From Victivallales bacterium (GTDB taxonomy: Bacteria; Verrucomicrobiota; Lentisphaeria; Oligosphaerales; Oligosphaeraceae): a stretch of DNA of 64,000 nt. The stretch lies in NCBI GenBank assembly GCA_017548425.1, contig JAFZAB010000166.1:1-64000 (forward strand), given 5' to 3'. How positions within the stretch are numbered: position 1 is the first letter of the stretch; every line of letters begins with the position of its first letter. The notes under the pieces were generated by a model. That model was not told where the DNA came from and ran no database searches. It saw only the letters and a list, made by a program, of their open reading frames with translations. This document shows, in pieces, positions 1-64,000 of the stretch. Both the position numbers and the translations under genes were made by a program.

Positions 1-1
1 T

Positions 2-102
2 ATTTTGATCAGGGAGGAAATCGGATAGGCCTCCGTCTGCTCGGCGGTTGTCATGCGCTGCGCGGCGGCAAAGGATGTCGTGCGGAAGCTTGAAGTCCAT
101 GG
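2..102. repeat. dispersed ~100 bp repeat, copy 1
   Basis: This stretch aligns with 9449-9548. Both start at a TTTTGATCA-type word, share a central CTCCGTCTGCTCGGCGG block and end in GCGGAAGCTTGAAGTCCATGG-like sequence, with substitutions and small indels between. No reading frame is open across both copies, so it looks like a non-coding repeat or two remnants of the same decayed sequence. Its class is unknown. Confidence 0.7.
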
Positions 103-462
103 AGAAAATCTTCGTGAAAAAACAAGAAAATGAACAATAGTAGTACAGAAGAAACAGAAGAAACTGAGCGTCGCCGCAGGAGCCGACAAAATCAGAAGAA
201 TGATGATATGTATAAGAAGCCTAATAGGAAAGAGTTCTAACGGCTGCCTGCGGCTCGGCGGTTGTCTGCCGCTGCGCGGAGCTATGGCAGTTTTTTAATG
301 CATAATTCATAATGCATAATGCATAATTTTCAAGCCACTGAAGGCGGCGCTTATGGCTAATGGCCAATTGCCTATGGATAAATGCATAATTCATAATGCA
401 TTATGCATTATGCATTATGCATAATTAACAATTTATAATTAACAATTTACAGTTTTGGTATT

Positions 463-547
463 TGCTTTTAGCTTTGAGCTTTTGGCTTTGAGCTGAACAA
501 AAAGTCCCGCTGGTGAATCCGTTTGGATTTCATTGGCGGGATTTTTT
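463..547. repeat. terminator-containing direct repeat, left copy
   Basis: About 85 bp that match 3622-3707 with only a few differences: a low-complexity AGCTTTGAGC-type word run followed by a GC-rich hairpin and a T run. The two copies are in the same orientation and bracket the two genes at 666-3569. Confidence 0.8.
504..547 (+). terminator. rho-independent terminator
   Basis: A hairpin (about 505-520 pairing with 525-541, two mismatches, short loop) is followed by six T residues at 542-547. It lies in the left copy of the direct repeat. A-rich sequence on the other side makes it potentially bidirectional. Which transcript it ends is unclear, because no gene is seen just upstream in the window. 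Confidence 0.6.
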
Positions 548-665
548 GTTTGTGCGTTTCATTCCCGCAGGAGCGGGACCCTCCCATTCTTGCCAATTTG
601 GTTATCCACTATATATTAAAAGGAGAATCAGGCATATGACGATTTAACTTGCATGCGGGGGAAGC

Positions 666-2237
666 ATGAAAAAGATCAAGACCAGTACATACAATTTTCC
701 GGAAATCATCGAAAAAGATTTCCTTTACGTTGACAAGACGGATTATGTCCGGAAGCTTGTGGAAGGCGAAAAGGACGAGTTCTTCCTGTCGCGCCCACGA
801 CGTTTCGGGAAGTCGTTGCTGGTCTCGACGCTGAAGGCTGTCTTTCAGGGCCGTCGCGATTTGTTTAAAGGTCTGGCTATAGACAAGATGGACTATGATT
901 GGAAGACTTATCCTGTCTTTCATCTTGACTTCAGCAACAGCATGCTTCAAACGGCTGAAGAGGTCCGTGATTTCCTATTGGATGCATTGGACAATTTCTC
1001 GCGTGATGCGGGCATTCCTCTGCGAGGACGCAGTCTCTACACGCAATTTGAGAATCTCATAGCCGATACGGCCAAGGCATCGGATACCGGCAGTGTTGTG
1101 GTGCTGGTCGATGAATACGACAAACCCATCCTTGGCAATATTACTAATAAAGAGCACAACCAGTCCATCCTCTCTGTCCTGAAAGGCTTCTATTCGAATA
1201 TAAAGAAGCAGGAGGGGTTCATCCGCTTCGCCTTTATTACGGGTGTGAGCAAATTCGCGCATGTCTCCATCTTCTCGGATCTGAACAACCTGACAGACAT
1301 CACATTGAAGACGGACTACGCGGGAATGCTCGGTTTCACGGAGTCGGAAATCAGGGAGTATTTCGCGGATCGCATTCCGCTGGCTGCGAAAGCGAACAAC
1401 TGCACGGAGGAAAAGCTGATGAGGATGCTCCTAAAATGGTACGACGGATACCGCTTTTCCGACGATGAGACGCATGTCTGCAACCCCGTGTCCCTCTCGA
1501 CTTTCTTTTCAAACAATTACAAATTTTCCAACTACTGGGGCAAGACAGGGATGCCTAGTTTCCTTCTGGAGCTGGCCAAAAACACACGGTTCAATTTCGA
1601 GATGGCGCTTTCCCAACCTGTCTCCGATCTGGTCTTCGGTGCATACGAGCTAGACAATCTGGATACGATGGGGCTGTTGTGGCAGACTGGCTATCTGACC
1701 ATCAAGGAACTGACACCATCGCCTTTTGGAGTCGGAGTCTTCTACCGCCTCGGCTTCCCCGATCTGGAGGTCGAGCAGTCTTTCAACACGCAGTTGCTGA
1801 CCTACTACAGCGGCTTCAAGGACATGGAGATGTCCGCCGTGCTCACGCGGCTGATGTCGTCTGCGCGGGAGAACCGCATCGATGACTTCATGAAGACCTT
1901 GCAGTCGTACTTCGCCTCCATCCCGTATGATATACGTGGGGGAGATGAACGTTACTACCAGACAATTTTCTTCATTACATTCCTGCTGCTGGGGATGGGC
2001 ATCGAGGCAGAGTCACGTACATCGGAAGGTCGTATTGACGCGGTAATCGCCACGCAAGATTGTGTTTATATTTTCGAGTTCAAGCTTGACAAGCCGTCGC
2101 CAACAGCTATGGAGCAGATCGAAAACAAGGAGTACTATATGAAATACCAGTCGTCTGGGAAGGACATCACATTGGTAGGTGCCTCATTCGATCAAAGTAA
2201 AGGGAAGTTGGTGGACTGGTGTCTGATAGAGCTGTAG
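666..2237 (+). CDS. AAA-ATPase-like protein with C-terminal PD-(D/E)XK nuclease domain
   Basis: The 523-residue protein belongs to the widespread family that pairs an N-terminal AAA-like ATPase with a C-terminal PD-(D/E)XK nuclease-like domain. A P-loop-like RPRRFGKS is at about residues 43-50, and a Walker B-type VVVLVDEYDKP has its acidic pair near 149-150. Near residues 460-475 a conserved Asp (GRIDAVI) is followed by EFK, the usual PD-(D/E)XK signature. The family is common in gut bacteria and often multi-copy, and its role is not established; a part in DNA processing or defence is only inferred. The start is supported by GGGGGAAGC just upstream. It sits 150 bp before an unknown membrane protein, and the two are bracketed by a repeat. 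Confidence 0.85.
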   Translation: MKKIKTSTYNFPEIIEKDFLYVDKTDYVRKLVEGEKDEFFLSRPRRFGKSLLVSTLKAVFQGRRDLFKGLAIDKMDYDWKTYPVFHLDFSNSMLQTAEEVRDFLLDALDNFSRDAGIPLRGRSLYTQFENLIADTAKASDTGSVVVLVDEYDKPILGNITNKEHNQSILSVLKGFYSNIKKQEGFIRFAFITGVSKFAHVSIFSDLNNLTDITLKTDYAGMLGFTESEIREYFADRIPLAAKANNCTEEKLMRMLLKWYDGYRFSDDETHVCNPVSLSTFFSNNYKFSNYWGKTGMPSFLLELAKNTRFNFEMALSQPVSDLVFGAYELDNLDTMGLLWQTGYLTIKELTPSPFGVGVFYRLGFPDLEVEQSFNTQLLTYYSGFKDMEMSAVLTRLMSSARENRIDDFMKTLQSYFASIPYDIRGGDERYYQTIFFITFLLLGMGIEAESRTSEGRIDAVIATQDCVYIFEFKLDKPSPTAMEQIENKEYYMKYQSSGKDITLVGASFDQSKGKLVDWCLIEL

Positions 2238-2387
2238 TTTTCATATTGCATAATATTGGTATGTAACGTCATCATGTATCAAGCAAGGGGATTTATGTAA
2301 ATATGCCAGATTGAACAAAAGTCCAGCCATCGCTATGAAGACAAGGGGGATTGTTGTCTTGCAAAGCATTGTCACAAGGATGGAGCC

Positions 2388-3569
2388 ATGAAACTGGGGT
2401 ATAGATTTAAAACTTTCTTACAGTTTTTAGCATTCGCTTTTTCTCCAATAACGACATTGATAATATGTGTGCTTTCAGCGTTTTTTTTTGCTGGACTTTT
2501 TGCTGTTGCAATGGAAAAGGACTGGATTCATGTAAATACGGCATTGTATAATATTTTCTTTTCTTTGACTACTGGTATTGTTGGATCGTTCCTTGTTGCT
2601 TTTATTATTGAACTATCAGCCAACTACAAAAATAACATGCTGGCATGGCATGAACTGCAGGAGTATTTTTCTGCAATAGAGGAATATGAATTGTCCAAGC
2701 AGGTTCTTATGGAGCATACGCCGGATCAAAGAGCCGTAAAAATGGCTCGTGAGGATTTTGTATATTTTGGCGGAATGGCGGAAAATGATGAAGATAACAG
2801 GCCGAAAGATATTATTCAGGCTACGTGGCAGATGTTGCCAAAAGTAATGCCGGTATTGAAAAGGACAATAGAGGACAAGAAAGCGTTTCTCAATGATGCC
2901 GAAATTGATGAACTGAAGAATATAATGTTCTATTATAAAGTCATTCGTGAGGCAATTCATGCAAGACTAAGAAAAAGCCCTGTCTTATATAATGTGCTGA
3001 ATCATCCGGACGAGGAATTTTTGAAAGGAAAGTATCCATCGAATATTCTATCGGATATTCCAGATTGGCTGAGACGGAATCTAGCTGAAATTGAGGAGAA
3101 GCGGGCAATGGATCGGCTTGTGGATTCTATCTTGTCGGATTCCTTTCTTCTTGAACAGTATATGAAAGACTACGATATTTCATTGCAGGCTTTAATTGAT
3201 TACCCAAAGACTCATGGTGAGGATCATGAGAACGTGAATGCAGAAGAAATAAACGATGAAGAAAATGCTTTTTCTGAACCAGAAGACGAAGAGGCCTTTA
3301 GAGCTTTTCATGATGAAATGAATCGTAAATTGGAAGATAAAGCTAGACAGGTTATTTCTGGAATTATTAGTAAATATTGCAATAATATAGCAGAAAGTAT
3401 CGATATCTTGGAAAAATACATTTTGAAAAAGCCTTATTTTGGTTTTATGCTGGCATTGGAAAAAGAATTGTGTAATCTTAATTTATTGGAAGATCCTATA
3501 AGCATGCAAAGCTATGATACAGAGATAAAGAGATTAAAACTATGCCAAAATAAATACAGGAAAAAATAA
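2388..3569 (+). CDS. membrane protein of unknown function
   Basis: I do not recognise this 393-residue protein. It has two predicted membrane helices near the N-terminus (about residues 12-42 and 53-80). The rest is a long, mostly alpha-helical soluble domain rich in charged residues, including an acidic stretch near 285-305. A GGAG Shine-Dalgarno lies just before the ATG. The gene is visibly more AT-rich than its neighbours, which suggests a different origin. It follows the AAA-like/nuclease gene in the same orientation, and both are enclosed by the 463/3622 repeat. A two-helix anchor with a large cytoplasmic domain would fit a sensor or effector, but nothing in the sequence proves a function. 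Confidence 0.75.
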   Translation: MKLGYRFKTFLQFLAFAFSPITTLIICVLSAFFFAGLFAVAMEKDWIHVNTALYNIFFSLTTGIVGSFLVAFIIELSANYKNNMLAWHELQEYFSAIEEYELSKQVLMEHTPDQRAVKMAREDFVYFGGMAENDEDNRPKDIIQATWQMLPKVMPVLKRTIEDKKAFLNDAEIDELKNIMFYYKVIREAIHARLRKSPVLYNVLNHPDEEFLKGKYPSNILSDIPDWLRRNLAEIEEKRAMDRLVDSILSDSFLLEQYMKDYDISLQALIDYPKTHGEDHENVNAEEINDEENAFSEPEDEEAFRAFHDEMNRKLEDKARQVISGIISKYCNNIAESIDILEKYILKKPYFGFMLALEKELCNLNLLEDPISMQSYDTEIKRLKLCQNKYRKK

Positions 3570-3621
3570 GTATATTGCAGATGGGCTATTAGTTGAGAGC
3601 TTACCAATATATTAGGGAATA

Positions 3622-3707
3622 TGCTTTATGCTTTGAACTTTTGGCTTTGAGCTGAACAAAAAGTCCCGCTGGTGAATCCGTTTGGATTTCATCAGCGGGA
3701 TTTTTTT
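3622..3707. repeat. terminator-containing direct repeat, right copy
   Basis: This is the second copy of the ~85 bp unit at 463-547. It includes the same AGCTTTGAGC-type word run and hairpin. It sits between the convergent unknown membrane protein gene and the large DUF4091 gene. Confidence 0.8.
3663..3707. terminator. bidirectional rho-independent terminator
   Basis: A hairpin (about 3664-3679 with 3684-3700) is flanked by A residues on one side and seven T residues on the other. It lies between two convergent genes, the unknown membrane protein (plus) and the DUF4091 protein (minus), so it can serve both. Confidence 0.75.
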
Positions 3708-3708
3708 G

Positions 3709-6700
3709 TTATTTCAGTTTCGATTCCGGCAGGGCGCGGGACCAGATTTTCAGATTGTCGAAGGTGCCGTTGAAGGTGAAGGCGTGATGCGGCGAATGCG
3801 CGCCGAGCGTGCCACGGAAGGCGTCGAGGCGCGATGGTGTATAGGATGACGTGTTGTGTATCAACAACTTGCCGTCGATATAGAGACGGCGGTCGTTGGG
3901 CTTCCAGACGATGGCGACGCGATGCCATTGTCCTTCGCGGAGCGGCGTGGGAATGCCGCCGGCGAAGGCGGGCATGCCGCCGCAATGGAGGCGGAGCTGT
4001 CCGTTCATGATATAGACGGCGATTTCGTCGAAACCGTCGGGCAGACCGTTGCCGTCGGTTTCCATCAGATAGAACAGGCAGGCATATTTATCCGATCCTG
4101 TGTTTGCGAGCGAGAGCGGATCGAAGTCGGGGCGGACCATGAATTCAATGGTTCCTTCTGTTGGCTGCGGGCCAAGCAGATCAATGCCGGACGGCAGCGT
4201 CACATAGCCTTTGTTCATGATTTGCAATGCTTTGCCATCGCCGTTGGCGATGCGTTTCGCGTTTGTTGGAATGCCGATGAAGCCATTGCCGGAATAGTCG
4301 AACAGATAGGGCAGGTCGGAATCGAAGCGATAATGGAGGCGCAGGCCGTCCTGCGGTTGCGCGGCCGGGAACGCAAGTTTGGAGAAATCAATGCCTTCTG
4401 ACGACTTGTCGGACTGAACCATGCGCTTCATGGCGGCGGCGACTTGCTCTTGCGTCACGCCGCCACGACGGCGCGGGCGGCCTTGAATGGTCGGTTCGTG
4501 GCCGAGAGTGGCGATGGCTTGTTCGAGGCAGTCCGACATCTGGCGGCGGGCGGCGAGCAATGGTTGCGGATCAAAATTGTATTCACGGAAGCTCGTGGCG
4601 ACGGAAGTGTCGATGGCGCAGAGCTTTTTGATGGTGGCGACAAGATCGGGCCGTTTGTCTCCCAGTTCGCGGGCGGCGGCTTCGAGCAGACAGAAGACTT
4701 CATAATCCTCCATGCCGTCGCGAAGGCATTCCCAACGGATGGAATCGACTGGTTTGCCGTCGTTTCCAGGATAGAGGGCGGAGCCGTCGCCATTGGCGTG
4801 GGGGAACATTTCGCCGGTCATCCATGGATTTTTCGGCCAGTAGGTGATGGACCAGTAGAGCATGCCGTCGATGTCGTGTTTCCATGAGAGCCACGGCCAA
4901 ATGCGGCAGTCGATGGCGGGATATTCGATCCAGATGTTCGGGAATGGATGGCGTGTGCTGAAGGCGACGTACCACCAGACTTCGCGATCCTTTTTCTGTT
5001 CAGCCGCAGAGAGTTCCGCATTGTAGGAATAGACTTCGGGACACCAGATATCGACGAACAGGAGCTCCGGCGGGAAGCTGCGGGCGGTCATCATGTTTTT
5101 GAGTTTGCCCGGCTGCGGTAGCTTGATTTGCGACAAGAGGCTGTTGACGTGCGGGTAGTCCTTCGGTTCGGGCTCGTCAAATAGATAGGTATAGAAATAT
5201 TGCAACCAGCCTTTGGCGGCAAGATGTTTCTGAAGTTCGGCCGACCAGACGGAGAATGGCTGGCGAACGGGCGCGATGTGCGATGTAATGCCTTTGGCAA
5301 GAGCGGCTTCGAACTTTTCATCGAATTCCGTCCAATCGAAGACTGCTGGATTGTCCGGCTGTTGCCATGCTTCGAACTGCCATGTCGGCCAACTTTGGAG
5401 CCATCCATTGGATAGTGCGACGGAATGACTTGCGGCAGGAAGGAATGTCTTCACGGAACCATCCGCGAACGAGACGGCGGCTTGCAGATCGGCGTTGTCC
5501 GTATTGACGACGGTGAACTTGATGGAGAGGATGTTTTCGAAGGCGATCTGCTCTTTCGGGAAATCGATGACCGATGTTTTTCCAGCAGGAAGCGCATGCC
5601 GCGGCAAAGTGATGGACGGTTTGTCCCGCAACGTGATGACGCTTTGCAGTTCAGCTGGTTGCCTGGGCGTGACGGTAACCGTCAGTTTCTGGGCGTTTTT
5701 CCAATCCAGCGTGGGGAGCGAGATGAGTTTAGGCGCGGAGACGCAGGTATAGGGTGTGATGCGATGTTCGAGCAGATTGTCGAGATAGGTGGTTCTGTCC
5801 TGCGGAACACGCCAATTCGGACTCATGCCGAACGCCGTCGTGATGCTGGCCTTTTTCGGGATGGTGAAATTGCGGACACGGATTTCGACGGGCACTTTCG
5901 TCGGGCTGCCGTTCATCGCGGCGACGGTGACGGAGCCTTTGTAAAGGGCGGCTGGCTGGTTGGTTGGAACGCGAACATCCAGCCAGATGGTTTCAAAGGA
6001 GCCAGCGGCGATGTCGAACGGCGCGAGATCCATCAGCGGGTCGGGCCACAGGCCGACATGTTCGACTTTGTAAACAGGCTTGTTCGTATTGACATAACCG
6101 ACGCGACGAAGTCGCAATGCACTGGCGGGCAATACCTTGCCGTCTTCAGATTTCAAATCGCCGTCGATTTTCGCTTCCGTGAGAAGCAATGGATAGTCGT
6201 TGGCGAAAAGGACGATTTGAGTGGCGTCCATTTCGTTGCGCGCGGCGTCCAATTTGGCGACACCGCCGATTTCGCCGCTGAAAGCGCTGTGTTTCAGCAG
6301 TTTGACGAGCGATGATTCGATGCCGTAGGGGATTTCATTGGCTGAATGCTTTTTCCCCATGAAATCCGCTTTCACCTTGAGATTACGGGACTTGGCCACG
6401 ACGTCCGCGATGCTGTCGCGAATAGGCGACTGCTTGTCCGGCGGAATCTGGTCAAGCAGTTCTTTAAGCGTGTTGATTTCGGTGGAAAGGGCGGCCGCTT
6501 CGGGAGATGAAAGTCCTTCGAGATTGGTTTTCGCCGTATGGATGAGTTGTTCCAACGGATTGACGGGAATCGGCAGTAACGTGCGGAAGATGCTGGTTCC
6601 GTTGTATTTGCTTTCCATGTATAACTTGTTGTTCTGCACAAGCGAATAGCTGAAGGAATTGTCTGCTGGCAGATTTTTGCCGTCAAGCATCGTGGCGACG

Positions 6701-7374
6701 CCATCGGCGGATGACCATGACAGATTGATTTTTCCATGGCCTGGACGTGGGAGCTCCCATGCGAAAGACGTTGGGAATGGCTCGTTTGAGAAGCGGATAA
6801 GGCCGAAGGCGGACGGATTGTGGAAGCCGCCAACGGATGGCGACCATGTGCTCAGTTCAGGAACGATGGCACGCGAACGGCAGACATTGATGCGCCATTC
6901 GTCACCGTCCTTTGGGGCACCACCGAGAACGTCGAAGGGAATGGTGACGTTGGCCGTCCAACGGTCGTTTTCTTTTTTGCTGTCGGCCGTGATGGATTCC
7001 GCGTTCCATGAGACATCCCGTGTCAGTTCATCGAAAACCGTACCGATGGAATTGACAACGACATGCGCATAGTCCTTCCATCCTTTTGGCTGGATGAAGA
7101 GTTCGACACAATCGTCGCTCCATACTTGGCTGTCGCGCGTCTTGGCGTTGGAGACGATTTTGTTCATCTGCGGTTCGTGGCAGACGATGTCAAAGACAAG
7201 AGCCGTTGTCGTGCGGTGGATGGTTACAATTGTCGCGGCGCTTGGCATGGCGTCGCCAGCGATGGTTGGCAAGGCACCCAACGACACGGTGCCTTTCGGC
7301 GGCACGACGGCCATGGGAATCCATGCGTGGACGGCGATGCAGGATAGAATCAGAAGAAGAATGGCTTTTTTCAT
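3709..7374 (-). CDS. exported multidomain putative glycoside hydrolase (CBM9-like, DUF4091, LamG)
   Basis: A 1221-residue exported protein with a signal peptide at residues 1-17. Residues ~20-200 resemble a CBM9-like carbohydrate-binding domain (SDDCVELFIQP). A helical linker at ~275-315 is followed by beta-rich domains. A DUF4091-type region with a probable TIM-barrel remnant spans ~680-960, seen in DGMLYWSITYWP and WECLRDGMEDYEVF. A LamG/concanavalin-like domain starts at ~1005 (LHYRFD, YIDGKLLI) and runs to the end. DUF4091 proteins are regarded as probable glycoside hydrolases of complex polysaccharides; the substrate is unknown. It is transcribed alone, ends at a bidirectional terminator, and has no strong Shine-Dalgarno before its ATG. 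Confidence 0.85.
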   Translation of the reverse strand: MKKAILLLILSCIAVHAWIPMAVVPPKGTVSLGALPTIAGDAMPSAATIVTIHRTTTALVFDIVCHEPQMNKIVSNAKTRDSQVWSDDCVELFIQPKGWKDYAHVVVNSIGTVFDELTRDVSWNAESITADSKKENDRWTANVTIPFDVLGGAPKDGDEWRINVCRSRAIVPELSTWSPSVGGFHNPSAFGLIRFSNEPFPTSFAWELPRPGHGKINLSWSSADGVATMLDGKNLPADNSFSYSLVQNNKLYMESKYNGTSIFRTLLPIPVNPLEQLIHTAKTNLEGLSSPEAAALSTEINTLKELLDQIPPDKQSPIRDSIADVVAKSRNLKVKADFMGKKHSANEIPYGIESSLVKLLKHSAFSGEIGGVAKLDAARNEMDATQIVLFANDYPLLLTEAKIDGDLKSEDGKVLPASALRLRRVGYVNTNKPVYKVEHVGLWPDPLMDLAPFDIAAGSFETIWLDVRVPTNQPAALYKGSVTVAAMNGSPTKVPVEIRVRNFTIPKKASITTAFGMSPNWRVPQDRTTYLDNLLEHRITPYTCVSAPKLISLPTLDWKNAQKLTVTVTPRQPAELQSVITLRDKPSITLPRHALPAGKTSVIDFPKEQIAFENILSIKFTVVNTDNADLQAAVSFADGSVKTFLPAASHSVALSNGWLQSWPTWQFEAWQQPDNPAVFDWTEFDEKFEAALAKGITSHIAPVRQPFSVWSAELQKHLAAKGWLQYFYTYLFDEPEPKDYPHVNSLLSQIKLPQPGKLKNMMTARSFPPELLFVDIWCPEVYSYNAELSAAEQKKDREVWWYVAFSTRHPFPNIWIEYPAIDCRIWPWLSWKHDIDGMLYWSITYWPKNPWMTGEMFPHANGDGSALYPGNDGKPVDSIRWECLRDGMEDYEVFCLLEAAARELGDKRPDLVATIKKLCAIDTSVATSFREYNFDPQPLLAARRQMSDCLEQAIATLGHEPTIQGRPRRRGGVTQEQVAAAMKRMVQSDKSSEGIDFSKLAFPAAQPQDGLRLHYRFDSDLPYLFDYSGNGFIGIPTNAKRIANGDGKALQIMNKGYVTLPSGIDLLGPQPTEGTIEFMVRPDFDPLSLANTGSDKYACLFYLMETDGNGLPDGFDEIAVYIMNGQLRLHCGGMPAFAGGIPTPLREGQWHRVAIVWKPNDRRLYIDGKLLIHNTSSYTPSRLDAFRGTLGAHSPHHAFTFNGTFDNLKIWSRALPESKLK

Positions 7375-7429
7375 GGGAAAGTATAGTGGTTAGTGGTTAG
7401 TGGGTAGTGGGTTATGTAAAATAAGCAAA

Positions 7430-7696
7430 TCAATGTGCTTGATAATGCGTACGGCATTGGAGAATTGTTACTGACTCATCCTCAACCAGATAGACTATTC
7501 TGTTCTGTGAATCAATTCGTCGGCTCCATTTGCCAGCCAATTCTCTGCGAAGCTCCTCAGGTTTGCCTTCTCCCTCGAATGGTGTACGCATGATGGATTG
7601 AATCAACATGTTGATCCGTTTCAACGTCTTCTTGTCTTGTTTTTGCCAGTAGAGATAATCATCCCATGCGGATGGCGTGAACAACAGGCGGTTCAT
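7430..7696 (-). CDS. yoeB: YoeB-family toxin (ribosome-dependent mRNA endonuclease)
   Basis: The 88-residue protein follows the YoeB pattern closely: WDDYLYWQ near residue 11, RTPFEGEGKPE at ~37-47, WSRRID at ~57-62 and a C-terminal CRTHY. The residues matching the E. coli YoeB catalytic set (E46, R65, H83, Y84) are present as E47, R66, H84 and Y85, so it should be active. YoeB toxins cut mRNA in the ribosomal A site. Its ATG overlaps the antitoxin stop codon as ATGA, the usual coupled arrangement. Confidence 0.93.
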   Translation of the reverse strand: MNRLLFTPSAWDDYLYWQKQDKKTLKRINMLIQSIMRTPFEGEGKPEELRRELAGKWSRRIDSQNRIVYLVEDESVTILQCRTHYQAH

Positions 7697-7962
7697 TTTT
7701 CCATCGCCTCCAGATCGGCAAGCGATTTCTCGATGACTTTTCCGCTTCGTGCTTCAGTCGCGGACTTCGCGATGGCGGCAAGGTTCTCTTTGGAGTAGAA
7801 GGCATCGTTGTCGGCTCGGACTTCGAAGGGAATCCGTCTTTCGCGCAAGGCGGCCCGCGCATAGATCATGAAAAACGTGGTAAGGTTCATCCCCATCTCA
7901 TCGCACATCTGATCCAAATTTCTTTTGGTTTCATTATCAAAACGCAGGCTTACCGTAACCAT
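7693..7962 (-). CDS. RelB/DinJ-type antitoxin
   Basis: The 89-residue antitoxin has an N-terminal ribbon-helix-helix region (MVTVSLRFDNETKRNLDQM, then LTTFFMIYARAAL) typical of RelB/DinJ proteins. A charged, probably flexible C-terminal half would wrap the toxin. An AGGAG Shine-Dalgarno precedes the ATG. It is upstream of, and overlaps by 4 bp, a YoeB toxin, whose classical partner is YefM/Phd-type rather than RelB/DinJ-type. Such pairs normally repress their own promoter; a 7-7-7 inverted repeat at 7995-8015 is a candidate operator. Confidence 0.88.
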   Translation of the reverse strand: MVTVSLRFDNETKRNLDQMCDEMGMNLTTFFMIYARAALRERRIPFEVRADNDAFYSKENLAAIAKSATEARSGKVIEKSLADLEAMEK

Positions 7963-7994
7963 TGGCTGTATCTCCTAAAAATGCATGATAAAAT

Positions 7995-8015
7995 CAATAA
8001 TTTGAATGATTATTG
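7995..8015. promoter_or_regulatory. candidate operator of the toxin-antitoxin pair
   Basis: A CAATAAT / ATTATTG inverted repeat with a 7-nt spacer lies 33 bp upstream of the antitoxin start in very AT-rich DNA. Its position and symmetry suit autorepression by a ribbon-helix-helix antitoxin, but no promoter hexamers are clear enough to confirm it. Confidence 0.35.
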
Positions 8016-8068
8016 CTTCAAATTTAAATAATATAGCTTAAAATTGCTACATTTCCATATAAAGAGCT

Positions 8069-8104
8069 AAAAGCTTAAAGGTGAAAGCCGAAAGCAAAAG
8101 GCAG
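8069..8104. repeat. AGCTTAAAGC-type low-complexity word repeat
   Basis: A short run of overlapping AGCTAAAAGCTTAAAGG/GAAAGC words, similar to the runs at 463-495, 3622-3654 and 25788-25960. It lies between the toxin-antitoxin operon and a beta-helix gene. Confidence 0.5.
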
Positions 8105-8154
8105 CGGTTATGGGCAGGGAGGGCTGCGCTCCTGCGCGGCCGGTGCCAGATGGA

Positions 8155-9243
8155 TCAATCACCGAAGTGGCTGATGTGGAATTTATTGGCGCCGCAGACA
8201 GGAAATTCCTGATCGCCCCAAGGCTGATACCATCTGGCGTAGCCGCGGAGGCGGTTCTCCGGATCATAGACGCCGTATTCGAGCGCATCGACGGCTGGTT
8301 GTAGGCCACGGCCTGATTCGAAGTTGATGCTGCCGATTTCGACGGCGCACGGACCTTTCGCATGGCCGAAAAGCTCCGTGGTCGTTGTCGTGATGATGCG
8401 TTTGTTATGCTGTGCGGTGATGTGGTTTATAACAGTCAGATGGGATGAGTCGTGGAACGTGACGCCTTCCTCGCAGTTATGGATGTAGAGGTAGTCGGCG
8501 ATGACATGTTCGCTGAGAACGAAGCCGTAGCGGAAGCCCTGCGCGGCGACGCTCCGCAGCGTGTTGTGGTCGTTCTGGTCGCCCGACATCATGAGGCCGA
8601 CGGTGTGGCAGGGATTGGCTTGCAGCTGTTTACCGAGGAATGTGTCGCCGACGTTGTCGTCCAGACAGAACTGTGAATCCGCGACATGGGCGCGGGAAAC
8701 GTTCTGGAGGTTGACGGCGCTCTGCGTGGGATACATGCGGTCGTGGTCGAGATGGACGCGGAACTCCAGATTGGCGATGGAGAACGTCGTCAGGCTGAAA
8801 TGGCCTTTGCATGAATCGCCCTCGGGGGCGGCGAGAATGGAGTAGGGGCGTTCCGTCGGATCATGGACTTCGGGGGCCTGCCAGTCGGAGAAAAGGAACG
8901 TGTTGTCCTTTCGCATCGTGCCGAACTTCGTGGGGCTGAATATCTTGGGGCAGTCCGCGAGACGAACGATGTAGGCGTTGAGGAGACGGCATGGCATTTC
9001 GCCTTCGAGAAAGATGTTATGGTTGCCAGGCGGGATGACAAGCTGTGAACGGACGGGGCGTCCGCCGTATGTTTCAACCGCCGGTGACGCGATGCGGTAG
9101 CCATTGGGGCTGTAGGGGAAGCAAATGCGGCCGCCGCCGCGTTTGGCGCAGAAATCGATGGCGCTCTGAATGGCTTGCGTATCGTCTGTGACGCCGTCCG
9201 CTTTGGCGCCGAAATCCATGACATTGAATCCGAATGATGACAT
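8155..9243 (-). CDS. right-handed beta-helix protein with pectate-lyase-3-type N-terminus
   Basis: A 362-residue protein opening with VMDFGAKADGVTDDTQAIQSA, the signature of the pectate-lyase-superfamily / GH28-related beta-helix fold. Repeated short beta-strand coils follow. Family members act on polyuronides or other acidic glycans, or on phage-like substrates; the substrate here cannot be read. Unlike the other three beta-helix proteins in the window it has no signal peptide, so it is probably cytoplasmic or exported another way. The start is supported by AGGAAAC ahead of the ATG. Confidence 0.8.
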   Translation of the reverse strand: MSSFGFNVMDFGAKADGVTDDTQAIQSAIDFCAKRGGGRICFPYSPNGYRIASPAVETYGGRPVRSQLVIPPGNHNIFLEGEMPCRLLNAYIVRLADCPKIFSPTKFGTMRKDNTFLFSDWQAPEVHDPTERPYSILAAPEGDSCKGHFSLTTFSIANLEFRVHLDHDRMYPTQSAVNLQNVSRAHVADSQFCLDDNVGDTFLGKQLQANPCHTVGLMMSGDQNDHNTLRSVAAQGFRYGFVLSEHVIADYLYIHNCEEGVTFHDSSHLTVINHITAQHNKRIITTTTTELFGHAKGPCAVEIGSINFESGRGLQPAVDALEYGVYDPENRLRGYARWYQPWGDQEFPVCGANKFHISHFGD

Positions 9244-9771
9244 GTTCGTTTCCTGTTTTTTTTGATGGATGGATTGGAAAACAGATTACAATAGCATAAA
9301 GCGGCTTAGACCGCAAACAAATCATTGATTAAGAACCACGAATTCACACGAATGCACACGAATTTTTTGTAGTCCACTGAAAACACGGAAGAAACAAATG
9401 CCTCGCAGACGTCGGCCATCGTTCTGAGGAGTTTGCTGACAATATGTGATTTTGATCAAGGAGGAATTAGAGGGCCTCCGTCTGCTCGGCGGTTCGTCAC
9501 GCTTCGCGCAAGTGCAAACGACGTCATGCGGAAGCTTGAAGTCCATGGTCTGATAGTTCCAGTTATTGCGGCGGTTGTTCAATGGATACAAATGTCCGTG
9601 AAGGGCTAACCTGTTTACAAAAGGAGTTGAGAGAAAAGACTTCATGTAAATTCTTTGCGAAAATACCAGAAAATAAATGATAGTGGTATTGTAAGCTTTA
9701 TTTTATGCAAATGACACGCTATATTTTCATTGTTTTTTGATTGAACATCAACCTTAAGCAAGGAAAACACC
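9244..9771. other. divergent intergenic region with repeats
   Basis: This 528 bp gap separates the divergent beta-helix and phosphatase genes and so must hold both promoters. Near 9337-9368 there are three tandem CACGAAT words followed by a T run. A copy of the ~100 bp dispersed repeat is at 9449-9548. I see no coding sequence that looks real. Confidence 0.55.
9449..9548. repeat. dispersed ~100 bp repeat, copy 2
   Basis: Partner of the copy at 2-102, in the same orientation; see that entry. The two are about 9.4 kb apart. Confidence 0.7.
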
Positions 9772-10935
9772 ATGAAAAAGAGTCTGTTTGTTCTATTGGG
9801 CCTAGGCGGAATGCTGATGGCGGAGATCGTTCCGAAGGAAATTCCGAGTCCAGTCGTGCTGTTGCAGCCCGAGCAGAAGAAAATCATGCAGTACGATACG
9901 CATGAGGAACGCGCAAACATCATGAAGGAAGACCATAAACTGCCGAAGGAAAAGCGTTTATACTGCTCGCCCACGGCGAAATGGCGCGAAGCGTTGCCTG
10001 TCACGTTCGCATGGACATGCACCGACGGAGAGGTCGGCCCATTTACCGTGACGTTTGCGGACAACGAGGCGTTCGAAAATCCGCAATACGCCTATTCCAA
10101 AAAGGATACGGATACATCCGTTACGCCGCCGAACTATCTGACGAACTTCAAAATCGGCCAGAAATACTACTGGAAGGTGACGGGCAAGTCGAAAGATAAA
10201 CAGGAAGTGACATCCGCCGTGTCGAGCTTCACGACGGAAGACATGGCGCCCCGCTGGATCAAGTTGGAAGGCCGCGTCGGCAACACGCGCGATTTGGGCG
10301 GTTGGAAAACGATGGACGGCCGCCGCATCAAGCAGAACATGATTTTCCGTGGGCAGGGCCTTAACGACAACAGCGCGAACGGTCGGCAACCCGGCCGCAA
10401 CCGCTTGACGGCGGCGGATATCGACTGGATGCTCAATACGCTCCATATCAAGACGGATCTTGATTTGCGCAGCTCCGGCGAAACGGCGAACATGACGGTC
10501 TCACCGCTTGGACCGACGGTGAAGTTCATCCATCATTCATCCTCTTGCTACAGAGGCATTTTCAAAGAAAAATACATGAAAGTCATGGCGGAGAATTTCC
10601 GCGTGTTCACGGATCCCGACAACTATCCGATCTACTTCCACTGCATTGGTGGCGCGGATCGTTGCGGATCGTTGTCGCTGGTCTTGGAAGCCATTCTCGG
10701 CGTGCCCGAACGGGAGTGTGGCATCGATTGGGAAAACACGTTCTATCCGCATCTTCCGGACATGAAGGATGAATTCGGCCCGAATTACTGGTGCCGTTAT
10801 CAGGACTTCTTGGAATGGTTCCCGAAGTACGGTAAAGAAGGCGACTCCTTCAACAAATGCGTTGAAAACTATCTCCTGCAGTGCGGCATCACGATGGAGG
10901 AGATTGAAAAGTTCCGGAAAATCATGCTGGAGTAA
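9772..10935 (+). CDS. exported protein-tyrosine-phosphatase-like protein
   Basis: A 387-residue protein with an N-terminal signal peptide (MKKSLFVLLGLGGMLMA). An Ig/Fn3-like beta domain at ~80-150 ends in YYWKVTGKS. A tyrosine-phosphatase domain follows, from NTRDLGG (~168) on. The P-loop HCIGGADRCGS places the nucleophile at Cys291 and the phosphate-binding arginine at Arg297, matching CX5R. The family (Y_phosphatase3 type) is usually cytosolic or secreted by pathogens; an exported form with an extra beta domain in a glycan-degrading context is unusual. A clear terminator lies 46 bp downstream. Confidence 0.87.
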   Translation: MKKSLFVLLGLGGMLMAEIVPKEIPSPVVLLQPEQKKIMQYDTHEERANIMKEDHKLPKEKRLYCSPTAKWREALPVTFAWTCTDGEVGPFTVTFADNEAFENPQYAYSKKDTDTSVTPPNYLTNFKIGQKYYWKVTGKSKDKQEVTSAVSSFTTEDMAPRWIKLEGRVGNTRDLGGWKTMDGRRIKQNMIFRGQGLNDNSANGRQPGRNRLTAADIDWMLNTLHIKTDLDLRSSGETANMTVSPLGPTVKFIHHSSSCYRGIFKEKYMKVMAENFRVFTDPDNYPIYFHCIGGADRCGSLSLVLEAILGVPERECGIDWENTFYPHLPDMKDEFGPNYWCRYQDFLEWFPKYGKEGDSFNKCVENYLLQCGITMEEIEKFRKIMLE

Positions 10936-10981
10936 GGGACAAAAGGGACGAAAGCGACATTTGGAGCGTAAATAAGAAGAA

Positions 10982-11022
10982 GGGCTGTTGCAAAAGAAAG
11001 CAACAGCCCCTTTCTCTTTTTT
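10982..11022 (+). terminator. rho-independent terminator of the phosphatase gene
   Basis: A perfect 10 bp stem (10982-10991 with 11000-11009) with an 8-nt loop is followed by a T-rich run to 11022. It ends the plus-strand phosphatase transcript. Confidence 0.85.
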
Positions 11023-11043
11023 AATGAAATCCATGTTCTTGCA

Positions 11044-11088
11044 ATAAGATTATGCAGCAAAGTATAATGTTTTGCTGCATAATCTTAT
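11044..11088. repeat. perfect 18 bp inverted repeat
   Basis: Arms at 11044-11061 and 11071-11088 are perfect complements around a 9-nt loop. It lies just beyond the terminator of the plus-strand phosphatase gene and 45 bp past the end of the minus-strand acetyltransferase gene. No strong T run follows on the minus strand, so it may be an RNA 3'-end stabiliser or a weak terminator for the acetyltransferase. Confidence 0.7.
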
Positions 11089-11132
11089 GTAGTCTTTTGT
11101 TTTGTCATGCTATGTTATTGCCTGGCATGATT

Positions 11133-11771
11133 TTATTGGATAACGCGATAGTCGCCAAGCAGTTCCGGCTTGTTGACCATGGAGTCGGCCTCCGTGATGG
11201 GGCGGATGACTTTGCATGGGCAGCCCGCCGCGAAAGACATGGGCGGTATGTCGCGTGTGACGACGGCTCCCGCGCCGATGACGCAACCGTCGCCGATCGT
11301 GACGCCCGGGCAGATGACGACGTTCGCCCCGAACCAGCAGTCGTTGCCGATCTTGACTGGTTTGGCGTAGCAGAGATGAGCGGGATTGCCGTCTTTGTCC
11401 AGCATGGTGCGACGTTCGTCCGGCAGCATGGGATGGATGGGCGTGACAATCGTGCAGTTTGGGCCGAAATTGTTGTCGTTGCCGATTTCGACCGTTGCGT
11501 CATCCTGTATCGTAAGATTGTAGTTGAAGAAATTCCGCTTGCCGATTTTCGTGTGTTTCCCGTAGTGGAAGAAAATCGGGCCTTGCATGAACGTGCCCTC
11601 GCCGATTTCACCTAAGATCAACTCCAGAAGATGTTTGCGGACTTCGACATCATCTTCGTTGGTGCGGCTGTATGCGGCGCTTAGTTTGTGGGAGCGCATC
11701 TTGATGGCTCTCAGTTCAGGATTGCCGGGAGCGAACAGAATGCCCGCCATGATTTTGTCTTCTTCTTTCAT
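11133..11771 (-). CDS. maltose/galactoside O-acetyltransferase-type hexapeptide enzyme
   Basis: A 212-residue cytoplasmic acetyl-CoA-dependent sugar O-acetyltransferase of the maltose/galactoside acetyltransferase group. An N-terminal helical cap precedes a left-handed beta-helix of hexapeptide repeats (IGNDNNFGPNC, then VTIGDGCVIGAGAVV). The conserved catalytic His lies in the HPMLPDER segment. I chose the ATG at 11771, because the longer in-frame reading adds a non-conserved stretch upstream. The acceptor sugar is not predictable. It is transcribed alone, convergent with the phosphatase gene. Confidence 0.88.
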   Translation of the reverse strand: MKEEDKIMAGILFAPGNPELRAIKMRSHKLSAAYSRTNEDDVEVRKHLLELILGEIGEGTFMQGPIFFHYGKHTKIGKRNFFNYNLTIQDDATVEIGNDNNFGPNCTIVTPIHPMLPDERRTMLDKDGNPAHLCYAKPVKIGNDCWFGANVVICPGVTIGDGCVIGAGAVVTRDIPPMSFAAGCPCKVIRPITEADSMVNKPELLGDYRVIQ

Positions 11772-11929
11772 TGTGTTTTCGAAATAATAAAAGCTTGGGA
11801 TAAAAAAGGATAAATGAATGCATGGAAAATATAAGTCTGTGGGGTAAATTATCCAATGGACGATCATTTAAAATGAAAAACGGCAGATTGTTTTGCCATC
11901 TGTGTGTGTTTTTAGAAGTAACAACTTTT

Positions 11930-13141
11930 ATGAACAAGTATCTGTTATTGGCATGTTTAGCGTTGATAGGGAGTCAAACAATGGGCATTACACCGAATGA
12001 ATTCAAAGGAACGGATTCCGAACGCATCGCGCAGGCTTTGGCCGTGTTGAAAACGCAGGGCGGCGGCACGTTGCGCATTCCGCGGCGTGAAGATGCGGAT
12101 GGTCGCGCCTTTTGGTTGATTGACGAAGCGATTCTGTTGGATGCGGATACGACGCTCATCATCGAAAACTGCATGATCAAACTGTCGGATCGTTGCCGCG
12201 ACAATTTCATCCGTTCGGCGAATTGCGGTTATGGCATAGAAGACATCAAAACAATCAACAATGTCCATGTTGTCGGTATCGGCAACGCCGTGCTCATGGG
12301 AGCGGACAATCCGCGGGCGACAGGCGATAGCGGAAAGCAGCTCGGTGTCCGCACTTACGGCACGGATGCAGGAAAGGAAGGCGAGACGCAGAATGGCGAC
12401 TGGAGGAATATCGGCGTGCTCATGGCATGTGTTGATGGTTTTTCCGTGCAGGGCGTTTCCATCGTCGATTCGCATTGCTGGGCGATGTCGTTCGAACATT
12501 GCAAGAACGGCCTACTGTCTCATCTGAATTTCAAATCGACGTCGAAAAAAGTCATCGGCGACAAGACGGTGACCATGTTGAACCAAGACGGCATCGACTT
12601 GCGGCAAGGTTGCCATAACATTGTCATCGAGGCGATTACGGGATACACGGGTGATGATTTGATTGCGTTGACAGCCATCGGCAAAAGTACTCTGAAGAGT
12701 GGCTTGTACGGCCACACAATGATCAGCGGCATGATGCCGACGGATGACAACGACATCACGAACATCCAGATTCGCAATGTAACGGGCCATTCGGCGGGCC
12801 GTTGCCAAGTCATTCGTTTCTTGAATACTGGCGGTGACAAAATCAATCATATCATTCTCGATGGTTTGATCGACAATTCGCCGAAGGGCTTTGAATCGCA
12901 TGCGACGATCCGCATTGGCGACCACAATCCGAATTGGGGCGGCGTCACGCCGTTGGGCGACACGAGCGATTTCATCATCACGAACGTCCATGGCAATTCC
13001 AAAGCCTGCATTTTGATTGCGGGCTCATTGGTTAACTCCATCATTTCCAACGTTATAAACCACTATCCGGGCTGCGGCCCCATCACCTATGAATCTGGTC
13101 AGGATTATGTGAAAGACGTCATGATGACGAATCTTCGATGA
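11930..13141 (+). CDS. exported right-handed beta-helix (GH28-like) protein
   Basis: A 403-residue exported protein starting at the ATG at 11930 (MNKYLLLACLALIGSQTMG signal peptide); an in-frame ATG at 11822 would only add a non-conserved leader. FKGTDSERIAQAL and a G-rich LKTQGGGTLRIP segment open a parallel beta-helix of the polygalacturonase/GH28-like type. The coils include DGIDLRQGCHNI and GDDLIALTAIG, which resemble the catalytic Asp strands of that family. It probably cleaves or binds an acidic polysaccharide outside the cytoplasm. The K+ channel gene begins 35 bp downstream. Confidence 0.8.
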   Translation: MNKYLLLACLALIGSQTMGITPNEFKGTDSERIAQALAVLKTQGGGTLRIPRREDADGRAFWLIDEAILLDADTTLIIENCMIKLSDRCRDNFIRSANCGYGIEDIKTINNVHVVGIGNAVLMGADNPRATGDSGKQLGVRTYGTDAGKEGETQNGDWRNIGVLMACVDGFSVQGVSIVDSHCWAMSFEHCKNGLLSHLNFKSTSKKVIGDKTVTMLNQDGIDLRQGCHNIVIEAITGYTGDDLIALTAIGKSTLKSGLYGHTMISGMMPTDDNDITNIQIRNVTGHSAGRCQVIRFLNTGGDKINHIILDGLIDNSPKGFESHATIRIGDHNPNWGGVTPLGDTSDFIITNVHGNSKACILIAGSLVNSIISNVINHYPGCGPITYESGQDYVKDVMMTNLR

Positions 13142-13176
13142 TTATCATTGAAGAAAAATATCAAAAAGGTTACTAA

Positions 13177-14064
13177 ATGTATCGCAAGATAAAAGAAAAG
13201 GTGTTTGAAGTCATCCAACCGGCGGAAGACGGCAAGCTGGCCAGTCGTATATTCGACTGTATCATCATGTTTTTGATTGCCGTCAGCATTTTCAGTATCT
13301 TCGCCATAACCTTTGATTTATCCGAATCCATGACTCAGCATTTGAGGCGGATAGAGCATATCAGCATCATTGTATTCACGGTCGAATTTGTTCTTCGTGT
13401 CTGGACATCCGATTTGCTGTTTCCCGGCGACACACGCCTCAGGGCGTTGTTCAAATATCTTTGCATGGGAATGACCATCATCGATATTCTGGCGATTCTG
13501 CCGTACTATCTTCCCGCGATTATTCCAATCGACCTGTTGGGTCTTCGCGTGCTGCGTTTAATCAGAATCTTGCGTGTCTGCAAATTGACGCGTTATTCCG
13601 AAGCGCTTGCGTCAATCGCCGACATTTTCAAAAGCAAATCAAAGGACATCATCGTTTCGTTTTTGGTTGTCTTCCTGCTTTTGATTGTTGCGTCGCTGTT
13701 GATTTACTATGCCGAACATGACGCGCAGCCGGAATCCTTCCAAAACGCGTTTTCGGGGCTGTGGTGGGCAGTCGCCACGCTGACGACGGTTGGCTATGGC
13801 GATATCTATCCTGTGACGGTGATGGGGCGAATCATCGGTGCCATTATCGCGCTTTTGGGCATTGGCATGGTCGCCATTCCAACAGGCATTATCAGCTCCG
13901 GTTTCATTGAGCATTTGCGCAAGAAGGAGAGTTCAAGCGAAGAAATCACCTATTGCCCGCATTGTGGAAAAATGCTGAAAAAAGGCGTCATGAAGTCTGC
14001 GTTTTATCCGTATCCCATTATCGGTAAGCATGATAGCGGCAAATCGCACCGCGAATCGAAGTGA
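13177..14064 (+). CDS. voltage-gated potassium channel
   Basis: A 295-residue six-transmembrane channel. The S4 sensor is RVLRLIRILRVCKLTR at about residues 123-138, with regularly spaced arginines. The pore filter TVGYGD is at ~204-209, between S5 and S6. The cytoplasmic C-terminus carries a single CPHC pair (C260 and C263), resembling half of a zinc ribbon, which could bind metal in the tetramer. No RCK domain is present. The family sets K+ conductance across the inner membrane. A 14 bp inverted repeat overlaps its stop codon. Confidence 0.92.
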   Translation: MYRKIKEKVFEVIQPAEDGKLASRIFDCIIMFLIAVSIFSIFAITFDLSESMTQHLRRIEHISIIVFTVEFVLRVWTSDLLFPGDTRLRALFKYLCMGMTIIDILAILPYYLPAIIPIDLLGLRVLRLIRILRVCKLTRYSEALASIADIFKSKSKDIIVSFLVVFLLLIVASLLIYYAEHDAQPESFQNAFSGLWWAVATLTTVGYGDIYPVTVMGRIIGAIIALLGIGMVAIPTGIISSGFIEHLRKKESSSEEITYCPHCGKMLKKGVMKSAFYPYPIIGKHDSGKSHRESK

Positions 14065-14083
14065 ATTCAGCGGTGCGATTTGC
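14039..14083. terminator. inverted repeat spanning the channel stop codon
   Basis: Perfect 14 bp arms (14039-14052 and 14070-14083) enclose the stop codon at 14062-14064. There is no immediate T run; one of seven T appears only near 14125-14131. It is probably a 3'-end hairpin, possibly part of the termination region shared with the convergent GDPD gene. Confidence 0.5.
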
Positions 14084-14129
14084 AAAAGAACAAGACTCGC
14101 TGGAATAGCGAATCCATTGTGATGTTTTT

Positions 14130-14873
14130 TTACCGCAGATTGAGCTTGCGGAGGAGGGGATAGATCACGTCGGGGCTATTCGTCGTGATGGAATCGCAGT
14201 TGAGGGTGAGGGCTTTGTTGAGCTCTTCTTCGGTATCAACGGCGCAGATATCGACGACGACATTCTTCTTGTGGTAGGCTTCGATCTCTTCGTTGGTGGC
14301 TTCTTTCGTCCAGAGGCAGATTTTGTTGAAGACCGTGCCGTAGAGATTTTCATCGACGGGGCACTTCAGATAGCGGGGAGGAAAACATTGGATGAAGATG
14401 GAGGGATCCCATTCCTTCAGCAGTTGGAGTTGACGCGGATGGAAGGAGAGAATCAAACTGTGTGAGAAGATGTTCTGTTTCTTGCAGATTTCATAGACTT
14501 GGCGCGTGCAATTGTCGTCGTCCTCTTTCAGTTCGATAAGAATATAGTAATTAGGATCTTTTGAGAAAATGGCGTCCAACGTCTCTTCGAACGTCGGAAT
14601 TTGCGTTCCCGCGAATTTCGGATCCTTCCAACCGCCGAAATCGAGCTTGCGGATGTCGTCGAAAAGGAAGTCGTGGACATAGCCTTTTCCGTTGGAGCAG
14701 CGTTCGACGGTGTGGTCATGGGTGACGACAAGTTTGCCGTCCTTCGTGGGATGGACGTCGAATTCAAGCGAATCAAGGCCGTAGTCCATGGCGGCGATGA
14801 AGGAAGGGATGGTGTTTTCGGGATACTGCGAGCGGAAGCCGCGGTGACCGACGATCATGAAATTTTCCAACAT
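14130..14873 (-). CDS. glycerophosphodiester phosphodiesterase
   Basis: A 247-residue TIM-barrel phosphodiesterase starting at the ATG at 14873 (MLENFMIVGHRG). The GDPD signature is complete: GHRGFRSQYPENTIPSF, LEFDVHPTKDG and VVTHDHTVERC carry the catalytic His pair and the metal-binding Glu/Asp. It lacks a signal peptide, so it is probably cytoplasmic. It releases glycerol-3-phosphate from glycerophosphodiesters, for phospholipid turnover or phosphate scavenging. A second GDPD is at 31130-31876. Confidence 0.9.
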   Translation of the reverse strand: MLENFMIVGHRGFRSQYPENTIPSFIAAMDYGLDSLEFDVHPTKDGKLVVTHDHTVERCSNGKGYVHDFLFDDIRKLDFGGWKDPKFAGTQIPTFEETLDAIFSKDPNYYILIELKEDDDNCTRQVYEICKKQNIFSHSLILSFHPRQLQLLKEWDPSIFIQCFPPRYLKCPVDENLYGTVFNKICLWTKEATNEEIEAYHKKNVVVDICAVDTEEELNKALTLNCDSITTNSPDVIYPLLRKLNLR

Positions 14874-14988
14874 GATGGTGTCCTTTATGGATTTATGGTT
14901 TAAACGGATTGAAAGAATGCACGGTGGATATATTTTAGCATAAAAGCTGAAAAAGAGAAGTGAAAAATCAAACAGGACTTGAAAAAAC

Positions 14989-15966
14989 ATGGCAAAAAAT
15001 GTAAAACATATGACAACGCCATTATATTGGATGGTATGGTTTATCATCGCAACGTCAATGGCTTTTGGAGAAAACAAGATGGCTGATTATCCGATACATG
15101 TGAAGGATTTGCATATACGCGACCCGTTTGTCCTGCCGATTGTGCAGGAGAAGACGTACTATATGTACGCTTCCGGCAGGGCGGAAGGCGGCTATGGCTG
15201 TAAAGCGTACATGAGCAAGGACTTAGTCAATTGGAGCAATCCCGTGACGGTGTTCAATCCGCCAGCGGAATACAAAGACTGCAACGCCTATTGGGCACCG
15301 GAAGTCCATGAATACAAAGGGAAATACTATTTGTTCATGACGTTGAAGGCGCCTCGTAAATACCGCGGCACGCATATTTTCGTGGCGGACAAGCCGACGG
15401 GGCCGTTCGTGCCGACGTCGAAGACGGCGGCGACGCCTGCGCATTGGGAATGCCTGGACGGAACGCTGTTTGTTTCGGACGAAGGCCGCCCGTACATCGT
15501 GTTCTGCCATGAATGGTGCCAAGTCCGCAACGGCGGCATGTGTGCGTTGCCGTTGACGGACGATTTGAGCGCGGCGGCGGGCAGTCCGATCTATTTGTTC
15601 TCCGCGTCGGACGCGCCGTGGGCACCGAAGAAGGAGATTGGCGCGGACGGTTCGTTCCCGACGTATGTGACGGATGGGCCGTTCATGTATCGTGGAAAAG
15701 ACAACCGCCTGTTCATGTTGTGGTCGAGTTTTGGGCCGGGCGACTATACGGTCGGTTTGGCGGAAAGCAAAAACGGCAAAATTGACGGCGAATGGTTCCA
15801 GCATGAGGCTCCTGTCTATGAAAATGGTGGCCATTGCATGCTGTTCAAGGATTTTGACGGGCAGTTGCGGATGTCGTTGCATGGTCCGAACAGAGGGCCG
15901 TTGGAACGTGCGCATTTCCTGCGGGTGGTTGAAACGGAAGACGGTCTATTGAAGGTGGTGCCGTGA
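14989..15966 (+). CDS. exported GH43-like glycosidase
   Basis: A 325-residue protein with an N-terminal signal-like segment (TTPLYWMVWFIIATSMAFG). A five-bladed-propeller pattern typical of GH43 relatives follows: IRDPFVLPI near residue 42, NAYWAPEVHEYKGKYYLF near 95-112, and later DGTLFVSDEGRPY and WFQHEAPVYENGGH. GH43-type enzymes are usually arabinofuranosidases or xylosidases; the exact substrate is unknown. Its last codons overlap the kinase start (GTGA, 15963-15966), so the two are translationally coupled. Confidence 0.82.
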   Translation: MAKNVKHMTTPLYWMVWFIIATSMAFGENKMADYPIHVKDLHIRDPFVLPIVQEKTYYMYASGRAEGGYGCKAYMSKDLVNWSNPVTVFNPPAEYKDCNAYWAPEVHEYKGKYYLFMTLKAPRKYRGTHIFVADKPTGPFVPTSKTAATPAHWECLDGTLFVSDEGRPYIVFCHEWCQVRNGGMCALPLTDDLSAAAGSPIYLFSASDAPWAPKKEIGADGSFPTYVTDGPFMYRGKDNRLFMLWSSFGPGDYTVGLAESKNGKIDGEWFQHEAPVYENGGHCMLFKDFDGQLRMSLHGPNRGPLERAHFLRVVETEDGLLKVVP

Positions 15967-16952
15967 GTGAGTCTTTTGAACAAAAAGACAACGCATCGGA
16001 ATGTTCCGATATGTTTGCTTGGCTGCTTGAAGAGCCTGAAACCAAGCAACTTGAGGAACATTACGAACTACGTGGAATCATAGGCCGTGGAGGGTATGCG
16101 GACATATGGGTCGCCAAGGATTTGGAGAGCAAGCGGACTGTGGCCGTGAAGTCGCTTCATGAAGACAAGATTGCGGATATGCCAGCAAGAAACGCCTTCG
16201 TGCAGGAGGCCCGCATCATGATGTACTTGCAGCATCCGGGCATTGTTCCTGTCTATGATTTTTTCCAAGATAGGCGTGGTTGCTTGCACATTGTCATGAA
16301 ATTAGTTCTGGGGAGGACGTTGAATGAACTGCTCGATCAAATCCATGAAGAATATAAAGGCTTGTCGGAAAAGCAGTTGGAGGCGATGGAGACGAAGCAG
16401 TTGCATGATCGGCTGGAAATCTTTCTGAAAGTCTGCGACATGGTGGCGTATGCCCATGAAAAACGGATTCTGCATCGTGATTTGAAGCCCTCCAACATCA
16501 TGTTGGGCAAACAAGATGACGTTTATGTCATGGACTGGGGCATTGCAGAGCCGCATGCGAGCGAGGAGCCATTGCAGGCTCCGGAGGAAACGTCGGGAAC
16601 GGTTTGCTATTTGGCACCGGAAATCATGCGCCGCAAGAAATATGACGAGCGGTCGGATGTCTATTCCCTTGGGCTCGTGCTGTTTGATTTAGTCTATCTG
16701 CATACAGCCTTCACAGAACTGAAGACCGACAAGGAGGTCTGTTTCTACGCCATTCGCGGCAAGACGAGCCATCGCAGGCATGATTACGGATATCGAGTGC
16801 CCGATTGGCTGCGGCGGACGATCGACTATGCGATTTATCCGGATCCAGACAGGCGGACGCCAAGCGTCGCCATCATGATGGAGCAAATCCGCAGAGGCAT
16901 GGCGAAAGACGCAAGCCTTTTGGGACGGCTGAAACGGTTTATAGGGTTGTAA
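15963..16952 (+). CDS. Hanks-type serine/threonine protein kinase
   Basis: A 329-residue soluble kinase. The ATP loop GRGGYADIWVAKDL is near residues 40-53, VAVKS gives the ATP-anchoring K63, HRDLKPSN gives catalytic D173, and the metal-binding motif is DWG (D191) instead of DFG. APEIM marks the P+1 region. There is no transmembrane helix, PASTA or other sensor domain. GTG is the start codon, inside the GH43 stop (GTGA overlap). Kinases of this style are frequent in PVC bacteria. Targets are unknown, and the gene tail overlaps the convergent aroQ by 14 bp. Confidence 0.92.
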   Translation: MSESFEQKDNASECSDMFAWLLEEPETKQLEEHYELRGIIGRGGYADIWVAKDLESKRTVAVKSLHEDKIADMPARNAFVQEARIMMYLQHPGIVPVYDFFQDRRGCLHIVMKLVLGRTLNELLDQIHEEYKGLSEKQLEAMETKQLHDRLEIFLKVCDMVAYAHEKRILHRDLKPSNIMLGKQDDVYVMDWGIAEPHASEEPLQAPEETSGTVCYLAPEIMRRKKYDERSDVYSLGLVLFDLVYLHTAFTELKTDKEVCFYAIRGKTSHRRHDYGYRVPDWLRRTIDYAIYPDPDRRTPSVAIMMEQIRRGMAKDASLLGRLKRFIGL

Positions 16953-17367
16953 GAAATTCGAGGGCAAGACGATAGCCGTCAAAACCATGCCCCGCAAACG
17001 TCTTGCGGCAGGCCATGCCGGCGTAGGAAATCTGACGGAACGGCTCCCGCGCGGAGACATCGCTGAGATGGACTTCAACGGCGGGCAGGGCGACGGCCTT
17101 GAGCGCATCCAGAATGGCGACGGACGTGTGGGTATAGGCGGCTGGATTGATGACGATGCCGTCGAATTTGCCTAGAGCCTCCTGAATCCAATCGACAAGA
17201 ACGCCTTCGTGGTTGGATTGGCGGACATCAACGGTTAGGCCAAGCTTCGCCGCGGCCTCCTGAATGAAGGCGACGAGTGTGGGATAGTCCTGCTTGCCAT
17301 ATATATTTGGTTCGCGGATGCCAAGCATATTGAGATTTGGACCGTTTAATACAAGAATGTTTTTCAT
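16939..17367 (-). CDS. aroQ: type II 3-dehydroquinate dehydratase
   Basis: A 142-residue enzyme of the shikimate pathway that dehydrates 3-dehydroquinate to 3-dehydroshikimate. Type II hallmarks are present: ILVLNGPNLNMLGIREPNIYG at the start, VINPAAYTHTSVAILDAL in the middle and VHLSDVSAREPFRQISY near the end. The start at 17367 is chosen because the longer in-frame extension is made of a tandem 29 bp repeat. It stands alone, not with other aro genes. Confidence 0.95.
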   Translation of the reverse strand: MKNILVLNGPNLNMLGIREPNIYGKQDYPTLVAFIQEAAAKLGLTVDVRQSNHEGVLVDWIQEALGKFDGIVINPAAYTHTSVAILDALKAVALPAVEVHLSDVSAREPFRQISYAGMACRKTFAGHGFDGYRLALEFLTTL

Positions 17368-17375
17368 GGTGGGTA

Positions 17376-17437
17376 GGTGGTGCCATCGGCGTCCCGCCGT
17401 TGGCTTGTGGTGGTGCCATCGGCGTCCCGCCGTTGGC
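17376..17437. repeat. tandem 29 bp repeat upstream of aroQ
   Basis: Two perfect copies (17376-17404 and 17409-17437) separated by 4 bp sit directly upstream of the aroQ start. They resemble the other word-like intergenic duplications in this window and may carry or disturb the aroQ promoter. Confidence 0.8.
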
Positions 17438-17526
17438 AATGCAATTCACGAAACATCAGGGGGAGAAAAGCGTAATTACTGTATGGTTTTGTCGGATAAA
17501 ATCAAATAGAGGCACAGGAGAAAACG

Positions 17527-19548
17527 ATGAGCGAGACGATTCTGTATCTGGCCCCCGATGGCAATAACGCGAACGACGGCGTGACGGCTCCGATGGCGAC
17601 AATTGAAGGCGCGGTGGCGCGCCTTCGTGAGATGCGCAACCGCGGCACGTTGCGGCTGCCGGCTCGCATTCTGTTGCATGGTGGCGTGTATCATGTCGCG
17701 AAAACGATTGAATTGGATACGGATTTTCCGCTGACCATTGCTGGAGTCGAAGGCGAAAATGCCGTCATTGACGGTGGTTATGAATTGAGCAACTGGCATG
17801 AAGTCATGATCAACGGCAAAAAGGCGTGGCAGGCGGCGGCCGCGTTTCCCGTGCAGGAACTGTATTATAAAGGAAAGATGCTGAAACGCGCGGCGTTTCC
17901 GAAAGAAGGAATGTATCGTGTGCGGAACACGACGTCGCCATGGGGCGGCGGCCTGTTCAGCGGCGGCGATCATTTCACAACGCAGGAAGGTTCGTTCAAT
18001 CCGAAATGGCACAATCTGACAGGCATCGACGTCTTCATGACGCACAAGTGGATTGAAGAGCATCTGCCTGTCAAATCGTATGATACAGAAACGGGCGAAT
18101 TGTATTCCACCCATCGTTCCACGTTCCTCATGACCAGCGGCGACACGGAATACAGATTTGAAAACGTGCGTGAAGCATTGCTAGAGTCCGGCGAATTCTA
18201 TTATGATAGCACGGACAAGACGGTGACGGTCATTCTGGATAATCGTTTGGAGGCGGACGGCGAGCATCCTGTCGCGACGCATATCGGTAGCTTGTTGCGT
18301 TTGAACAATGTGCGTTATCTAGCCATCCGCAATCTGTCGTTCAAACATGGTGGCGGTTATCGTCCGACGTGCACGCGGCGTTACGACATTCCGGGAAAGG
18401 ATTATGTCAATTACGCCATGCAGGAAACGTGGCTGGACGAACATTCGGAGCATCCGTTCGCGGCCGCTCCGCAGGCCGCCGTCCAAGTGCCCGGAACGAT
18501 TTTCATGGCCAATTCAAGTGATTGCGAAATAACGGATTGCACGATTTCGGAGACCAGTTGGTATGGCATCGAAGCTAGTGCGGGCTGCTCCAATATTTTG
18601 ATTGACCACAACGAACTGCACGAACTTGGCGCGGGTGGCGTGCGCATCGGCGGTGCGGCGGCGAATGATCCAAGCGAACAACGGACGTCTCGCGTAACCG
18701 TCACGAACTGCCATATTTACGATGGCGGATTGGTTTTCGCAAGTGGCGTTGGCGTTCTCATCACGCATGCGTTTGGTAACTTGGTGGAACACAACCACAT
18801 CCATGATTTGTTCTATTCCGGCGTGTCGGCAGGATGGAATTGGGGCTTCGGCGAGACGGTCGCGCGGGAGAATCGCATTGGCTGGAATCTCATCCATGAT
18901 CTCGGCAAGGGAATCCTCTCCGATATGGGCGGTGTCTATCTGCTTGGAATCCAGCCTGGTACGCGTGTCTATAGCAACTACATCGCCAACGTGAAACGCC
19001 GCTACTACGGCGGATGGGGCATCTATACCGACGAAGGCTCCTCCCATGTCGTCGTGGAAAACAATATCTGCACGGACTGCTCCAGCGAGGCGTATCATCA
19101 GCATTTCGGACGCGAGAACACATTGCGCTACAACATCTTCGCGTTTGGCAACGACGCTGTATTGGCGATTGCCCGCGGACAGGAGTTCGCGGGCGTCTTC
19201 CCCGGGCTGAATTTCTCTAATGCGCTGTCAAGCTACAATAACGTGTTCGTGACGAACGGTAGACCGTTCATTCGCTCTGGAAATGAAAAGCATCTGCAGC
19301 GGCCGACGTTCCTTGCAGAAAACAGCATCTTCTTCAATACGGAAGGCAAATTCCCGTCGATTGCGGTTTCAGGCGAATGGAAGTGCGATTTGGACGAATG
19401 GCAGAAGCGTGGCTTCGACCGTGGCGCGATCATCGCGGATCCAGGCTTCAACGACTTGTCAAAACGTGACTTCAGCTTTGGAAAGGATTCGCTTTTGGGG
19501 CGTCTTGGCTTCCCGATGCTGGACATGAAGGAAGTCGGCATCCAATAG
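17527..19548 (+). CDS. large right-handed beta-helix protein
   Basis: A 673-residue protein opening with ILYLAPDGNNANDGVTAP, the start of many parallel beta-helix glycan-lyase or glycosidase proteins, then RILLHGGVYHVAKTIEL. Beta-helix coils run from ~270 to the end (SSDCEITDCTISETSWYG, LIDHNELHELGAGG). No clear signal peptide is seen, although the ATG follows an AGGAG. It may be exported by another route or stay inside. Which of the beta-helix carbohydrate-active families it belongs to cannot be told by eye. Confidence 0.8.
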   Translation: MSETILYLAPDGNNANDGVTAPMATIEGAVARLREMRNRGTLRLPARILLHGGVYHVAKTIELDTDFPLTIAGVEGENAVIDGGYELSNWHEVMINGKKAWQAAAAFPVQELYYKGKMLKRAAFPKEGMYRVRNTTSPWGGGLFSGGDHFTTQEGSFNPKWHNLTGIDVFMTHKWIEEHLPVKSYDTETGELYSTHRSTFLMTSGDTEYRFENVREALLESGEFYYDSTDKTVTVILDNRLEADGEHPVATHIGSLLRLNNVRYLAIRNLSFKHGGGYRPTCTRRYDIPGKDYVNYAMQETWLDEHSEHPFAAAPQAAVQVPGTIFMANSSDCEITDCTISETSWYGIEASAGCSNILIDHNELHELGAGGVRIGGAAANDPSEQRTSRVTVTNCHIYDGGLVFASGVGVLITHAFGNLVEHNHIHDLFYSGVSAGWNWGFGETVARENRIGWNLIHDLGKGILSDMGGVYLLGIQPGTRVYSNYIANVKRRYYGGWGIYTDEGSSHVVVENNICTDCSSEAYHQHFGRENTLRYNIFAFGNDAVLAIARGQEFAGVFPGLNFSNALSSYNNVFVTNGRPFIRSGNEKHLQRPTFLAENSIFFNTEGKFPSIAVSGEWKCDLDEWQKRGFDRGAIIADPGFNDLSKRDFSFGKDSLLGRLGFPMLDMKEVGIQ

Positions 19549-19822
19549 GATTGGAAGCCGCTAATGGCTAATGGCTAATGGCTCATGGCCAATGGCTTAT
19601 GGATTGGGGAAAAGGAAAGGGGGACGCGGAACTTCCTTTCCATATTGATGATATCATAAATTAGTAATAATTATCTAGGAAAACTATTTTTCTTAGTTCT
19701 TTTTAGGAGATGTTGTCATTTTTCATGAGAAACTCAGCGGAATGTGTCCCAAAAATAGACTTTCCGCTGAGTTTTTCTTGTGTTTGCAACTAAAATGCAA
19801 AAAAATGATAGTTTGTTCAAAC
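19549..19822. other. intergenic region with TAATGGC-type repeat and terminator
   Basis: At 19559-19603 a short run of near-tandem CTAATGG / CTCATGG / CCAATGG / CTTATGG words is seen. A bidirectional terminator-like hairpin is at 19730-19780. No gene is seen. Confidence 0.55.
19730..19780. terminator. terminator between convergent genes
   Basis: A 13 bp stem (19730-19742 with 19762-19774) with a 19-nt loop and flanking T residues lies between the beta-helix gene (plus) and the UGSC-like gene (minus). Confidence 0.6.
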
Positions 19823-21799
19823 TTATCGGCGTTGTTGTTGCTGCCGGTAGGCTTCGCGGCGTGGATCTGGCTTGGGATCCAACGGCTTCATGTCGGTTTG
19901 CAGATAGAATGATTTAAGCGGTTCATATCCAAGCTCTTTTGTGAGTTCATCCCACGCCTTGGGAAGTTCGATCTGCACCGTGGCGAAGCCGCCACCGGGC
20001 ACGCAGAGCGACTTGTTGCGATTGGCGTCTCCCGTGATCAGAATAGCCGTCTTGCCTTCCTGCATGACGGGAACCGTTTCAACGGTCTCCTTGCCAGACC
20101 ACGCAAGCCATGGCGGCGTTTTCGTGACGGCACTTCCTTCATTGCCGCCGATGCGTTTCGCATGTTGCTGGACAGAATAAGTCGATGGATTGAAAGCACT
20201 TCCGGGATTACCCCAGTAGTTGGCGTAGGCGCGTTCCTCCAATGGCCGCCGCGCTGTTTCGACCAACGCTTTCTCCAAAGCCGCCTTGCTTTTGTAAGTC
20301 GTTGCCAAATCGCGCGCCACATATTCAGTGACCAACATCGTGCGATAGACGAACGGCGTGCCGCTACCGACGGCAAATTGTTCTTTCTCCACGGTATCCC
20401 ACGCCATCATCTCCATAATCTTTTTGGCGTCGGAAGTCGCTGGCGCCAAATTATTTCCCCAAGAAAGAGCGGAGGCTGCCGTCAATGTGTTCACATTCAA
20501 ACCATAGCCATTTTGCATGTTCCAAGGCATCCAGCCGAGATTGATAGCGGCCTTTTCGTCTTCGGCGAGGCACCACGGCATCAGATAGCCGAACGTGCCC
20601 ATCCTGTTCTCTTTCACATAGTAACCGCCGAGATTCAGCATGGCGAGATTGATGAAACGGCCGATTCGCGCATTCTTCTGCGTGGAGATTTCGCCTTGGG
20701 CGCAGTCGATGCCGAGCTGACGGGCGAGCGGGCCATTGAGCCAGCAGAACGGTGTCCATGCATGAGTGCTGGCCAGCGTCTTGCGAAATTCGCCGTAACC
20801 CATTGCCTGCGTGAAGGCTATGAGTATCGGCATGAATTCGGCTGGGCAGCCGGACATGACACCGTTGACGGCGACGTGGCGGACGGTCGTCTTGCGGAAG
20901 GCGACAGGCAGTTCGGCGACGACATCGTCGGGCCGTTTGTCGGTGAACTTCAGAAATTGGGCGACGCGTTCCTCTGTCGGCGGCACGATTGGGAGGCCGT
21001 CCGTCCAGCCCATTTCCGCGAAATAATGGTTCACTTCGTCATAAGTGCCTGTGAAAACGACGCCGTTGGCGTCATTTGTAACTGATTGCGACGCTTTGAT
21101 TTCCTCTTCCGTGAACGGCGTGGTCAAAGCCTTCTGAATCTGCGGCCACAGGATGTTTCGTGTGTTGTTGCGCAATTCGTCGCGCGTATGGGAGGCGAAG
21201 GCTCCCGGATATTCCGCAACTCGTTGGATGGGAACACCTGCCGCTGTTGCCGCGAAACGGGCCTGTTCCACGAAGCCTGGAGCCGCGATCATGACGGACG
21301 GTATGCCCATATGCTCCGCCGCGATGCAGGAGCCTGTTTCCTTCGGTGTGCAAAGGCCGCAACCGCCGTTGCCGGAAATGACCGCCTGGATGCCGTATTC
21401 CTTTAATTTCCGTTGGAATTCGTCTTTTTCATGGCGGATGACGCCTGGAGCGGGCCATGGTCCGGCCGAACCGATTTCGCTGAGCAAATAGATTTTCGCA
21501 GTTGGATATTTGGACAGAATAAGCCGCCTGAGTTCAGGATGGGTGACGGAGGCCATGAAACTGCCGCCGACGATGGCGATTTTCTTGCCATCCAACGTGT
21601 CGAGCCGTGGCGCTTGTGTGATTTTCTGAATTGTGCCCGGACCGATAGGTGACAAAACGGCGTAACTGCCATTCTGTCCATCTTTTACGATACCCGGCAA
21701 GGTGCAGGATCCATCGACGCATTCAGCATCCGTCGCATCAGCGGCGAACGCGCAGGTGAATAGAGCTGCAAATAACGTTATATAAATGCGTAGCTTCAT
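19823..21799 (-). CDS. exported UGSC-family-like protein
   Basis: A 658-residue protein with a signal peptide (MKLRIYITLFAALFTCAFA). The N-terminal half resembles the UGSC family, whose members carry a Cys- or Sec-rich redox-like motif; here GNGGCGLCTPKETGSC lies near residues 142-158. The C-terminal half, starting near 255 at WTDGLPIVPPTEERV, is a second conserved region with further Cys residues (SGCPAEF, TPFCWLNGPL). The biochemical function of the family is unsettled. Unusual points are the clear export signal and the combination of both halves. It stands alone on the minus strand. Confidence 0.7.
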   Translation of the reverse strand: MKLRIYITLFAALFTCAFAADATDAECVDGSCTLPGIVKDGQNGSYAVLSPIGPGTIQKITQAPRLDTLDGKKIAIVGGSFMASVTHPELRRLILSKYPTAKIYLLSEIGSAGPWPAPGVIRHEKDEFQRKLKEYGIQAVISGNGGCGLCTPKETGSCIAAEHMGIPSVMIAAPGFVEQARFAATAAGVPIQRVAEYPGAFASHTRDELRNNTRNILWPQIQKALTTPFTEEEIKASQSVTNDANGVVFTGTYDEVNHYFAEMGWTDGLPIVPPTEERVAQFLKFTDKRPDDVVAELPVAFRKTTVRHVAVNGVMSGCPAEFMPILIAFTQAMGYGEFRKTLASTHAWTPFCWLNGPLARQLGIDCAQGEISTQKNARIGRFINLAMLNLGGYYVKENRMGTFGYLMPWCLAEDEKAAINLGWMPWNMQNGYGLNVNTLTAASALSWGNNLAPATSDAKKIMEMMAWDTVEKEQFAVGSGTPFVYRTMLVTEYVARDLATTYKSKAALEKALVETARRPLEERAYANYWGNPGSAFNPSTYSVQQHAKRIGGNEGSAVTKTPPWLAWSGKETVETVPVMQEGKTAILITGDANRNKSLCVPGGGFATVQIELPKAWDELTKELGYEPLKSFYLQTDMKPLDPKPDPRREAYRQQQQRR

Positions 21800-22068
21800 A
21801 TGCCCTCCTAATAATGTCTGACTCTCCGTGGTTTTCTTTCGACTCTCTTCGTTTGTGTCTCGTCATTGCGCATTTTGACGTGTGTTATTCAAGAAACGAT
21901 AAAAGAATTGAATTATTTTTTTGAGGATAGAGGATGGTCGTAGAAGATTTTGAACTTTAATGGATTGTTAATTTGAAAATTTGCAAAATAAATGCAGAAA
22001 TTCGAATTAATGGCATATTATTCATGTGGTTAAATGGAAAAATGAACATTTTTATCAATGGTAATAAA

Positions 22069-24405
22069 ATGAATAAGCCAAATCAAATTTTCTCTCTTTT
22101 CCTTCTTTCTTGCCTGACTGTAGTCAGACTTTTTGCCGCTCCTATTAATGCGCTGAATGTCAAGGACTTTGGGGCAATCGGCGATGGTGTGGCCGATGAC
22201 ACGGCGGCGATTCAAAAAGCACTTTCGGCGTCGCGTGAACGGTCGGCGAATATTCTGCTGGCACGGCAACCGATGGTGGACGATCTGCCCGAACTTGCGC
22301 ATCTTGCGGCTTTGAGCACCACAACAGAGAATACGATCCAACCGGAAGTATTCTTACCGGCGGGAATCTATCGCGTAACGAAGACGTTGTTCGCCAACTC
22401 ATTGGTATTGCGTGGCGAAGAGGGGGCCATCATTCGGATTGACAATCCGTCGAAGGATATCCTGTACAGCCACTGGGGGTACAGGGTACGCATCAGCGGC
22501 GTGACGTTCGAAGGCGGTCGTCGTCAACTACTGCTTTACACAGGAAACAACGACATGGCGAATTTCTGCGTGGAGAATTGTGTTTTCCGAAATTCATCTG
22601 GAGCCGCCATTTGGAGCCACAACTACCGTCGGCCCGGTGGCCATGATTTCAGCACGATGACGATGGGGCCGTATTCTGTTGAAAACACGTCAGATGGGCC
22701 GAAGTTGACGCCAAATGATGAGACGCAGCCGTATTATGCGCATTCCACCTTGGCAATTGTCTCCGACTGCCGTTTCGAAGAGTGCGCGACAGCCATCGAC
22801 ATGGCGACGGATGGTTGCCAGATTGAGCGTTGTGTATTTGTTTCCAAAAAGCCGCTAACCCAGCCTGCTTTTGTGGGTGGTATGTTCAATCGCTATGTGG
22901 ATTTGGACTGTCGCGCGGCTGGAACCATTGGTGACAAAGCATGTTGGATTGCAGGACATGGCGGAACGATTTGGGGCGGACGTTTCCGTCTGGAGACGCC
23001 GTCGGCAGACATGCCCGCTGTCCGTTGGACAAGCGGAAAATACATCAGCGAAGTGCCGTCGGCTATGTCGATACGCCATGCGGAATTCATTGGAATAGGG
23101 CAGGCATTGCTGCGCATTGAAAACAGCGCGGCTGAAAATTCGCCGTTGTTGTTGGATTTCGATGATGTGGCGGTTGAAGGAACAGTTGGTCCAATTCCCG
23201 CCGTTGTTTGGGAAGTTCCTTTCAATTTGGAACTTGCGCAAAAGTTCCACTACAATTTCAAGCCAGCGTTGGCCGTTTTCGAAGGCGCGATGATGACCAT
23301 TGAACCGCCGTATTTGTGGAGCATTACCCATTGCAAGGGGCTATCTACGGAGAATACTCCTGCTGTGTTTTCTCTCAATCAAAACGGTGATGTCACTCCC
23401 GAACAAGAGTCGAAGTTTGCCGTGAAACGTCCTGCATTGCCCAAAGTTGCGGCCTCGGCAAAAATACTGGATGCTCGCGATTTCGGTTTGGACGATGATC
23501 CGGAGTCCGACGACACCGTTGCGCTCCAGTCGCTTTTCGCAGCGGCTCGAAAGGAGGCTATTCCAGTTCGTATCCTCTTGCCACCCATCTTGATGCGAAT
23601 CTCACAACCATTGGATCTTCCGCCCGACTGCCGCATTACCGTTCGAGGCATCGGCTGCCTGTTGCAGAGCAATCGAGACATGCCGATTTTCCATGGTGTG
23701 AATGTGAAAAATGTGTCCGTAGAGCATCTGCGTCTGGCATGGGGCAGTGCGGCTTTTGATTTGACTGAATCACCTAAGGCGTTGGTACATATCGACAAAT
23801 GTTTCTTCTACCAACAACGGAAGTGTGCGGTGTACTTTCAGGCTGGAAAGGAGAATGAAGCAAGACTGACCATTTCACGTTGCACATTTGTCTCGCCTGT
23901 GCAGGGCGTGGACAGCGATGCCGCGACGACGTGGCTGGAGAACAATTGGGCGAGCACGAATGGCCGTCAAGACCGCCAGTCTTTCATTGTGAATCGCGGC
24001 AACATGCACTGCTGGGGGCTGCTCGGCGTGCCCATGCCGATGAAGGATCATGTTTACAACCATCTGCCGATTGTTCCCAACTGGCCGTTTGCCAATGACT
24101 TGCGGTGGTTCGACAATTATGGGAGGCTTGACATCCGTCAAACGCGTTTTGGTGGCGAATACTATGGTTATGTTCCAGTCTTCAACTATGCGAAGGGCGG
24201 AACGATCGCCATCGAAGGTAGCTATGCATGCTTCGGCTTCCCGGATTGTCGAAACTGCATCGTCTATTGCGAAGCGCAGCCGTCGGAAATCCTTTTCCGC
24301 AATTTCGGTTGGGAGTGGCGCCGCGGCATCCAGCGGAGCATCAAAACTGCCGCGGCAGATATGTCCGTTCATGTCCTGCAACGCAATTTCCTTTGGAAGG
24401 ACTGA
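22069..24405 (+). CDS. exported 778-residue beta-helix protein with two pectate-lyase-3-type repeats
   Basis: The chosen ATG at 22069 gives a signal peptide (NQIFSLFLLSCLTVVRLFA); an upstream in-frame ATG would add a non-conserved leader. NVKDFGAIGDGVADDTAAI at ~30-50 starts one beta-helix, and a second similar start, LDARDFGLDDDPESDDT, is near residue 470, so the protein appears to hold two such domains in tandem. It probably acts on a polysaccharide outside the cytoplasm. The terminator hairpin at 24425-24455 follows. Confidence 0.8.
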   Translation: MNKPNQIFSLFLLSCLTVVRLFAAPINALNVKDFGAIGDGVADDTAAIQKALSASRERSANILLARQPMVDDLPELAHLAALSTTTENTIQPEVFLPAGIYRVTKTLFANSLVLRGEEGAIIRIDNPSKDILYSHWGYRVRISGVTFEGGRRQLLLYTGNNDMANFCVENCVFRNSSGAAIWSHNYRRPGGHDFSTMTMGPYSVENTSDGPKLTPNDETQPYYAHSTLAIVSDCRFEECATAIDMATDGCQIERCVFVSKKPLTQPAFVGGMFNRYVDLDCRAAGTIGDKACWIAGHGGTIWGGRFRLETPSADMPAVRWTSGKYISEVPSAMSIRHAEFIGIGQALLRIENSAAENSPLLLDFDDVAVEGTVGPIPAVVWEVPFNLELAQKFHYNFKPALAVFEGAMMTIEPPYLWSITHCKGLSTENTPAVFSLNQNGDVTPEQESKFAVKRPALPKVAASAKILDARDFGLDDDPESDDTVALQSLFAAARKEAIPVRILLPPILMRISQPLDLPPDCRITVRGIGCLLQSNRDMPIFHGVNVKNVSVEHLRLAWGSAAFDLTESPKALVHIDKCFFYQQRKCAVYFQAGKENEARLTISRCTFVSPVQGVDSDAATTWLENNWASTNGRQDRQSFIVNRGNMHCWGLLGVPMPMKDHVYNHLPIVPNWPFANDLRWFDNYGRLDIRQTRFGGEYYGYVPVFNYAKGGTIAIEGSYACFGFPDCRNCIVYCEAQPSEILFRNFGWEWRRGIQRSIKTAAADMSVHVLQRNFLWKD

Positions 24406-24424
24406 GAGGTCCTATAAAAAGAAC

Positions 24425-24455
24425 AAATCCTGCAACTTGTTGAGTTGCAGGATTT
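24425..24455 (-). terminator. terminator of the tRNA-Thr gene
   Basis: A perfect 13 bp stem (24425-24437 with 24443-24455) with a 5-nt loop lies just past the tRNA 3' end on the minus strand, followed in that direction by a T-rich run. It may also slow transcription from the plus-strand beta-helix gene. Confidence 0.8.
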
Positions 24456-24462
24456 TGAAAAC

Positions 24463-24538
24463 TGGAGCCAGCGACGGGAGTCGAACCCGTGACCTCATGA
24501 TTACAAGTCAAGTGCTCTACCAACTGAGCTATGCTGGC
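24463..24538 (-). tRNA. tRNA-Thr (anticodon UGU)
   Basis: A 76-nt cloverleaf with encoded CCA. Acceptor, D-arm (GCTC...GAGC), anticodon loop CTTGTAA with UGU at 34-36, and T-arm ACGGG TTCGACT CCCGT are all present. Two stem positions do not pair in my fold: 7-66 (A.C) and 28-42 (U.U). It reads ACA and possibly other Thr codons. Confidence 0.93.
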
Positions 24539-24550
24539 ATTATTTCTAAT

Positions 24551-24578
24551 AATTTACACGCTTAACGCAAAATCGCAA
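24551..24578 (-). promoter_or_regulatory. candidate promoter of tRNA-Thr
   Basis: On the minus strand TTGCGA (24573-24578) and TAAATT (24551-24556) are separated by 16 bp and lie 12 bp ahead of the tRNA 5' end, a plausible sigma-70-like promoter. Confidence 0.35.
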
Positions 24579-24784
24579 CTGCGGAGGGCGAAAAAAACGC
24601 TAGAAGATCTAAAACCGCTAGAAGCTCTAGATGATCTAGAAAATAGCTGTGGCAGGGGGCTTTGCATCTGAAAAGCGTGTAAAAGAGTGCATATGCTTTG
24701 TAAAATGGCAATTATTCCTTATATTATGTAGTTGGACTCATTTGGAGTCGCCAACGAAGTCATTTAAAAGAAGGAAATGCCATC

Positions 24785-25783
24785 ATGGCGAAATCATTCA
24801 ATGTTGCTGTAGTCGGTGCCACGGGCGCGGTCGGCGTAGAAATGCTGAAGACGCTCGAGAAGCGCAATTTCCCTGTTAAGAACCTGAAGCTTTTGGCTTC
24901 CGAGCGTTCCGTTGGCAAGACTTTGAAATTCAAAGGCGAAGACGTTAAAGTCGAGAAACTGACCGAAGATTCGTTCGGCGGCGTCGATATCGCGTTGTTC
25001 AGCGCGGGTGCGAGCCGTTCGCGTGATTTTGCGTCCCATGCCGTCAAGGCCGGGGCGGTTGTCATTGACAATTCGAGCGCGTTCCGCATGCAGGCGGACG
25101 TTCCGCTGATCGTTCCGGAAGTCAATCCGGAAGACGTGAAATGGCACAAAGGCATCATCGCGAATCCGAATTGTACGACCATCATCATGCTCGTCGCGTT
25201 GAAGCCGTTGTACGATATCTCCCCCATCAAACGCATCATCGTGAGCACCTACCAGTGCGCGAGCGGCGCGGGCGCGAAAGCCATGGAAGAGTTGCGCAAC
25301 GAAACGGCCGACTATCTGGCGGGCCGCCCCGTCGTGCCGCAGGTCCTGCCGCATCCGTATGCGTTCAACCTCTTCAGCCACAACACGACCATCGGCCCCA
25401 ACGGCTACTGCGAAGAGGAGATGAAAATGGTGAACGAAACGCGCAAGATCATGCATGACGACAAGATTCTCGTCTGCCCGACGTGCGTTCGCGTCCCCTG
25501 CCTGCGCTCCCATGCGGAAGCCATTACGGTTGAGCAGGAACGGAAGGTCACCGTCGAAGAGGCGTTGGCGGCGTTTGCGAAGGCCCCCGGCCTGAAGATT
25601 GTGAACGACGCGGAGCGCAACTACTTCCCGATGCCGGTTGACAGCAATGAACAGTACGACGTGCTCGTCGGCCGCGTTCGCGACGATTTGTCCAGCCCGA
25701 ACGGTTTGGCGATTTTCGTCTGCGGCGACCAGTTGCTGAAGGGCGCCGCGCTGAATGCCGTTCAAGTTGCGGAACTTCTTTAA
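24785..25783 (+). CDS. asd: aspartate-semialdehyde dehydrogenase
   Basis: A 332-residue NADPH-dependent enzyme that reduces aspartyl-phosphate to aspartate semialdehyde, feeding lysine/diaminopimelate, threonine and methionine synthesis. VAVVGATGAVGVEML is the nucleotide-binding start, NPNCTTI holds the catalytic Cys130, and RVPCLRSHAEAI is the substrate-binding segment. An AAGGAAATGCC stretch precedes the ATG. A strong terminator follows after a long low-complexity spacer. Confidence 0.97.
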   Translation: MAKSFNVAVVGATGAVGVEMLKTLEKRNFPVKNLKLLASERSVGKTLKFKGEDVKVEKLTEDSFGGVDIALFSAGASRSRDFASHAVKAGAVVIDNSSAFRMQADVPLIVPEVNPEDVKWHKGIIANPNCTTIIMLVALKPLYDISPIKRIIVSTYQCASGAGAKAMEELRNETADYLAGRPVVPQVLPHPYAFNLFSHNTTIGPNGYCEEEMKMVNETRKIMHDDKILVCPTCVRVPCLRSHAEAITVEQERKVTVEEALAAFAKAPGLKIVNDAERNYFPMPVDSNEQYDVLVGRVRDDLSSPNGLAIFVCGDQLLKGAALNAVQVAELL

Positions 25784-25787
25784 GAGC

Positions 25788-25960
25788 TGAAAGCCAAAAG
25801 CTAAAAGCTGAAAGCAAATACAAAGCTTAAAGCCAAAAGCTTAAAGCCAAAAGCTTAAAGCTGAAAGCTGAAAGCAAATGCAAAGCCAAGAGCTGAAAGA
25901 CGCTAATCATAAAACGATAAAATAATTAAGCTTTAAGCTTTTAGCTTTAGGCTTTTAGCT
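25788..25960. repeat. long run of AAAGCTTAAAGC-type words
   Basis: About 170 bp built almost entirely from variants of GCTGAAAGC, GCCAAAAGC and GCTTAAAGC in near-tandem order. It is the largest example of a word-repeat family also seen near 463, 3622 and 8069. Confidence 0.75.
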
Positions 25961-25961
25961 T

Positions 25962-25995
25962 AAAAAATCCCTCCGACAAGCGGAGGGATTTTTTT
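25962..25995 (+). terminator. asd terminator or attenuator ahead of the permease gene
   Basis: A 14 bp stem (25962-25975 with 25981-25994) with a 5-nt loop and a seven-T run ends only 8 bp before the ATG of the SLC13-type gene. The 3' arm contains GGAGGG, the only Shine-Dalgarno-like sequence upstream of that ATG, though about 16 nt away, so the hairpin might also control expression of the next operon. Confidence 0.8.
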
Positions 25996-26003
25996 CATCA
26001 TCA

Positions 26004-27104
26004 ATGAAAATCGTGCAATTCATCAGAGGCAACGTCGTGCTGGCCATCGCGATTTTGGCGGCGGCCGTCACGACGTGTTTTGTGCCGCCTGACAAACAAT
26101 GGCTCGGCTACTTCGACTGGAAGACGCTGACCTGCCTGTTTTGCACGTTGGCGGTGGTCGGTGCCTTGCGGAACATCTTGTTTTTCACGATGTTGGCGCA
26201 TAATATCGTGCGACTGTTCAGAACGACGCGGACAAGCATTCTGGCGTTGGCGTACATCACGTTCATCGGCTCCATGTTTATCGCCAACGACATGGCGTTG
26301 CTGACGTTTCTGCCGTTGGGCTATTTCGTGCTGTCATCGACGGGCAATGAAAAGCATTTGGCGTTCACGTTCATCATGCAGAACATCGCGGCGAATCTCG
26401 GCGGCATGCTGACGCCGTTCGGCAACCCACAGAACCTTTACCTTTACACGAAATTCACGATTGACACGGTAGAATTCATGAAGATCATGGCACCGCCGTT
26501 TGCGGTGGCCGTGTTGCTCATTACGATCTGCTGCCTATGCGTCGAAAGCACGCCGTTGCGGGTGGAGAAAACGCCTGTGCAGAAGCATACAGTGCGAATG
26601 TGTATCTACTTGGCGCTGTTTGCGTTATCAGTCGTCATCGTCTTCCGGCTTGTACCATATTACTATGGATTGGCCGTCATTACGGGCGTGTTGCTGGTCA
26701 TGGACAGGAAAGCGTTGAAAAAGGTGGATTATCCTCTGTTACTGACGTTTACGGCGTTTTTTATCTTCTCCGGCAACATGTCCCGTATCGAATGGGTGCA
26801 TGACGTGTTCAAGCATCTACTGTCGAAAGACACGCTGACGGTGAGCACGCTGTCGTGCCAATTCATCAGCAACGTGCCGTCGGCGATTTTGCTGTCGCAG
26901 TTTACGGAAAACTACCGCGATCTGCTGGTTGGCGTCAATATCGGTGGAACGGGCACTTTGATTGCATCTTTGGCTTCGCTGATTACATTTAGAGAATATC
27001 AGCGGCTGAATCCGGACAAAGTCCGGCGGTATCTGCTTCTCTTCACGGCGTACAATGCGTCGTTCCTCGGTATCTTGCTGGCGTTCATGCATTTGATTAA
27101 ATAG
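26004..27104 (+). CDS. SLC13/ArsB-like anion permease
   Basis: A 366-residue integral membrane protein of the SLC13 / ion-transporter superfamily, with about ten predicted helices. Family features include FIGSMFIANDMALLTFLPL and ANLGGMLTPFGNPQNLYLY in the first half, and a corresponding SNVPSAILLSQF in the second half, the paired substrate-binding hairpins of the fold. The substrate (dicarboxylate, sulfate or other anion) is unknown. It lacks a well-placed Shine-Dalgarno and lies 9 bp upstream of a sensor kinase, suggesting an operon. Confidence 0.83.
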   Translation: MKIVQFIRGNVVLAIAILAAAVTTCFVPPDKQWLGYFDWKTLTCLFCTLAVVGALRNILFFTMLAHNIVRLFRTTRTSILALAYITFIGSMFIANDMALLTFLPLGYFVLSSTGNEKHLAFTFIMQNIAANLGGMLTPFGNPQNLYLYTKFTIDTVEFMKIMAPPFAVAVLLITICCLCVESTPLRVEKTPVQKHTVRMCIYLALFALSVVIVFRLVPYYYGLAVITGVLLVMDRKALKKVDYPLLLTFTAFFIFSGNMSRIEWVHDVFKHLLSKDTLTVSTLSCQFISNVPSAILLSQFTENYRDLLVGVNIGGTGTLIASLASLITFREYQRLNPDKVRRYLLLFTAYNASFLGILLAFMHLIK

Positions 27105-27113
27105 GGGGATGGC

Positions 27114-28538
27114 ATGCTTCGATACAGGACAAAAGCGAATCTGATTCTGGTGTTTCTGGCTTTAACGGTGACGACGTTTATTCTGTGCCTGCACATGGGC
27201 TATCTGATTTTGGGCACGATGAAAAGCCAGCGGATCTACTTGGAGACGATCTGCCAGAACATCCAGGAGGAATTGTCCCGCGAAGGCGTGACGCTGGAGA
27301 CGCTATTGGACGAGCGTGTCGCCGATGATTTGCGGAAGAAATTGAGCTTTGCCAGTGGTCGTCCAAAACTGCGTTGTATCATCGTCAACAATAACGGCGT
27401 CAATGTCTTCCAACTTGGTTTCTTCCAGATTCGCAAGTTGGTCGCGAACTTTCCTGATCGGATTCCATATGGGGAGATTCCAATGGAATCCGATGATTCA
27501 AACCATGATTTTTTCATCACGGGCGCGGTGATTCTCAGCGGAAACTGCACCATTCAGGACATTTTGAAAATGTGGCAGGTGATGGAGCGGTTCGTGGTGC
27601 CCGGCGGCGCGATATTTGTGGAAACGGACTGCCAGTTCGAGATTGTGACGCATTTCCTGGAAGGGATTGTGCTGGCTGTTGTGGCGTCGCTGATTCTGGT
27701 GTTCAGTTGCAACTATTTCCTGCGCAAGAAGTTTTTCATGCCGTTGCAAATGGTTCAGGAGACGCTGTTGCGAGTTCGTGCGGGGCATTTGGAAGCACGA
27801 ATCAAATCGCTTGAAACGAAGGACGAACTGGAGGTTTTGATTCAGCAGTTGAACGCGACGTTTGCCGATTTGGAGAATGCCTTCGCCAAATCGCGTCAGT
27901 TCAGTAGCGATGCGGCCCATGAATTGCGCACGCCGTTGACGGTCATCCGCGGGACGCTGGAAGTCAGTCTCTCGAAGCCGCGCACGACTGAGGAGTACCA
28001 GGAAGTGATTTCAGAAGTTCTGAACGAAGTGGCATCGCTGTCGCAAATGGTTGAGACGCTGTTGATTATGACGCGTATCGAACGCGGCGTCGGCGTCCGT
28101 CAATCGGAGAACTTCTCTGAAATCGTGCGCTCGTCTGTGGATTGGTCCTGCAAGATTGCGGAAGGAAAGGAGCAGACCATTGAGGCGGAGGTGGAGGATG
28201 GCATTTGGTTCGATGCGTTGCCGAATCTGCTGGAACGTCTTTGCCGTAACTTGTTGGTGAACGCGATGAAATATTCGCCGGAGAAAGCGAAGGTGAAAGT
28301 CGTGCTGAAGCGGGCGGACGGCAATATCGTCTTCCGCGTCATCGACAATGGCATTGGCATTCCGAAAGAGATGCAGGACAAGATTTTCAACCGTTTCTAC
28401 CGCGTCGAACATTCGGCCACCACCACTGGCTATGGCCTTGGTCTGGCGTTGGTGAAAACCATCGTCGATTACCATGGCGGAAGCATCACCGTGGATTCGG
28501 AAGTCGGCAAAGGAACGGCATTTACCGTTGTATTCTAA
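27114..28538 (+). CDS. membrane sensor histidine kinase without an adjacent response regulator
   Basis: A 474-residue kinase with a first membrane helix at ~10-30, a periplasmic domain of ~140 residues, a second helix at ~178-200 and a HAMP linker. HisKA has SSDAAHELRTPLTVIRGTLE with phosphoacceptor His269. The ATPase domain shows NLLVNAMKYSPEKA, DNGIGIP and GYGLGLALVKTI. It resembles the CusS-like group. No response regulator is within the window. It follows the SLC13-like permease by 9 bp, so it may sense the transported anion or the transporter itself. Confidence 0.93.
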   Translation: MLRYRTKANLILVFLALTVTTFILCLHMGYLILGTMKSQRIYLETICQNIQEELSREGVTLETLLDERVADDLRKKLSFASGRPKLRCIIVNNNGVNVFQLGFFQIRKLVANFPDRIPYGEIPMESDDSNHDFFITGAVILSGNCTIQDILKMWQVMERFVVPGGAIFVETDCQFEIVTHFLEGIVLAVVASLILVFSCNYFLRKKFFMPLQMVQETLLRVRAGHLEARIKSLETKDELEVLIQQLNATFADLENAFAKSRQFSSDAAHELRTPLTVIRGTLEVSLSKPRTTEEYQEVISEVLNEVASLSQMVETLLIMTRIERGVGVRQSENFSEIVRSSVDWSCKIAEGKEQTIEAEVEDGIWFDALPNLLERLCRNLLVNAMKYSPEKAKVKVVLKRADGNIVFRVIDNGIGIPKEMQDKIFNRFYRVEHSATTTGYGLGLALVKTIVDYHGGSITVDSEVGKGTAFTVVF

Positions 28539-28550
28539 TTGCTTTTCGTC

Positions 28551-29942
28551 TTACAGGAAGCGTTTGCAGAGGCCGATGATGTAGATGAGCAGAATGATGG
28601 CCGGCAGGACGTAGGTGAGATACCAGACGATGCATTTGGGCAGTTTGAAGCCGTTGCCCGTATTGGCCTCTTCATAGAATTTTTCCAGCCCCCAGCCCCA
28701 CTTATGTGTACAGAAGAGAACGACGCAGAGGGAGCCTAGCGGAAGCAGATTGTCGCTGACGATAAAATCCTCAAGATCAAGGACATTGGTTCCCTTTCCA
28801 AGCGGCTGGAAGCCTGACCAGATGTTGAATCCGAAGACGCAGGGGAGGGAGAGGATGAAGAGGAGAATCGTCGTGATGACGGTTGATGAGCGGCGTTTCA
28901 GATGAAGTTCGTCTATACCAAATGCGATGAGATTTTCCGTGACGGCGACGAGCGTGGTCAGCGCGGCGATGCTCATGAAGAGGAAGAAGACGAATCCGAA
29001 GAATCCGCCATTCGGCATGGACAGGAAGATGCGCGGCAATGTGACGAAAATCAAGCCCGGTCCAGCGTTGGCTTCGACACCGAAGGCGAAGCAGCATGGG
29101 AAGATGATGAGGCCTGCGCAGATTGCGACGAATGTGTCAAGGCCGATAATGATGCTCGCTTCCTGTGCGAGAGATTTTGATTTGTCCGCGTAACTGCCGA
29201 AAATGGCGATGGATCCGACGCCGAGGCTTAATGTGAAGAAGGCTTGCGCCATGGCGGCGTGGATGGCATCGTAAACTCCATGGTTCGTCAATGATTTCAA
29301 ATCAGGCTTAAGGAAGAAGACGACGCCTTTCATGCCGCCTTTGAGCGTCATGGCATAGATGGCGAGGGCGATGATGAGGAAGAGCAGGCCAGCCATCATG
29401 AATTTCGTGCAACGTTCCACGCCAGACTTGAGGCCGGAGATGCAGATGGCGGTTGTGATGCCTAACGCGATGAATGTGAACAAGATCTGACGGCCATAAT
29501 TGCCGAGAAATTGGCCGAAAACGGTGCCGATGTCATCGGCTTTCAGATAATTGAAGACTCCGGTCAAATAGTCGTAAGTATATGACAGCAGCCATCCTGT
29601 GATGACACTGTAGAACATCAGCAGAATCAGATTTCCCGCGAAGAAAAGCTTGCCGAAACCAACCCATGGGATGCGCGAATCCGCTGGTTTCAATGTGCGG
29701 AAGCTACCGATCAGGCATTGGCGGCTGCCTCTGCCGATGGCCAGTTCCATGACCATGGCGGGGAAGCCCAGCATAATCAGAAACAACAGGTAGAAGCAGA
29801 CAAATAATGCGCCGCCATATTGTCCCGTTATGTAGGGGAATCGCCAAATATTGCCGAGGCCGATGGCGCATCCTGCCGACAAGAGGATGAAGCCAAGGCG
29901 TGAGCCGAGAAATTCGCGTGATGGTTTTGTTTCTTCTGACAT
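28551..29942 (-). CDS. neurotransmitter:sodium symporter family transporter
   Basis: A 463-residue Na+-coupled transporter of the LeuT/MhsT fold with ~11-12 helices. The family start is clear (SRLGFILLSAGCAIGLGNIWRFPY in helix 1), and the remaining helices follow the five-helix inverted repeat. Bacterial members take up amino acids or their derivatives. The ATG at 29942 (MSEETK) places the protein start just before helix 1. It is convergent with the sensor kinase gene, 12 bp apart. Confidence 0.93.
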   Translation of the reverse strand: MSEETKPSREFLGSRLGFILLSAGCAIGLGNIWRFPYITGQYGGALFVCFYLLFLIMLGFPAMVMELAIGRGSRQCLIGSFRTLKPADSRIPWVGFGKLFFAGNLILLMFYSVITGWLLSYTYDYLTGVFNYLKADDIGTVFGQFLGNYGRQILFTFIALGITTAICISGLKSGVERCTKFMMAGLLFLIIALAIYAMTLKGGMKGVVFFLKPDLKSLTNHGVYDAIHAAMAQAFFTLSLGVGSIAIFGSYADKSKSLAQEASIIIGLDTFVAICAGLIIFPCCFAFGVEANAGPGLIFVTLPRIFLSMPNGGFFGFVFFLFMSIAALTTLVAVTENLIAFGIDELHLKRRSSTVITTILLFILSLPCVFGFNIWSGFQPLGKGTNVLDLEDFIVSDNLLPLGSLCVVLFCTHKWGWGLEKFYEEANTGNGFKLPKCIVWYLTYVLPAIILLIYIIGLCKRFL

Positions 29943-30118
29943 AAATGTATTTTCTTCTTTGTAAAAGAATGGTTGGTTGCGGGCATGTGCTTCCTGAAAA
30001 GTCACACTATATTAATTTAATGGTAGGGTGGTGTGTTGTAAAATGAATCTTCGCGTTTACAGTTATTATAATGATTCAGGCAGGAGGCTGTGAGCGCAGG
30101 CGGATATCGGAACAGACT

Positions 30119-31111
30119 ATGGGCAAAAAAATTTTGGTAATAGGCGCGACAGGCGCGATGGGGCAGTATCTTGTTCCCGCGTTGGCGGAAATGGATTATG
30201 AAATCGACGCCGTTTCGTTGGACGATAAGGAATCGACGCAGCCCAACGTGCATTATTTCAAGGCGAATGCAAAAGATCGCGCGACGTTGATGGGATTCCT
30301 GAAAAATCATTATGACTGCATCGTCGATTTCATGACGTATCCGACGAACACGCTGGCGACGATGATGCCGTTGATGACGTCCTTTACAGATCAATATTTC
30401 TATCTGTCCAGCTGCCGCGTTTTTGCGAATGAAGAGAATCCGATTGTGGAATCGTCGCCGCGTCTGATTGATGCGTCAAAGGACGCGATTCTCGTGAATT
30501 CGGATGACTACTGCATCTACAAAGCACGTGGTGAGAACATATTGCGCAGTCTTCCACGAAAGAATTGGACGATTGTCCGTCCTTCGACGACATATTCGTA
30601 TCTGCGCTACCAACTGGTGACGTTGGAGGCGGCGGACACGGTCGGCCGTGCGTTCGCGGGCAAGCCTGTGGCGCTGCCTGAACAGGCACGGCTCATCCCT
30701 GCGTCGCTCTGTTGGGGCGGCGATGTCGCGAAGATGTTCAAAGGATTGATTTTCAATGAGAAAGCACTTGGGGAAGATTTCAACGTGACGACTTCCGAGG
30801 CCCGTACATGGCAGGAAATCGCCGATTACTACAAGGAAATCTGCGGCCTGAAGGCCGTGTGGATTGACAAAGAGGACTATCTCTCGATATTGGAGGCAGA
30901 TCCGTGCAATCTCGGCAAACGCTGGCAGCTGGAAGTCGCACGGCTTTTCAATCGCGTCTATGACAACAACAAGATGCTTGCGGTGACGGGACTTAAGCAA
31001 AGCGATTTCATTCCGTTGCGCAAAGGCTTGGAATACGAGATTTCACGTTGTCCGAAGGATTATCCGTTCAAGAATAATGAGCGTATGGACGCTTTTTTCG
31101 CAAAGTATTAA
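30119..31111 (+). CDS. NAD-dependent epimerase/dehydratase family protein
   Basis: A 330-residue short-chain reductase fold. GATGAMGQYLV binds the dinucleotide near residue 9. A YCIYK segment (Y131 and K135) matches the catalytic YXXXK. The rest follows sugar-nucleotide epimerases with NAD(P) binding but lacks an obvious partner that tells the substrate. It starts an operon with a GDPD (19 bp gap) and a heparinase-like gene. Confidence 0.83.
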   Translation: MGKKILVIGATGAMGQYLVPALAEMDYEIDAVSLDDKESTQPNVHYFKANAKDRATLMGFLKNHYDCIVDFMTYPTNTLATMMPLMTSFTDQYFYLSSCRVFANEENPIVESSPRLIDASKDAILVNSDDYCIYKARGENILRSLPRKNWTIVRPSTTYSYLRYQLVTLEAADTVGRAFAGKPVALPEQARLIPASLCWGGDVAKMFKGLIFNEKALGEDFNVTTSEARTWQEIADYYKEICGLKAVWIDKEDYLSILEADPCNLGKRWQLEVARLFNRVYDNNKMLAVTGLKQSDFIPLRKGLEYEISRCPKDYPFKNNERMDAFFAKY

Positions 31112-31129
31112 CACAAAAAGGAGTAAGAA

Positions 31130-31876
31130 ATGGCAATTTGGATTTCACACCGTGGCGAATCACATGACGCCCCCGAGAACACCGCTTCCGCCTTTAGGCT
31201 GGCTATGGAGCGCGATGTTGACGGCATGGAGACCGATATTCATCTGACATCCGACAACGTTCTGGTCTGCAGCCATGACGCGAATACGCAGCGCTGCTGT
31301 GGCGGCGTGTCGATGGTCATCGAACAATCGACGTTTGAGGACGTTGAGAAACTGGATGCCTGCAATGGCAAGATCGCCTTCCAAGGCGAAAAGATTCCGA
31401 CCTTCGCGGAAGCCCTCGAAATTCTGAAGCCCGGCAAGCTTTTCTATGTGGAAATCAAAGAGAACGACCCGCGCGTCATCGACGCCATGATGGCGGAAAT
31501 CGACAAATCACACTGCACGCGTGACCAGATCATCATGATCAGCTTCCATGCGGATATCGTGAAACTCTTCAAAGAGAAGTATCCGGACCAGCAGGCATTG
31601 TGGCTGACATCCTTCAAGAAGAACGAAGACGGCACTTTCATGCATGACAAGGCGTTCTATCTGAAGAAATTGCAGGATTTGAAATGCGACGGCATCGATG
31701 CGCATTGCAATGCGGAATTCGTCGATGCGGAATTCGTGAGAATGATTCATGACGCGGGCATGTTCTATGCGGCATGGACGTTGGACACCGTTGAAATATG
31801 CCAGCATTTCCTTGAAATCGGCATTGATTCCGTGACGTCCAACTGCGCCGCCAAAATGCGCGACGCAATTGCATAA
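31130..31876 (+). CDS. glycerophosphodiester phosphodiesterase, second copy
   Basis: A 248-residue GDPD without a signal peptide. WISHRGESHDAPENTASAF and METDIHLTSDN give the catalytic His/Glu and metal ligands, and LVCSHDANTQRC gives the second His. AAGGAG is a clear ribosome site. It is distinct in sequence from the GDPD at 14130. Lying between a sugar epimerase and a heparinase-like gene, it may act on a sugar- or glycerol-phosphate released from a surface glycan rather than on lipid head groups, but that is inference. Confidence 0.9.
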   Translation: MAIWISHRGESHDAPENTASAFRLAMERDVDGMETDIHLTSDNVLVCSHDANTQRCCGGVSMVIEQSTFEDVEKLDACNGKIAFQGEKIPTFAEALEILKPGKLFYVEIKENDPRVIDAMMAEIDKSHCTRDQIIMISFHADIVKLFKEKYPDQQALWLTSFKKNEDGTFMHDKAFYLKKLQDLKCDGIDAHCNAEFVDAEFVRMIHDAGMFYAAWTLDTVEICQHFLEIGIDSVTSNCAAKMRDAIA

Positions 31877-31900
31877 TAACCCTATAATAAAAGGTAACTT

Positions 31901-34483
31901 ATGAAACTCGCCTTCACCTCCGTTTTGCTTGTGTGCTGTTTGGTTTTGCACGGAAATCCGCGTGAAGGCGAGTTTGAGGCCGCCTTGTCACGGCTGGGCG
32001 GTCAAGTGACGTTCAGCGGCGGCGGTTACAATCGTAGTATTCCGTTGAACAATCTCATTTTGGATCGGAATGGCTGGGGGCCGGTCGTCAATCCGCCGAT
32101 GACGGGCGAATACCATATCACGATGCCTGTGGAGGTCGATGTGCAGGCGGTGGCGTTGTGGCAGCACAAACGGCCTGGCGCGATGCGGCAGATCAAATCG
32201 TTCGATGTTCTGTTGGATGGTCAGTTGGTGAAAGAAAACTGCGAAATCCCGCGCGACCAGACGCAGAAGGAGACGCGATTTGATTTGGATGGACGCACGG
32301 CGAAAACGGTGACCATCCGCATCCGTGACCTCTATCCGCAGGAAGGCAAAGAGGCGGCGTGGGGTGGCTTCGACCGTGTGCATGTCTATAGTAAAACGGA
32401 TCTTAGCGAATTGATGAGTCCACCGGAGGAATATACGTTCAAGCCTGTTTCGGTCGAAACGCCGCATGAATGGACGGCACCGAAGACTTATACGGTTGTG
32501 AAAAATGTGGAAGGCAATCCATGCTTGCAATGGGACGCGGAGGAGCTTGCCGCGATGCGCAAAGAATTGGCGTCCAATACGTTCATGCAAGAACAGGTGG
32601 CTCAGGGAAAGTCGCAATTGGCAGGATTGCTGAAAACGCCGCCCGTTGTTCCCGCGGGTGAAAAGAACGAGGAGGGAGAATATGTTCATGTGTCCGACCG
32701 CAAGACGATGCCGAGTGGCGAAACATGGGGGCGCATTCATAATCAGCTGGCGGTCAATGCACTGACCGCCTCGATGCTGTGGCGGTTGACGGATGATGCG
32801 CCATGCCGCGATTTGGCGAAATCCATTCTCATGGGCTATGTGAAGGAATATCCGAACTACCGCGTTGGGGCACGGCCAGGCTTCAGCCATGATCCGAGTA
32901 TCATTTTCGATCAACGGTTGTCCGATTCCACATGGCTCATCATGATGGTTCGTGCGTATGATTTGATTTATGATGAATTTTCGGCGGATGAACGAAAAGA
33001 TGTGGAAGATGTTGTTCTGAAGGCGAATGCGAAGCATATTGCAGGCAATCGCTCCCATCTGATTTCAGCCACGAACTGGGCCGTCATTTCGACAGCCGCT
33101 ATCCTTTTGACAGGTTATGCCACCCATGACGCCGAATTGGTCGATATCGCTGAAAACGGCTGGACCAACAACAAAGGCGGTCGCCAAGGCGGTTATAAGT
33201 TCCAGTTCAAGAACGGGATAGGGGATGACATGCTCTGGAAGGAAGGTGCGATGGGCTATCAGGGGATGGCGTTGCAGGGGCTGATTACGATGGCGGAGAC
33301 GCTTCGCCACCATGGTATCGACATGTACGCCGCCAATGACGGCGCGCTGAAGAAACTGTTCGATTCGGAATTGATTTTCAGCTATCCGAATTATGTCTCA
33401 CCCGCCATCCATGACAGTGGTGCCGTCAGCATCTTCAATTGGAACGATACGGTGTGGGAATACGCCTACGACAACTATCGCGATCCCGCTTATCTGCCTA
33501 TATTAAAAGGAATTACGCGGTGGTTCCCAACGCGTTTCCAGATTTTTGTCAGTACGACGAAATACACGGTTCCTGATGCTGCGGAAGAAGCCCCTAAACC
33601 GCTTGGTTCCATCAACTTCGATTCTGTTGGATATGCCGTATTACGGCTGAATGGCGGCGATCCCTTCCTGCTGTTGGATTATGGCCCGCATGGTTCGCAC
33701 AGTCATTTGGACAAGCTGAATCTTGACATTTTCTCCCATGGCGAACAACTCGCCGCTGATCCGGGCAGCGCGTGGTATGAGACGTCGGATTACAAGGAAT
33801 GGTATTCCAAATCGTTCGCGCACAATCTATTGATTGTCGATGAACAAGATCAATCGCCTGCAAAGGGCATGTTGGTCGCGTTTGGCGGCGATGAAAAGGA
33901 ACAGCATGCGCGAGCCGTCTGCGACGAAGCCGTCAGCGGCGTCATGCAGGATCGTTCCGTCTATATGACAGATGAATACATCGTCGATATTTTCGGGGCG
34001 TTTTCGCGGTTGGAGCATACGTATGATTTGGTATGGCATCTGCGTGGCGAACCGTCGCTGCCTGAAGTCTTCAAGCCGTTGGACAGAAAATACGAAAATG
34101 GCGGCTATCGAATGCTGACAGGGCTTTCGTCTTGTGAGACGAAAGCCGCCTGGACGGCGGATTTCACGGCAAAAGGGCAGACGTTCACACGATTAGAACA
34201 CAACAAAATGACGCCGTTCCAATGCGGCAAGCCTGGTCATGTGACGCGTTTTATCGTGCCAGAAGTTGCTGAAACAACGGAATATGTGACGGGACGTGGC
34301 GTGCAGGGCGAAAATGGCCCGTTGACGATTTTCGCGCGCCGCCGTGCGAAAAGCACGGTGTTCTGCACCGTCATTGACATCTCTGGCCGAAACGCCGTTC
34401 TAAACGTGAAACGCGGCGGCGACGGCCTTTCCACATGGGTGGAAGTCGTCACCGCCGCAGGTAGTAAGCGGTATGGATTCTAG
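31901..34483 (+). CDS. exported heparinase II/III-like polysaccharide lyase
   Basis: An 860-residue protein with a signal peptide (MKLAFTSVLLVCCLVLHG), an N-terminal beta region, an alpha/alpha toroid at ~220-540 and the heparinase II/III-type beta-sandwich at ~570-720. The diagnostic string GSHSHLDKLNLDIFSHG is followed by AADPGSAWY and AHNLLIVDE. Such enzymes cleave uronate-containing polysaccharides such as heparan sulfate or alginate; the target here is unknown. It ends the epimerase/GDPD operon, convergent with the DegT gene after 17 bp. Confidence 0.85.
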   Translation: MKLAFTSVLLVCCLVLHGNPREGEFEAALSRLGGQVTFSGGGYNRSIPLNNLILDRNGWGPVVNPPMTGEYHITMPVEVDVQAVALWQHKRPGAMRQIKSFDVLLDGQLVKENCEIPRDQTQKETRFDLDGRTAKTVTIRIRDLYPQEGKEAAWGGFDRVHVYSKTDLSELMSPPEEYTFKPVSVETPHEWTAPKTYTVVKNVEGNPCLQWDAEELAAMRKELASNTFMQEQVAQGKSQLAGLLKTPPVVPAGEKNEEGEYVHVSDRKTMPSGETWGRIHNQLAVNALTASMLWRLTDDAPCRDLAKSILMGYVKEYPNYRVGARPGFSHDPSIIFDQRLSDSTWLIMMVRAYDLIYDEFSADERKDVEDVVLKANAKHIAGNRSHLISATNWAVISTAAILLTGYATHDAELVDIAENGWTNNKGGRQGGYKFQFKNGIGDDMLWKEGAMGYQGMALQGLITMAETLRHHGIDMYAANDGALKKLFDSELIFSYPNYVSPAIHDSGAVSIFNWNDTVWEYAYDNYRDPAYLPILKGITRWFPTRFQIFVSTTKYTVPDAAEEAPKPLGSINFDSVGYAVLRLNGGDPFLLLDYGPHGSHSHLDKLNLDIFSHGEQLAADPGSAWYETSDYKEWYSKSFAHNLLIVDEQDQSPAKGMLVAFGGDEKEQHARAVCDEAVSGVMQDRSVYMTDEYIVDIFGAFSRLEHTYDLVWHLRGEPSLPEVFKPLDRKYENGGYRMLTGLSSCETKAAWTADFTAKGQTFTRLEHNKMTPFQCGKPGHVTRFIVPEVAETTEYVTGRGVQGENGPLTIFARRRAKSTVFCTVIDISGRNAVLNVKRGGDGLSTWVEVVTAAGSKRYGF

Positions 34484-34500
34484 AAATCTAGAAGCCTAGA

Positions 34501-35781
34501 TTATAGCGAATTCGCCACTTCCAGAATCTTCTCTGGCTGGGAGACGACCTTCTGGAAGCCTTGGACGTAGAGATCCACAAGATCCAAATTGTTCGGCGGA
34601 TAGAGGCTGGACAGATAGGAGTGATTCGCGATAAACTCCTGCGTAACAGGATATTGCGATGGATTGTAGTTGGCGAAGCCTTTGTAATGGGCGCAGTTCC
34701 ACGGGCAGCCCTTGCCGTAGGCGTCATGATGTTGGAAAATCTCCATGGACGGAACAGGTCTGCCTTGCCACTGGCCGAAGCCGATGCCTTCCGCGCGGAG
34801 AATCTTGATCATGGCGGCTTTGAATTTAGGCGCGGGAATGTCGAGTCCGAGTTCCTGCGGACGGAAATCGACGATGTAGGAGAAATAGACAGGCTTGCGG
34901 TCTGCTGGTTCGAAGGGACCTTTGAGGCCGGGGATATTGGCTAGCTTATCGGTCATGTAGTGCGCCATTTCGTAGCGGCGTGCGTTGTTTTCAGGAAGGT
35001 GTTTGAACTGCGAACGGATGAGCGCCGTCACGAATTCGTGCGGACGGTAGTTCCAACCAAGGGCGGCCAATGTGTGCGGCGTGCTTTCCGCATTGATGGG
35101 AACTTCACGGAAGTCGCGCATCCAACTGGCGAATTGGTAGGCGTCTTCGCTGTTTGTGACGAACATGCCGCCTTCACCGCCCGAAAGGTTTTTGGAGCGG
35201 TTGCAGCTGAAGCCGGCGGTCGTTTCCATGGAACCGACGTATTTGCCGTTGATGGAGGCTCCGTGGGCTTGGCAGCAGTCGCCGACGACGGGAATGCCGT
35301 GCTTTTTCGCAATCGGAATGATGCGTTCCAAATCAGCAGGCATGCCGTGGATGTGGACGGGCAGGATGGCCTTCGTGCGCGGCGTGATGGCGGCTTCCAG
35401 CAGATCTGGATTGAGGCTGAACGTATCTTTGTCGATATCGACGAATACGGGTATCGCGTTCTGGTGGAGGACGATGGCGGCGGACGACCAATAGGTGAAG
35501 GCGGGCAGAATCACTTCGTCGCCAGGGCCGATGCCGAGCGATGTGATGGCCATGTGGAGGGCCGAAGTGCCGCTATTCACGACGAGGCAGTGCTTTACGC
35601 CAAGAAATTCGGCGAATTCCTCTTGGAAGGCTTTGCATTGCGGAGCGGCGATGCCATGGAGGACGTTGGAGTCGAAGACGGACAGGACGGCGTCGCGGTC
35701 AGCCTGCGTGAGGGGGGGCCATGTCTTGATGTAGCCGTCTGGAACAGTTTTTTCGCCGCCGAAGATTGCGAGAGTTTTCAT
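34501..35781 (-). CDS. DegT/DnrJ/EryC1/StrS-type sugar aminotransferase
   Basis: A 426-residue PLP-dependent aminotransferase that usually transfers an amino group to a keto-sugar nucleotide. LVVNSGTSALHMAI binds cofactor, VVGDCCQAHGA follows, and the Schiff-base lysine is in NRSKNLSGGEGG (~K197). The C-terminal half (GQWQGRPVPSMEIF, GCPWNC) recalls AHBA-synthase/inosose aminotransferase relatives more than classical PglE. It is the last gene of the HexNAc operon, 71 bp after the acetyltransferase. The 4-keto sugar made by the dehydratase of the operon is its likely substrate. Confidence 0.88.
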   Translation of the reverse strand: MKTLAIFGGEKTVPDGYIKTWPPLTQADRDAVLSVFDSNVLHGIAAPQCKAFQEEFAEFLGVKHCLVVNSGTSALHMAITSLGIGPGDEVILPAFTYWSSAAIVLHQNAIPVFVDIDKDTFSLNPDLLEAAITPRTKAILPVHIHGMPADLERIIPIAKKHGIPVVGDCCQAHGASINGKYVGSMETTAGFSCNRSKNLSGGEGGMFVTNSEDAYQFASWMRDFREVPINAESTPHTLAALGWNYRPHEFVTALIRSQFKHLPENNARRYEMAHYMTDKLANIPGLKGPFEPADRKPVYFSYIVDFRPQELGLDIPAPKFKAAMIKILRAEGIGFGQWQGRPVPSMEIFQHHDAYGKGCPWNCAHYKGFANYNPSQYPVTQEFIANHSYLSSLYPPNNLDLVDLYVQGFQKVVSQPEKILEVANSL

Positions 35782-35852
35782 GGTTCGTTTCTGGTTTATT
35801 GGATTGATGATGAATGGTTTTGTTTCGTTTTTTGCCGTATGGCGAAGGCTCG

Positions 35853-36368
35853 TTATTTGAGCGGATATTGCCTGTTTTCAATGACTTGGCCTGCTTCGAT
35901 CTTTGTCAGCCGGGGAATGCGGTTCTCCGCCTTCACAATCGCTCCGACGCAAATGTGGCAACCTTCTTCAATGACAGTGCCGTGGTCGATCATGGCGCCG
36001 ATGTTGATGAGGCAGCTGCGTTTAATGACGCAGGAGGTGTTGACGACGGCTTTCGGCAGGATGATTGAGCCGGGCATGACGATGGCCGTCGGGCTGACGT
36101 AGGCGGTTTCGTGGATGACGGTTGCGAGTTTGATGCCAGCCGCTTCGATGCGCTGTCCGAGCATCAGCCGCAATTCGTTGTTGCCCAGCGCAGGCAGCAT
36201 TTCCGTCGCATCATCTTTAAAATTGGCGAAATCCACACATTTCCCAATGACGTCCGGAGCCGTGCTGCCGTCGTCAAGGAAGGAAATATTTTCATAGCGG
36301 CCGCTTTGGGCGGCCAGATCGGCGACCGTTCGGCCAAAGCCGCCGGCTCCCAGAATGATCAGACGCAT
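35853..36368 (-). CDS. PglD/NeuD-type sugar N-acetyltransferase
   Basis: A 171-residue acyltransferase. An N-terminal Rossmann-like half (LIILGAGGFGRTVADLA) is followed by a hexapeptide left-handed beta-helix. The family catalytic His is probably in MIDHGTVIEEGCHICVGA. It is shorter than typical relatives (about 200 residues), ending soon after the acyl-CoA-binding coils. Homologues acetylate the amino group of UDP-4-amino-sugars. Its place between the uridylyltransferase and aminotransferase genes fits that role. Confidence 0.85.
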   Translation of the reverse strand: MRLIILGAGGFGRTVADLAAQSGRYENISFLDDGSTAPDVIGKCVDFANFKDDATEMLPALGNNELRLMLGQRIEAAGIKLATVIHETAYVSPTAIVMPGSIILPKAVVNTSCVIKRSCLINIGAMIDHGTVIEEGCHICVGAIVKAENRIPRLTKIEAGQVIENRQYPLK

Positions 36369-36491
36369 GATGGCTCCTTCAATTCGCTATTAGATAGATG
36401 AAAATCCTTTTATGCATACCATAATATTAAAAGTCATCCAAGACAAACAACGGCGGCGAAAAAAGCGAGACGCGAACTATTGGATGCGTGA

Positions 36492-37238
36492 TCAGAGTCC
36501 CATGCGCCGTTTTAGAATCTCTTCGCAGATGCGGAGATCTTCCTGCGTATTGACGCCGCGCAAGTCATCGCCATCATCTGTCGGGAAGGTTTCGACACAT
36601 AGGCCGGCCTTGACCATCAGTTCGGGAACTTCCGTCAGATAGTATTCATGCTGGACGTTGTGGTCGCCGACGAGCGGCAGATATTGGAAGAGCGCCTTGC
36701 TGTCGAACACGAGAACGCCCGCGAAGAGCTCTGTGATTTGGGCCTGTTCAGGCGTGCAGTCCTTTCCTTCCACGATGGCGGCGAAGCGGTCGTCGCCGTC
36801 CCGTACGATACGGGCCCACATTTTCAGTTCAGGATTCTGCGCCGTGAGCAACGTGCAGGCTGCGTGGCGCGATTCATGGTAGTCGCACATGGCCTGCATG
36901 ATTTCACGGCGGAACAACGGCATGTCTCCAAATGTCACAAGTATCGTACCATCAAATTCTTTGAAGTGGTCTTGACAGACGAGGACGGCATGGCCCGTCC
37001 CTTTCTGCTCTGTCTGTTCGACGTAGTGGTAACGGTCGCCGAAATGGTTGATGATGGCGTCTTTTTTGTAGCCGACGACGATATACGTGTCATCTTCCGG
37101 AATGAAATTCGTTTGTTCCAGAACGACTTGCAACAGCGGTCTGCCACCGACGCAATGCATCACTTTGGGCGGTGCGTCTTCCGATTTTGTCAGTCTGGAG
37201 CCTTTTCCGGCGGCTGGAATGATGATGCGTCTGTTCAT
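36492..37238 (-). CDS. HexNAc-1-phosphate uridylyltransferase (GlmU N-terminal-like)
   Basis: A 248-residue nucleotidyltransferase matching the pyrophosphorylase half of GlmU: PAAGKGSRLTKSED at the N-terminus, GTGHAVL and GDMPL at the nucleotide site, NVQHEYYLTE and GVNTQEDL near the end. The acetyltransferase beta-helix half of GlmU is absent. It should join UTP and a HexNAc-1-phosphate, so it complements the kinase domain fused to the dehydratase just upstream (24 bp gap). CTP or another sugar phosphate cannot be excluded. Confidence 0.87.
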   Translation of the reverse strand: MNRRIIIPAAGKGSRLTKSEDAPPKVMHCVGGRPLLQVVLEQTNFIPEDDTYIVVGYKKDAIINHFGDRYHYVEQTEQKGTGHAVLVCQDHFKEFDGTILVTFGDMPLFRREIMQAMCDYHESRHAACTLLTAQNPELKMWARIVRDGDDRFAAIVEGKDCTPEQAQITELFAGVLVFDSKALFQYLPLVGDHNVQHEYYLTEVPELMVKAGLCVETFPTDDGDDLRGVNTQEDLRICEEILKRRMGL

Positions 37239-37262
37239 GATGACTTGCCGTGTATTGTTCTG

Positions 37263-40200
37263 TTAGAGTGATTTGACGGGAAGGTTGAGTTCGTTGTAGA
37301 TTTTGGTAAGAATCTGTTTGATTTGCGGCAGTTTCGCCTCCATGTCCCGTACGAGCGCGAGCTGTGTGCGGGAACGGTCCAGATTCTGGCCGGGGTAGTC
37401 GATTTGTGAATAATAGATATCGCCGTTGATGTGGTCCGCCAGAAAGCGGATGCCATCTTCGGAGGTGATGACAAGTGAGGCGAACGGAAGGAGTTCGAGC
37501 TCTTTGACGGTCAGCATGTCGCCGCAGGCCTCAAGCCAGCCGCGGGCGTACTGTTCGTAGAGCGAAAGATTGCAACTGACTTTGGACAAGTCTTTTTCAT
37601 CGTCCTTCGCGGTGTTCGTGCCGATACGCATGCTGTCGCCGAAATCATAGAGCGGGGAGGACGGCATGACTGTGTCCAAATCGATGATGGCGACAGGATA
37701 ATGCGTCTTGTTGTCGAAGAGGATGTTGTTGAGATTGCAGTCGTTATGGCAGATTCGCGTAGGAATTTCGCCTTTGGAGAGCGGTTCCGAGATTTTGGAG
37801 TAGAGCGGTTCATGGGCACGGATGAATTCGATTTCGGGCTGGACGTCCTTTACGCGGCCTTTCGGATCGGCTTTAATAGCCGTTTCGAGGTCTTTGTAAC
37901 GGCTGGCCGTGTCGTGGAAGTTCGGGATGACTTCGTGGATTTTTTCTGGTGAAATGTCCGACATCTGGCGGATGAACGAACCGAAGGCGAGGCCTGCCTG
38001 ATGGAACGTTTCAGGTGAGTTTGGCAGATCGAGCGAATAGACTTCGTCAAAATGCGTCATGAGTCGCCATGCTCCACCGTCGGTGAAGATGTACGGCTTG
38101 CCGTCCTGTGTGGTGCGGGCCATCTGAACAGCGCCTTTCGGAGAATTGCCAGGCAGTTTGAAATTATCATGGAGGTGTTCCGTCACGAGGACGAAATTGT
38201 CCATCAATGCCGCGATGTCCGGGAAAACATGCGTGTTGATTCGCTGGAGCGTATAGGAATGGATATGATGCAATTTGGTTTCGACGTGGTATGTCTGGTT
38301 GATGTAGCCTTTGTTCAGACGTGTAATGGATACGACATCACCATGGATATTGAATTGCCTGACGACAGCCGCAAGTCGTTCGAATTCATTCTTGTCAAGC
38401 GGAAGGATAGGCGTTGATTTGATGGCGACTGGATGGTAGGTCGGAACAAGATCCGCGACAATGTGGCGGATATCGTTGAAGTTGCTTTGGCTGGCTTCGG
38501 AAAGCTGTTTCAGCTTTTCGAGGAAGACCTCGGTGTTCATTTCAATTGGTTTGGCGATATGGATGAGATGGTTCGCCGTTCTCTGAAGACCTTCTTCGGA
38601 CATAAGCTTCTCTTCGAAGAGCTTTTCGCCGGGGCGGAGGCCCGTGTATTTGATTTGGATGTCAATGTCCGGTTTCAGGCCGGAGAGCTTGATAAGATTT
38701 CGAGCCAGATCGTCGATTTTGATAGGCTCGCCCATATCGAGCACGAAGATTTCGCCGCCTTTGGCGTAGGTTTCCGCTTGCAGGACGAGCGAGACGGCTT
38801 CCGGAATCGTCATGAAATAACGGATGATGTTCGGATCCGTTACGCAGACAGGACCACCCGCTTCAATCTGCTTCTTGAAAAGCGGGATGACGGAACCGTT
38901 GGAGCCGAGGACGTTACCGAAACGGACGGCGACAAATTCCGTCTTGCGTTCCGGCTGGATTTTCGGGACGGATATGTCATGGTCATGGAGAAGCGGCAAC
39001 GACGCGATGTCGCCTGATTGCGAGACTTTGTGCATGGTCTGGATGACCATTTCGCAGAGCCGTTTGGAGGCACCCATCATGTTGGTTGGATTGACGGCTT
39101 TGTCTGTGGAAATGAGCAGGAACCGCTCCGCGCCGTAGAGCATGGCGGCGTAAGCTGTTTTGTACGTGCCGAGAACATTGTTTTTGATGCTTTCACAGGG
39201 GGAGTCTTCCATGAGCGGAACATGCTTGTGCGCGGCGGCGTGGAAGACGATGTCCGGACGATAGTCTTGGAACAACTGAAGCACTCTGCGCGAATCGCGG
39301 ACGGAACCGATAAGCACCGTGAGGTTCAGATTTTCATGGTATTTGGCAAGAAGTTCTTGCTGGATGTCATATGCGTTGTTTTCATATATGTCGAAGATAA
39401 TAAGATGCTTAGGATTGTGTGCTGCAATCTGTCGGCAGAGTTCCGAACCAATGGAACCGCCACCGCCTGTGACGAGAATGACTTTACCGGCGAGTTGGTT
39501 GAAGATTTCGTCCATGTTGACTTTGATGGGGGGGCGTCCGAGCAGGTCTTCGATTTTGACCTCCTGAATGGCGCGAATCGTCACTTCACCACTGGCGAGC
39601 TGCAGAAGGCCTGGAACGCTAAGTAGTTCGCAACCAGAGTCTTTGCATATGTTGAGAAGCTGCTGTTTGTTTTCAAAGGAAGCGGACGGAATCGCAAAGA
39701 GGATTTTGTGGATATTGTACTTATTGACGGCGTTCATGATCTCGTCACGACCACCGATGATAGGCACGCCTTCCATGTTGCGGTTCCATTTGTTCGGATC
39801 GTCGTCGATGGCGCAGCAGATTTTCAGCTCAGAAGAGGGGGAAGTGTTCAAATCGCGGATAAGCATCTGGGCGGCCGCGCCCGCGCCGATGAGCATGACA
39901 CGGTTTTCTGGAGCGGGCTTGGACATGAGCTTGCGGAATTTCGCAAGTTCAAGACGCATGAAACGATAGAGGAAGCGTGAGAAAAGCAGGAAGCCGAACT
40001 GGAAAATACCACCGATCAGGAAGTAGGAGACGGGCATGCGTTGGAAGAATACAGTGATACCGACGATATGAAGGAACAAGGTGATGGCGGTGGCGAAGCA
40101 ACAAAGCCCCAGTTCACGGTAGCTGGCGTATCGCCATAAGGAATGATAAAGCTTGCTTAAACCGTAGATGGCGATGGCAATCCATACGAAATAACTGACA

Positions 40201-40367
40201 AAGGTCGAGTAGGAACGGAGAAAATCAGTAGGAATCTGCGTGTAATGGCAGTCAAAACGCGTCCATAGGGCGATGAAATACGCCGCGTACATGGACACAA
40301 AATCATACAGGATGAGGCAAAGCGCCATGATTTGCCATCTTTGAAGTGACTTGCGAGGAATATTCAT
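37263..40367 (-). CDS. fusion: membrane UDP-HexNAc 4,6-dehydratase (PglF/CapD-like) + N-acetylhexosamine kinase (NahK-like)
   Basis: A 1034-residue fusion. Residues ~10-137 form four to five membrane helices. Residues ~150-280 hold a first Rossmann-type domain (MLIGAGAAAQMLIRDL). Residues ~290-640 are the dehydratase (TGGGGSIGSELC, STDKAVNPTNMMGASKR near 419). Residues ~655-1034 are an APH-type kinase (LNKGYINQTYHVETK, ICHNDCNLNNILFDNK near 872, IIDLDTVMPSSPLYDFGD) that resembles N-acetylhexosamine 1-kinase. PglF-like enzymes convert UDP-HexNAc to a 4-keto-6-deoxy sugar at the membrane. No stop codon or frameshift interrupts the joint. It heads an operon whose next gene is a uridylyltransferase. 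Confidence 0.9.
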   Translation of the reverse strand: MNIPRKSLQRWQIMALCLILYDFVSMYAAYFIALWTRFDCHYTQIPTDFLRSYSTFVSYFVWIAIAIYGLSKLYHSLWRYASYRELGLCCFATAITLFLHIVGITVFFQRMPVSYFLIGGIFQFGFLLFSRFLYRFMRLELAKFRKLMSKPAPENRVMLIGAGAAAQMLIRDLNTSPSSELKICCAIDDDPNKWNRNMEGVPIIGGRDEIMNAVNKYNIHKILFAIPSASFENKQQLLNICKDSGCELLSVPGLLQLASGEVTIRAIQEVKIEDLLGRPPIKVNMDEIFNQLAGKVILVTGGGGSIGSELCRQIAAHNPKHLIIFDIYENNAYDIQQELLAKYHENLNLTVLIGSVRDSRRVLQLFQDYRPDIVFHAAAHKHVPLMEDSPCESIKNNVLGTYKTAYAAMLYGAERFLLISTDKAVNPTNMMGASKRLCEMVIQTMHKVSQSGDIASLPLLHDHDISVPKIQPERKTEFVAVRFGNVLGSNGSVIPLFKKQIEAGGPVCVTDPNIIRYFMTIPEAVSLVLQAETYAKGGEIFVLDMGEPIKIDDLARNLIKLSGLKPDIDIQIKYTGLRPGEKLFEEKLMSEEGLQRTANHLIHIAKPIEMNTEVFLEKLKQLSEASQSNFNDIRHIVADLVPTYHPVAIKSTPILPLDKNEFERLAAVVRQFNIHGDVVSITRLNKGYINQTYHVETKLHHIHSYTLQRINTHVFPDIAALMDNFVLVTEHLHDNFKLPGNSPKGAVQMARTTQDGKPYIFTDGGAWRLMTHFDEVYSLDLPNSPETFHQAGLAFGSFIRQMSDISPEKIHEVIPNFHDTASRYKDLETAIKADPKGRVKDVQPEIEFIRAHEPLYSKISEPLSKGEIPTRICHNDCNLNNILFDNKTHYPVAIIDLDTVMPSSPLYDFGDSMRIGTNTAKDDEKDLSKVSCNLSLYEQYARGWLEACGDMLTVKELELLPFASLVITSEDGIRFLADHINGDIYYSQIDYPGQNLDRSRTQLALVRDMEAKLPQIKQILTKIYNELNLPVKSL

Positions 40368-40411
40368 GATTCTCTAGGCGAAATGGTTGATTTTGACGTT
40401 ATATTATCGTC

Positions 40412-40430
40412 GGAAGTCATGATGACTTCC
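40412..40430. promoter_or_regulatory. perfect 9-1-9 palindrome in a divergent promoter region
   Basis: GGAAGTCAT-G-ATGACTTCC lies between the divergent starts of the dehydratase-kinase fusion (40367) and the P1 peptidase (40539). The position suits an operator or a small intergenic repeat. No related copy was noticed elsewhere in the window. Confidence 0.4.
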
Positions 40431-40538
40431 CTACACGAGCCTCAAAAGATTAATCCATCATTAAGATATGCCTGTTAGCCAAATAATCAAATAAAGTTGG
40501 CTTTTTTAAAATTATAATATATTTATTCAGGAATTTCG

Positions 40539-41555
40539 ATGAGAATCAGAGACTATGGCATTGTCATCGGCGAGATGCCCACGGGGCGTCTGAACAAGAT
40601 CAGTGATGTTCCAGGCGTGACGGTCGGCCATTCGACCATCGCCGCTGGAAAGCACAATACGGGCGTGACGGTCATCATGACTTCCGACAAGAATCCGTTT
40701 CATCACAAGCTGCCGGCGGCAAGCGTCGTGTTGAACGGCTTCGGCAAGAGCCAGGGGCTTGTGCAAGTTGATGAATTGGGGCAACTTGAGTCACCGATCG
40801 CGTTGACGAACACGCTGAACGTCGGTCTGGTGTGGGACGCCATGGTGGAATATGTCCTGCAACGTTGCACAATGGATGGACTGTTCGCTCCGGCCTCCAT
40901 CAATCCTGTCGTCTGTGAATGCAACGACGGACGGCTGTCGGACATCCGTCATCGGGCGGTTGGTCAGAAAGAAGTCTTCGACGCGATTGCGGCGGCAACG
41001 ACGGATTTTGAAGAAGGAGCCGTTGGTGCAGGGCGCGGGACGGTTTGCCACGGGCTGAAAGGCGGAATTGGAACCGCTTCCCGCACAATGGAATACGACG
41101 GAAAGACTTATACGCTCGGCGTGCTGGTGCAGAGCAACTACGGGCGGCTGTCGGACTTGCGGATTGACGGTCGTCCTGTCGGCAAGGAGATTGCCAGCGG
41201 GGCGTTGGAAGAGGACAAAGGCTCCATTATTGTCGTCATGGGGACGGATTTGCCGTTGTCTGACCGCCAAATCAAGCGAGTTTTGCGTCGCGCAGGCGTC
41301 GGGCTGGCTCGTGTGGGATCGTTCACTGGGCATGGAAGTGGCGAAGTGTTCGTCGGTTTCAGCACGGCAAACGCGATGGAAGGCGACGACAAGGCGATTC
41401 GTGTGACGGAATCTTTCAGAGAAGACTTGATGAACGATCCGTTCCGTGCGATGGCGGAAGCGACGGAGGAAGCGGTGTTGAACAGCATGTCCTGTTCCGT
41501 CGCCGTCGGCGATGTCAAGAGTCTCGCCGACTACTTGCCGAAACTTTGCAAGTAA
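40539..41555 (+). CDS. P1 family (S58, DmpA-like) peptidase
   Basis: A 338-residue enzyme of the DmpA/BapA self-cleaving aminopeptidase family. ISDVPGVTVGHSTI and NGFGKSQGLVQVDELGQLES are diagnostic. The C-terminal part has HGSGEVFVGFSTAN with a Ser near residue 267 that matches the probable autoproteolytic nucleophile. Substrates of the family are N-terminal D- or beta-amino acid peptides, or cyclic amides. No signal peptide is seen. It faces the polysaccharide operon across a divergent promoter and abuts the WecB gene tail to tail. Confidence 0.88.
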   Translation: MRIRDYGIVIGEMPTGRLNKISDVPGVTVGHSTIAAGKHNTGVTVIMTSDKNPFHHKLPAASVVLNGFGKSQGLVQVDELGQLESPIALTNTLNVGLVWDAMVEYVLQRCTMDGLFAPASINPVVCECNDGRLSDIRHRAVGQKEVFDAIAAATTDFEEGAVGAGRGTVCHGLKGGIGTASRTMEYDGKTYTLGVLVQSNYGRLSDLRIDGRPVGKEIASGALEEDKGSIIVVMGTDLPLSDRQIKRVLRRAGVGLARVGSFTGHGSGEVFVGFSTANAMEGDDKAIRVTESFREDLMNDPFRAMAEATEEAVLNSMSCSVAVGDVKSLADYLPKLCK

Positions 41556-42305
41556 TTAGTGGAAAAGGCGATAGAGAAGCAGCCGCCATGCGACATGCGA
41601 AACGCAGACGATATTCCGCAGGAAGACGCGCCGTCCGCCTGTGACGGCGCGCCACAGCCATTCGAGTTTGATTTTGCGGATGAGCGGCGGTGCCCATGAC
41701 TGTTTTTCCGTATGGAAGTCAAAGGCCGCGCCGACGCCGAGCATGACGGGAACAGGAATGCGTCCAAGATATTGATGCATCCATTTTTCCTGACGCGGAC
41801 CGCCCAGCGCCACCCACAATAGATCAACCTTTTTTTCGCGCAGTTCGTCTGACAGCGAATCAATTTCTTCATCGGTTGGTGGACGGAACGGCGGACATTT
41901 CACACCGACGATCTGAATGCCCGGAAAACGGTTGCGCATCTTCTCCGCCAATTGGTCGGCGATGCCTTCGGCACCTCCGTAGAAATAATGCCGCCAGCCT
42001 CTCGCTATGCCTTGTTCGCAGGCTTTTATGAAAAATGATGGTCCTGTGACACGTTCGACTGGATGGCCGGCTGCAATGGTTGCGAATTTGGCAGTCGAGG
42101 CACCATCTGGATAGCTGAGGGAGGCATGGTTGAGGATTTCCGCTATCTCCTTCGGATGGTTAAAGTAATGATGGAGCAGATTGCCTTCAATGAAGCAGAC
42201 GTAGTGCTTCTCGCCGCTGTCGATAAGTGTCTGCACGTCATCCACCGCCTGTCCCAATGACGAGACAACTATTTTCAAATCAAGCACTTGGACAGTGGTG
42301 GGCAT
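41556..42305 (-). CDS. WecB/TagA/CpsF family glycosyltransferase
   Basis: A 249-residue cytoplasmic glycosyltransferase (GT26 type). Signature strings include LSYPDGASTAKFA near residue 70, VGVKCPPFRPPTDEEID and DLLWVALGGPRQEKWM near 157-172. Members transfer N-acetyl-amino sugars (ManNAc, ManNAcA) to lipid carriers in surface polysaccharide assembly. It is close to the sugar nucleotide operon but in a different transcription unit, after galM and an FTR-like gene. Confidence 0.93.
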   Translation of the reverse strand: MPTTVQVLDLKIVVSSLGQAVDDVQTLIDSGEKHYVCFIEGNLLHHYFNHPKEIAEILNHASLSYPDGASTAKFATIAAGHPVERVTGPSFFIKACEQGIARGWRHYFYGGAEGIADQLAEKMRNRFPGIQIVGVKCPPFRPPTDEEIDSLSDELREKKVDLLWVALGGPRQEKWMHQYLGRIPVPVMLGVGAAFDFHTEKQSWAPPLIRKIKLEWLWRAVTGGRRVFLRNIVCVSHVAWRLLLYRLFH

Positions 42306-42346
42306 GGCGTGGCAGTTTTTTCGACGTTATTTTATACAGAAAAACG

Positions 42347-42547
42347 TTATTCCTTGAACTTGTAATAGAGGCGGCAATGGCAGTAGCCTTCGAAGTTCGG
42401 GTCGGCCATCTGTTCACGGAACTCCTTGCAGATGCACTTGTTCTCTTCCGTGCGCTGCAAACGGCATGGACAGTAGCCGCCTTTGGCCTTGAGGCCTTCG
42501 CGGATCATCGCCACGACTTCCTTGTCTTCGTTGAGACGGATTCCCAT
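42347..42547 (-). CDS. ferredoxin-thioredoxin reductase catalytic-domain-like Fe-S protein
   Basis: A 66-residue protein with the three Cys pairs of the FTR catalytic subunit: CPC (C26, C28), CIC (C38, C40) and CHC (C56, C58). Such proteins carry a [4Fe-4S] cluster next to a redox-active disulfide. It is shorter than plant FTR beta chains, like small bacterial/archaeal relatives. Its start codon overlaps the galM stop by one base. A thioredoxin-like protein is encoded 1.1 kb upstream in the same direction. Confidence 0.88.
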   Translation of the reverse strand: MGIRLNEDKEVVAMIREGLKAKGGYCPCRLQRTEENKCICKEFREQMADPNFEGYCHCRLYYKFKE

Positions 42548-43584
42548 TATTTTTCCACTCCGAAATGATAGACGGTGTGATGTTCATAGACCTGCCCGGG
42601 CTCAAGGCGAGGCGAGGGGAACGACGGCTGGTTGGGGGAGTCCGGCCACAGCTGCGTCTCCAAGCAGAACGCGCCAAAACGTTTGTAGGGAACGCCGTTC
42701 TTGCCGACTTCGCCGTTGAGCCAGTAGCCCATATAGAATTGGACGCCAGGCTGATCCGTATCGACACTCAGCGTGATGCCTGTGCGATGGGAAACAGCCA
42801 TGAAGACGCCCGTCTGCATCTTGCCGGGCTTTTCGGCGATGACGAAATTGTCATCGAACGCGATGGGCAGCGCCTTGTCTTCGTAGATGGATTTGAACGT
42901 ACGGCCTTTCGTAAGGTCGAAGGGGGAGTTGGCGACGGGGAGCGTCTTGCCGGTCGCGGCGAGATTGCCGTCGACTTCCGTATGGCCGTAAGCCGTGGAC
43001 CAGATTTCATGGTCGAGACATTCGTTGGCGGCTTCGCCGTTGAGGTTGAAATAGGCGTGGTTCGTCAGATTGACGACGGTCGTCTTGTCCGTTGTGGCGC
43101 GGTAGTCGATCTTCAACGCGTTGTCATCCGTAAGTGTGTAGATTGCTTCCGCTTCGAGCTTTCCGGGGAAGCCCGCGTCGCCGTCAGGGGAGACGATGGT
43201 GAGTTTCAACGCAGAATCGCCGATAGGCGTGGCCTTCCACATGCGTCTGCCGTAGCTGTCACCGCCATGGAGGGTGTTGCCTTTATCGGGTTCGTTCAGA
43301 ATCAACTGGTATTTTTTACCGTCAAGCGTGAAGGAGCCGCCAGTGATGCGGTTGGCGACACGGCCGATGAGTGCACCGAAGAACGGACCGTTCGGTTCGT
43401 ATTCCTTTGGATCGTGGTGTCCGAGCACAATATCCGTCATTTTGCCGTTTTTGTCAGGAACAAGGATATTGACGATGGCGCCGCCCATGTCCGTGATTTT
43501 GACTTGGATGCCATTTTTATTGGTCAATGTGTAGAGGCTGACGTTTTCGCCTTTGGAGGATACGAAGAATTTTTCCTGTTTCAT
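42547..43584 (-). CDS. galM: aldose 1-epimerase
   Basis: A 345-residue mutarotase. HGGDSYGRRMW, NHAYFNLNGE with the catalytic His, VDTDQPGVQFY and CLETQLWPD with the catalytic Glu are all found. It interconverts alpha and beta anomers of galactose, glucose and other aldoses, likely feeding sugars released by the glycosidases. It is preceded by a thioredoxin-like gene (44 bp) and followed by the FTR-like gene. Confidence 0.95.
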   Translation of the reverse strand: MKQEKFFVSSKGENVSLYTLTNKNGIQVKITDMGGAIVNILVPDKNGKMTDIVLGHHDPKEYEPNGPFFGALIGRVANRITGGSFTLDGKKYQLILNEPDKGNTLHGGDSYGRRMWKATPIGDSALKLTIVSPDGDAGFPGKLEAEAIYTLTDDNALKIDYRATTDKTTVVNLTNHAYFNLNGEAANECLDHEIWSTAYGHTEVDGNLAATGKTLPVANSPFDLTKGRTFKSIYEDKALPIAFDDNFVIAEKPGKMQTGVFMAVSHRTGITLSVDTDQPGVQFYMGYWLNGEVGKNGVPYKRFGAFCLETQLWPDSPNQPSFPSPRLEPGQVYEHHTVYHFGVEK

Positions 43585-43628
43585 GGTGCTTCTATGTTTT
43601 GAAATTTAACTTGTTGGGAAGGAAATAC

Positions 43629-44183
43629 TTATTTATGGCCAAGCGTGTCCACGACGGCTTTTTGAATGATGTCCAGATAGTCTTTCTTCGGAAGGACGCC
43701 ATTGATTTCGGTGATCACCTTGCCATCGGTGTCGATGATGACGGCATACGGGATTTTCTTGCCTTTCATCTGAAGGCGTTCGCGGATGATGTCGTGATGG
43801 CGGATTTGCTCTTCCGGCTGGGGAAATTTCTGCGGGGTGTCAAGATAGAGGAGGACGAGGGAGCGTTTGGCGATTTGCTGGAAATCGCGCGTGTCGAGAA
43901 TGCTTTTGCGGAGGCTGACGGATGCGCCATCCCAGTCCGAACCGGCGTTCAGAACGAAGATTTTCTTATTTGCCTTCTTGGCGGCCTTGATGGCTTCGTC
44001 ATAATGGATATACCAGCCTGGGATTGGCGCGGTTCTCCATTTCGCTTGTTTGGGCGGCAGTGCTTCGCCTTTGGTGGCAGATTTTGCGGCGACTTTGGGC
44101 GGTTGCGGTGGCTTGGGCTGCCCCATGGCCGTGAATTGGACGCATAACAACGCGGTAATCAACAACATCCAGATTTTTTTCAT
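43629..44183 (-). CDS. exported thioredoxin-fold protein without the CXXC
   Basis: A 184-residue protein with a signal peptide (KKIWMLLITALLCVQFTAMG) and a thioredoxin-like domain. Where relatives have a SDWCXXC-type redox site, this protein reads AGSDWDGASVSL (residues near 90-100), so both Cys are replaced. AGGAG is placed 8 nt before the ATG at 44183, favouring it over a TTG two codons upstream. It might bind or scaffold partners rather than exchange disulfides. It is the first gene of the galM group. Confidence 0.72.
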   Translation of the reverse strand: MKKIWMLLITALLCVQFTAMGQPKPPQPPKVAAKSATKGEALPPKQAKWRTAPIPGWYIHYDEAIKAAKKANKKIFVLNAGSDWDGASVSLRKSILDTRDFQQIAKRSLVLLYLDTPQKFPQPEEQIRHHDIIRERLQMKGKKIPYAVIIDTDGKVITEINGVLPKKDYLDIIQKAVVDTLGHK

Positions 44184-44325
44184 GGTCAACTCCTTTTTTG
44201 ATTGCGGTTTATTCTTTCAACTTTTTTGAAAAAATAGTCTGTTTGTCTTATTTTTCAATTCACGGTGACTTATATTATATCCAAAAAAACATCATGTGAA
44301 CCAGACACAGGAAAAAGGAAAGGCT

Positions 44326-46182
44326 ATGGAACTGAGAAAATCGTTTGGCCGATTTGTCAAAGGCGGCGCTTTGACGCCGAAAGGATGGTTGCGTCGCCAA
44401 CTGAAACTGCAGGCGGACGGGCAGGCGGGGAGTCTGGATAAATTCTGGCCGGATGTGAAGGATTCCGCTTGGATCGGCGGCAAAGCGGAAGGCTGGGAGC
44501 GCGTGCCATACTGGCTGGACGGTTTCATTGATCTTGCCTGGCTGTTGAATGACGACGATATGAAGGCTCGCGCAAAACGCTATATCGACGCTATTTTCGC
44601 AAACCAATGCGCAGACGGCTGGATTTGCCCATGCCCTGTGGAGGCGCGTGCGGGATATGACATGTGGTCGTTGTTCCTGCTTGCGAAAGTTCTTCATGTA
44701 TGGTATCGTCGTACAGATGATCCACGAGTCGCCCCCACGCTTCTGGAGGCATTCCGCCAGTTAAGAAGCCATTTGGCGGCGAATCCGCTGAAGAATTGGG
44801 GGAAGTACCGCTGGTATGAAGGACTCGGCGCTCTCGCGTGGTTGTATGAAGAGACAGGCGAGGCGTGGCTGTTGGAACTGGCGGAGCAGATTCGCCAGCA
44901 AAGCTATGATTATCCGTCACTTGTGGCGAATTGGCCATATACGTCAAAGGCCACGAAATGGACGTTTGAGGAACATGTCGTCAATCTCGGCATGGTGATT
45001 CATTCGGAGCTGTTCTACCAGAGATTGCATCCGGAATCAGAATCGGACGGCGAGGCGTTCGCTGAAGCAATGTTGGCGAATCTCATGAAATACCACAGCA
45101 TGGCGACAGGCATGTTCACAGGCGATGAATGCGTTTCGGGCGACAGTCCGTCACAAGGCACGGAATTGTGCGCCGTTGTGGAAGCCATGTATTCAGAGGA
45201 AAATCTGCTGGCGGCGACAGGCCATCCCATTTGGGGTGATCGTCTGGAGAAATTGGCCTTCAATGCGTTGCCGGCCGCTTGCTCGGCTGACATGTGGACG
45301 CATCAGTATGATCACGCCACCAATCAAATCGGTTGCCAGAAGGAGCCGACGCCGATTTGGAGCACCAACGGGCCGGAGGCCCATCTGTTCGGTCTGGAGC
45401 CGAACTACGGCTGCTGCACGGCGAACCATGGGCAGGGCTGGCCGAAATTAGCCGCCTCCGCCTTCCTGCTCGGCGACCGTTCCATCATTTCCGCGTTGAT
45501 GCTGCCATGCCGTCTGGAGACGGAAATCGATGGCGCGCAGATTGTTTGCGAAATCGAAACGGACTATCCGTTCCGCGATACGGCGACTTATACGGTCACC
45601 GTATCCCAGCCGGTCGCGTTTGATTTGAAAATCCGTGTTCCGGGCTTTGCAAAGACCGCTGAAATCGATGGCAAGTCCGTGAAAACAGGTGTTTTCCATG
45701 TGATTTCAAAAACGTGGGAAGGCAAGACTGAATTGAAGGTAAAACTGACGTTTGAGACGCAGTTCATCGAACGCCCACACGGCATGTCCGTTTTGTGGCG
45801 TGGACCATTGCTGTTCTCACTGCCGATTCCGTCCCGTTCGGAGAAGCATGAATATGTGCGGGATGGCGTGGAGCGGAAATTCCCGTATTGCGACTATGAA
45901 TATTTTGCGACGGCACCGTGGAATTATGCCTTTGCGGGACAACCTGTTGGTGTAGAAGAACATCCGTTGCCAGATATGCCGTTTGCGGAAGACCGCCCGC
46001 CGATTACGATCAATGTGCCGATGGTGCGTATTCCATGGGCAATCCATGAAAAGAGTCTTGCGATCGCGGCGCCGCAACCGACGTCGCTGACGCCGGAAGG
46101 CGCGGCGGAGCAGAAGACGCTGATTCCGTTCGGCTCGACGATGTTGCGAATGACGGAAATGCCAATCATTAAGGTGGATTGA
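44326..46182 (+). CDS. GH127-like (DUF1680) beta-L-arabinofuranosidase-type protein
   Basis: A 618-residue protein of the GH127/DUF1680 group with an alpha/alpha barrel (GWERVPYWLDGFIDLAWLL near 60-78) and beta-sandwiches behind it. The diagnostic YGCCTANHGQGWPK gives adjacent C363 and C364; in GH127 enzymes a Cys cluster binds Zn and supplies the nucleophile. The ATG at 44326 has an AAGGAAAGG ribosome site, unlike the GTG upstream. No signal peptide is seen. It stands ahead of, but probably independent from, the purine pair. Confidence 0.85.
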   Translation: MELRKSFGRFVKGGALTPKGWLRRQLKLQADGQAGSLDKFWPDVKDSAWIGGKAEGWERVPYWLDGFIDLAWLLNDDDMKARAKRYIDAIFANQCADGWICPCPVEARAGYDMWSLFLLAKVLHVWYRRTDDPRVAPTLLEAFRQLRSHLAANPLKNWGKYRWYEGLGALAWLYEETGEAWLLELAEQIRQQSYDYPSLVANWPYTSKATKWTFEEHVVNLGMVIHSELFYQRLHPESESDGEAFAEAMLANLMKYHSMATGMFTGDECVSGDSPSQGTELCAVVEAMYSEENLLAATGHPIWGDRLEKLAFNALPAACSADMWTHQYDHATNQIGCQKEPTPIWSTNGPEAHLFGLEPNYGCCTANHGQGWPKLAASAFLLGDRSIISALMLPCRLETEIDGAQIVCEIETDYPFRDTATYTVTVSQPVAFDLKIRVPGFAKTAEIDGKSVKTGVFHVISKTWEGKTELKVKLTFETQFIERPHGMSVLWRGPLLFSLPIPSRSEKHEYVRDGVERKFPYCDYEYFATAPWNYAFAGQPVGVEEHPLPDMPFAEDRPPITINVPMVRIPWAIHEKSLAIAAPQPTSLTPEGAAEQKTLIPFGSTMLRMTEMPIIKVD

Positions 46183-46224
46183 TTTTTAAACTCTTTACAT
46201 AAATAAATATAAATGGAGCGTAAC

Positions 46225-47631
46225 ATGTTTGAGAAATGGTTTCATTTGAAAGAGCACAAAACGGATGTCAAGACTGAAATTCTCGCTGGCGTGACGACAT
46301 TTTTGGCGATGGCGTACATTCTGGCTGTGAATCCCAACATTCTGTCGGCCTGTGGGATGGATCGTGGCGGCGTGTTGATTGCGACGGCATTGGCATCGTT
46401 CGTTGGAACCGTGCTGATGGCCATGTTGGCGAACTATCCGTTCGTCTTGGCCCCCGGCATGGGGTTGAACGCGTATTTTGCGTTCACGGTCTGTTTGACC
46501 ATGGGCTATTCGTGGCAGTTTGCGTTGGCGGCGGTCTATGTGGAAGGCGTGCTCTTCCTGCTGCTGTCGTTGCTCAACATACGCGAGGCGATTTTCAATG
46601 CGATTCCGCTGGCTCTGAAGAGCGCGGTCGGCGTCGGTATCGGCTTGTTCATCGCGTTCATCGCGTTGCAGAACGCGCATATCATCGTCGATAGCCCCGC
46701 GACGCTTATCACTATTCAGGGTTTCAACGTCAACAACATCCATACGCATGGCGTATGCGCGATTCTGACCATGATCGGAACGCTTATCACGGCGGCGCTC
46801 ATGCAACGCAACGTCCGCGGCAGCATTCTGATCGGCATCCTCGCAACATGGATTCTCGGCATGATTGCGCAGGCCACGAAACTGTATCAGGTGAATCCCG
46901 AACTGGGCTGCTTCTCCCTTTATCCCAATTTCTCCTTCGACACGTTTGCCGAAACCTTCAAAGGTTTCAGAAGTGTCTGCGGCGCACTGTTCAAGTCCTC
47001 TTCATGGACGCAGAAGGACTCCGCTCTCACGGGATTTTCGTTGCTTGGTTCCATGAATTTCTTCACCATCATGTTCGCCTTCCTGTTTGTCGATCTTTTT
47101 GACACGCTGGGCACGCTGATTGGTGTTGCAACGAAGGCCGACATGCTTGATGAAAAAGGCCGTCTGCCGAAAATCAAAGGTGCTTTGCTTGCCGACTCCA
47201 TCGCGACGGCCGTCGGCGCCATCTTCGGCACATCGACGACCACGACATTCGTGGAATCCGCGACTGGCGTCGCCGAAGGAGGACGCACTGGCTTGACGGC
47301 TTGGACGGCCGCCATCCTTTTCCTGCTGGCAATTTGTCTGTCGCCGTTGTTCCTTGCCATTCCGGCATTTGCGACGGCTCCCGCACTGATCGTCGTCGGC
47401 TTCTACATGATGACGACGATTGTGCGGATTGATTTCAACAACCTGTATGACGCGATTCCCGCATACATCACGATCATCGCGATGCCATTTGCATACAGCA
47501 TCAGCGACGGCATCAGCTTTGGCGTCATCTCCTGGACGATTCTGAATCTCTTCTCCAAGAATCGTAGCAAAGTCAGCTGGCTGATGATCGTGCTGACGAT
47601 TCTGTTCATCCTGAAATACGCGTTGTTGTAA
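46225..47631 (+). CDS. NCS2 family adenine/guanine/hypoxanthine permease (AzgA-like)
   Basis: A 468-residue permease with ~13-14 helices of the AzgA/PbuG branch. AGVTTFLAMAYILAVNP, GMGLNAYFAF and SATGVAEGGRTGLTAW are family features. The ATG at 46225 has a GGAG 8 nt upstream. It imports purine bases by proton symport. It lies 11 bp upstream of adenine deaminase, an obvious purine salvage operon. Confidence 0.93.
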   Translation: MFEKWFHLKEHKTDVKTEILAGVTTFLAMAYILAVNPNILSACGMDRGGVLIATALASFVGTVLMAMLANYPFVLAPGMGLNAYFAFTVCLTMGYSWQFALAAVYVEGVLFLLLSLLNIREAIFNAIPLALKSAVGVGIGLFIAFIALQNAHIIVDSPATLITIQGFNVNNIHTHGVCAILTMIGTLITAALMQRNVRGSILIGILATWILGMIAQATKLYQVNPELGCFSLYPNFSFDTFAETFKGFRSVCGALFKSSSWTQKDSALTGFSLLGSMNFFTIMFAFLFVDLFDTLGTLIGVATKADMLDEKGRLPKIKGALLADSIATAVGAIFGTSTTTTFVESATGVAEGGRTGLTAWTAAILFLLAICLSPLFLAIPAFATAPALIVVGFYMMTTIVRIDFNNLYDAIPAYITIIAMPFAYSISDGISFGVISWTILNLFSKNRSKVSWLMIVLTILFILKYALL

Positions 47632-47642
47632 TTGGGAAAAAC

Positions 47643-49292
47643 ATGAAGACAGGCATTTCCGTTGCACAGAAGCGTGAGAAGGCCGATCTGGTCATCAAAA
47701 ACGCGAACATCTTCCATTTGACGACCGGCAAGTTCGAATTGGCAGACATTGCCGTCGTCAATGGCTTGATTGCAGGTATCGGCCATGGCTATGCGGCTGA
47801 TAGCGAATATGATGCGCAAGGGAGGACGGCCGTGCCTGGCTTCATTGATGCTCACGCTCACGTCGAGTCGTCGATGGTGACGCCGCGGCAGTTCGAACAA
47901 TGCGTGTTGCCGCATGGCGTGACGACCGTCGTCTGCGACCCGCATGAATTGGCGAATGTCGTCGGTGAAGCGGCCTTCGATTATTTCTTTAAATCCGCTG
48001 AAAACATGGACTTGGACATGCAGGTAAGATTGTCCTCCTGCGTTCCTGCCACGCCGTTGGAGACGGCTGGCGCGGCGATTACATCGGAAAATTTAAAGAA
48101 ATGGCATGAACGCTATCCATCCGCAGGTCTGGCGGAATTCATGAATGTTCCGGGCGTGCTGTTCGAAGACGAAGAGGTCATGGCGAAGCTACGCCTGTTC
48201 GACTATGTCGATGGCCATTGTCCGTTGCTTTCTGGTGACGGATTGAATGCGTATGTATTTGCTGGCATTCGCAACTGCCACGAAACAAGCAATGTGCAGG
48301 AAGCGGAGGAAAAAATCTCCCGCGGCATGCATGTGTTCATTCGTGAGGGGACGGCGGCGCGGAATCTTGAGCAGCTGTTGCCGATTATCACACTGCAGAA
48401 TTCGCCATTCCTTGCGTTTTGCACAGATGATCGCAATCCGCTGGATATCGCGGAAGGAGGTCATCTTGATACAGTGATCGCCCGCGTCATTGCGGCCGGA
48501 GTGGATCCGCTGGTGGCATATCGCGTGGCGACTTTTTCCGCCGCCACAGGTCTCGGCTTGCGCGATCGTGGTCTCATCGCCCCCGGCAAGCGGGCAGATA
48601 TCGTCTTGTTAGACGATTTGAAAACGTGTAGGGTGGCTGCTACATTCACGAAAGGGAAATTGTTCTCCTCTAAGGAAATACAGATGGAGAACGTGCCCGA
48701 TGCATTTTTGCATACAGTGCATTGCCGTGAAGTGTCCGCCGATGATTTCATCGTTTCAAAACATGGAGTGGACACACCGGTCATCGGTGTCCTCGATGGT
48801 AGCATCATCACGGATTTCCTACGGATGGATCCGGACAAGGAGGAAGACGTCCTGCCGATGGCCGTATTGGAGCGTCACGGAAAGAACGGCAACATCGGGC
48901 GGGCATTTGTTCATGGCTTCGGCATGAAGCGCGGGGCTCTCGCGTCAAGTGTAGGGCATGATTCGCACAATTTGTGCGTTGTCGGAACAAACACGACAGA
49001 CATGGCTGTCGCCGTGAATGCCTTGCGACAGTCACAAGGCGGCCTATGCGTTGCGATCGAGGGGAAAGTTGCCGGCCTGTTGCCGTTGCCCGTGGCGGGA
49101 CTGATGTCCAATTTGCCGCATGGCGTTGTCGAAAAGCAGATCAGCGCTGTGCGTGCGGCATCGAAACTGACAGGAACGTCGTTGCATGAACCATTTATGA
49201 TGCTAGCGTTCCTGCCATTGCCCGTCATTCCGTTTTTGAAATTGACAGATTGCGGGCTGGTGGATGTTCAGAAATTCAAGATTATTGGATAA
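47643..49292 (+). CDS. ade: adenine deaminase
   Basis: A 549-residue amidohydrolase that turns adenine into hypoxanthine and ammonia. FIDAHAHVESSMVTP gives metal ligands H71 and H73 and the following Glu75, and the C-terminal half has GFGMKRGALASSVGHDSHN, typical of the family. It is coupled to the permease. Its last 28 codons (49206-49294) are repeated in diverged form at 51910-51998, so this gene end marks a recombination site. Confidence 0.96.
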   Translation: MKTGISVAQKREKADLVIKNANIFHLTTGKFELADIAVVNGLIAGIGHGYAADSEYDAQGRTAVPGFIDAHAHVESSMVTPRQFEQCVLPHGVTTVVCDPHELANVVGEAAFDYFFKSAENMDLDMQVRLSSCVPATPLETAGAAITSENLKKWHERYPSAGLAEFMNVPGVLFEDEEVMAKLRLFDYVDGHCPLLSGDGLNAYVFAGIRNCHETSNVQEAEEKISRGMHVFIREGTAARNLEQLLPIITLQNSPFLAFCTDDRNPLDIAEGGHLDTVIARVIAAGVDPLVAYRVATFSAATGLGLRDRGLIAPGKRADIVLLDDLKTCRVAATFTKGKLFSSKEIQMENVPDAFLHTVHCREVSADDFIVSKHGVDTPVIGVLDGSIITDFLRMDPDKEEDVLPMAVLERHGKNGNIGRAFVHGFGMKRGALASSVGHDSHNLCVVGTNTTDMAVAVNALRQSQGGLCVAIEGKVAGLLPLPVAGLMSNLPHGVVEKQISAVRAASKLTGTSLHEPFMMLAFLPLPVIPFLKLTDCGLVDVQKFKIIG

Positions 49293-49294
49293 AG
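49206..49294 (+). repeat. 3' end of adenine deaminase, copy 1 of an 89 bp direct repeat
   Basis: 89 bp that include the last 28 codons and the stop codon of ade. It matches 51910-51998 at 83 of 89 positions by my count, in the same orientation and with equal length. Confidence 0.9.
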
Positions 49295-49340
49295 CTAGTA
49301 TGTATAAACATGATGATTTTACCCATGATGGAATTCTATA

Positions 49341-50732
49341 TTAAAAATTCCCATACACAAAAGGTGTAAATTCGACTGGATGGAAAAGTATAATCAACCA
49401 TATCATCGTAAATAGTATGGTATAGCTGAATAATGAACCATAGGGCAATTCCATAAATTTGTCAAGTCTCAATTCTTTTAGAATATGCCAAATAAACACT
49501 AAAAGTATTATTCCTATATGAAAAGGATTACACCAGAATACTCCTTTCTGACATAGAAACATCCTCTTTATGATACAATAGGCTTGTTGGCATGTATTTG
49601 CACGAAAGATAATCCATCCAAACATTACGCAAAGAAGTGTCAGTATGATACAAACACTTCGAATGATGGTATTGGTTGGATGAATCGTGTTTCTCCTCTG
49701 AGACCAGAGTTTATGGGAACACAGTAAAAGACCGTGCCAGATGCCCCAAACAATAAATGTCCAGTTAGCACCATGCCATAATCCTCCTAGTACCATGGTT
49801 AATAATTGGTTGAAATATGAACGTAATTTCCCCTTACGATTGCCACCTAAAGGAATATAGACATAATCTCGTAGCCAGTATGACAGTGAGATATGCCAAC
49901 GTCGCCAGAATTCCGTAATGTTTTGTGAAAGATATGGCCAATCAAAGTTTTCATTTATATGAAAGCCTAGCATTCGTGCACTACCGATAGCCATATTTGA
50001 GTAACCGCAAAAGTCGCAATAAATTTGTATAGTGTAACAGAATGCAGCAACCCATAGAGTCAAATAGTCAAATACTGCATAATTTTCAAAAACCTTATTT
50101 ACAAAAGAACTTAAGTGGTCAGCAATAAGTATTTTTTGGAAAAGACCTATTGTGAATTGGCGTAACCCATAGTAAATCTCCTTGGGCTGAAGTTTTTTTT
50201 CTTCAATAAGTTGTGTATGTATTTCGCGGATTCGGACTATTGGGCCAGCTACCAGTTTGGGAAAAAAGCAGGTTATTAGAGCGGTATCTATAAGACTACA
50301 GGGGATTTCTTTGCCCTTATAAACATCCGCTATCAGACTAATGCATTGGAAAGTAATAAATGAGATTCCAAGTGGCAAAAACATATGGACAACTGTAGGT
50401 CTTCGTCCAAATATAGCGCTAATTGTTTCTAGCAGGAAGTTGGTGTATTTGAATAAGACAAGAATTCCTAGAAGCAGAGTGATAGCGACATAGCAAAGGT
50501 ATTTACACAATTTATTGGGGGAGTTGTGTTGAGACTTCAAAGCGAGCATAGTGCCATATGTTACAAATACGTATACCAGCAATAATGGTAAAAAACGCAC
50601 ATCAACCCAAGCATAGAAATATAAACTTGCAATAAGAAGTAAGATCTTTTGTATAGTGTTATTCCGTAGAATATGTGTTCCTAGTATGCAAATAAATAGC
50701 AAAAACAAATATTCCAACTGATTGAAGTTCAT
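49341..50732 (-). CDS. MBOAT-family O-acyltransferase (AlgI-like)
   Basis: A 463-residue multi-spanning membrane protein. PLGISFITFQCISLIADVY, YCDFCGYSNMAIGSARMLGF, TEFWRRWHISLSYWLRDYVY and GLWHGANW with the catalytic His (~H320) mark an AlgI/DltB-type enzyme. Such proteins pass acyl (usually acetyl) groups across the membrane for transfer onto polysaccharides. Its ATG overlaps the SGNH gene stop (ATGA), so the two are coupled. It is the last gene of the locus. Confidence 0.93.
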   Translation of the reverse strand: MNFNQLEYLFLLFICILGTHILRNNTIQKILLLIASLYFYAWVDVRFLPLLLVYVFVTYGTMLALKSQHNSPNKLCKYLCYVAITLLLGILVLFKYTNFLLETISAIFGRRPTVVHMFLPLGISFITFQCISLIADVYKGKEIPCSLIDTALITCFFPKLVAGPIVRIREIHTQLIEEKKLQPKEIYYGLRQFTIGLFQKILIADHLSSFVNKVFENYAVFDYLTLWVAAFCYTIQIYCDFCGYSNMAIGSARMLGFHINENFDWPYLSQNITEFWRRWHISLSYWLRDYVYIPLGGNRKGKLRSYFNQLLTMVLGGLWHGANWTFIVWGIWHGLLLCSHKLWSQRRNTIHPTNTIIRSVCIILTLLCVMFGWIIFRANTCQQAYCIIKRMFLCQKGVFWCNPFHIGIILLVFIWHILKELRLDKFMELPYGSLFSYTILFTMIWLIILFHPVEFTPFVYGNF

Positions 50733-51748
50733 TTCAATAGTTCCTCTATAATGGCTTCTGCCACAATCCGATGCCCATCTGCATTGAGATGTCCTTCCCC
50801 AGGACATGTGTTGAAAAATCCACGAGGAAATTGATGTGTGGTTAGGGTAAAATCACAAAATCGTTTTTCAAGATTGAGAATCCCATTGCCAACAAGTCCG
50901 AATTCATGACTAACTTTATCAAATTGTTTGAATATCTCAGTTTCCTTATCTTCAGTGATTATGGCATTATTTTGAATGCGTGGTACTATAGGTACATAGA
51001 CAATCAGCAGTTTTTTATCGTTTGAAGAAATCTTCAGGGTATTTAACATATCGCGCCAATATGCTTCATAATATTGTTTATGGGAAGATGTATCTAGGGT
51101 GTAAGTTTTTTCCCGTCTCCAGTGATTCCCAGTAAAATCTAATCCATTCCGAAAACAGATTTCTGTTTTTTTCAGTATGTTTCGAAATGCCATCAAGCGT
51201 AAACGATAGGATAGAAAACCTAGCTTTCCTTCTATTTTTCGGAATGGATAAACTGGACGTAGTGACTTGAAATCAGTTGTTTTATTTGGAGGCAAAATAT
51301 CAGATATATCAGCAATAAGCAAGATATTTGTATGAACATTGGAAATAATATGGTCATAGATGTTCATTAAGTGATTATATTCAACACATCGGTTACCACT
51401 TATGCCTATGCCGATGCAAGGTGTGCCCTTTGCAGATAACTGTGCCTGTATTCGATCTTCCGGGGCGACCATGTTTGCTTCAACATAACTGTCACCAAAA
51501 AGTAGAATTTTAGGACTCGTTGATGTAACTCGCTGTGCATCACTAGCTTCTAACCCTAATTCCCCATAGTAGAAGGTATTCCAATTTTCCTTCCTTTCAC
51601 GTTTCATCGTGCCCGGTATTGGAATGGGAAGGCCTATTATCTCATCTTTTTGACATATTGTTGGAGTGGTCAGCAAAAATGCTCCCAAAAACCAAATGGT
51701 TAAAAGAGATATGAAAAAGGCTATGAGAATTTTTATTATATGTCTCAT
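50729..51748 (-). CDS. membrane-anchored SGNH/AlgX-like acyl transfer protein
   Basis: A 339-residue protein with one N-terminal membrane helix (residues ~4-26) and a periplasmic SGNH hydrolase-like domain. LLFGDSYVEANMV carries the Ser (~S87), and NADGHRIVAEAI supplies the conserved C-terminal His block. In AlgX/AlgJ/PatB-type pairs such proteins place the O-acyl group on the glycan. The ATG at 51748 gives the membrane anchor directly; a longer frame upstream has no support. It is coupled to the MBOAT gene. Confidence 0.85.
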   Translation of the reverse strand: MRHIIKILIAFFISLLTIWFLGAFLLTTPTICQKDEIIGLPIPIPGTMKRERKENWNTFYYGELGLEASDAQRVTSTSPKILLFGDSYVEANMVAPEDRIQAQLSAKGTPCIGIGISGNRCVEYNHLMNIYDHIISNVHTNILLIADISDILPPNKTTDFKSLRPVYPFRKIEGKLGFLSYRLRLMAFRNILKKTEICFRNGLDFTGNHWRREKTYTLDTSSHKQYYEAYWRDMLNTLKISSNDKKLLIVYVPIVPRIQNNAIITEDKETEIFKQFDKVSHEFGLVGNGILNLEKRFCDFTLTTHQFPRGFFNTCPGEGHLNADGHRIVAEAIIEELLK

Positions 51749-52016
51749 TTTATTATATTTATGTTCTGTGATAAATCTAATGGTGGTTATCAAGGGGGAG
51801 ACACACGAAGAAGGCGCATAAGTGAATACGATGAAAATTTCAGTTTGAAAATACTCACGCGGGCCACAGACGTTAGCACCATCCGGACAGCGCCGCGCAA
51901 ACAAATGCGGCATTCCTGCTATTGCCCATCATTCAGTTTTTGAAATTGACGGATTGCGGGCTGGTGGATGTTCAGAATTTCAAGATTATTGGATAAAGTG
52001 TTTTGGGTTTAGATCA
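51749..52016. other. junction between SGNH and MurF-like genes, with ade remnant
   Basis: This 268 bp gap has a piece of apparently unrelated sequence (51760-51909) followed by the ade 3' remnant. It is the inner junction of the inserted MBOAT/SGNH cassette. No terminator is obvious. Confidence 0.6.
51910..51998 (+). pseudogene. remnant of an adenine deaminase 3' end
   Basis: The sequence encodes, in an open frame ending in TAA, a diverged copy of the last 28 residues of adenine deaminase (GLVDVQNFKIIG instead of GLVDVQKFKIIG at the end). Six substitutions separate it from 49206-49294, several synonymous or conservative, so it came from a working relative of the gene rather than a fresh duplication. 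It cannot be expressed as a protein here. It points tail to tail at the MurF-like gene, 18 bp away. Confidence 0.9.
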
Positions 52017-53480
52017 TTACAAGATTTCTGACGGCCATAGAGCCATTATGACTTTTTCCAGCTCCATGCTATGACTTGCCTTGAATAAAACTAAATCACC
52101 ACTATTCATGATTTCTTTTAGTCGTGTTGTCACTTCATCCAGAGATTGGCATTTGTGAATATCGAGTTTTCCATTGTTTATAATGGAATCAGCTGCTTTG
52201 CACATTTCTTCGCCAATGGTGATTAAATAGTCAAATTTAGACTGAACAACATATTGTATCACATTGGTGTGCATTTCGGAAACCAATGTACCGCTCTCCT
52301 TTATGTCTCCCAGCACGGCAATTCGTTTCCCTTCAACAGGAATCCGCTCTGCAGCATCTATCGCCGCTTTGATGCTTTTTTCAATGGCGTTATAGCAATC
52401 TGCATACACAATGATATTGTCTTTTGTATGGACTACGTTCTGTCTTATTCCTTCTGTTCTATATTTCCCTAGTCCTTTCACAATATTTTCCGGCGATATG
52501 CCGTCACAAGCTGCAACAGCAAAGGCATACAATGCACACAGTGCATTATGTGCCGCGTATATATTATTTAAAGTGATTTGATATCTGGCACCATTTTCTT
52601 TTACAGTTATGGAAAAAGACAAGCCGTTATTTGATGTGTATATATCCTGTACCCTAAAGTCTGCGTCTTCATTTTTCTCTGAAATCGTAATGATTTTTTG
52701 TTCCTTTAACAAATCAACACGATTGAATTCGTCGATGTTAACAATAACCGTACCATTTTTCGGCATGTGTTTTGCAATAGAACATACCTCTTCAACAATT
52801 TTATCATCGTTTTCAAAATTCATGAAATGTGATTTGTCTATTGAAGTAATCACAAATATATCAGGGCGAATCATTTCGGAAACATATTGTGTTTTGCCTG
52901 GAGTGCCTTCATGAATTTCTTGAATCATTCTTTCGGTTCCATCGGGTATTGTTTGCACAGCCTGCCCCACTGACCTTCGCGTATTAGCATTGCTTGAATT
53001 ATAATATGTTCTGTAAGTTGTCTTGTAAATTTCACCAATCATGTTCTTTGTTGTTGTCTTGCCAATACTTCCTGAAACAGCAATAACTTTTACCTTATCA
53101 TGAAGGTCGCGGTAATATCTTCCCATTTTGGCAAATACTGCCAATGGATTATCTGTTATCATACATGGATATTCGTCAAAATTGTCTTGGGTGATAAGAA
53201 GAATGGCTCCTTTACGAACAGCATCTGCTGCATTCTGCCTAGTCTCAACCATGCATGCATTTTGTGGTGAAATGCTGAATGACATATATATCGAATCCAA
53301 TAAACAAAGTTCCATAATGACTTTGTTACTGTTTTCTTTTCCTTTATCATTCAACTGGACATTACAACCTTGCTTTTTTAAATATTCAAGAAAAAAAGCA
53401 ACTGTCTGATATTTTTCAGGATTCAAAATCCGTTTCACTGATGGTAACGAAATCAAGTAATGATATAATTTCTTAATCAT
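52017..53480 (-). CDS. MurF-like Mur ligase family protein in a polysaccharide locus
   Basis: A 487-residue ATP-dependent amide ligase of the Mur family, closest in pattern to MurF. The nucleotide loop SGSIGKTTTKN is near residues 133-143, NIDEFNR follows, and the C-terminal domain has KSIKAAIDAAERI and LGDIKESG. The N-terminal part lacks the usual UDP-MurNAc-peptide-binding features at a glance. The neighbours are a flippase and an ATP-grasp protein rather than division and cell-wall genes, so it may add an amino acid or amine to a glycan. The ATG at 53480 is chosen. Confidence 0.85.
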   Translation of the reverse strand: MIKKLYHYLISLPSVKRILNPEKYQTVAFFLEYLKKQGCNVQLNDKGKENSNKVIMELCLLDSIYMSFSISPQNACMVETRQNAADAVRKGAILLITQDNFDEYPCMITDNPLAVFAKMGRYYRDLHDKVKVIAVSGSIGKTTTKNMIGEIYKTTYRTYYNSSNANTRRSVGQAVQTIPDGTERMIQEIHEGTPGKTQYVSEMIRPDIFVITSIDKSHFMNFENDDKIVEEVCSIAKHMPKNGTVIVNIDEFNRVDLLKEQKIITISEKNEDADFRVQDIYTSNNGLSFSITVKENGARYQITLNNIYAAHNALCALYAFAVAACDGISPENIVKGLGKYRTEGIRQNVVHTKDNIIVYADCYNAIEKSIKAAIDAAERIPVEGKRIAVLGDIKESGTLVSEMHTNVIQYVVQSKFDYLITIGEEMCKAADSIINNGKLDIHKCQSLDEVTTRLKEIMNSGDLVLFKASHSMELEKVIMALWPSEIL

Positions 53481-53502
53481 ATATAAATATTGGACCTTTT
53501 TG

Positions 53503-54978
53503 TTATTTTTGTTTCCGTTCCCAAAATTTGAATTTAGAAGGAACAAGGCTCAAGGCATATTGATATGAATCAGGTTTGAAAGCCAATGACCACCCTAAGA
53601 ATAATACGATAAATACAATCCCTTTCAATAGACCGTCCAAATAATCATTATTCAAATGCAACAGTCGTATTGAAAAATATGTTATGAGTGAAATTAGAAA
53701 TACCGCACCAAAAGTAGGAGCAAGGTCAAGCAATTGCCTATGCCATTTGTAACCGATGTATTTTGAAACTAATCCGATATTGACAAAGTAACATAAACAA
53801 ATGTAAAGGACATAACCTGCCAGCAGTCCCTTCATTCCCCATAACAACAAACCCCCGACCACCAATGTCGAGCCTGTAGAACGTTTCAGTAATGTCCATC
53901 CAAACATCGCACGGCTTTTCCCTATGGCTGCGATGGACTGCGTATTGACAGCCTGCAGGCAGGTGACAATACCGCATATGCACAAAACCTGAAAATACGG
54001 GACGCTGGGCAACCATCGGTCGGAATACAGCAATAAAAATACAGGTTTTGCGATTATTAATAATAATGATAGCAACGGAAACGTTATATAAGCAATTGTC
54101 TGAGTCAGCCGTTTTATCATATTGCCAAGCAGATTCCTGTCATCCTGAACCTCAGCGTACAAAGGATATGTTATTTGTGTTAATACGGATGAAATGCTAC
54201 GGGATGCAAGCCCCTCTGTCGTTACAGCCTTTGTATAATATCCCAATACGGCTGGACTATAGATCTTTCCGATCAATAACTGCGAAATCTTAGCCCCAAA
54301 TTGATTGATAATATGTGTCAGAAACATAAAGCCACCGAATTGAAATAATTCTCTAAAAGAATCCTTGGAAAATACCAACAACGGAAACCATTTATTTGTC
54401 GTCCAATAAATAATAGCCGGTATGATTGTACTTAATAAATTCATGCTGACAAGTGCCCAGACCCCAAATCCTTTATATGCCAAGAATATGCAAATCGTAA
54501 GTGAAGTGACCGAAGCCACCAAAGATACGATTGTTAGTTTTTTAAAGCGGAAATTCTTCTTCAATTGATTAATTTGGATACTGGAAAGGGAATCAATTAT
54601 CAAAGTCAAGCCCTGAACTCTAAGTAACGAAGATAGCAACGATATGTTGTAGAATCTGGAAATGGTTGGTGCGAACAAAAAAAGGATAGAATACATAAGT
54701 AATGACATTGCCATGTTAAAGAAAAAGATGGTGGAATAATCTTCTTGTGTTGGTCTCTTTTTCTGGATTAGGGCAGAAGCAAAACCACAGTCAATAAAAG
54801 AGCTTGAAATCACCATGAAAATGGACAACATGCCAATGCAACCATAATCTTCAGGCTTTAATAAGCGAGCTAAGATTATGCCTGAAATAAAACGGATGCC
54901 TATGGCTGAGAACTTCGAGATTGATGTCCAAATTATTCCCGAGACAGCTTTTTTCTTAAGATCATTTTTTTCAGACAT
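53503..54978 (-). CDS. polysaccharide flippase (Wzx/MOP family)
   Basis: A 491-residue integral membrane protein of the MOP superfamily with ~14 helices, from GIIWTSISKFSAIGIRFISG to the end. It moves lipid-linked oligosaccharide units to the outside of the inner membrane. Its ATG lies inside the ATP-grasp stop region (8 bp overlap) with AGGAG in between, so translation is coupled. Confidence 0.9.
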   Translation of the reverse strand: MSEKNDLKKKAVSGIIWTSISKFSAIGIRFISGIILARLLKPEDYGCIGMLSIFMVISSSFIDCGFASALIQKKRPTQEDYSTIFFFNMAMSLLMYSILFLFAPTISRFYNISLLSSLLRVQGLTLIIDSLSSIQINQLKKNFRFKKLTIVSLVASVTSLTICIFLAYKGFGVWALVSMNLLSTIIPAIIYWTTNKWFPLLVFSKDSFRELFQFGGFMFLTHIINQFGAKISQLLIGKIYSPAVLGYYTKAVTTEGLASRSISSVLTQITYPLYAEVQDDRNLLGNMIKRLTQTIAYITFPLLSLLLIIAKPVFLLLYSDRWLPSVPYFQVLCICGIVTCLQAVNTQSIAAIGKSRAMFGWTLLKRSTGSTLVVGGLLLWGMKGLLAGYVLYICLCYFVNIGLVSKYIGYKWHRQLLDLAPTFGAVFLISLITYFSIRLLHLNNDYLDGLLKGIVFIVLFLGWSLAFKPDSYQYALSLVPSKFKFWERKQK

Positions 54979-56053
54979 GGTCTCCTACCAATTCATGAAA
55001 TTTTCGTCTCAAACCTATTTGGGTGGTCGTTTGCTGCCCAAGCAATTGCCCCCAGTTGCCTTCCACAAGTACCCACCCATTGTCTGTTAATGCAAAATCC
55101 CATGCAATATAAACATGCTTCCCGAAGACCTTTCTATGAAGCTCCTCAGCGGTTTGAAGCAATTCAGCCCATCTTGGAACTTGCCAGCCTTTGAACTTAA
55201 GTCCCGAATCTGGATGTATTTCAAAGTGATTGTTAGAATTGTCGACCCCATCGGATGTCACTGTTCCAGATTGCGGATCTACACTCACGACAATGCCGTT
55301 TGAGCCAAGATTATCGACAATGGCGCCTTTCTTGCCAGTTCTCATTCGCGTCCAGATTACAGTGAATTTACCATTGCATAAAAATGTTGGCACGCGGACC
55401 GTGTTGACGGAGCTTTCGTTCCATTGCGCCATTTCTGCAGCCTGGCAGATACGTTCCTCTATAATCCAAGCTGGATGTTCTTCCAGCAATTCAGAAAAAC
55501 AGCGTCTGGAACTTTCATCATCAATGTATGCAAACGAGCGGCTCCCTTCCCCTTTAGAAGTATCCAGCGGTTTGATGAAGACACTTCTCTGTTTATGGAT
55601 AAAATCGACAAATTCATCTACTGACGATTGATTATCGATTTTTATAGCGTTTCTTTTGAAATATGCTTTAGTCATAAGATAGAAGTTATATTTATTTTTT
55701 ATCTCTTCCATAAAGACTTTCGGAGGAGTGATTTTGCAGAGCGTGTCAATTCTGTCCATATCGGTTTCGAACTCCCATCGCTCGTTGGCATTCAGCTTTC
55801 TAAAATTGAAGAGAAAATATTCATACGGCAGGGCTTTGTATTGAAGCCAGCACTTGACGATGTCCTCCGTTAGTTTGCGGATTGTTGGCTTGTCTTTGCG
55901 TTCGTTTTCTGACAAATATGTGTCAAATGCTTCGTTCAGCATGACACGGAACGTTTTGTCGTAACCGCATATCGTATCCATCATTCGCTTTTTGAAGACA
56001 ATGGATTTTAATGCCAATGGCAAATGATTGTATATTACTCTTTTTAAACTCAT
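54971..56053 (-). CDS. sugar-transfer-associated ATP-grasp protein
   Basis: A 360-residue protein with an N-terminal helical domain and an ATP-grasp ligase fold. FIKPLDTSKGEGSRSF near residue 140 is the ATP-binding glycine loop, IIEERICQ supplies a nucleotide-contacting segment, and LVEGNWGQLLGQQT near 335 holds metal ligands. It matches the ATP-grasp family that is found in exopolysaccharide clusters (ATPgrasp_ST type), expected to form an amide or ester bond to a carboxylate. It lies at the right edge of the AT-rich block. Confidence 0.82.
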   Translation of the reverse strand: MSLKRVIYNHLPLALKSIVFKKRMMDTICGYDKTFRVMLNEAFDTYLSENERKDKPTIRKLTEDIVKCWLQYKALPYEYFLFNFRKLNANERWEFETDMDRIDTLCKITPPKVFMEEIKNKYNFYLMTKAYFKRNAIKIDNQSSVDEFVDFIHKQRSVFIKPLDTSKGEGSRSFAYIDDESSRRCFSELLEEHPAWIIEERICQAAEMAQWNESSVNTVRVPTFLCNGKFTVIWTRMRTGKKGAIVDNLGSNGIVVSVDPQSGTVTSDGVDNSNNHFEIHPDSGLKFKGWQVPRWAELLQTAEELHRKVFGKHVYIAWDFALTDNGWVLVEGNWGQLLGQQTTTQIGLRRKFHELVGDHV

Positions 56054-56094
56054 AATTGCTTTATTATGTTACAGATGCGAACTGCTATAAAACA

Positions 56095-57018
56095 CTATGG
56101 ACTAAACCTGCCCGCCTGTGTTTCACTCGTTTTCGGAAAAGGAAATGGACGATTTTCTTTTCCGAAAACGAGTGATGCGATTCGTGGTTCGAAACAACAG
56201 CATGGCCTGAGGCAGACGATTCGCACGCCGCTTGCCCGCTGCGGGCCGACCTTCAGGAATGTCGCTAGAACGGAATGGTTTCCATGCAGACCGAGTGGGC
56301 CGATGTCCGCCTCGTTCACTTGCGCTGTGATCCGCCTTTCCATATCGCTCTGCCGTGCATAATTTCCATCAACCAAGGCTCCCAGCATAAGGGAGCTGGC
56401 CTCGAAATGAGATCGCCCGATGCCCACGCCGAGCGTGCAGGGGGTGCAACCCAGTTGCGCGACGGATTCCTTCGCCCAGCTGACGATTTCATCCAAAACG
56501 ACCTTTGCGTCATGCTTGTGGAAGATGCGGAGCGTTTTTGCGCGGATGGCGGGGCCGCCGCCGAACATCAGAATGTGGAGCTTCAGGCCGTCGCCGTCCG
56601 TCCGCCTTAGAAGAAACGGCGCGGGCAGGACACCTGCGGAATCTTGATCAAGACCTCCTGATTGGTCGATGCGCTGTTCATCGTCGCCCATGATACCCAT
56701 GGGGCGGCCGGGCAGCCGTCTCAAGCCGTCCGCCACGCCTTGGTGGATGGCGTCCAGAAGGTCGCTTGTCAGGACGGCGTTGCGTCCCGCGTCCAGAACG
56801 AGATGCGGGATTCCCGTGTCGTCGCACAAAGGACTTTTCTGCCTTTCCGCCGCATCCGCATTTTGGAGGATGGTCTCCATGACCCATTTCGCGCGCGGAT
56901 TCGTCTCTTCGGCGATGGCTTTACGGTAAGCTTCTTTCTTGTCTTCCGTGAAAGTCGAACCGGCTGTGACCAGCGTGGTAGCGACCTTTTCCACGATTTC
57001 GTCATAAGACATATTCAT
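56095..57018 (-). CDS. fumarate hydratase / tartrate dehydratase alpha-type subunit
   Basis: A 307-residue protein like the N-terminal half of class I fumarase (TtdA). The Fe-S ligands are present: C65 in LCDDTG, C191 in LGCTPCTLGVG, and a third in CLRPCC (C269 or C273). The family normally ends soon after that; here residues 282-298 are encoded by a 19 bp inverted repeat and add a probably non-homologous tail. It overlaps the beta subunit by one base. Such pairs hydrate or dehydrate hydroxy-dicarboxylates: malate, tartrate or related acids. Confidence 0.87.
   Translation of the reverse strand: MNMSYDEIVEKVATTLVTAGSTFTEDKKEAYRKAIAEETNPRAKWVMETILQNADAAERQKSPLCDDTGIPHLVLDAGRNAVLTSDLLDAIHQGVADGLRRLPGRPMGIMGDDEQRIDQSGGLDQDSAGVLPAPFLLRRTDGDGLKLHILMFGGGPAIRAKTLRIFHKHDAKVVLDEIVSWAKESVAQLGCTPCTLGVGIGRSHFEASSLMLGALVDGNYARQSDMERRITAQVNEADIGPLGLHGNHSVLATFLKVGPQRASGVRIVCLRPCCCFEPRIASLVFGKENRPFPFPKTSETQAGRFSP
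56123..56175. repeat. perfect 19 bp inverted repeat inside the alpha-subunit 3' end
   Basis: Arms 56123-56141 and 56157-56175 are perfect complements with a 15 bp spacer. It lies at the change from AT-rich to GC-richer DNA and inside the reading frame of the alpha subunit. It could be an end of a mobile element, an inserted repeat or a strong attenuator. Confidence 0.8.
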
Positions 57019-57521
57019 CAGTAGATGCTCCTTCCATGCGCGGCGGCGATGATGGCGGGATAGCGGTCCACTTTCAGACAGTAGAGCGCCTCCATGCCGA
57101 GTTCGGGGAACGCGACAAGCTGCTGTTCAAGCGTCTTGGCTCCGAGCAGGGCGGTCACAGGCGGGATGACAGCATAGACGGCGTTGAATTTGTCCAATGC
57201 CGTGACCGTTTCCGCGTGGATGGCGCCTTTGCCCAGATGCAGTTTGACGCCCGCTTCTGAAAGTGGTGCGATACTGGATTCAATCTCCAGTTTGTTGCTG
57301 GACGTCGGTCCAACACCTGCGGTGCTGACCGCAGTGTGGAAAATTACACTGCCTTGCAGATTTACGTCCAGTTTGCCAATCGTGCCGTCAAGGTGCATTT
57401 TAACAAGTTTCGGCAGGACGGCGTCGCGGCCACAGTAGATACAGCCAGACAGATAAATCATGTCGCCGACCTTAAGTTCAGCGATTGTCTTGTCGTTAAT
57501 CGGTGTGGTTATTTCCTTCAT
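57018..57521 (-). CDS. fumarate hydratase / tartrate dehydratase beta-type subunit
   Basis: A 167-residue protein like the C-terminal half of class I fumarase (TtdB): GDMIYLSGCIYCGRD at 20-36, GPTSSNKLE near 74 and LGKGAI near 98. It pairs with the alpha subunit. The beta gene precedes alpha, the reverse of the usual ttdA-ttdB order. I chose the ATG at 57521; a TTG two codons upstream is possible. No strong ribosome site is visible. Confidence 0.87.
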   Translation of the reverse strand: MKEITTPINDKTIAELKVGDMIYLSGCIYCGRDAVLPKLVKMHLDGTIGKLDVNLQGSVIFHTAVSTAGVGPTSSNKLEIESSIAPLSEAGVKLHLGKGAIHAETVTALDKFNAVYAVIPPVTALLGAKTLEQQLVAFPELGMEALYCLKVDRYPAIIAAAHGRSIY

Positions 57522-57604
57522 GTTCAATCAACAATTGCTGACTTTTGTGTGTTAGTTTCGGTAAATGTTTTTACAAGTGACAGTCGAAGTCATCTACATG
57601 CCTA

Positions 57605-58750
57605 TCAATTCACTCCGAATAAATCGAAGTAGCTGGCTTCATTTTCGATGACGCCGTAAGCCCGTGCGCGCATTTCAATTTTCTCCGCCCAACAGCGGTG
57701 CGGTCCAATTTCGTTCATGCCCTTGGTACCTTTCACGACACCGCCGGATGTGTTGAGAATCTGCTCGGCGTCCATGTACTCCTCTTTTGTCACGGCCAAC
57801 ATGCCGTTGATGAAATTCAGATGCGTGGGATGAATGCATGTCTTACCCATGAAGCCGTTTGCCTGATCCAATACGAGTTCGCGCATAAGGCCGTCCACGG
57901 CGTCATTGACGATGACGGGGCGCTTCAGCAAGGTGCCTTGCATGCTCATTCCCGCGCCTGGCGTTGCATCGGAGAATTTCATGCTCTTGTTGGCCCGGAA
58001 ATACTCCCAGACGGGGCCGGAGATTGTGTAGTCGTTGTCGCGAGAGAAGACGTTTAGGATGTCCATGAGGCAGTCGCGAACAGTGATGATGTCGTAGATG
58101 GAATAGTCGATGCCGCGCCGTACGCCGAAGCAGGAGGAGAAGTCCGTGCCACCGACGCGGATGTTCAATATCAAATCCCTGTATTCATCCACGAACTTGC
58201 GGATGCCGAGCAGTTCATCCATGCGGCTTTCCTTGAAGGCCACGCGGCGATCTTCTATGATGGGCATGCCGTAGAGAATCTCACCGTATTCATCGTTCAT
58301 GTCCTTCAGATGTGAAAGGTAGGCCCCCGCGTTCGACATATTGAATTTCGGAAAATTGAAGCCTGTGACAAGCTTCAGATGCTCCGGTTTCAGCATAGCC
58401 CCGAAATGCTTGAACTGCTCGATGTTCCTCACGCGGAAAAAAATCAGCGGTAGGTCATCGTAAGAAAAGTTCCCATTGCTGATTGCTTCGCAGATGATGT
58501 TCAGAAGATGTAGTGAATTGTGTTCAGCGGACGGCACGTCCTCTTCTTTGCATGCATCCTCGAAACATAGGACCATGGACGTCAGCCCCTTGTACTTCTG
58601 CGTCAGGATCGCCTGTGCGAAGTCCTTCGTGCCGGGCATATACATGGTGGCGCCGAGGCAGTACTGGAGAAGGGAGCGATCGGTATGCTTGTCGAAATGT
58701 TCCGGTTCTTTAAAAAAATGGAATGTTGGATTATAAAGATGGTGTCTCAT
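57605..58750 (-). CDS. HpcH/HpaI / citrate lyase beta-like TIM-barrel lyase
   Basis: A 381-residue TIM-barrel protein. LGATMYMPGTKDFA, GLTSMVLCFEDACKEEDV and GKTCIHPTHLNFI fit CitE-type enzymes that break or make C-C bonds next to a carboxylate. The opening resembles the larger C-C-bond lyases that sit in ter-type stress clusters, but no TerC/TerD-like gene is near. In the locus it is placed between an ATP-grasp ligase and the fumarase pair, as if all served a dicarboxylic or hydroxy acid. Confidence 0.83.
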   Translation of the reverse strand: MRHHLYNPTFHFFKEPEHFDKHTDRSLLQYCLGATMYMPGTKDFAQAILTQKYKGLTSMVLCFEDACKEEDVPSAEHNSLHLLNIICEAISNGNFSYDDLPLIFFRVRNIEQFKHFGAMLKPEHLKLVTGFNFPKFNMSNAGAYLSHLKDMNDEYGEILYGMPIIEDRRVAFKESRMDELLGIRKFVDEYRDLILNIRVGGTDFSSCFGVRRGIDYSIYDIITVRDCLMDILNVFSRDNDYTISGPVWEYFRANKSMKFSDATPGAGMSMQGTLLKRPVIVNDAVDGLMRELVLDQANGFMGKTCIHPTHLNFINGMLAVTKEEYMDAEQILNTSGGVVKGTKGMNEIGPHRCWAEKIEMRARAYGVIENEASYFDLFGVN

Positions 58751-58774
58751 GAAAAACGCCTTGTTCCTGAATAC

Positions 58775-60031
58775 CTATGGCTTGAAATACAAGTCCTTGC
58801 GTAATATTGGCTTGCCATCTTTGGAGAATGCCTCAAGGCGCGACATCGCAAGGCTAACTTTTTCGCCCACTTCTCCCCGTGTACCGCCTTTCACGATAAA
58901 GGCACCAATTCGGCCTGCACTCGCTCGATCGTTTGAAAGGGGCATGCCTTTGGTCTTGTGGTAATGGAAGGCCTCGATTACACCGTCTTTTACAAGTTCG
59001 TCAACACCGGTTATGTGGTCGAAAATGTTTGGTTCCCCATAGATGATATCGACGCATTGGTAGCATGTGATATCGTGGTACGAGAGTGCCACGCGTTTTT
59101 GGAGATACGAGTCAATGGTCGCGGAAATAATGTCGAAGCCTGTGTTTTCACGGATGGTACGATAGCTGATACCGCCGCCGACACGTGGGGCGAATTCGAT
59201 GATACTGATGTCGTCTCCGTTGATGATGGCCTGGACATGGAGCGGCGTATTGTCCAATTTGAACGCATTCGCGATGTCTGTTGAGGCCTTGCGGAGCTTT
59301 GCCATCGCAGAGTCTGAAATGGCTGGCGGCGTGACAGTCGCATAGCATTTCAATACTTGCGCATCCCCTTCGATGACGCTGAGGCGTTCCGAAACCATGA
59401 TGACATTGGCCACGCCGTCCTGTACAAAACAATAGGCGCTGACTTCCGTGCCTTCAAAGAACTCCTCCACGACCGTCCGGCCTGTCCGGCTGATTTTTTT
59501 CGCATCCTGCAGGAACTGTGCAAGCTCATTGGCGTTCGACGCCTTTTTCACACCTGACGCGGCGCAACTGTCCGCCGGCTTCACCATTACAGGATACCGC
59601 AGGTTGAAGGAAGGCAGTTCTTCGCCATTTCCCAGATAGTAGTATTTCGTCGTCGGAATATGGTATTCCGACATGACTTGTTTCATGATTCCCTTGTTTG
59701 TGATGGCCTGCGCAGTTTGATAGCTGTAAGGTCTTGTCAGTCCCAATTTTTCAGCTACATAGCATGCGGTAATGTTGGCTTGGTCAACGCATGCGCTAAT
59801 CACCAGTTGCGCGTTATGGTCCTGCGCTAGTTTCAGGATGGCGTCTTGATCCAGCGTGCTTGCACGGTCATGCAGGTCCGCCGCGGAACGGGCAGGCGGA
59901 TTCTCAAGATAATCCGCAAGAATGACAAAGTAGCCGCGTTTCTTCAGTTGGTTGATTAATTCTATATGCGGATTTGTGCCGCCAAGGACAATCGCCACAG
60001 GTGATTTGCCGCTTTTCATTAAGATATCCAT
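58775..60031 (-). CDS. ATP-grasp family carboxylate-amine ligase
   Basis: A 418-residue protein. An N-terminal Rossmann-like part (AIVLGGTNPHIELINQL) is followed by ATP-grasp features: MVKPADSCAASGVKKA near 148-163, VVEEFFEGTEVSA near 188 and IIEFAPRVGGGISY near 272-285. It probably activates a carboxylate as acyl phosphate and joins it to an amine or thiol; partners are unknown. A second in-frame ATG at 60019 is also possible. It is one of two ATP-grasp genes in the locus. Confidence 0.85.
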   Translation of the reverse strand: MDILMKSGKSPVAIVLGGTNPHIELINQLKKRGYFVILADYLENPPARSAADLHDRASTLDQDAILKLAQDHNAQLVISACVDQANITACYVAEKLGLTRPYSYQTAQAITNKGIMKQVMSEYHIPTTKYYYLGNGEELPSFNLRYPVMVKPADSCAASGVKKASNANELAQFLQDAKKISRTGRTVVEEFFEGTEVSAYCFVQDGVANVIMVSERLSVIEGDAQVLKCYATVTPPAISDSAMAKLRKASTDIANAFKLDNTPLHVQAIINGDDISIIEFAPRVGGGISYRTIRENTGFDIISATIDSYLQKRVALSYHDITCYQCVDIIYGEPNIFDHITGVDELVKDGVIEAFHYHKTKGMPLSNDRASAGRIGAFIVKGGTRGEVGEKVSLAMSRLEAFSKDGKPILRKDLYFKP

Positions 60032-60229
60032 CCTTTTTTACAACTCGTCAGCACCATTTATATACGTAAATAATAAACACTCGCATTAGTAAAAAATCAA
60101 CTTAATCATGCATAAAACGAAAAGCTGAGGGGCTGATTACTATGCCTCCGTGCGGCATTGCCGTTTCATGCATAAGGAGGTATGCGTATGATTATATGTT
60201 CTTCTGTGAGTTAAAAGTGATTTGTTGTC

Positions 60230-61132
60230 TTATCTAATGCTTCCTTTCGGAGATTGGACGGCTTCCGGATAGTATGCGTCGATTACGCGTTTGACCAACG
60301 AGACTTGCTTCGCGCGTTTTTTGGCGTCATCGACGGAGCTCTCCCAACTGTGCGTCTGTGCGACGGAGCCGCCAGTCTTCAGGTAGATGGGAGCCGCGAC
60401 TCGGATCATTTCGGGGACTTCATAATGACGGATGAATCCGCCCGTCGATTGGGGGTTCTCCGTGTGGATGTCGATCGGGATGTCGATGGCCTGCCGCATG
60501 GCGGCGAGCATCTGGAGCTGGATGTCCCGTACGGGGTTGATGGAGTTAGCCCCGATACTCTCCAACAGCTTTGCGGAACATGGGTTGCCGTGGCCGGCAT
60601 GAGCCGAGACCTTGAACTTGCAGTCCACTGGAATTTCACCCGCCTTGCGCATCTCGTTGAGCAGCCACAGGCAGCCTTCGTCATAGACCAGAAACGAACG
60701 GCAGCCGAGTGAGGCGGCCCGCTTCACGTCTTCCACGGCGCGGACGACCTGCTCCTGTCCACGAAGGCGGTAGCCCATGCGGACACCCTCCGGCGTGTTC
60801 ACGGAGGCGCTCGTGTCCGTCGTGGCGCGTGGCCCGATGGCGAGGATCAGATCCGTTTTTGCGTCTTTCGCCATCTTCACCATTCTGGTGATGTCTGAAT
60901 CGGCCAACAGCATGATGCCCTTCGTCTGCGTCACGCGATGCAGATACAGGCCGTATTTGTCAATGGCCTCCAGAAGAGCCTCCATGACGGCGGGGCCTTG
61001 GATGCCAGGGACTTCGAAACGATATTGACCGCCGTCCGAAAATCTCTTTTCGGAAGTCGGCAGGTCGTAGGCGTCGCCGCCCGGCAGGCCGATGGACTTC
61101 AAAAATGCACGAGTCTTCTCCATGCTGTTCAT
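60230..61132 (-). CDS. U32-peptidase-like TIM-barrel protein
   Basis: A 300-residue protein that fits a group usually annotated as U32 family peptidases, although it is probably a TIM-barrel enzyme of other function. Features are DLPTSEKRFSDGGQYR near 18-34, AIGPRATTDTSA near 110, KFKVSAHAGHGNP near 174 and GGFIRHYEVPEMIRVA near 230. Its true activity is unknown. The ATG at 61132 is chosen by an AGGAG 8 nt upstream. It lies in the same operon as the PrpD-like and CitE-like genes. Confidence 0.65.
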   Translation of the reverse strand: MNSMEKTRAFLKSIGLPGGDAYDLPTSEKRFSDGGQYRFEVPGIQGPAVMEALLEAIDKYGLYLHRVTQTKGIMLLADSDITRMVKMAKDAKTDLILAIGPRATTDTSASVNTPEGVRMGYRLRGQEQVVRAVEDVKRAASLGCRSFLVYDEGCLWLLNEMRKAGEIPVDCKFKVSAHAGHGNPCSAKLLESIGANSINPVRDIQLQMLAAMRQAIDIPIDIHTENPQSTGGFIRHYEVPEMIRVAAPIYLKTGGSVAQTHSWESSVDDAKKRAKQVSLVKRVIDAYYPEAVQSPKGSIR

Positions 61133-61164
61133 TCGCATGTCTCCTTTTATGTTTTGATTTGTCA

Positions 61165-62490
61165 TCATAAAGATTGAAGCAGGCCCATGTCAATCCCGTT
61201 GCCAAGCAATGCGAGGCACTGCCCGGCGAGTTCCCCATCGCATTCCGCATAGGCCAGAAGCGACTGGATCTTGTCTGTCATGTCTTCATGAGACATGGGA
61301 TTTTCCGGAGCTCCTTTTGCGCAGTCAACGGAATATGAAAACTCCTCGCCGTTTTTTGCCGTGACGACAACTGTCGCGTAACGGGCGTCGGGCGGGAGAG
61401 TGGTTGGACAGGGAGCCTCCTCCACGGCGACTTTGGACGCAAGCTCAAGAATGTCCTGACGGGTGACCGTCTTTTCGTCGAAGGCCTCAAGACCTGCCTG
61501 CCCCAGAATCAATGCCGCGGCGACACTGTACGGAATGCTGAGCTTCGCGGACGGGGAGCTCTTTATCACGATGTGGTCGTGCCCCTTGATGGCCAGCTTG
61601 TACGTCTTCACAAGAATCCGCGAGATGTCCTGCGGCTTGATTTTGTCCCGCAACGCAAGTGTGGCCTCGATGGCGGAATGGCAGTGGCGGCAGGCCGCGT
61701 AGGGCTTCACATAGATGCGCTCCATTTCAAAATAATCAGTCTGCGCGGTCAGTTTTTCCAGGTTGTGTTCGTCCGTGAACAGCTTGAGGAAGCCGCGGTC
61801 GCCGTCCAGCATGTCGTCCGGACCGCGCATGGGCGTGAATCCCATGGTGGCGGCCGTGAGGCCGTCCATGGCCGCACGACCGAGATTGTATGGCTTCAAC
61901 TGCGAGTCCTGTTCCTGTATCTCCAGCATGCCGGCCGCGCTTGCGACGGCCGCCGACAGGACCGTTTTCAACTGTGTTGCGTTCATCTTCAAAGCGAACG
62001 CGACGGCGACGGCGGCGCCGACCGTGCCGCATGTCGCGGCGGCGTGGAAGCCTTTCTTCTTGTGGCCGGGCTGGATGGCGATGGCGAGACGGCAGGCCGC
62101 TTCATAGCCCATGACAGCGCCACGGAGAAAATCGTCTGTCGAAATATCGTTGACGGAAGCGGCTGAAAGCAGGGCGGTCATGACGGATGCCCCCAGATGG
62201 ATCATGGCGAAGCGCTGTCCGTCGTCAAGTTCGAGGCAGTGCGCGTTGTAGCCGTTGACTAGGCATGCCGTGCGCGCGTCCGTCTTCATGCCGTAACCAA
62301 TCAATGGTGCTCTTCCTGGCTCTGCGTGGAGGAGAAAATCGTCCCATGCGCTCTTCATGGCATGGGCCCCCGCCTCCGTGACGGCGATGTAGTCGGCGAG
62401 GCAGGCCTTCGCCTTGCCGAGGACGGACGGTGTGATGGCCGTCTGCTTTTGGATGAGATATTCGATGAAACGATCCGTGGTGTTTTTCAT
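61165..62490 (-). CDS. MmgE/PrpD family protein
   Basis: A 441-residue protein of the 2-methylcitrate dehydratase superfamily (immune-responsive gene 1-like fold). VNGYNAHCLELDDGQRFA near residue 77-94, GYEAACRLAIAIQPGHKKKGFHAA near 127 and YAACRHCHSAIEATLAL near 267 are hallmarks. Relatives dehydrate 2-methylcitrate or decarboxylate cis-aconitate. No prpB/prpC is next to it, so a methylcitrate cycle is unlikely. It lies 7 bp downstream of the dehydrogenase gene. Confidence 0.9.
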   Translation of the reverse strand: MKNTTDRFIEYLIQKQTAITPSVLGKAKACLADYIAVTEAGAHAMKSAWDDFLLHAEPGRAPLIGYGMKTDARTACLVNGYNAHCLELDDGQRFAMIHLGASVMTALLSAASVNDISTDDFLRGAVMGYEAACRLAIAIQPGHKKKGFHAAATCGTVGAAVAVAFALKMNATQLKTVLSAAVASAAGMLEIQEQDSQLKPYNLGRAAMDGLTAATMGFTPMRGPDDMLDGDRGFLKLFTDEHNLEKLTAQTDYFEMERIYVKPYAACRHCHSAIEATLALRDKIKPQDISRILVKTYKLAIKGHDHIVIKSSPSAKLSIPYSVAAALILGQAGLEAFDEKTVTRQDILELASKVAVEEAPCPTTLPPDARYATVVVTAKNGEEFSYSVDCAKGAPENPMSHEDMTDKIQSLLAYAECDGELAGQCLALLGNGIDMGLLQSL

Positions 62491-62497
62491 GATGGAT

Positions 62498-63472
62498 TCA
62501 ATGGAACTGGTATCTGGCTTGCTCGATTTCGGACAGACGCCCGAGCTCGAACAACTCAATGTTGCGCATCGCGTCGGTCATCATGGCGCGGAAGGAATCC
62601 GCCGTGACGCCCGCGACGTGTGGCGTGAGGATGATGTTGGGCAGTGACTTCAGGGGGTATTCCGCAGGAATTGGTTCGGTTTCGTGGACGTCCAGACCCG
62701 CGAACGAGAGTCTGCCATCCTGCAGGGCGGCATGGAGGGCGGCGGAATCGACCAGTCCACCGCGGGCCGTGTTGACCAGAATGGCGCCGCGTTTCATTTG
62801 GCTGAGCGTGGTGCCGTTGATCATCCTGCTGTTTTCATCCGTCATCGGGCAGTGGAGGGAGACGATGTCGGATTCGCCCAGAAGCGTGTTGAAATCCGTG
62901 TGTTCGACGGATAGTTCATGTTCTGTTTTTTCGTCCAGTCTGTACGGGTCGAAATAGAGGATGCGGATGCCGAACGGATTCAGCAGCCTTGCGACTTTCC
63001 GTGCGATGCTTCCCATCCCGACGAGACCGACTGTCTTTCCGTGCAGTTCGAATGTCCGGACACCTTGCTCCTGTTTTTTCCAGATGCCCGCGACGGTGTT
63101 GTTGTGGATTTCCGTCAGGCGGCGGAGGCAGGCCAGCATCAGAAGCAGGGCGTGCTCCGCCACGCTCTGCGAGTTGACGCCTTTGTTGACGTACAATGGA
63201 ATATTGTGCCTGCGGAGCGCTTCCAGATCGATGGAGTCAAGTCCGACGCCGGAACGTTGAACCATCTTCAGACTCGTTGCATGGCTGAGGACGTTTTCAT
63301 CGATGCGGACACGGCCGCCCGCGAGAAGATAGTCCGCGTTGGCGATTGATTCTGCAAGGCAACCAGCTGACGGCTCCTCCAGCATGGAGAAGCTGAACCC
63401 CGCAGGCAACGCACTTTTGACAATGTCAAGCGGTGTACCTGAATAATGGTTTGTTAGAAAAATTGTTTTCAT
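62498..63472 (-). CDS. D-2-hydroxyacid dehydrogenase (SerA/GhrB type)
   Basis: A 324-residue NAD-dependent dehydrogenase. GLVGMGSIARKVARLL near 151 binds NAD, TARGGLVDSAALH gives the Arg region and LTPHVAGVTADSF gives the catalytic His (~288). It resembles phosphoglycerate dehydrogenases without an ACT domain. In the operon it may make or use a 2-keto acid that the other enzymes rearrange. It follows the partial glycosyltransferase gene by 28 bp. Confidence 0.92.
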   Translation of the reverse strand: MKTIFLTNHYSGTPLDIVKSALPAGFSFSMLEEPSAGCLAESIANADYLLAGGRVRIDENVLSHATSLKMVQRSGVGLDSIDLEALRRHNIPLYVNKGVNSQSVAEHALLLMLACLRRLTEIHNNTVAGIWKKQEQGVRTFELHGKTVGLVGMGSIARKVARLLNPFGIRILYFDPYRLDEKTEHELSVEHTDFNTLLGESDIVSLHCPMTDENSRMINGTTLSQMKRGAILVNTARGGLVDSAALHAALQDGRLSFAGLDVHETEPIPAEYPLKSLPNIILTPHVAGVTADSFRAMMTDAMRNIELFELGRLSEIEQARYQFH

Positions 63473-63500
63473 GTTATGTTTGCCTGATTGGCAAACATAT

Positions 63501-64000
63501 TCAATGAAGCTTTAGGTAAATGCCGATGAGCGTCTCATAGACGGTTTCGGCGGAGAAACGGGTGCTTGCGGAGGCATAGCCTTTGAAAGCCAGCCGTCGG
63601 CAAGTGGCTTCGTTGTTGTAAAGCTCTGCAATGGAAGATATCAAAGCGTCAATATTGTTGAGCGGGAACAGTCGTCCGTCGAGGTCATTGGTGATGATGG
63701 AGGAGGCTGCTCCAAGATCGGTCGCGATGACGGGGCGCTGAAGCATCATGGCGGTAACGATGACGTTCGGAAAGCCTTCATACCAACGAGAAGGGACGAC
63801 GACGATTCGGGCATTCAGATAGGCTTGGAGAAGCGCTTCACCCCGCAGAAAGCCGAGCCATTTGATGTTTTTCGGGGCACTTTTAGGAAGATCTGGAAAG
63901 TCATCGTAGGAACCTGCTACGGTGAATGGAATATGCGGAAGATTTTCAGCGGCCTTGAGAAAATCGAAAATTCCTTTTTCGGGAGAGACACGTCCAATAA
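63501..64000 (-). CDS. GT4-type glycosyltransferase, C-terminal part
   Basis: The reading frame is open from the window edge at 64000 to the stop at 63501 and gives the C-terminal part of a GT-B glycosyltransferase (group 1). GRVSPEKGIFDFLKAA, VVVPSRWYEGFPNV and PVIATDLGAASSII match the nucleotide-sugar-binding half. The N-terminal acceptor half lies outside the window. It is co-directional with, and 28 bp upstream of, the 2-hydroxyacid dehydrogenase gene, so it is likely the upstream part of the same polysaccharide operon. Confidence 0.9.
   Translation of the reverse strand, partial: IGRVSPEKGIFDFLKAAENLPHIPFTVAGSYDDFPDLPKSAPKNIKWLGFLRGEALLQAYLNARIVVVPSRWYEGFPNVIVTAMMLQRPVIATDLGAASSIITNDLDGRLFPLNNIDALISSIAELYNNEATCRRLAFKGYASASTRFSAETVYETLIGIYLKLH

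Follow-up and report, generated by a model that had tools for sequence, protein, structure and literature searches.

Probable synthesis of a small hydroxy acid, destined for a surface glycan, by a widely shared and apparently undescribed gene module

Why should a polysaccharide locus carry a Mur-type ligase and two ATP-grasp ligases? This question is raised by one part (positions 49341-60031) of the window, by which we mean the whole 64,000-nucleotide stretch of DNA that was analysed. The window's genome is 86% complete and its source is an uncultured gut-type bacterium. An earlier note had proposed that the interval encodes an amide-bearing surface glycan, and the genes it named were recovered where it had placed them, with profile matches and with domain matches across the interval far beyond chance; as it had also said, the locus showed no peptidoglycan gene apart from the MurF-like one. 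These genes, all on the minus (-) strand, are an MBOAT O-acyltransferase (49341..50807; PF03062, 1e-32), whose true start is probably internal, near 50732; an SGNH-type protein (50729..51913; GDS motif at residue 140, no Pfam match), which its pairing with the MBOAT suggests as a putative periplasmic acyl-transfer partner; a MurF-like Mur ligase (52017..53480; PF08245/PF02875; start ATG, alternative start TTG at 53546); a Wzx-type polysaccharide flippase (53503..54978; PF13440, 5.8e-88); the sugar-transfer-associated ATP-grasp ligase ATPgrasp_ST (54971..56053; PF14397, 1.9e-42, 145.8 bits against a gathering cutoff of 31.4); and a second ATP-grasp ligase, AG2, of the ATP-grasp_4 type (58775..60031; PF13535, 8e-15, 55.2 bits against a gathering cutoff of 27).

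The inventory was nonetheless incomplete, six enzymes having been overlooked, some within the interval and others beside it, again on the minus strand. Inside it lie the two parts of a fumarase/tartrate dehydratase, the alpha subunit TtdA (56095..57018; PF05681, with TIGR00722 above cutoff) and the C-terminal subunit TtdB (57018..57527; PF05683), together with CCL, a CitE/HpcH-like C-C bond lyase (57605..58750; PF15617, 2e-111, 372.7 bits vs 28.4). Just upstream are TIM, a TIM-barrel protein whose homologues are annotated as "U32 family peptidase" (60230..61132), PrpD, an MmgE/PrpD-family dehydratase/isomerase-like protein (61165..62490; NF006943, 7.8e-9), and HADH, an NAD-dependent D-2-hydroxyacid dehydrogenase matched by NCBIfam hydroxyacid dehydrogenase models (62498..63472).

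The interval consists of two joined modules, whose boundary, at ~56.05 kb, is marked by a step in GC: GC3 is 0.64 in TtdA and 0.45 in the neighbouring ATPgrasp_ST, the first gene of a low-GC block. Because AG2 belongs to the metabolic module and ATPgrasp_ST and the MurF-like gene to this separate block, the three ligases do not form a single set, and the earlier note's interpretation is supported in part. The interval forms the end of a longer glycan locus, whose NusG-like first gene lies ~14 kb beyond the window and which includes Wzx, a putative Wzy, several glycosyltransferases and two MBOAT/SGNH pairs. The metabolic module recurs in L044, a glycan locus of Bacteroidales, where Wzx has a 56% identical copy. 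ATPgrasp_ST exceeds its model cutoff and has a sugar-transfer context, adjoining Wzx; the Pfam family name itself refers to such an association. Poly-gamma-glutamate synthesis of the CapB/PgsB type would place CapA (PGA_cap) and CapC next to the ligase, and neither was seen in the window locus; CapA adjoins ATPgrasp_ST in L044 and also at G000:C154 in the window's genome.

The metabolic module, on the 5' side of the step, is conserved at its core, TIM being 80-89% identical in 80 loci from six phyla (Bacillota, Bacteroidota, Fibrobacterota, Planctomycetota, Kiritimatiellota and Lentisphaerota), which are the nearest TIM relatives and not a random sample. Among the 77 loci that could be typed (see below), CCL was present in 74, TtdB in 72, TtdA in 71 and PrpD in 68, the last in 19/20 loci of the dehydrogenase type and 49/57 of the other. 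A relative of the window's genome (G079) has copies of HADH and PrpD that are 72% and 66% identical. TIM itself matches no Pfam or NCBIfam model; its AF2 model, of medium quality (pLDDT 70), gave its best Foldseek matches, at a TM of about 0.5, with class II aldolases, a U32 peptidase and members of the ICL/PEP-mutase superfamily, matches that name no reaction. CCL belongs to the Ter-operon lyase family PF15617, and no Ter genes were found among the scanned operon genes of the window locus; the ATPgrasp_Ter match of AG2 is below cutoff.

The end of this module is exchangeable. In 62 of the 63 loci that have 3.5 kb or more of sequence on both sides (hereafter flanked loci), we found exactly one terminal enzyme, either a 2-hydroxyacid dehydrogenase of one of two unrelated families (HADH in 14, an LDH2-type enzyme in 4) or a phosphonopyruvate-decarboxylase-like enzyme, PPD (44); one locus had none, and none of the 63 had two within 9 kb. 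Typed in this way, 20 loci were of the dehydrogenase type and 57 of the PPD type, 54 of the latter with an accompanying aldo/keto reductase. On the TIM tree the terminal type switches 12 times by parsimony, at least six of these switches being forced by starred branches. The LDH2-type enzyme is closest to the sulfolactate dehydrogenase model, below its cutoff. Judged by their families, all three kinds of enzyme would use 2-oxo acids, which points to a common 2-oxo acid across the loci; in the window's type, its reduction would give a hydroxy acid. PPD scores above the TIGR03297 cutoff (393 vs 312.5 bits), and phosphonates do occur on surface glycans, so that a substituent derived from phosphonopyruvate has to be weighed; we regard it as highly improbable, since only four of the 36 genomes with the module scored above the cutoff for PEP mutase (TIGR02320), which was absent from the window's genome and from G079, and since the phosphonate routes known to us contain no such dehydratase and lyase genes.

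What the acid may serve is suggested by its neighbours. AG2 accompanies all 20 dehydrogenase-type loci and 21/57 of the PPD type; with a threshold of 37% identity, the figures are 13/20 and 0/57. The window's AG2, 63% identical to the L044 copy, falls in a clade of 18 rows (SH-aLRT 83), all of the dehydrogenase type except one that is untyped, and this confinement suggests that AG2 probably couples the acid of that type to an amine. Glycan markers follow the same division, with 20/20 dehydrogenase-type against 24/57 PPD-type loci; with this and with the polysaccharide setting of a MurF-like relative described below, an amide-bearing surface glycan is still the best reading. The PPD-type loci also speak for another reading, in which the run HADH-PrpD-TIM-AG2-CCL-TtdBA serves acid catabolism or fermentation and lies in a glycan locus by chance: LysR or TRAP-type permease genes occur in 14 of the 44 flanked PPD-type loci, and 11 others have neither these nor glycan markers. 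Since some PPD-type loci have LysR and TRAP-type permease genes and lack a glycan marker, the core is not glycan-specific. For the window we nevertheless consider a catabolic role unlikely, its type never carrying LysR or the permease and always carrying an ATP-grasp ligase, an ATP-consuming enzyme without obvious use in an energy pathway.

The MurF-like protein is a more isolated case. Its identity to MurFs is 25-30%, the P-loop GxxGKT[TS] is kept (as GSIGKTTTK), and its C-domain motifs are retained, as might be expected of a second, diverged peptidoglycan MurF or of a decaying copy. Such an origin seems very doubtful to us. Its TIGR01143 score of 252.5 bits is under the cutoff of 288.6, and the N-terminal motifs DSR, FVALKG and DGH, which in MurF bind the donor, are lost; among columns conserved in 21 MurF relatives, it retains 18/23 in the C-terminal part and 4/12 in the N-terminal domain. 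The conserved middle-domain Lys, which we take to be the carbamylated Lys of Mur ligases, is replaced by V (position 232). The loss of donor contacts that the earlier note had asked to have checked is thus suggested by sequence motifs; an AF2 model made without an alignment was unusable (pLDDT 35). The genome also has a separate MurF gene (G000:C85:5493-6932), so that the objection that this might be the only murF does not apply. In the tree the protein groups outside MurFs with two proteins of genome G485 (100/99, long branches), which have S at the Lys position in the alignments; a 38% identical relative in G1072, with I at that position, adjoins a TupA-like ATP-grasp protein (PF14305) in an unrelated Clostridia polysaccharide locus.

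Relatives of the protein were rare. At E<=1e-45 or 1e-50, neither 288 other genomes from the phylum nor 295 from the order of G388 (a Bacteroidales bacterium) gave a match; single matches came from 295 genomes in the order of G400 (31%) and from 95 in the order of G392 (39%), and 391 genomes from the class of G1072 added none among the few candidates scored per genome. Plasmid matches resembled ordinary MurFs and were set aside. A single-sequence scan of GTDB contigs gave no match, with patterns that were probably not the conserved ones. No MurF-like gene was detected near the 80 TIM loci, which leaves the MurF-like step with one good parallel only. One G485 relative (30%) is accompanied by an octopine-type dehydrogenase and a B12-radical SAM enzyme; metabolite synthesis, too, makes use of ATP-grasp and Mur-type ligases, and a TIM homologue on an Enterobacter plasmid sits in a biosynthetic-looking cluster, all of which would suit ligases that make an exported, small peptide-like metabolite instead of a glycan substituent. 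Against this, the locus holds the flippase, putative polymerase, glycosyltransferase, acyl-transfer and NusG-like genes listed above and no peptide exporter was seen in it, and we judge a metabolite to be quite unlikely.

Returning to the glycan, we give about an even chance to the proposal that the locus makes a surface glycan with at least one purpose-made organic acid in amide linkage and with O-acyl groups. CCL, TtdAB, PrpD and TIM would build a 3-substituted 2-oxo acid, which HADH would reduce to the 2-hydroxy acid; AG2 would then form the acyl phosphate of this acid and, from it, an amide with an amine, probably of an amino sugar or amino acid. Less firmly, ATPgrasp_ST and the MurF-like protein might add further amide-linked units on a lipid- or nucleotide-linked sugar and, to go by family roles, the unit would be flipped by Wzx and O-acylated outside by the MBOAT and SGNH proteins. 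Somewhat more tentatively, we propose that CCL-TtdAB-PrpD-TIM is an undescribed 2-oxo acid route, spread horizontally among gut bacteria from six or more phyla, with an exchangeable end step (decarboxylation and reduction, or reduction to the 2-hydroxy acid), and that in its dehydrogenase form a dedicated ATP-grasp ligase joins the acid to a surface glycan. If so, one unnamed acid pathway would be common to dozens of gut species from six phyla, and functions would be gained for a TIM-barrel family now annotated as peptidase and for a rare branch of Mur ligases that acts outside peptidoglycan synthesis. Recognition by the immune system and phages is often decided by the acyl groups of surface sugars, and the conservation of the core protein together with the swappable last step would allow the product to be tested directly in cultured strains.

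Among known systems, the hydroxy-acyl amino-sugar O-antigens of the Vibrio cholerae O1 type resemble our proposal in that a small hydroxy acid, supplied by genes in the locus, acylates an amino sugar. They differ in having an amino-sugar aminotransferase in the locus, for which the window offers no counterpart; a DesI-like sugar aminotransferase was found in 13/20 dehydrogenase-type vs 7/57 PPD-type loci, and, as a point against our proposal, the window's genome (86% complete) has no close one (best 34-35%). The V. cholerae enzyme families are, as far as is known, a different set from the CCL/TtdAB/PrpD/TIM core and ATP-grasp ligase of the window. The earlier note could name no described system, and our literature search, largely outside subscription journals, likewise returned no description of this gene set; ATP-grasp ligases in glycan loci, on the other hand, have been described. 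Iyer et al. are said to have predicted in 2009 that ATP-grasp amidoligases modify glycans, in surface-polymer operons. Their work is cited for the glycan-modifying prediction in a study of Shewanella oneidensis (PMC3765264), in which SfmE, an ATP-grasp_4 protein, acts in flagellin glycan modification and its deletion lowers the mass of modified flagellin (for ligases in surface-polymer operons, cf. also PMC4431377). By its description, SfmE shares its Pfam domain with AG2 and is similar in size (412 aa), whereas the sfmABCDE operon as described is without the CCL/TIM/PrpD module. In the Campylobacter jejuni capsule, amide formation has been shown for the amidoligase Cj1438C, which has a TupA-like ATP-grasp domain (PMC11800379). 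This capsule-locus enzyme likewise forms an amide on a glycan, and its family (PF14305) is the one that adjoins the MurF-like relative in G1072; Cj1438C, however, uses the glucuronic acid carboxylate of the glycan, whereas the window combines ATPgrasp_ST and an ATP-grasp_4 ligase with a predicted separate acid supply.

The window covers bases 1–64000 of a contig measuring 87.6 kb, part of a draft genome of ~4.9 Mb (86% complete). From 63472 downward, on the minus strand, it encodes a D-2-hydroxyacid dehydrogenase (HADH), an MmgE/PrpD-family protein (PrpD), a TIM-barrel protein (TIM), a second ATP-grasp (AG2, ATP-grasp_4), a C-C bond lyase (CCL, PF15617) and the fumarase/tartrate dehydratase subunits TtdB and TtdA, followed 3' of TtdA on the same strand by ATPgrasp_ST, Wzx, MurF-like, SGNH-type and MBOAT genes, ending at 49341. 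The latter five genes have a GC of 0.36–0.42 (GC3 0.32–0.45), and the seven upstream of ATPgrasp_ST a GC of 0.51–0.59 (GC3 0.59–0.74). The locus is made up of two modules, split at this GC border. The single span (49341–60031) to which the earlier note assigned a possible amide-decorated glycan contains the ligases it named but straddles the border, with AG2 on the high-GC side. Outside the window, the same locus carries glycosyltransferases, an adenylate-forming-like protein, a second MBOAT/SGNH pair, an acyltransferase-3-like protein, a putative Wzy and a NusG-like gene, identified by eye apart from those run against Pfam; one glycan-locus protein (L003 14727–15722; C153, about 74.7–75.7 kb) matched STELLO glycosyltransferases (PF03385).

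TIM, whose structure model was of medium quality, had no match in Pfam or NCBIfam. Using a four-protein TIM alignment as query against GTDB contigs, we confirmed at least 491 stretches; the best 80, with homologues 80–89% identical, are the query's nearest relatives, mainly from metagenome assemblies with many short contigs, and a recurrent gene set surrounds TIM among them (genes called by ORF finder and tblastn). Distant homologues (34–47%, annotated as U32 peptidases) in Thermomicrobium and Enterobacter plasmids (L006, L007) had a mandelate-racemase-like neighbour or lay within a biosynthetic-looking cluster, the remaining core genes being absent from their annotated neighbours.

Among these best 80 of at least 491, the core (TIM-CCL-TtdAB-PrpD) adjoined a phosphonopyruvate-decarboxylase-like (PPD) thiamine enzyme, usually with an aldo/keto reductase, in 57 loci; in 16 it adjoined HADH, and in 4 an LDH2-type dehydrogenase unrelated to HADH. 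Exactly one of the three was present in 62 of the 63 loci flanked by at least 3.5 kb on both sides, and none of the 63 had two within 9 kb; L096, with a PPD-type core, has a HADH beyond that limit. The sole exception, L113 (Kiritimatiellae), retains TIM-CCL-TtdB-TtdA, with neither terminal enzyme nor PrpD detected within its flanks. On the TIM tree, parsimony gave 12 type changes, at least 6 of them forced by starred branches. Because PPD, HADH and LDH2 all take 2-oxo acids and substitute for each other beside one core, we infer a 2-oxo acid as the product of the core. A conventional phosphonate route is unlikely, since the window's genome lacks PEP mutase and just 4 of the 36 module genomes score above its cutoff. 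In six PPD-type loci (L067, L075, L081, L097, L099, L115), most of them missing glycan markers, LysR-type and TRAP-type large permease genes precede or neighbour the core, possibly a second, transport-linked setting of the pathway.

AG2 goes with the dehydrogenase type. In the same best 80 of at least 491, its relatives occurred in 20/20 dehydrogenase-type versus 21/57 PPD-type loci and, at ≥37% identity, in 13/20 versus 0/57 (Fisher p 4e-10, which overstates independence as the loci are kin). In a tree of 53 relatives, the window protein fell in a clade of 18 rows, in which every typed member is dehydrogenase-type (SH-aLRT 83 for the clade overall; 97–99 for inner sets including the window protein). 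All 20 dehydrogenase-type loci carried glycan markers and 13 a sugar aminotransferase nearest DesI, under its cutoff. The module's putative free carboxylate and the neighbours' amino sugar are what an acid-amine ligase requires, but the window's own draft genome (86% complete) had no close DesI-like protein. G079, a sheep-rumen Victivallales bacterium of the same family, has a glycan locus (L028/L038/L039; C49, 33–93 kb) with a PPD-type core, several PrpD genes, a separate HADH-PrpD pair, three ATPgrasp_ST genes, four or more AG2-like genes and no MurF-like gene.

In the low-GC module, ATPgrasp_ST clearly belongs to its family, and Wzx shares 56% identity with the flippase of L044, a Bacteroidales locus also holding the acid module, an ATPgrasp_ST and a CapA-like (PGA_cap) gene. 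The window's genome encodes a second ATPgrasp_ST, 39% identical to that in the window (L027, G000:C154, 8172–11542), adjoining a PGA_cap (CapA-like) gene and one for a 406-aa protein that matches no Pfam family. The P-loop and most motifs of the C-domain are preserved in the MurF-like protein, which has lost the MurF N-terminal donor-binding stretch and the conserved middle-domain lysine; it clusters, with a long-branch warning, with two G485 proteins outside the MurFs. One G485 locus (L143, C159, 579–9762) has a B12-binding radical SAM gene flanked by two MurF-like genes, and octopine-type dehydrogenase, NTP-transferase/aminotransferase fusion and DUF1015 genes. The family is rare among genomes searched, and none was detected in the best 80 of at least 491 TIM loci (E ≤ 1e-8). 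In a Clostridia genome (G1072), a 38%-identical relative, likewise without the lysine, immediately follows a TupA-like ATP-grasp gene; the polysaccharide locus around them encodes glycosyltransferases and has another TupA-like gene. It offers a single good parallel rather than a statistic.

On the best reading, the acid module would supply a 2-hydroxy acid, which AG2 would probably couple to an amine; further amide-linked units could come from ATPgrasp_ST and the MurF-like ligase, Wzx would export the unit, and MBOAT and the SGNH protein would O-acylate it, a scheme in which we infer the ligation order and all substrates. We found no description of the acid module in the papers searched. The proposed system would work like O-antigens that bear a hydroxy-acylated amino sugar, for example that of V. 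cholerae O1, in which perosamine carries tetronate (PMC3441752). Its amide formation would follow the C. jejuni capsule, where ATP-grasp enzymes form amides (PMC11800379), as they probably also do on Shewanella flagellin (PMC3765264).
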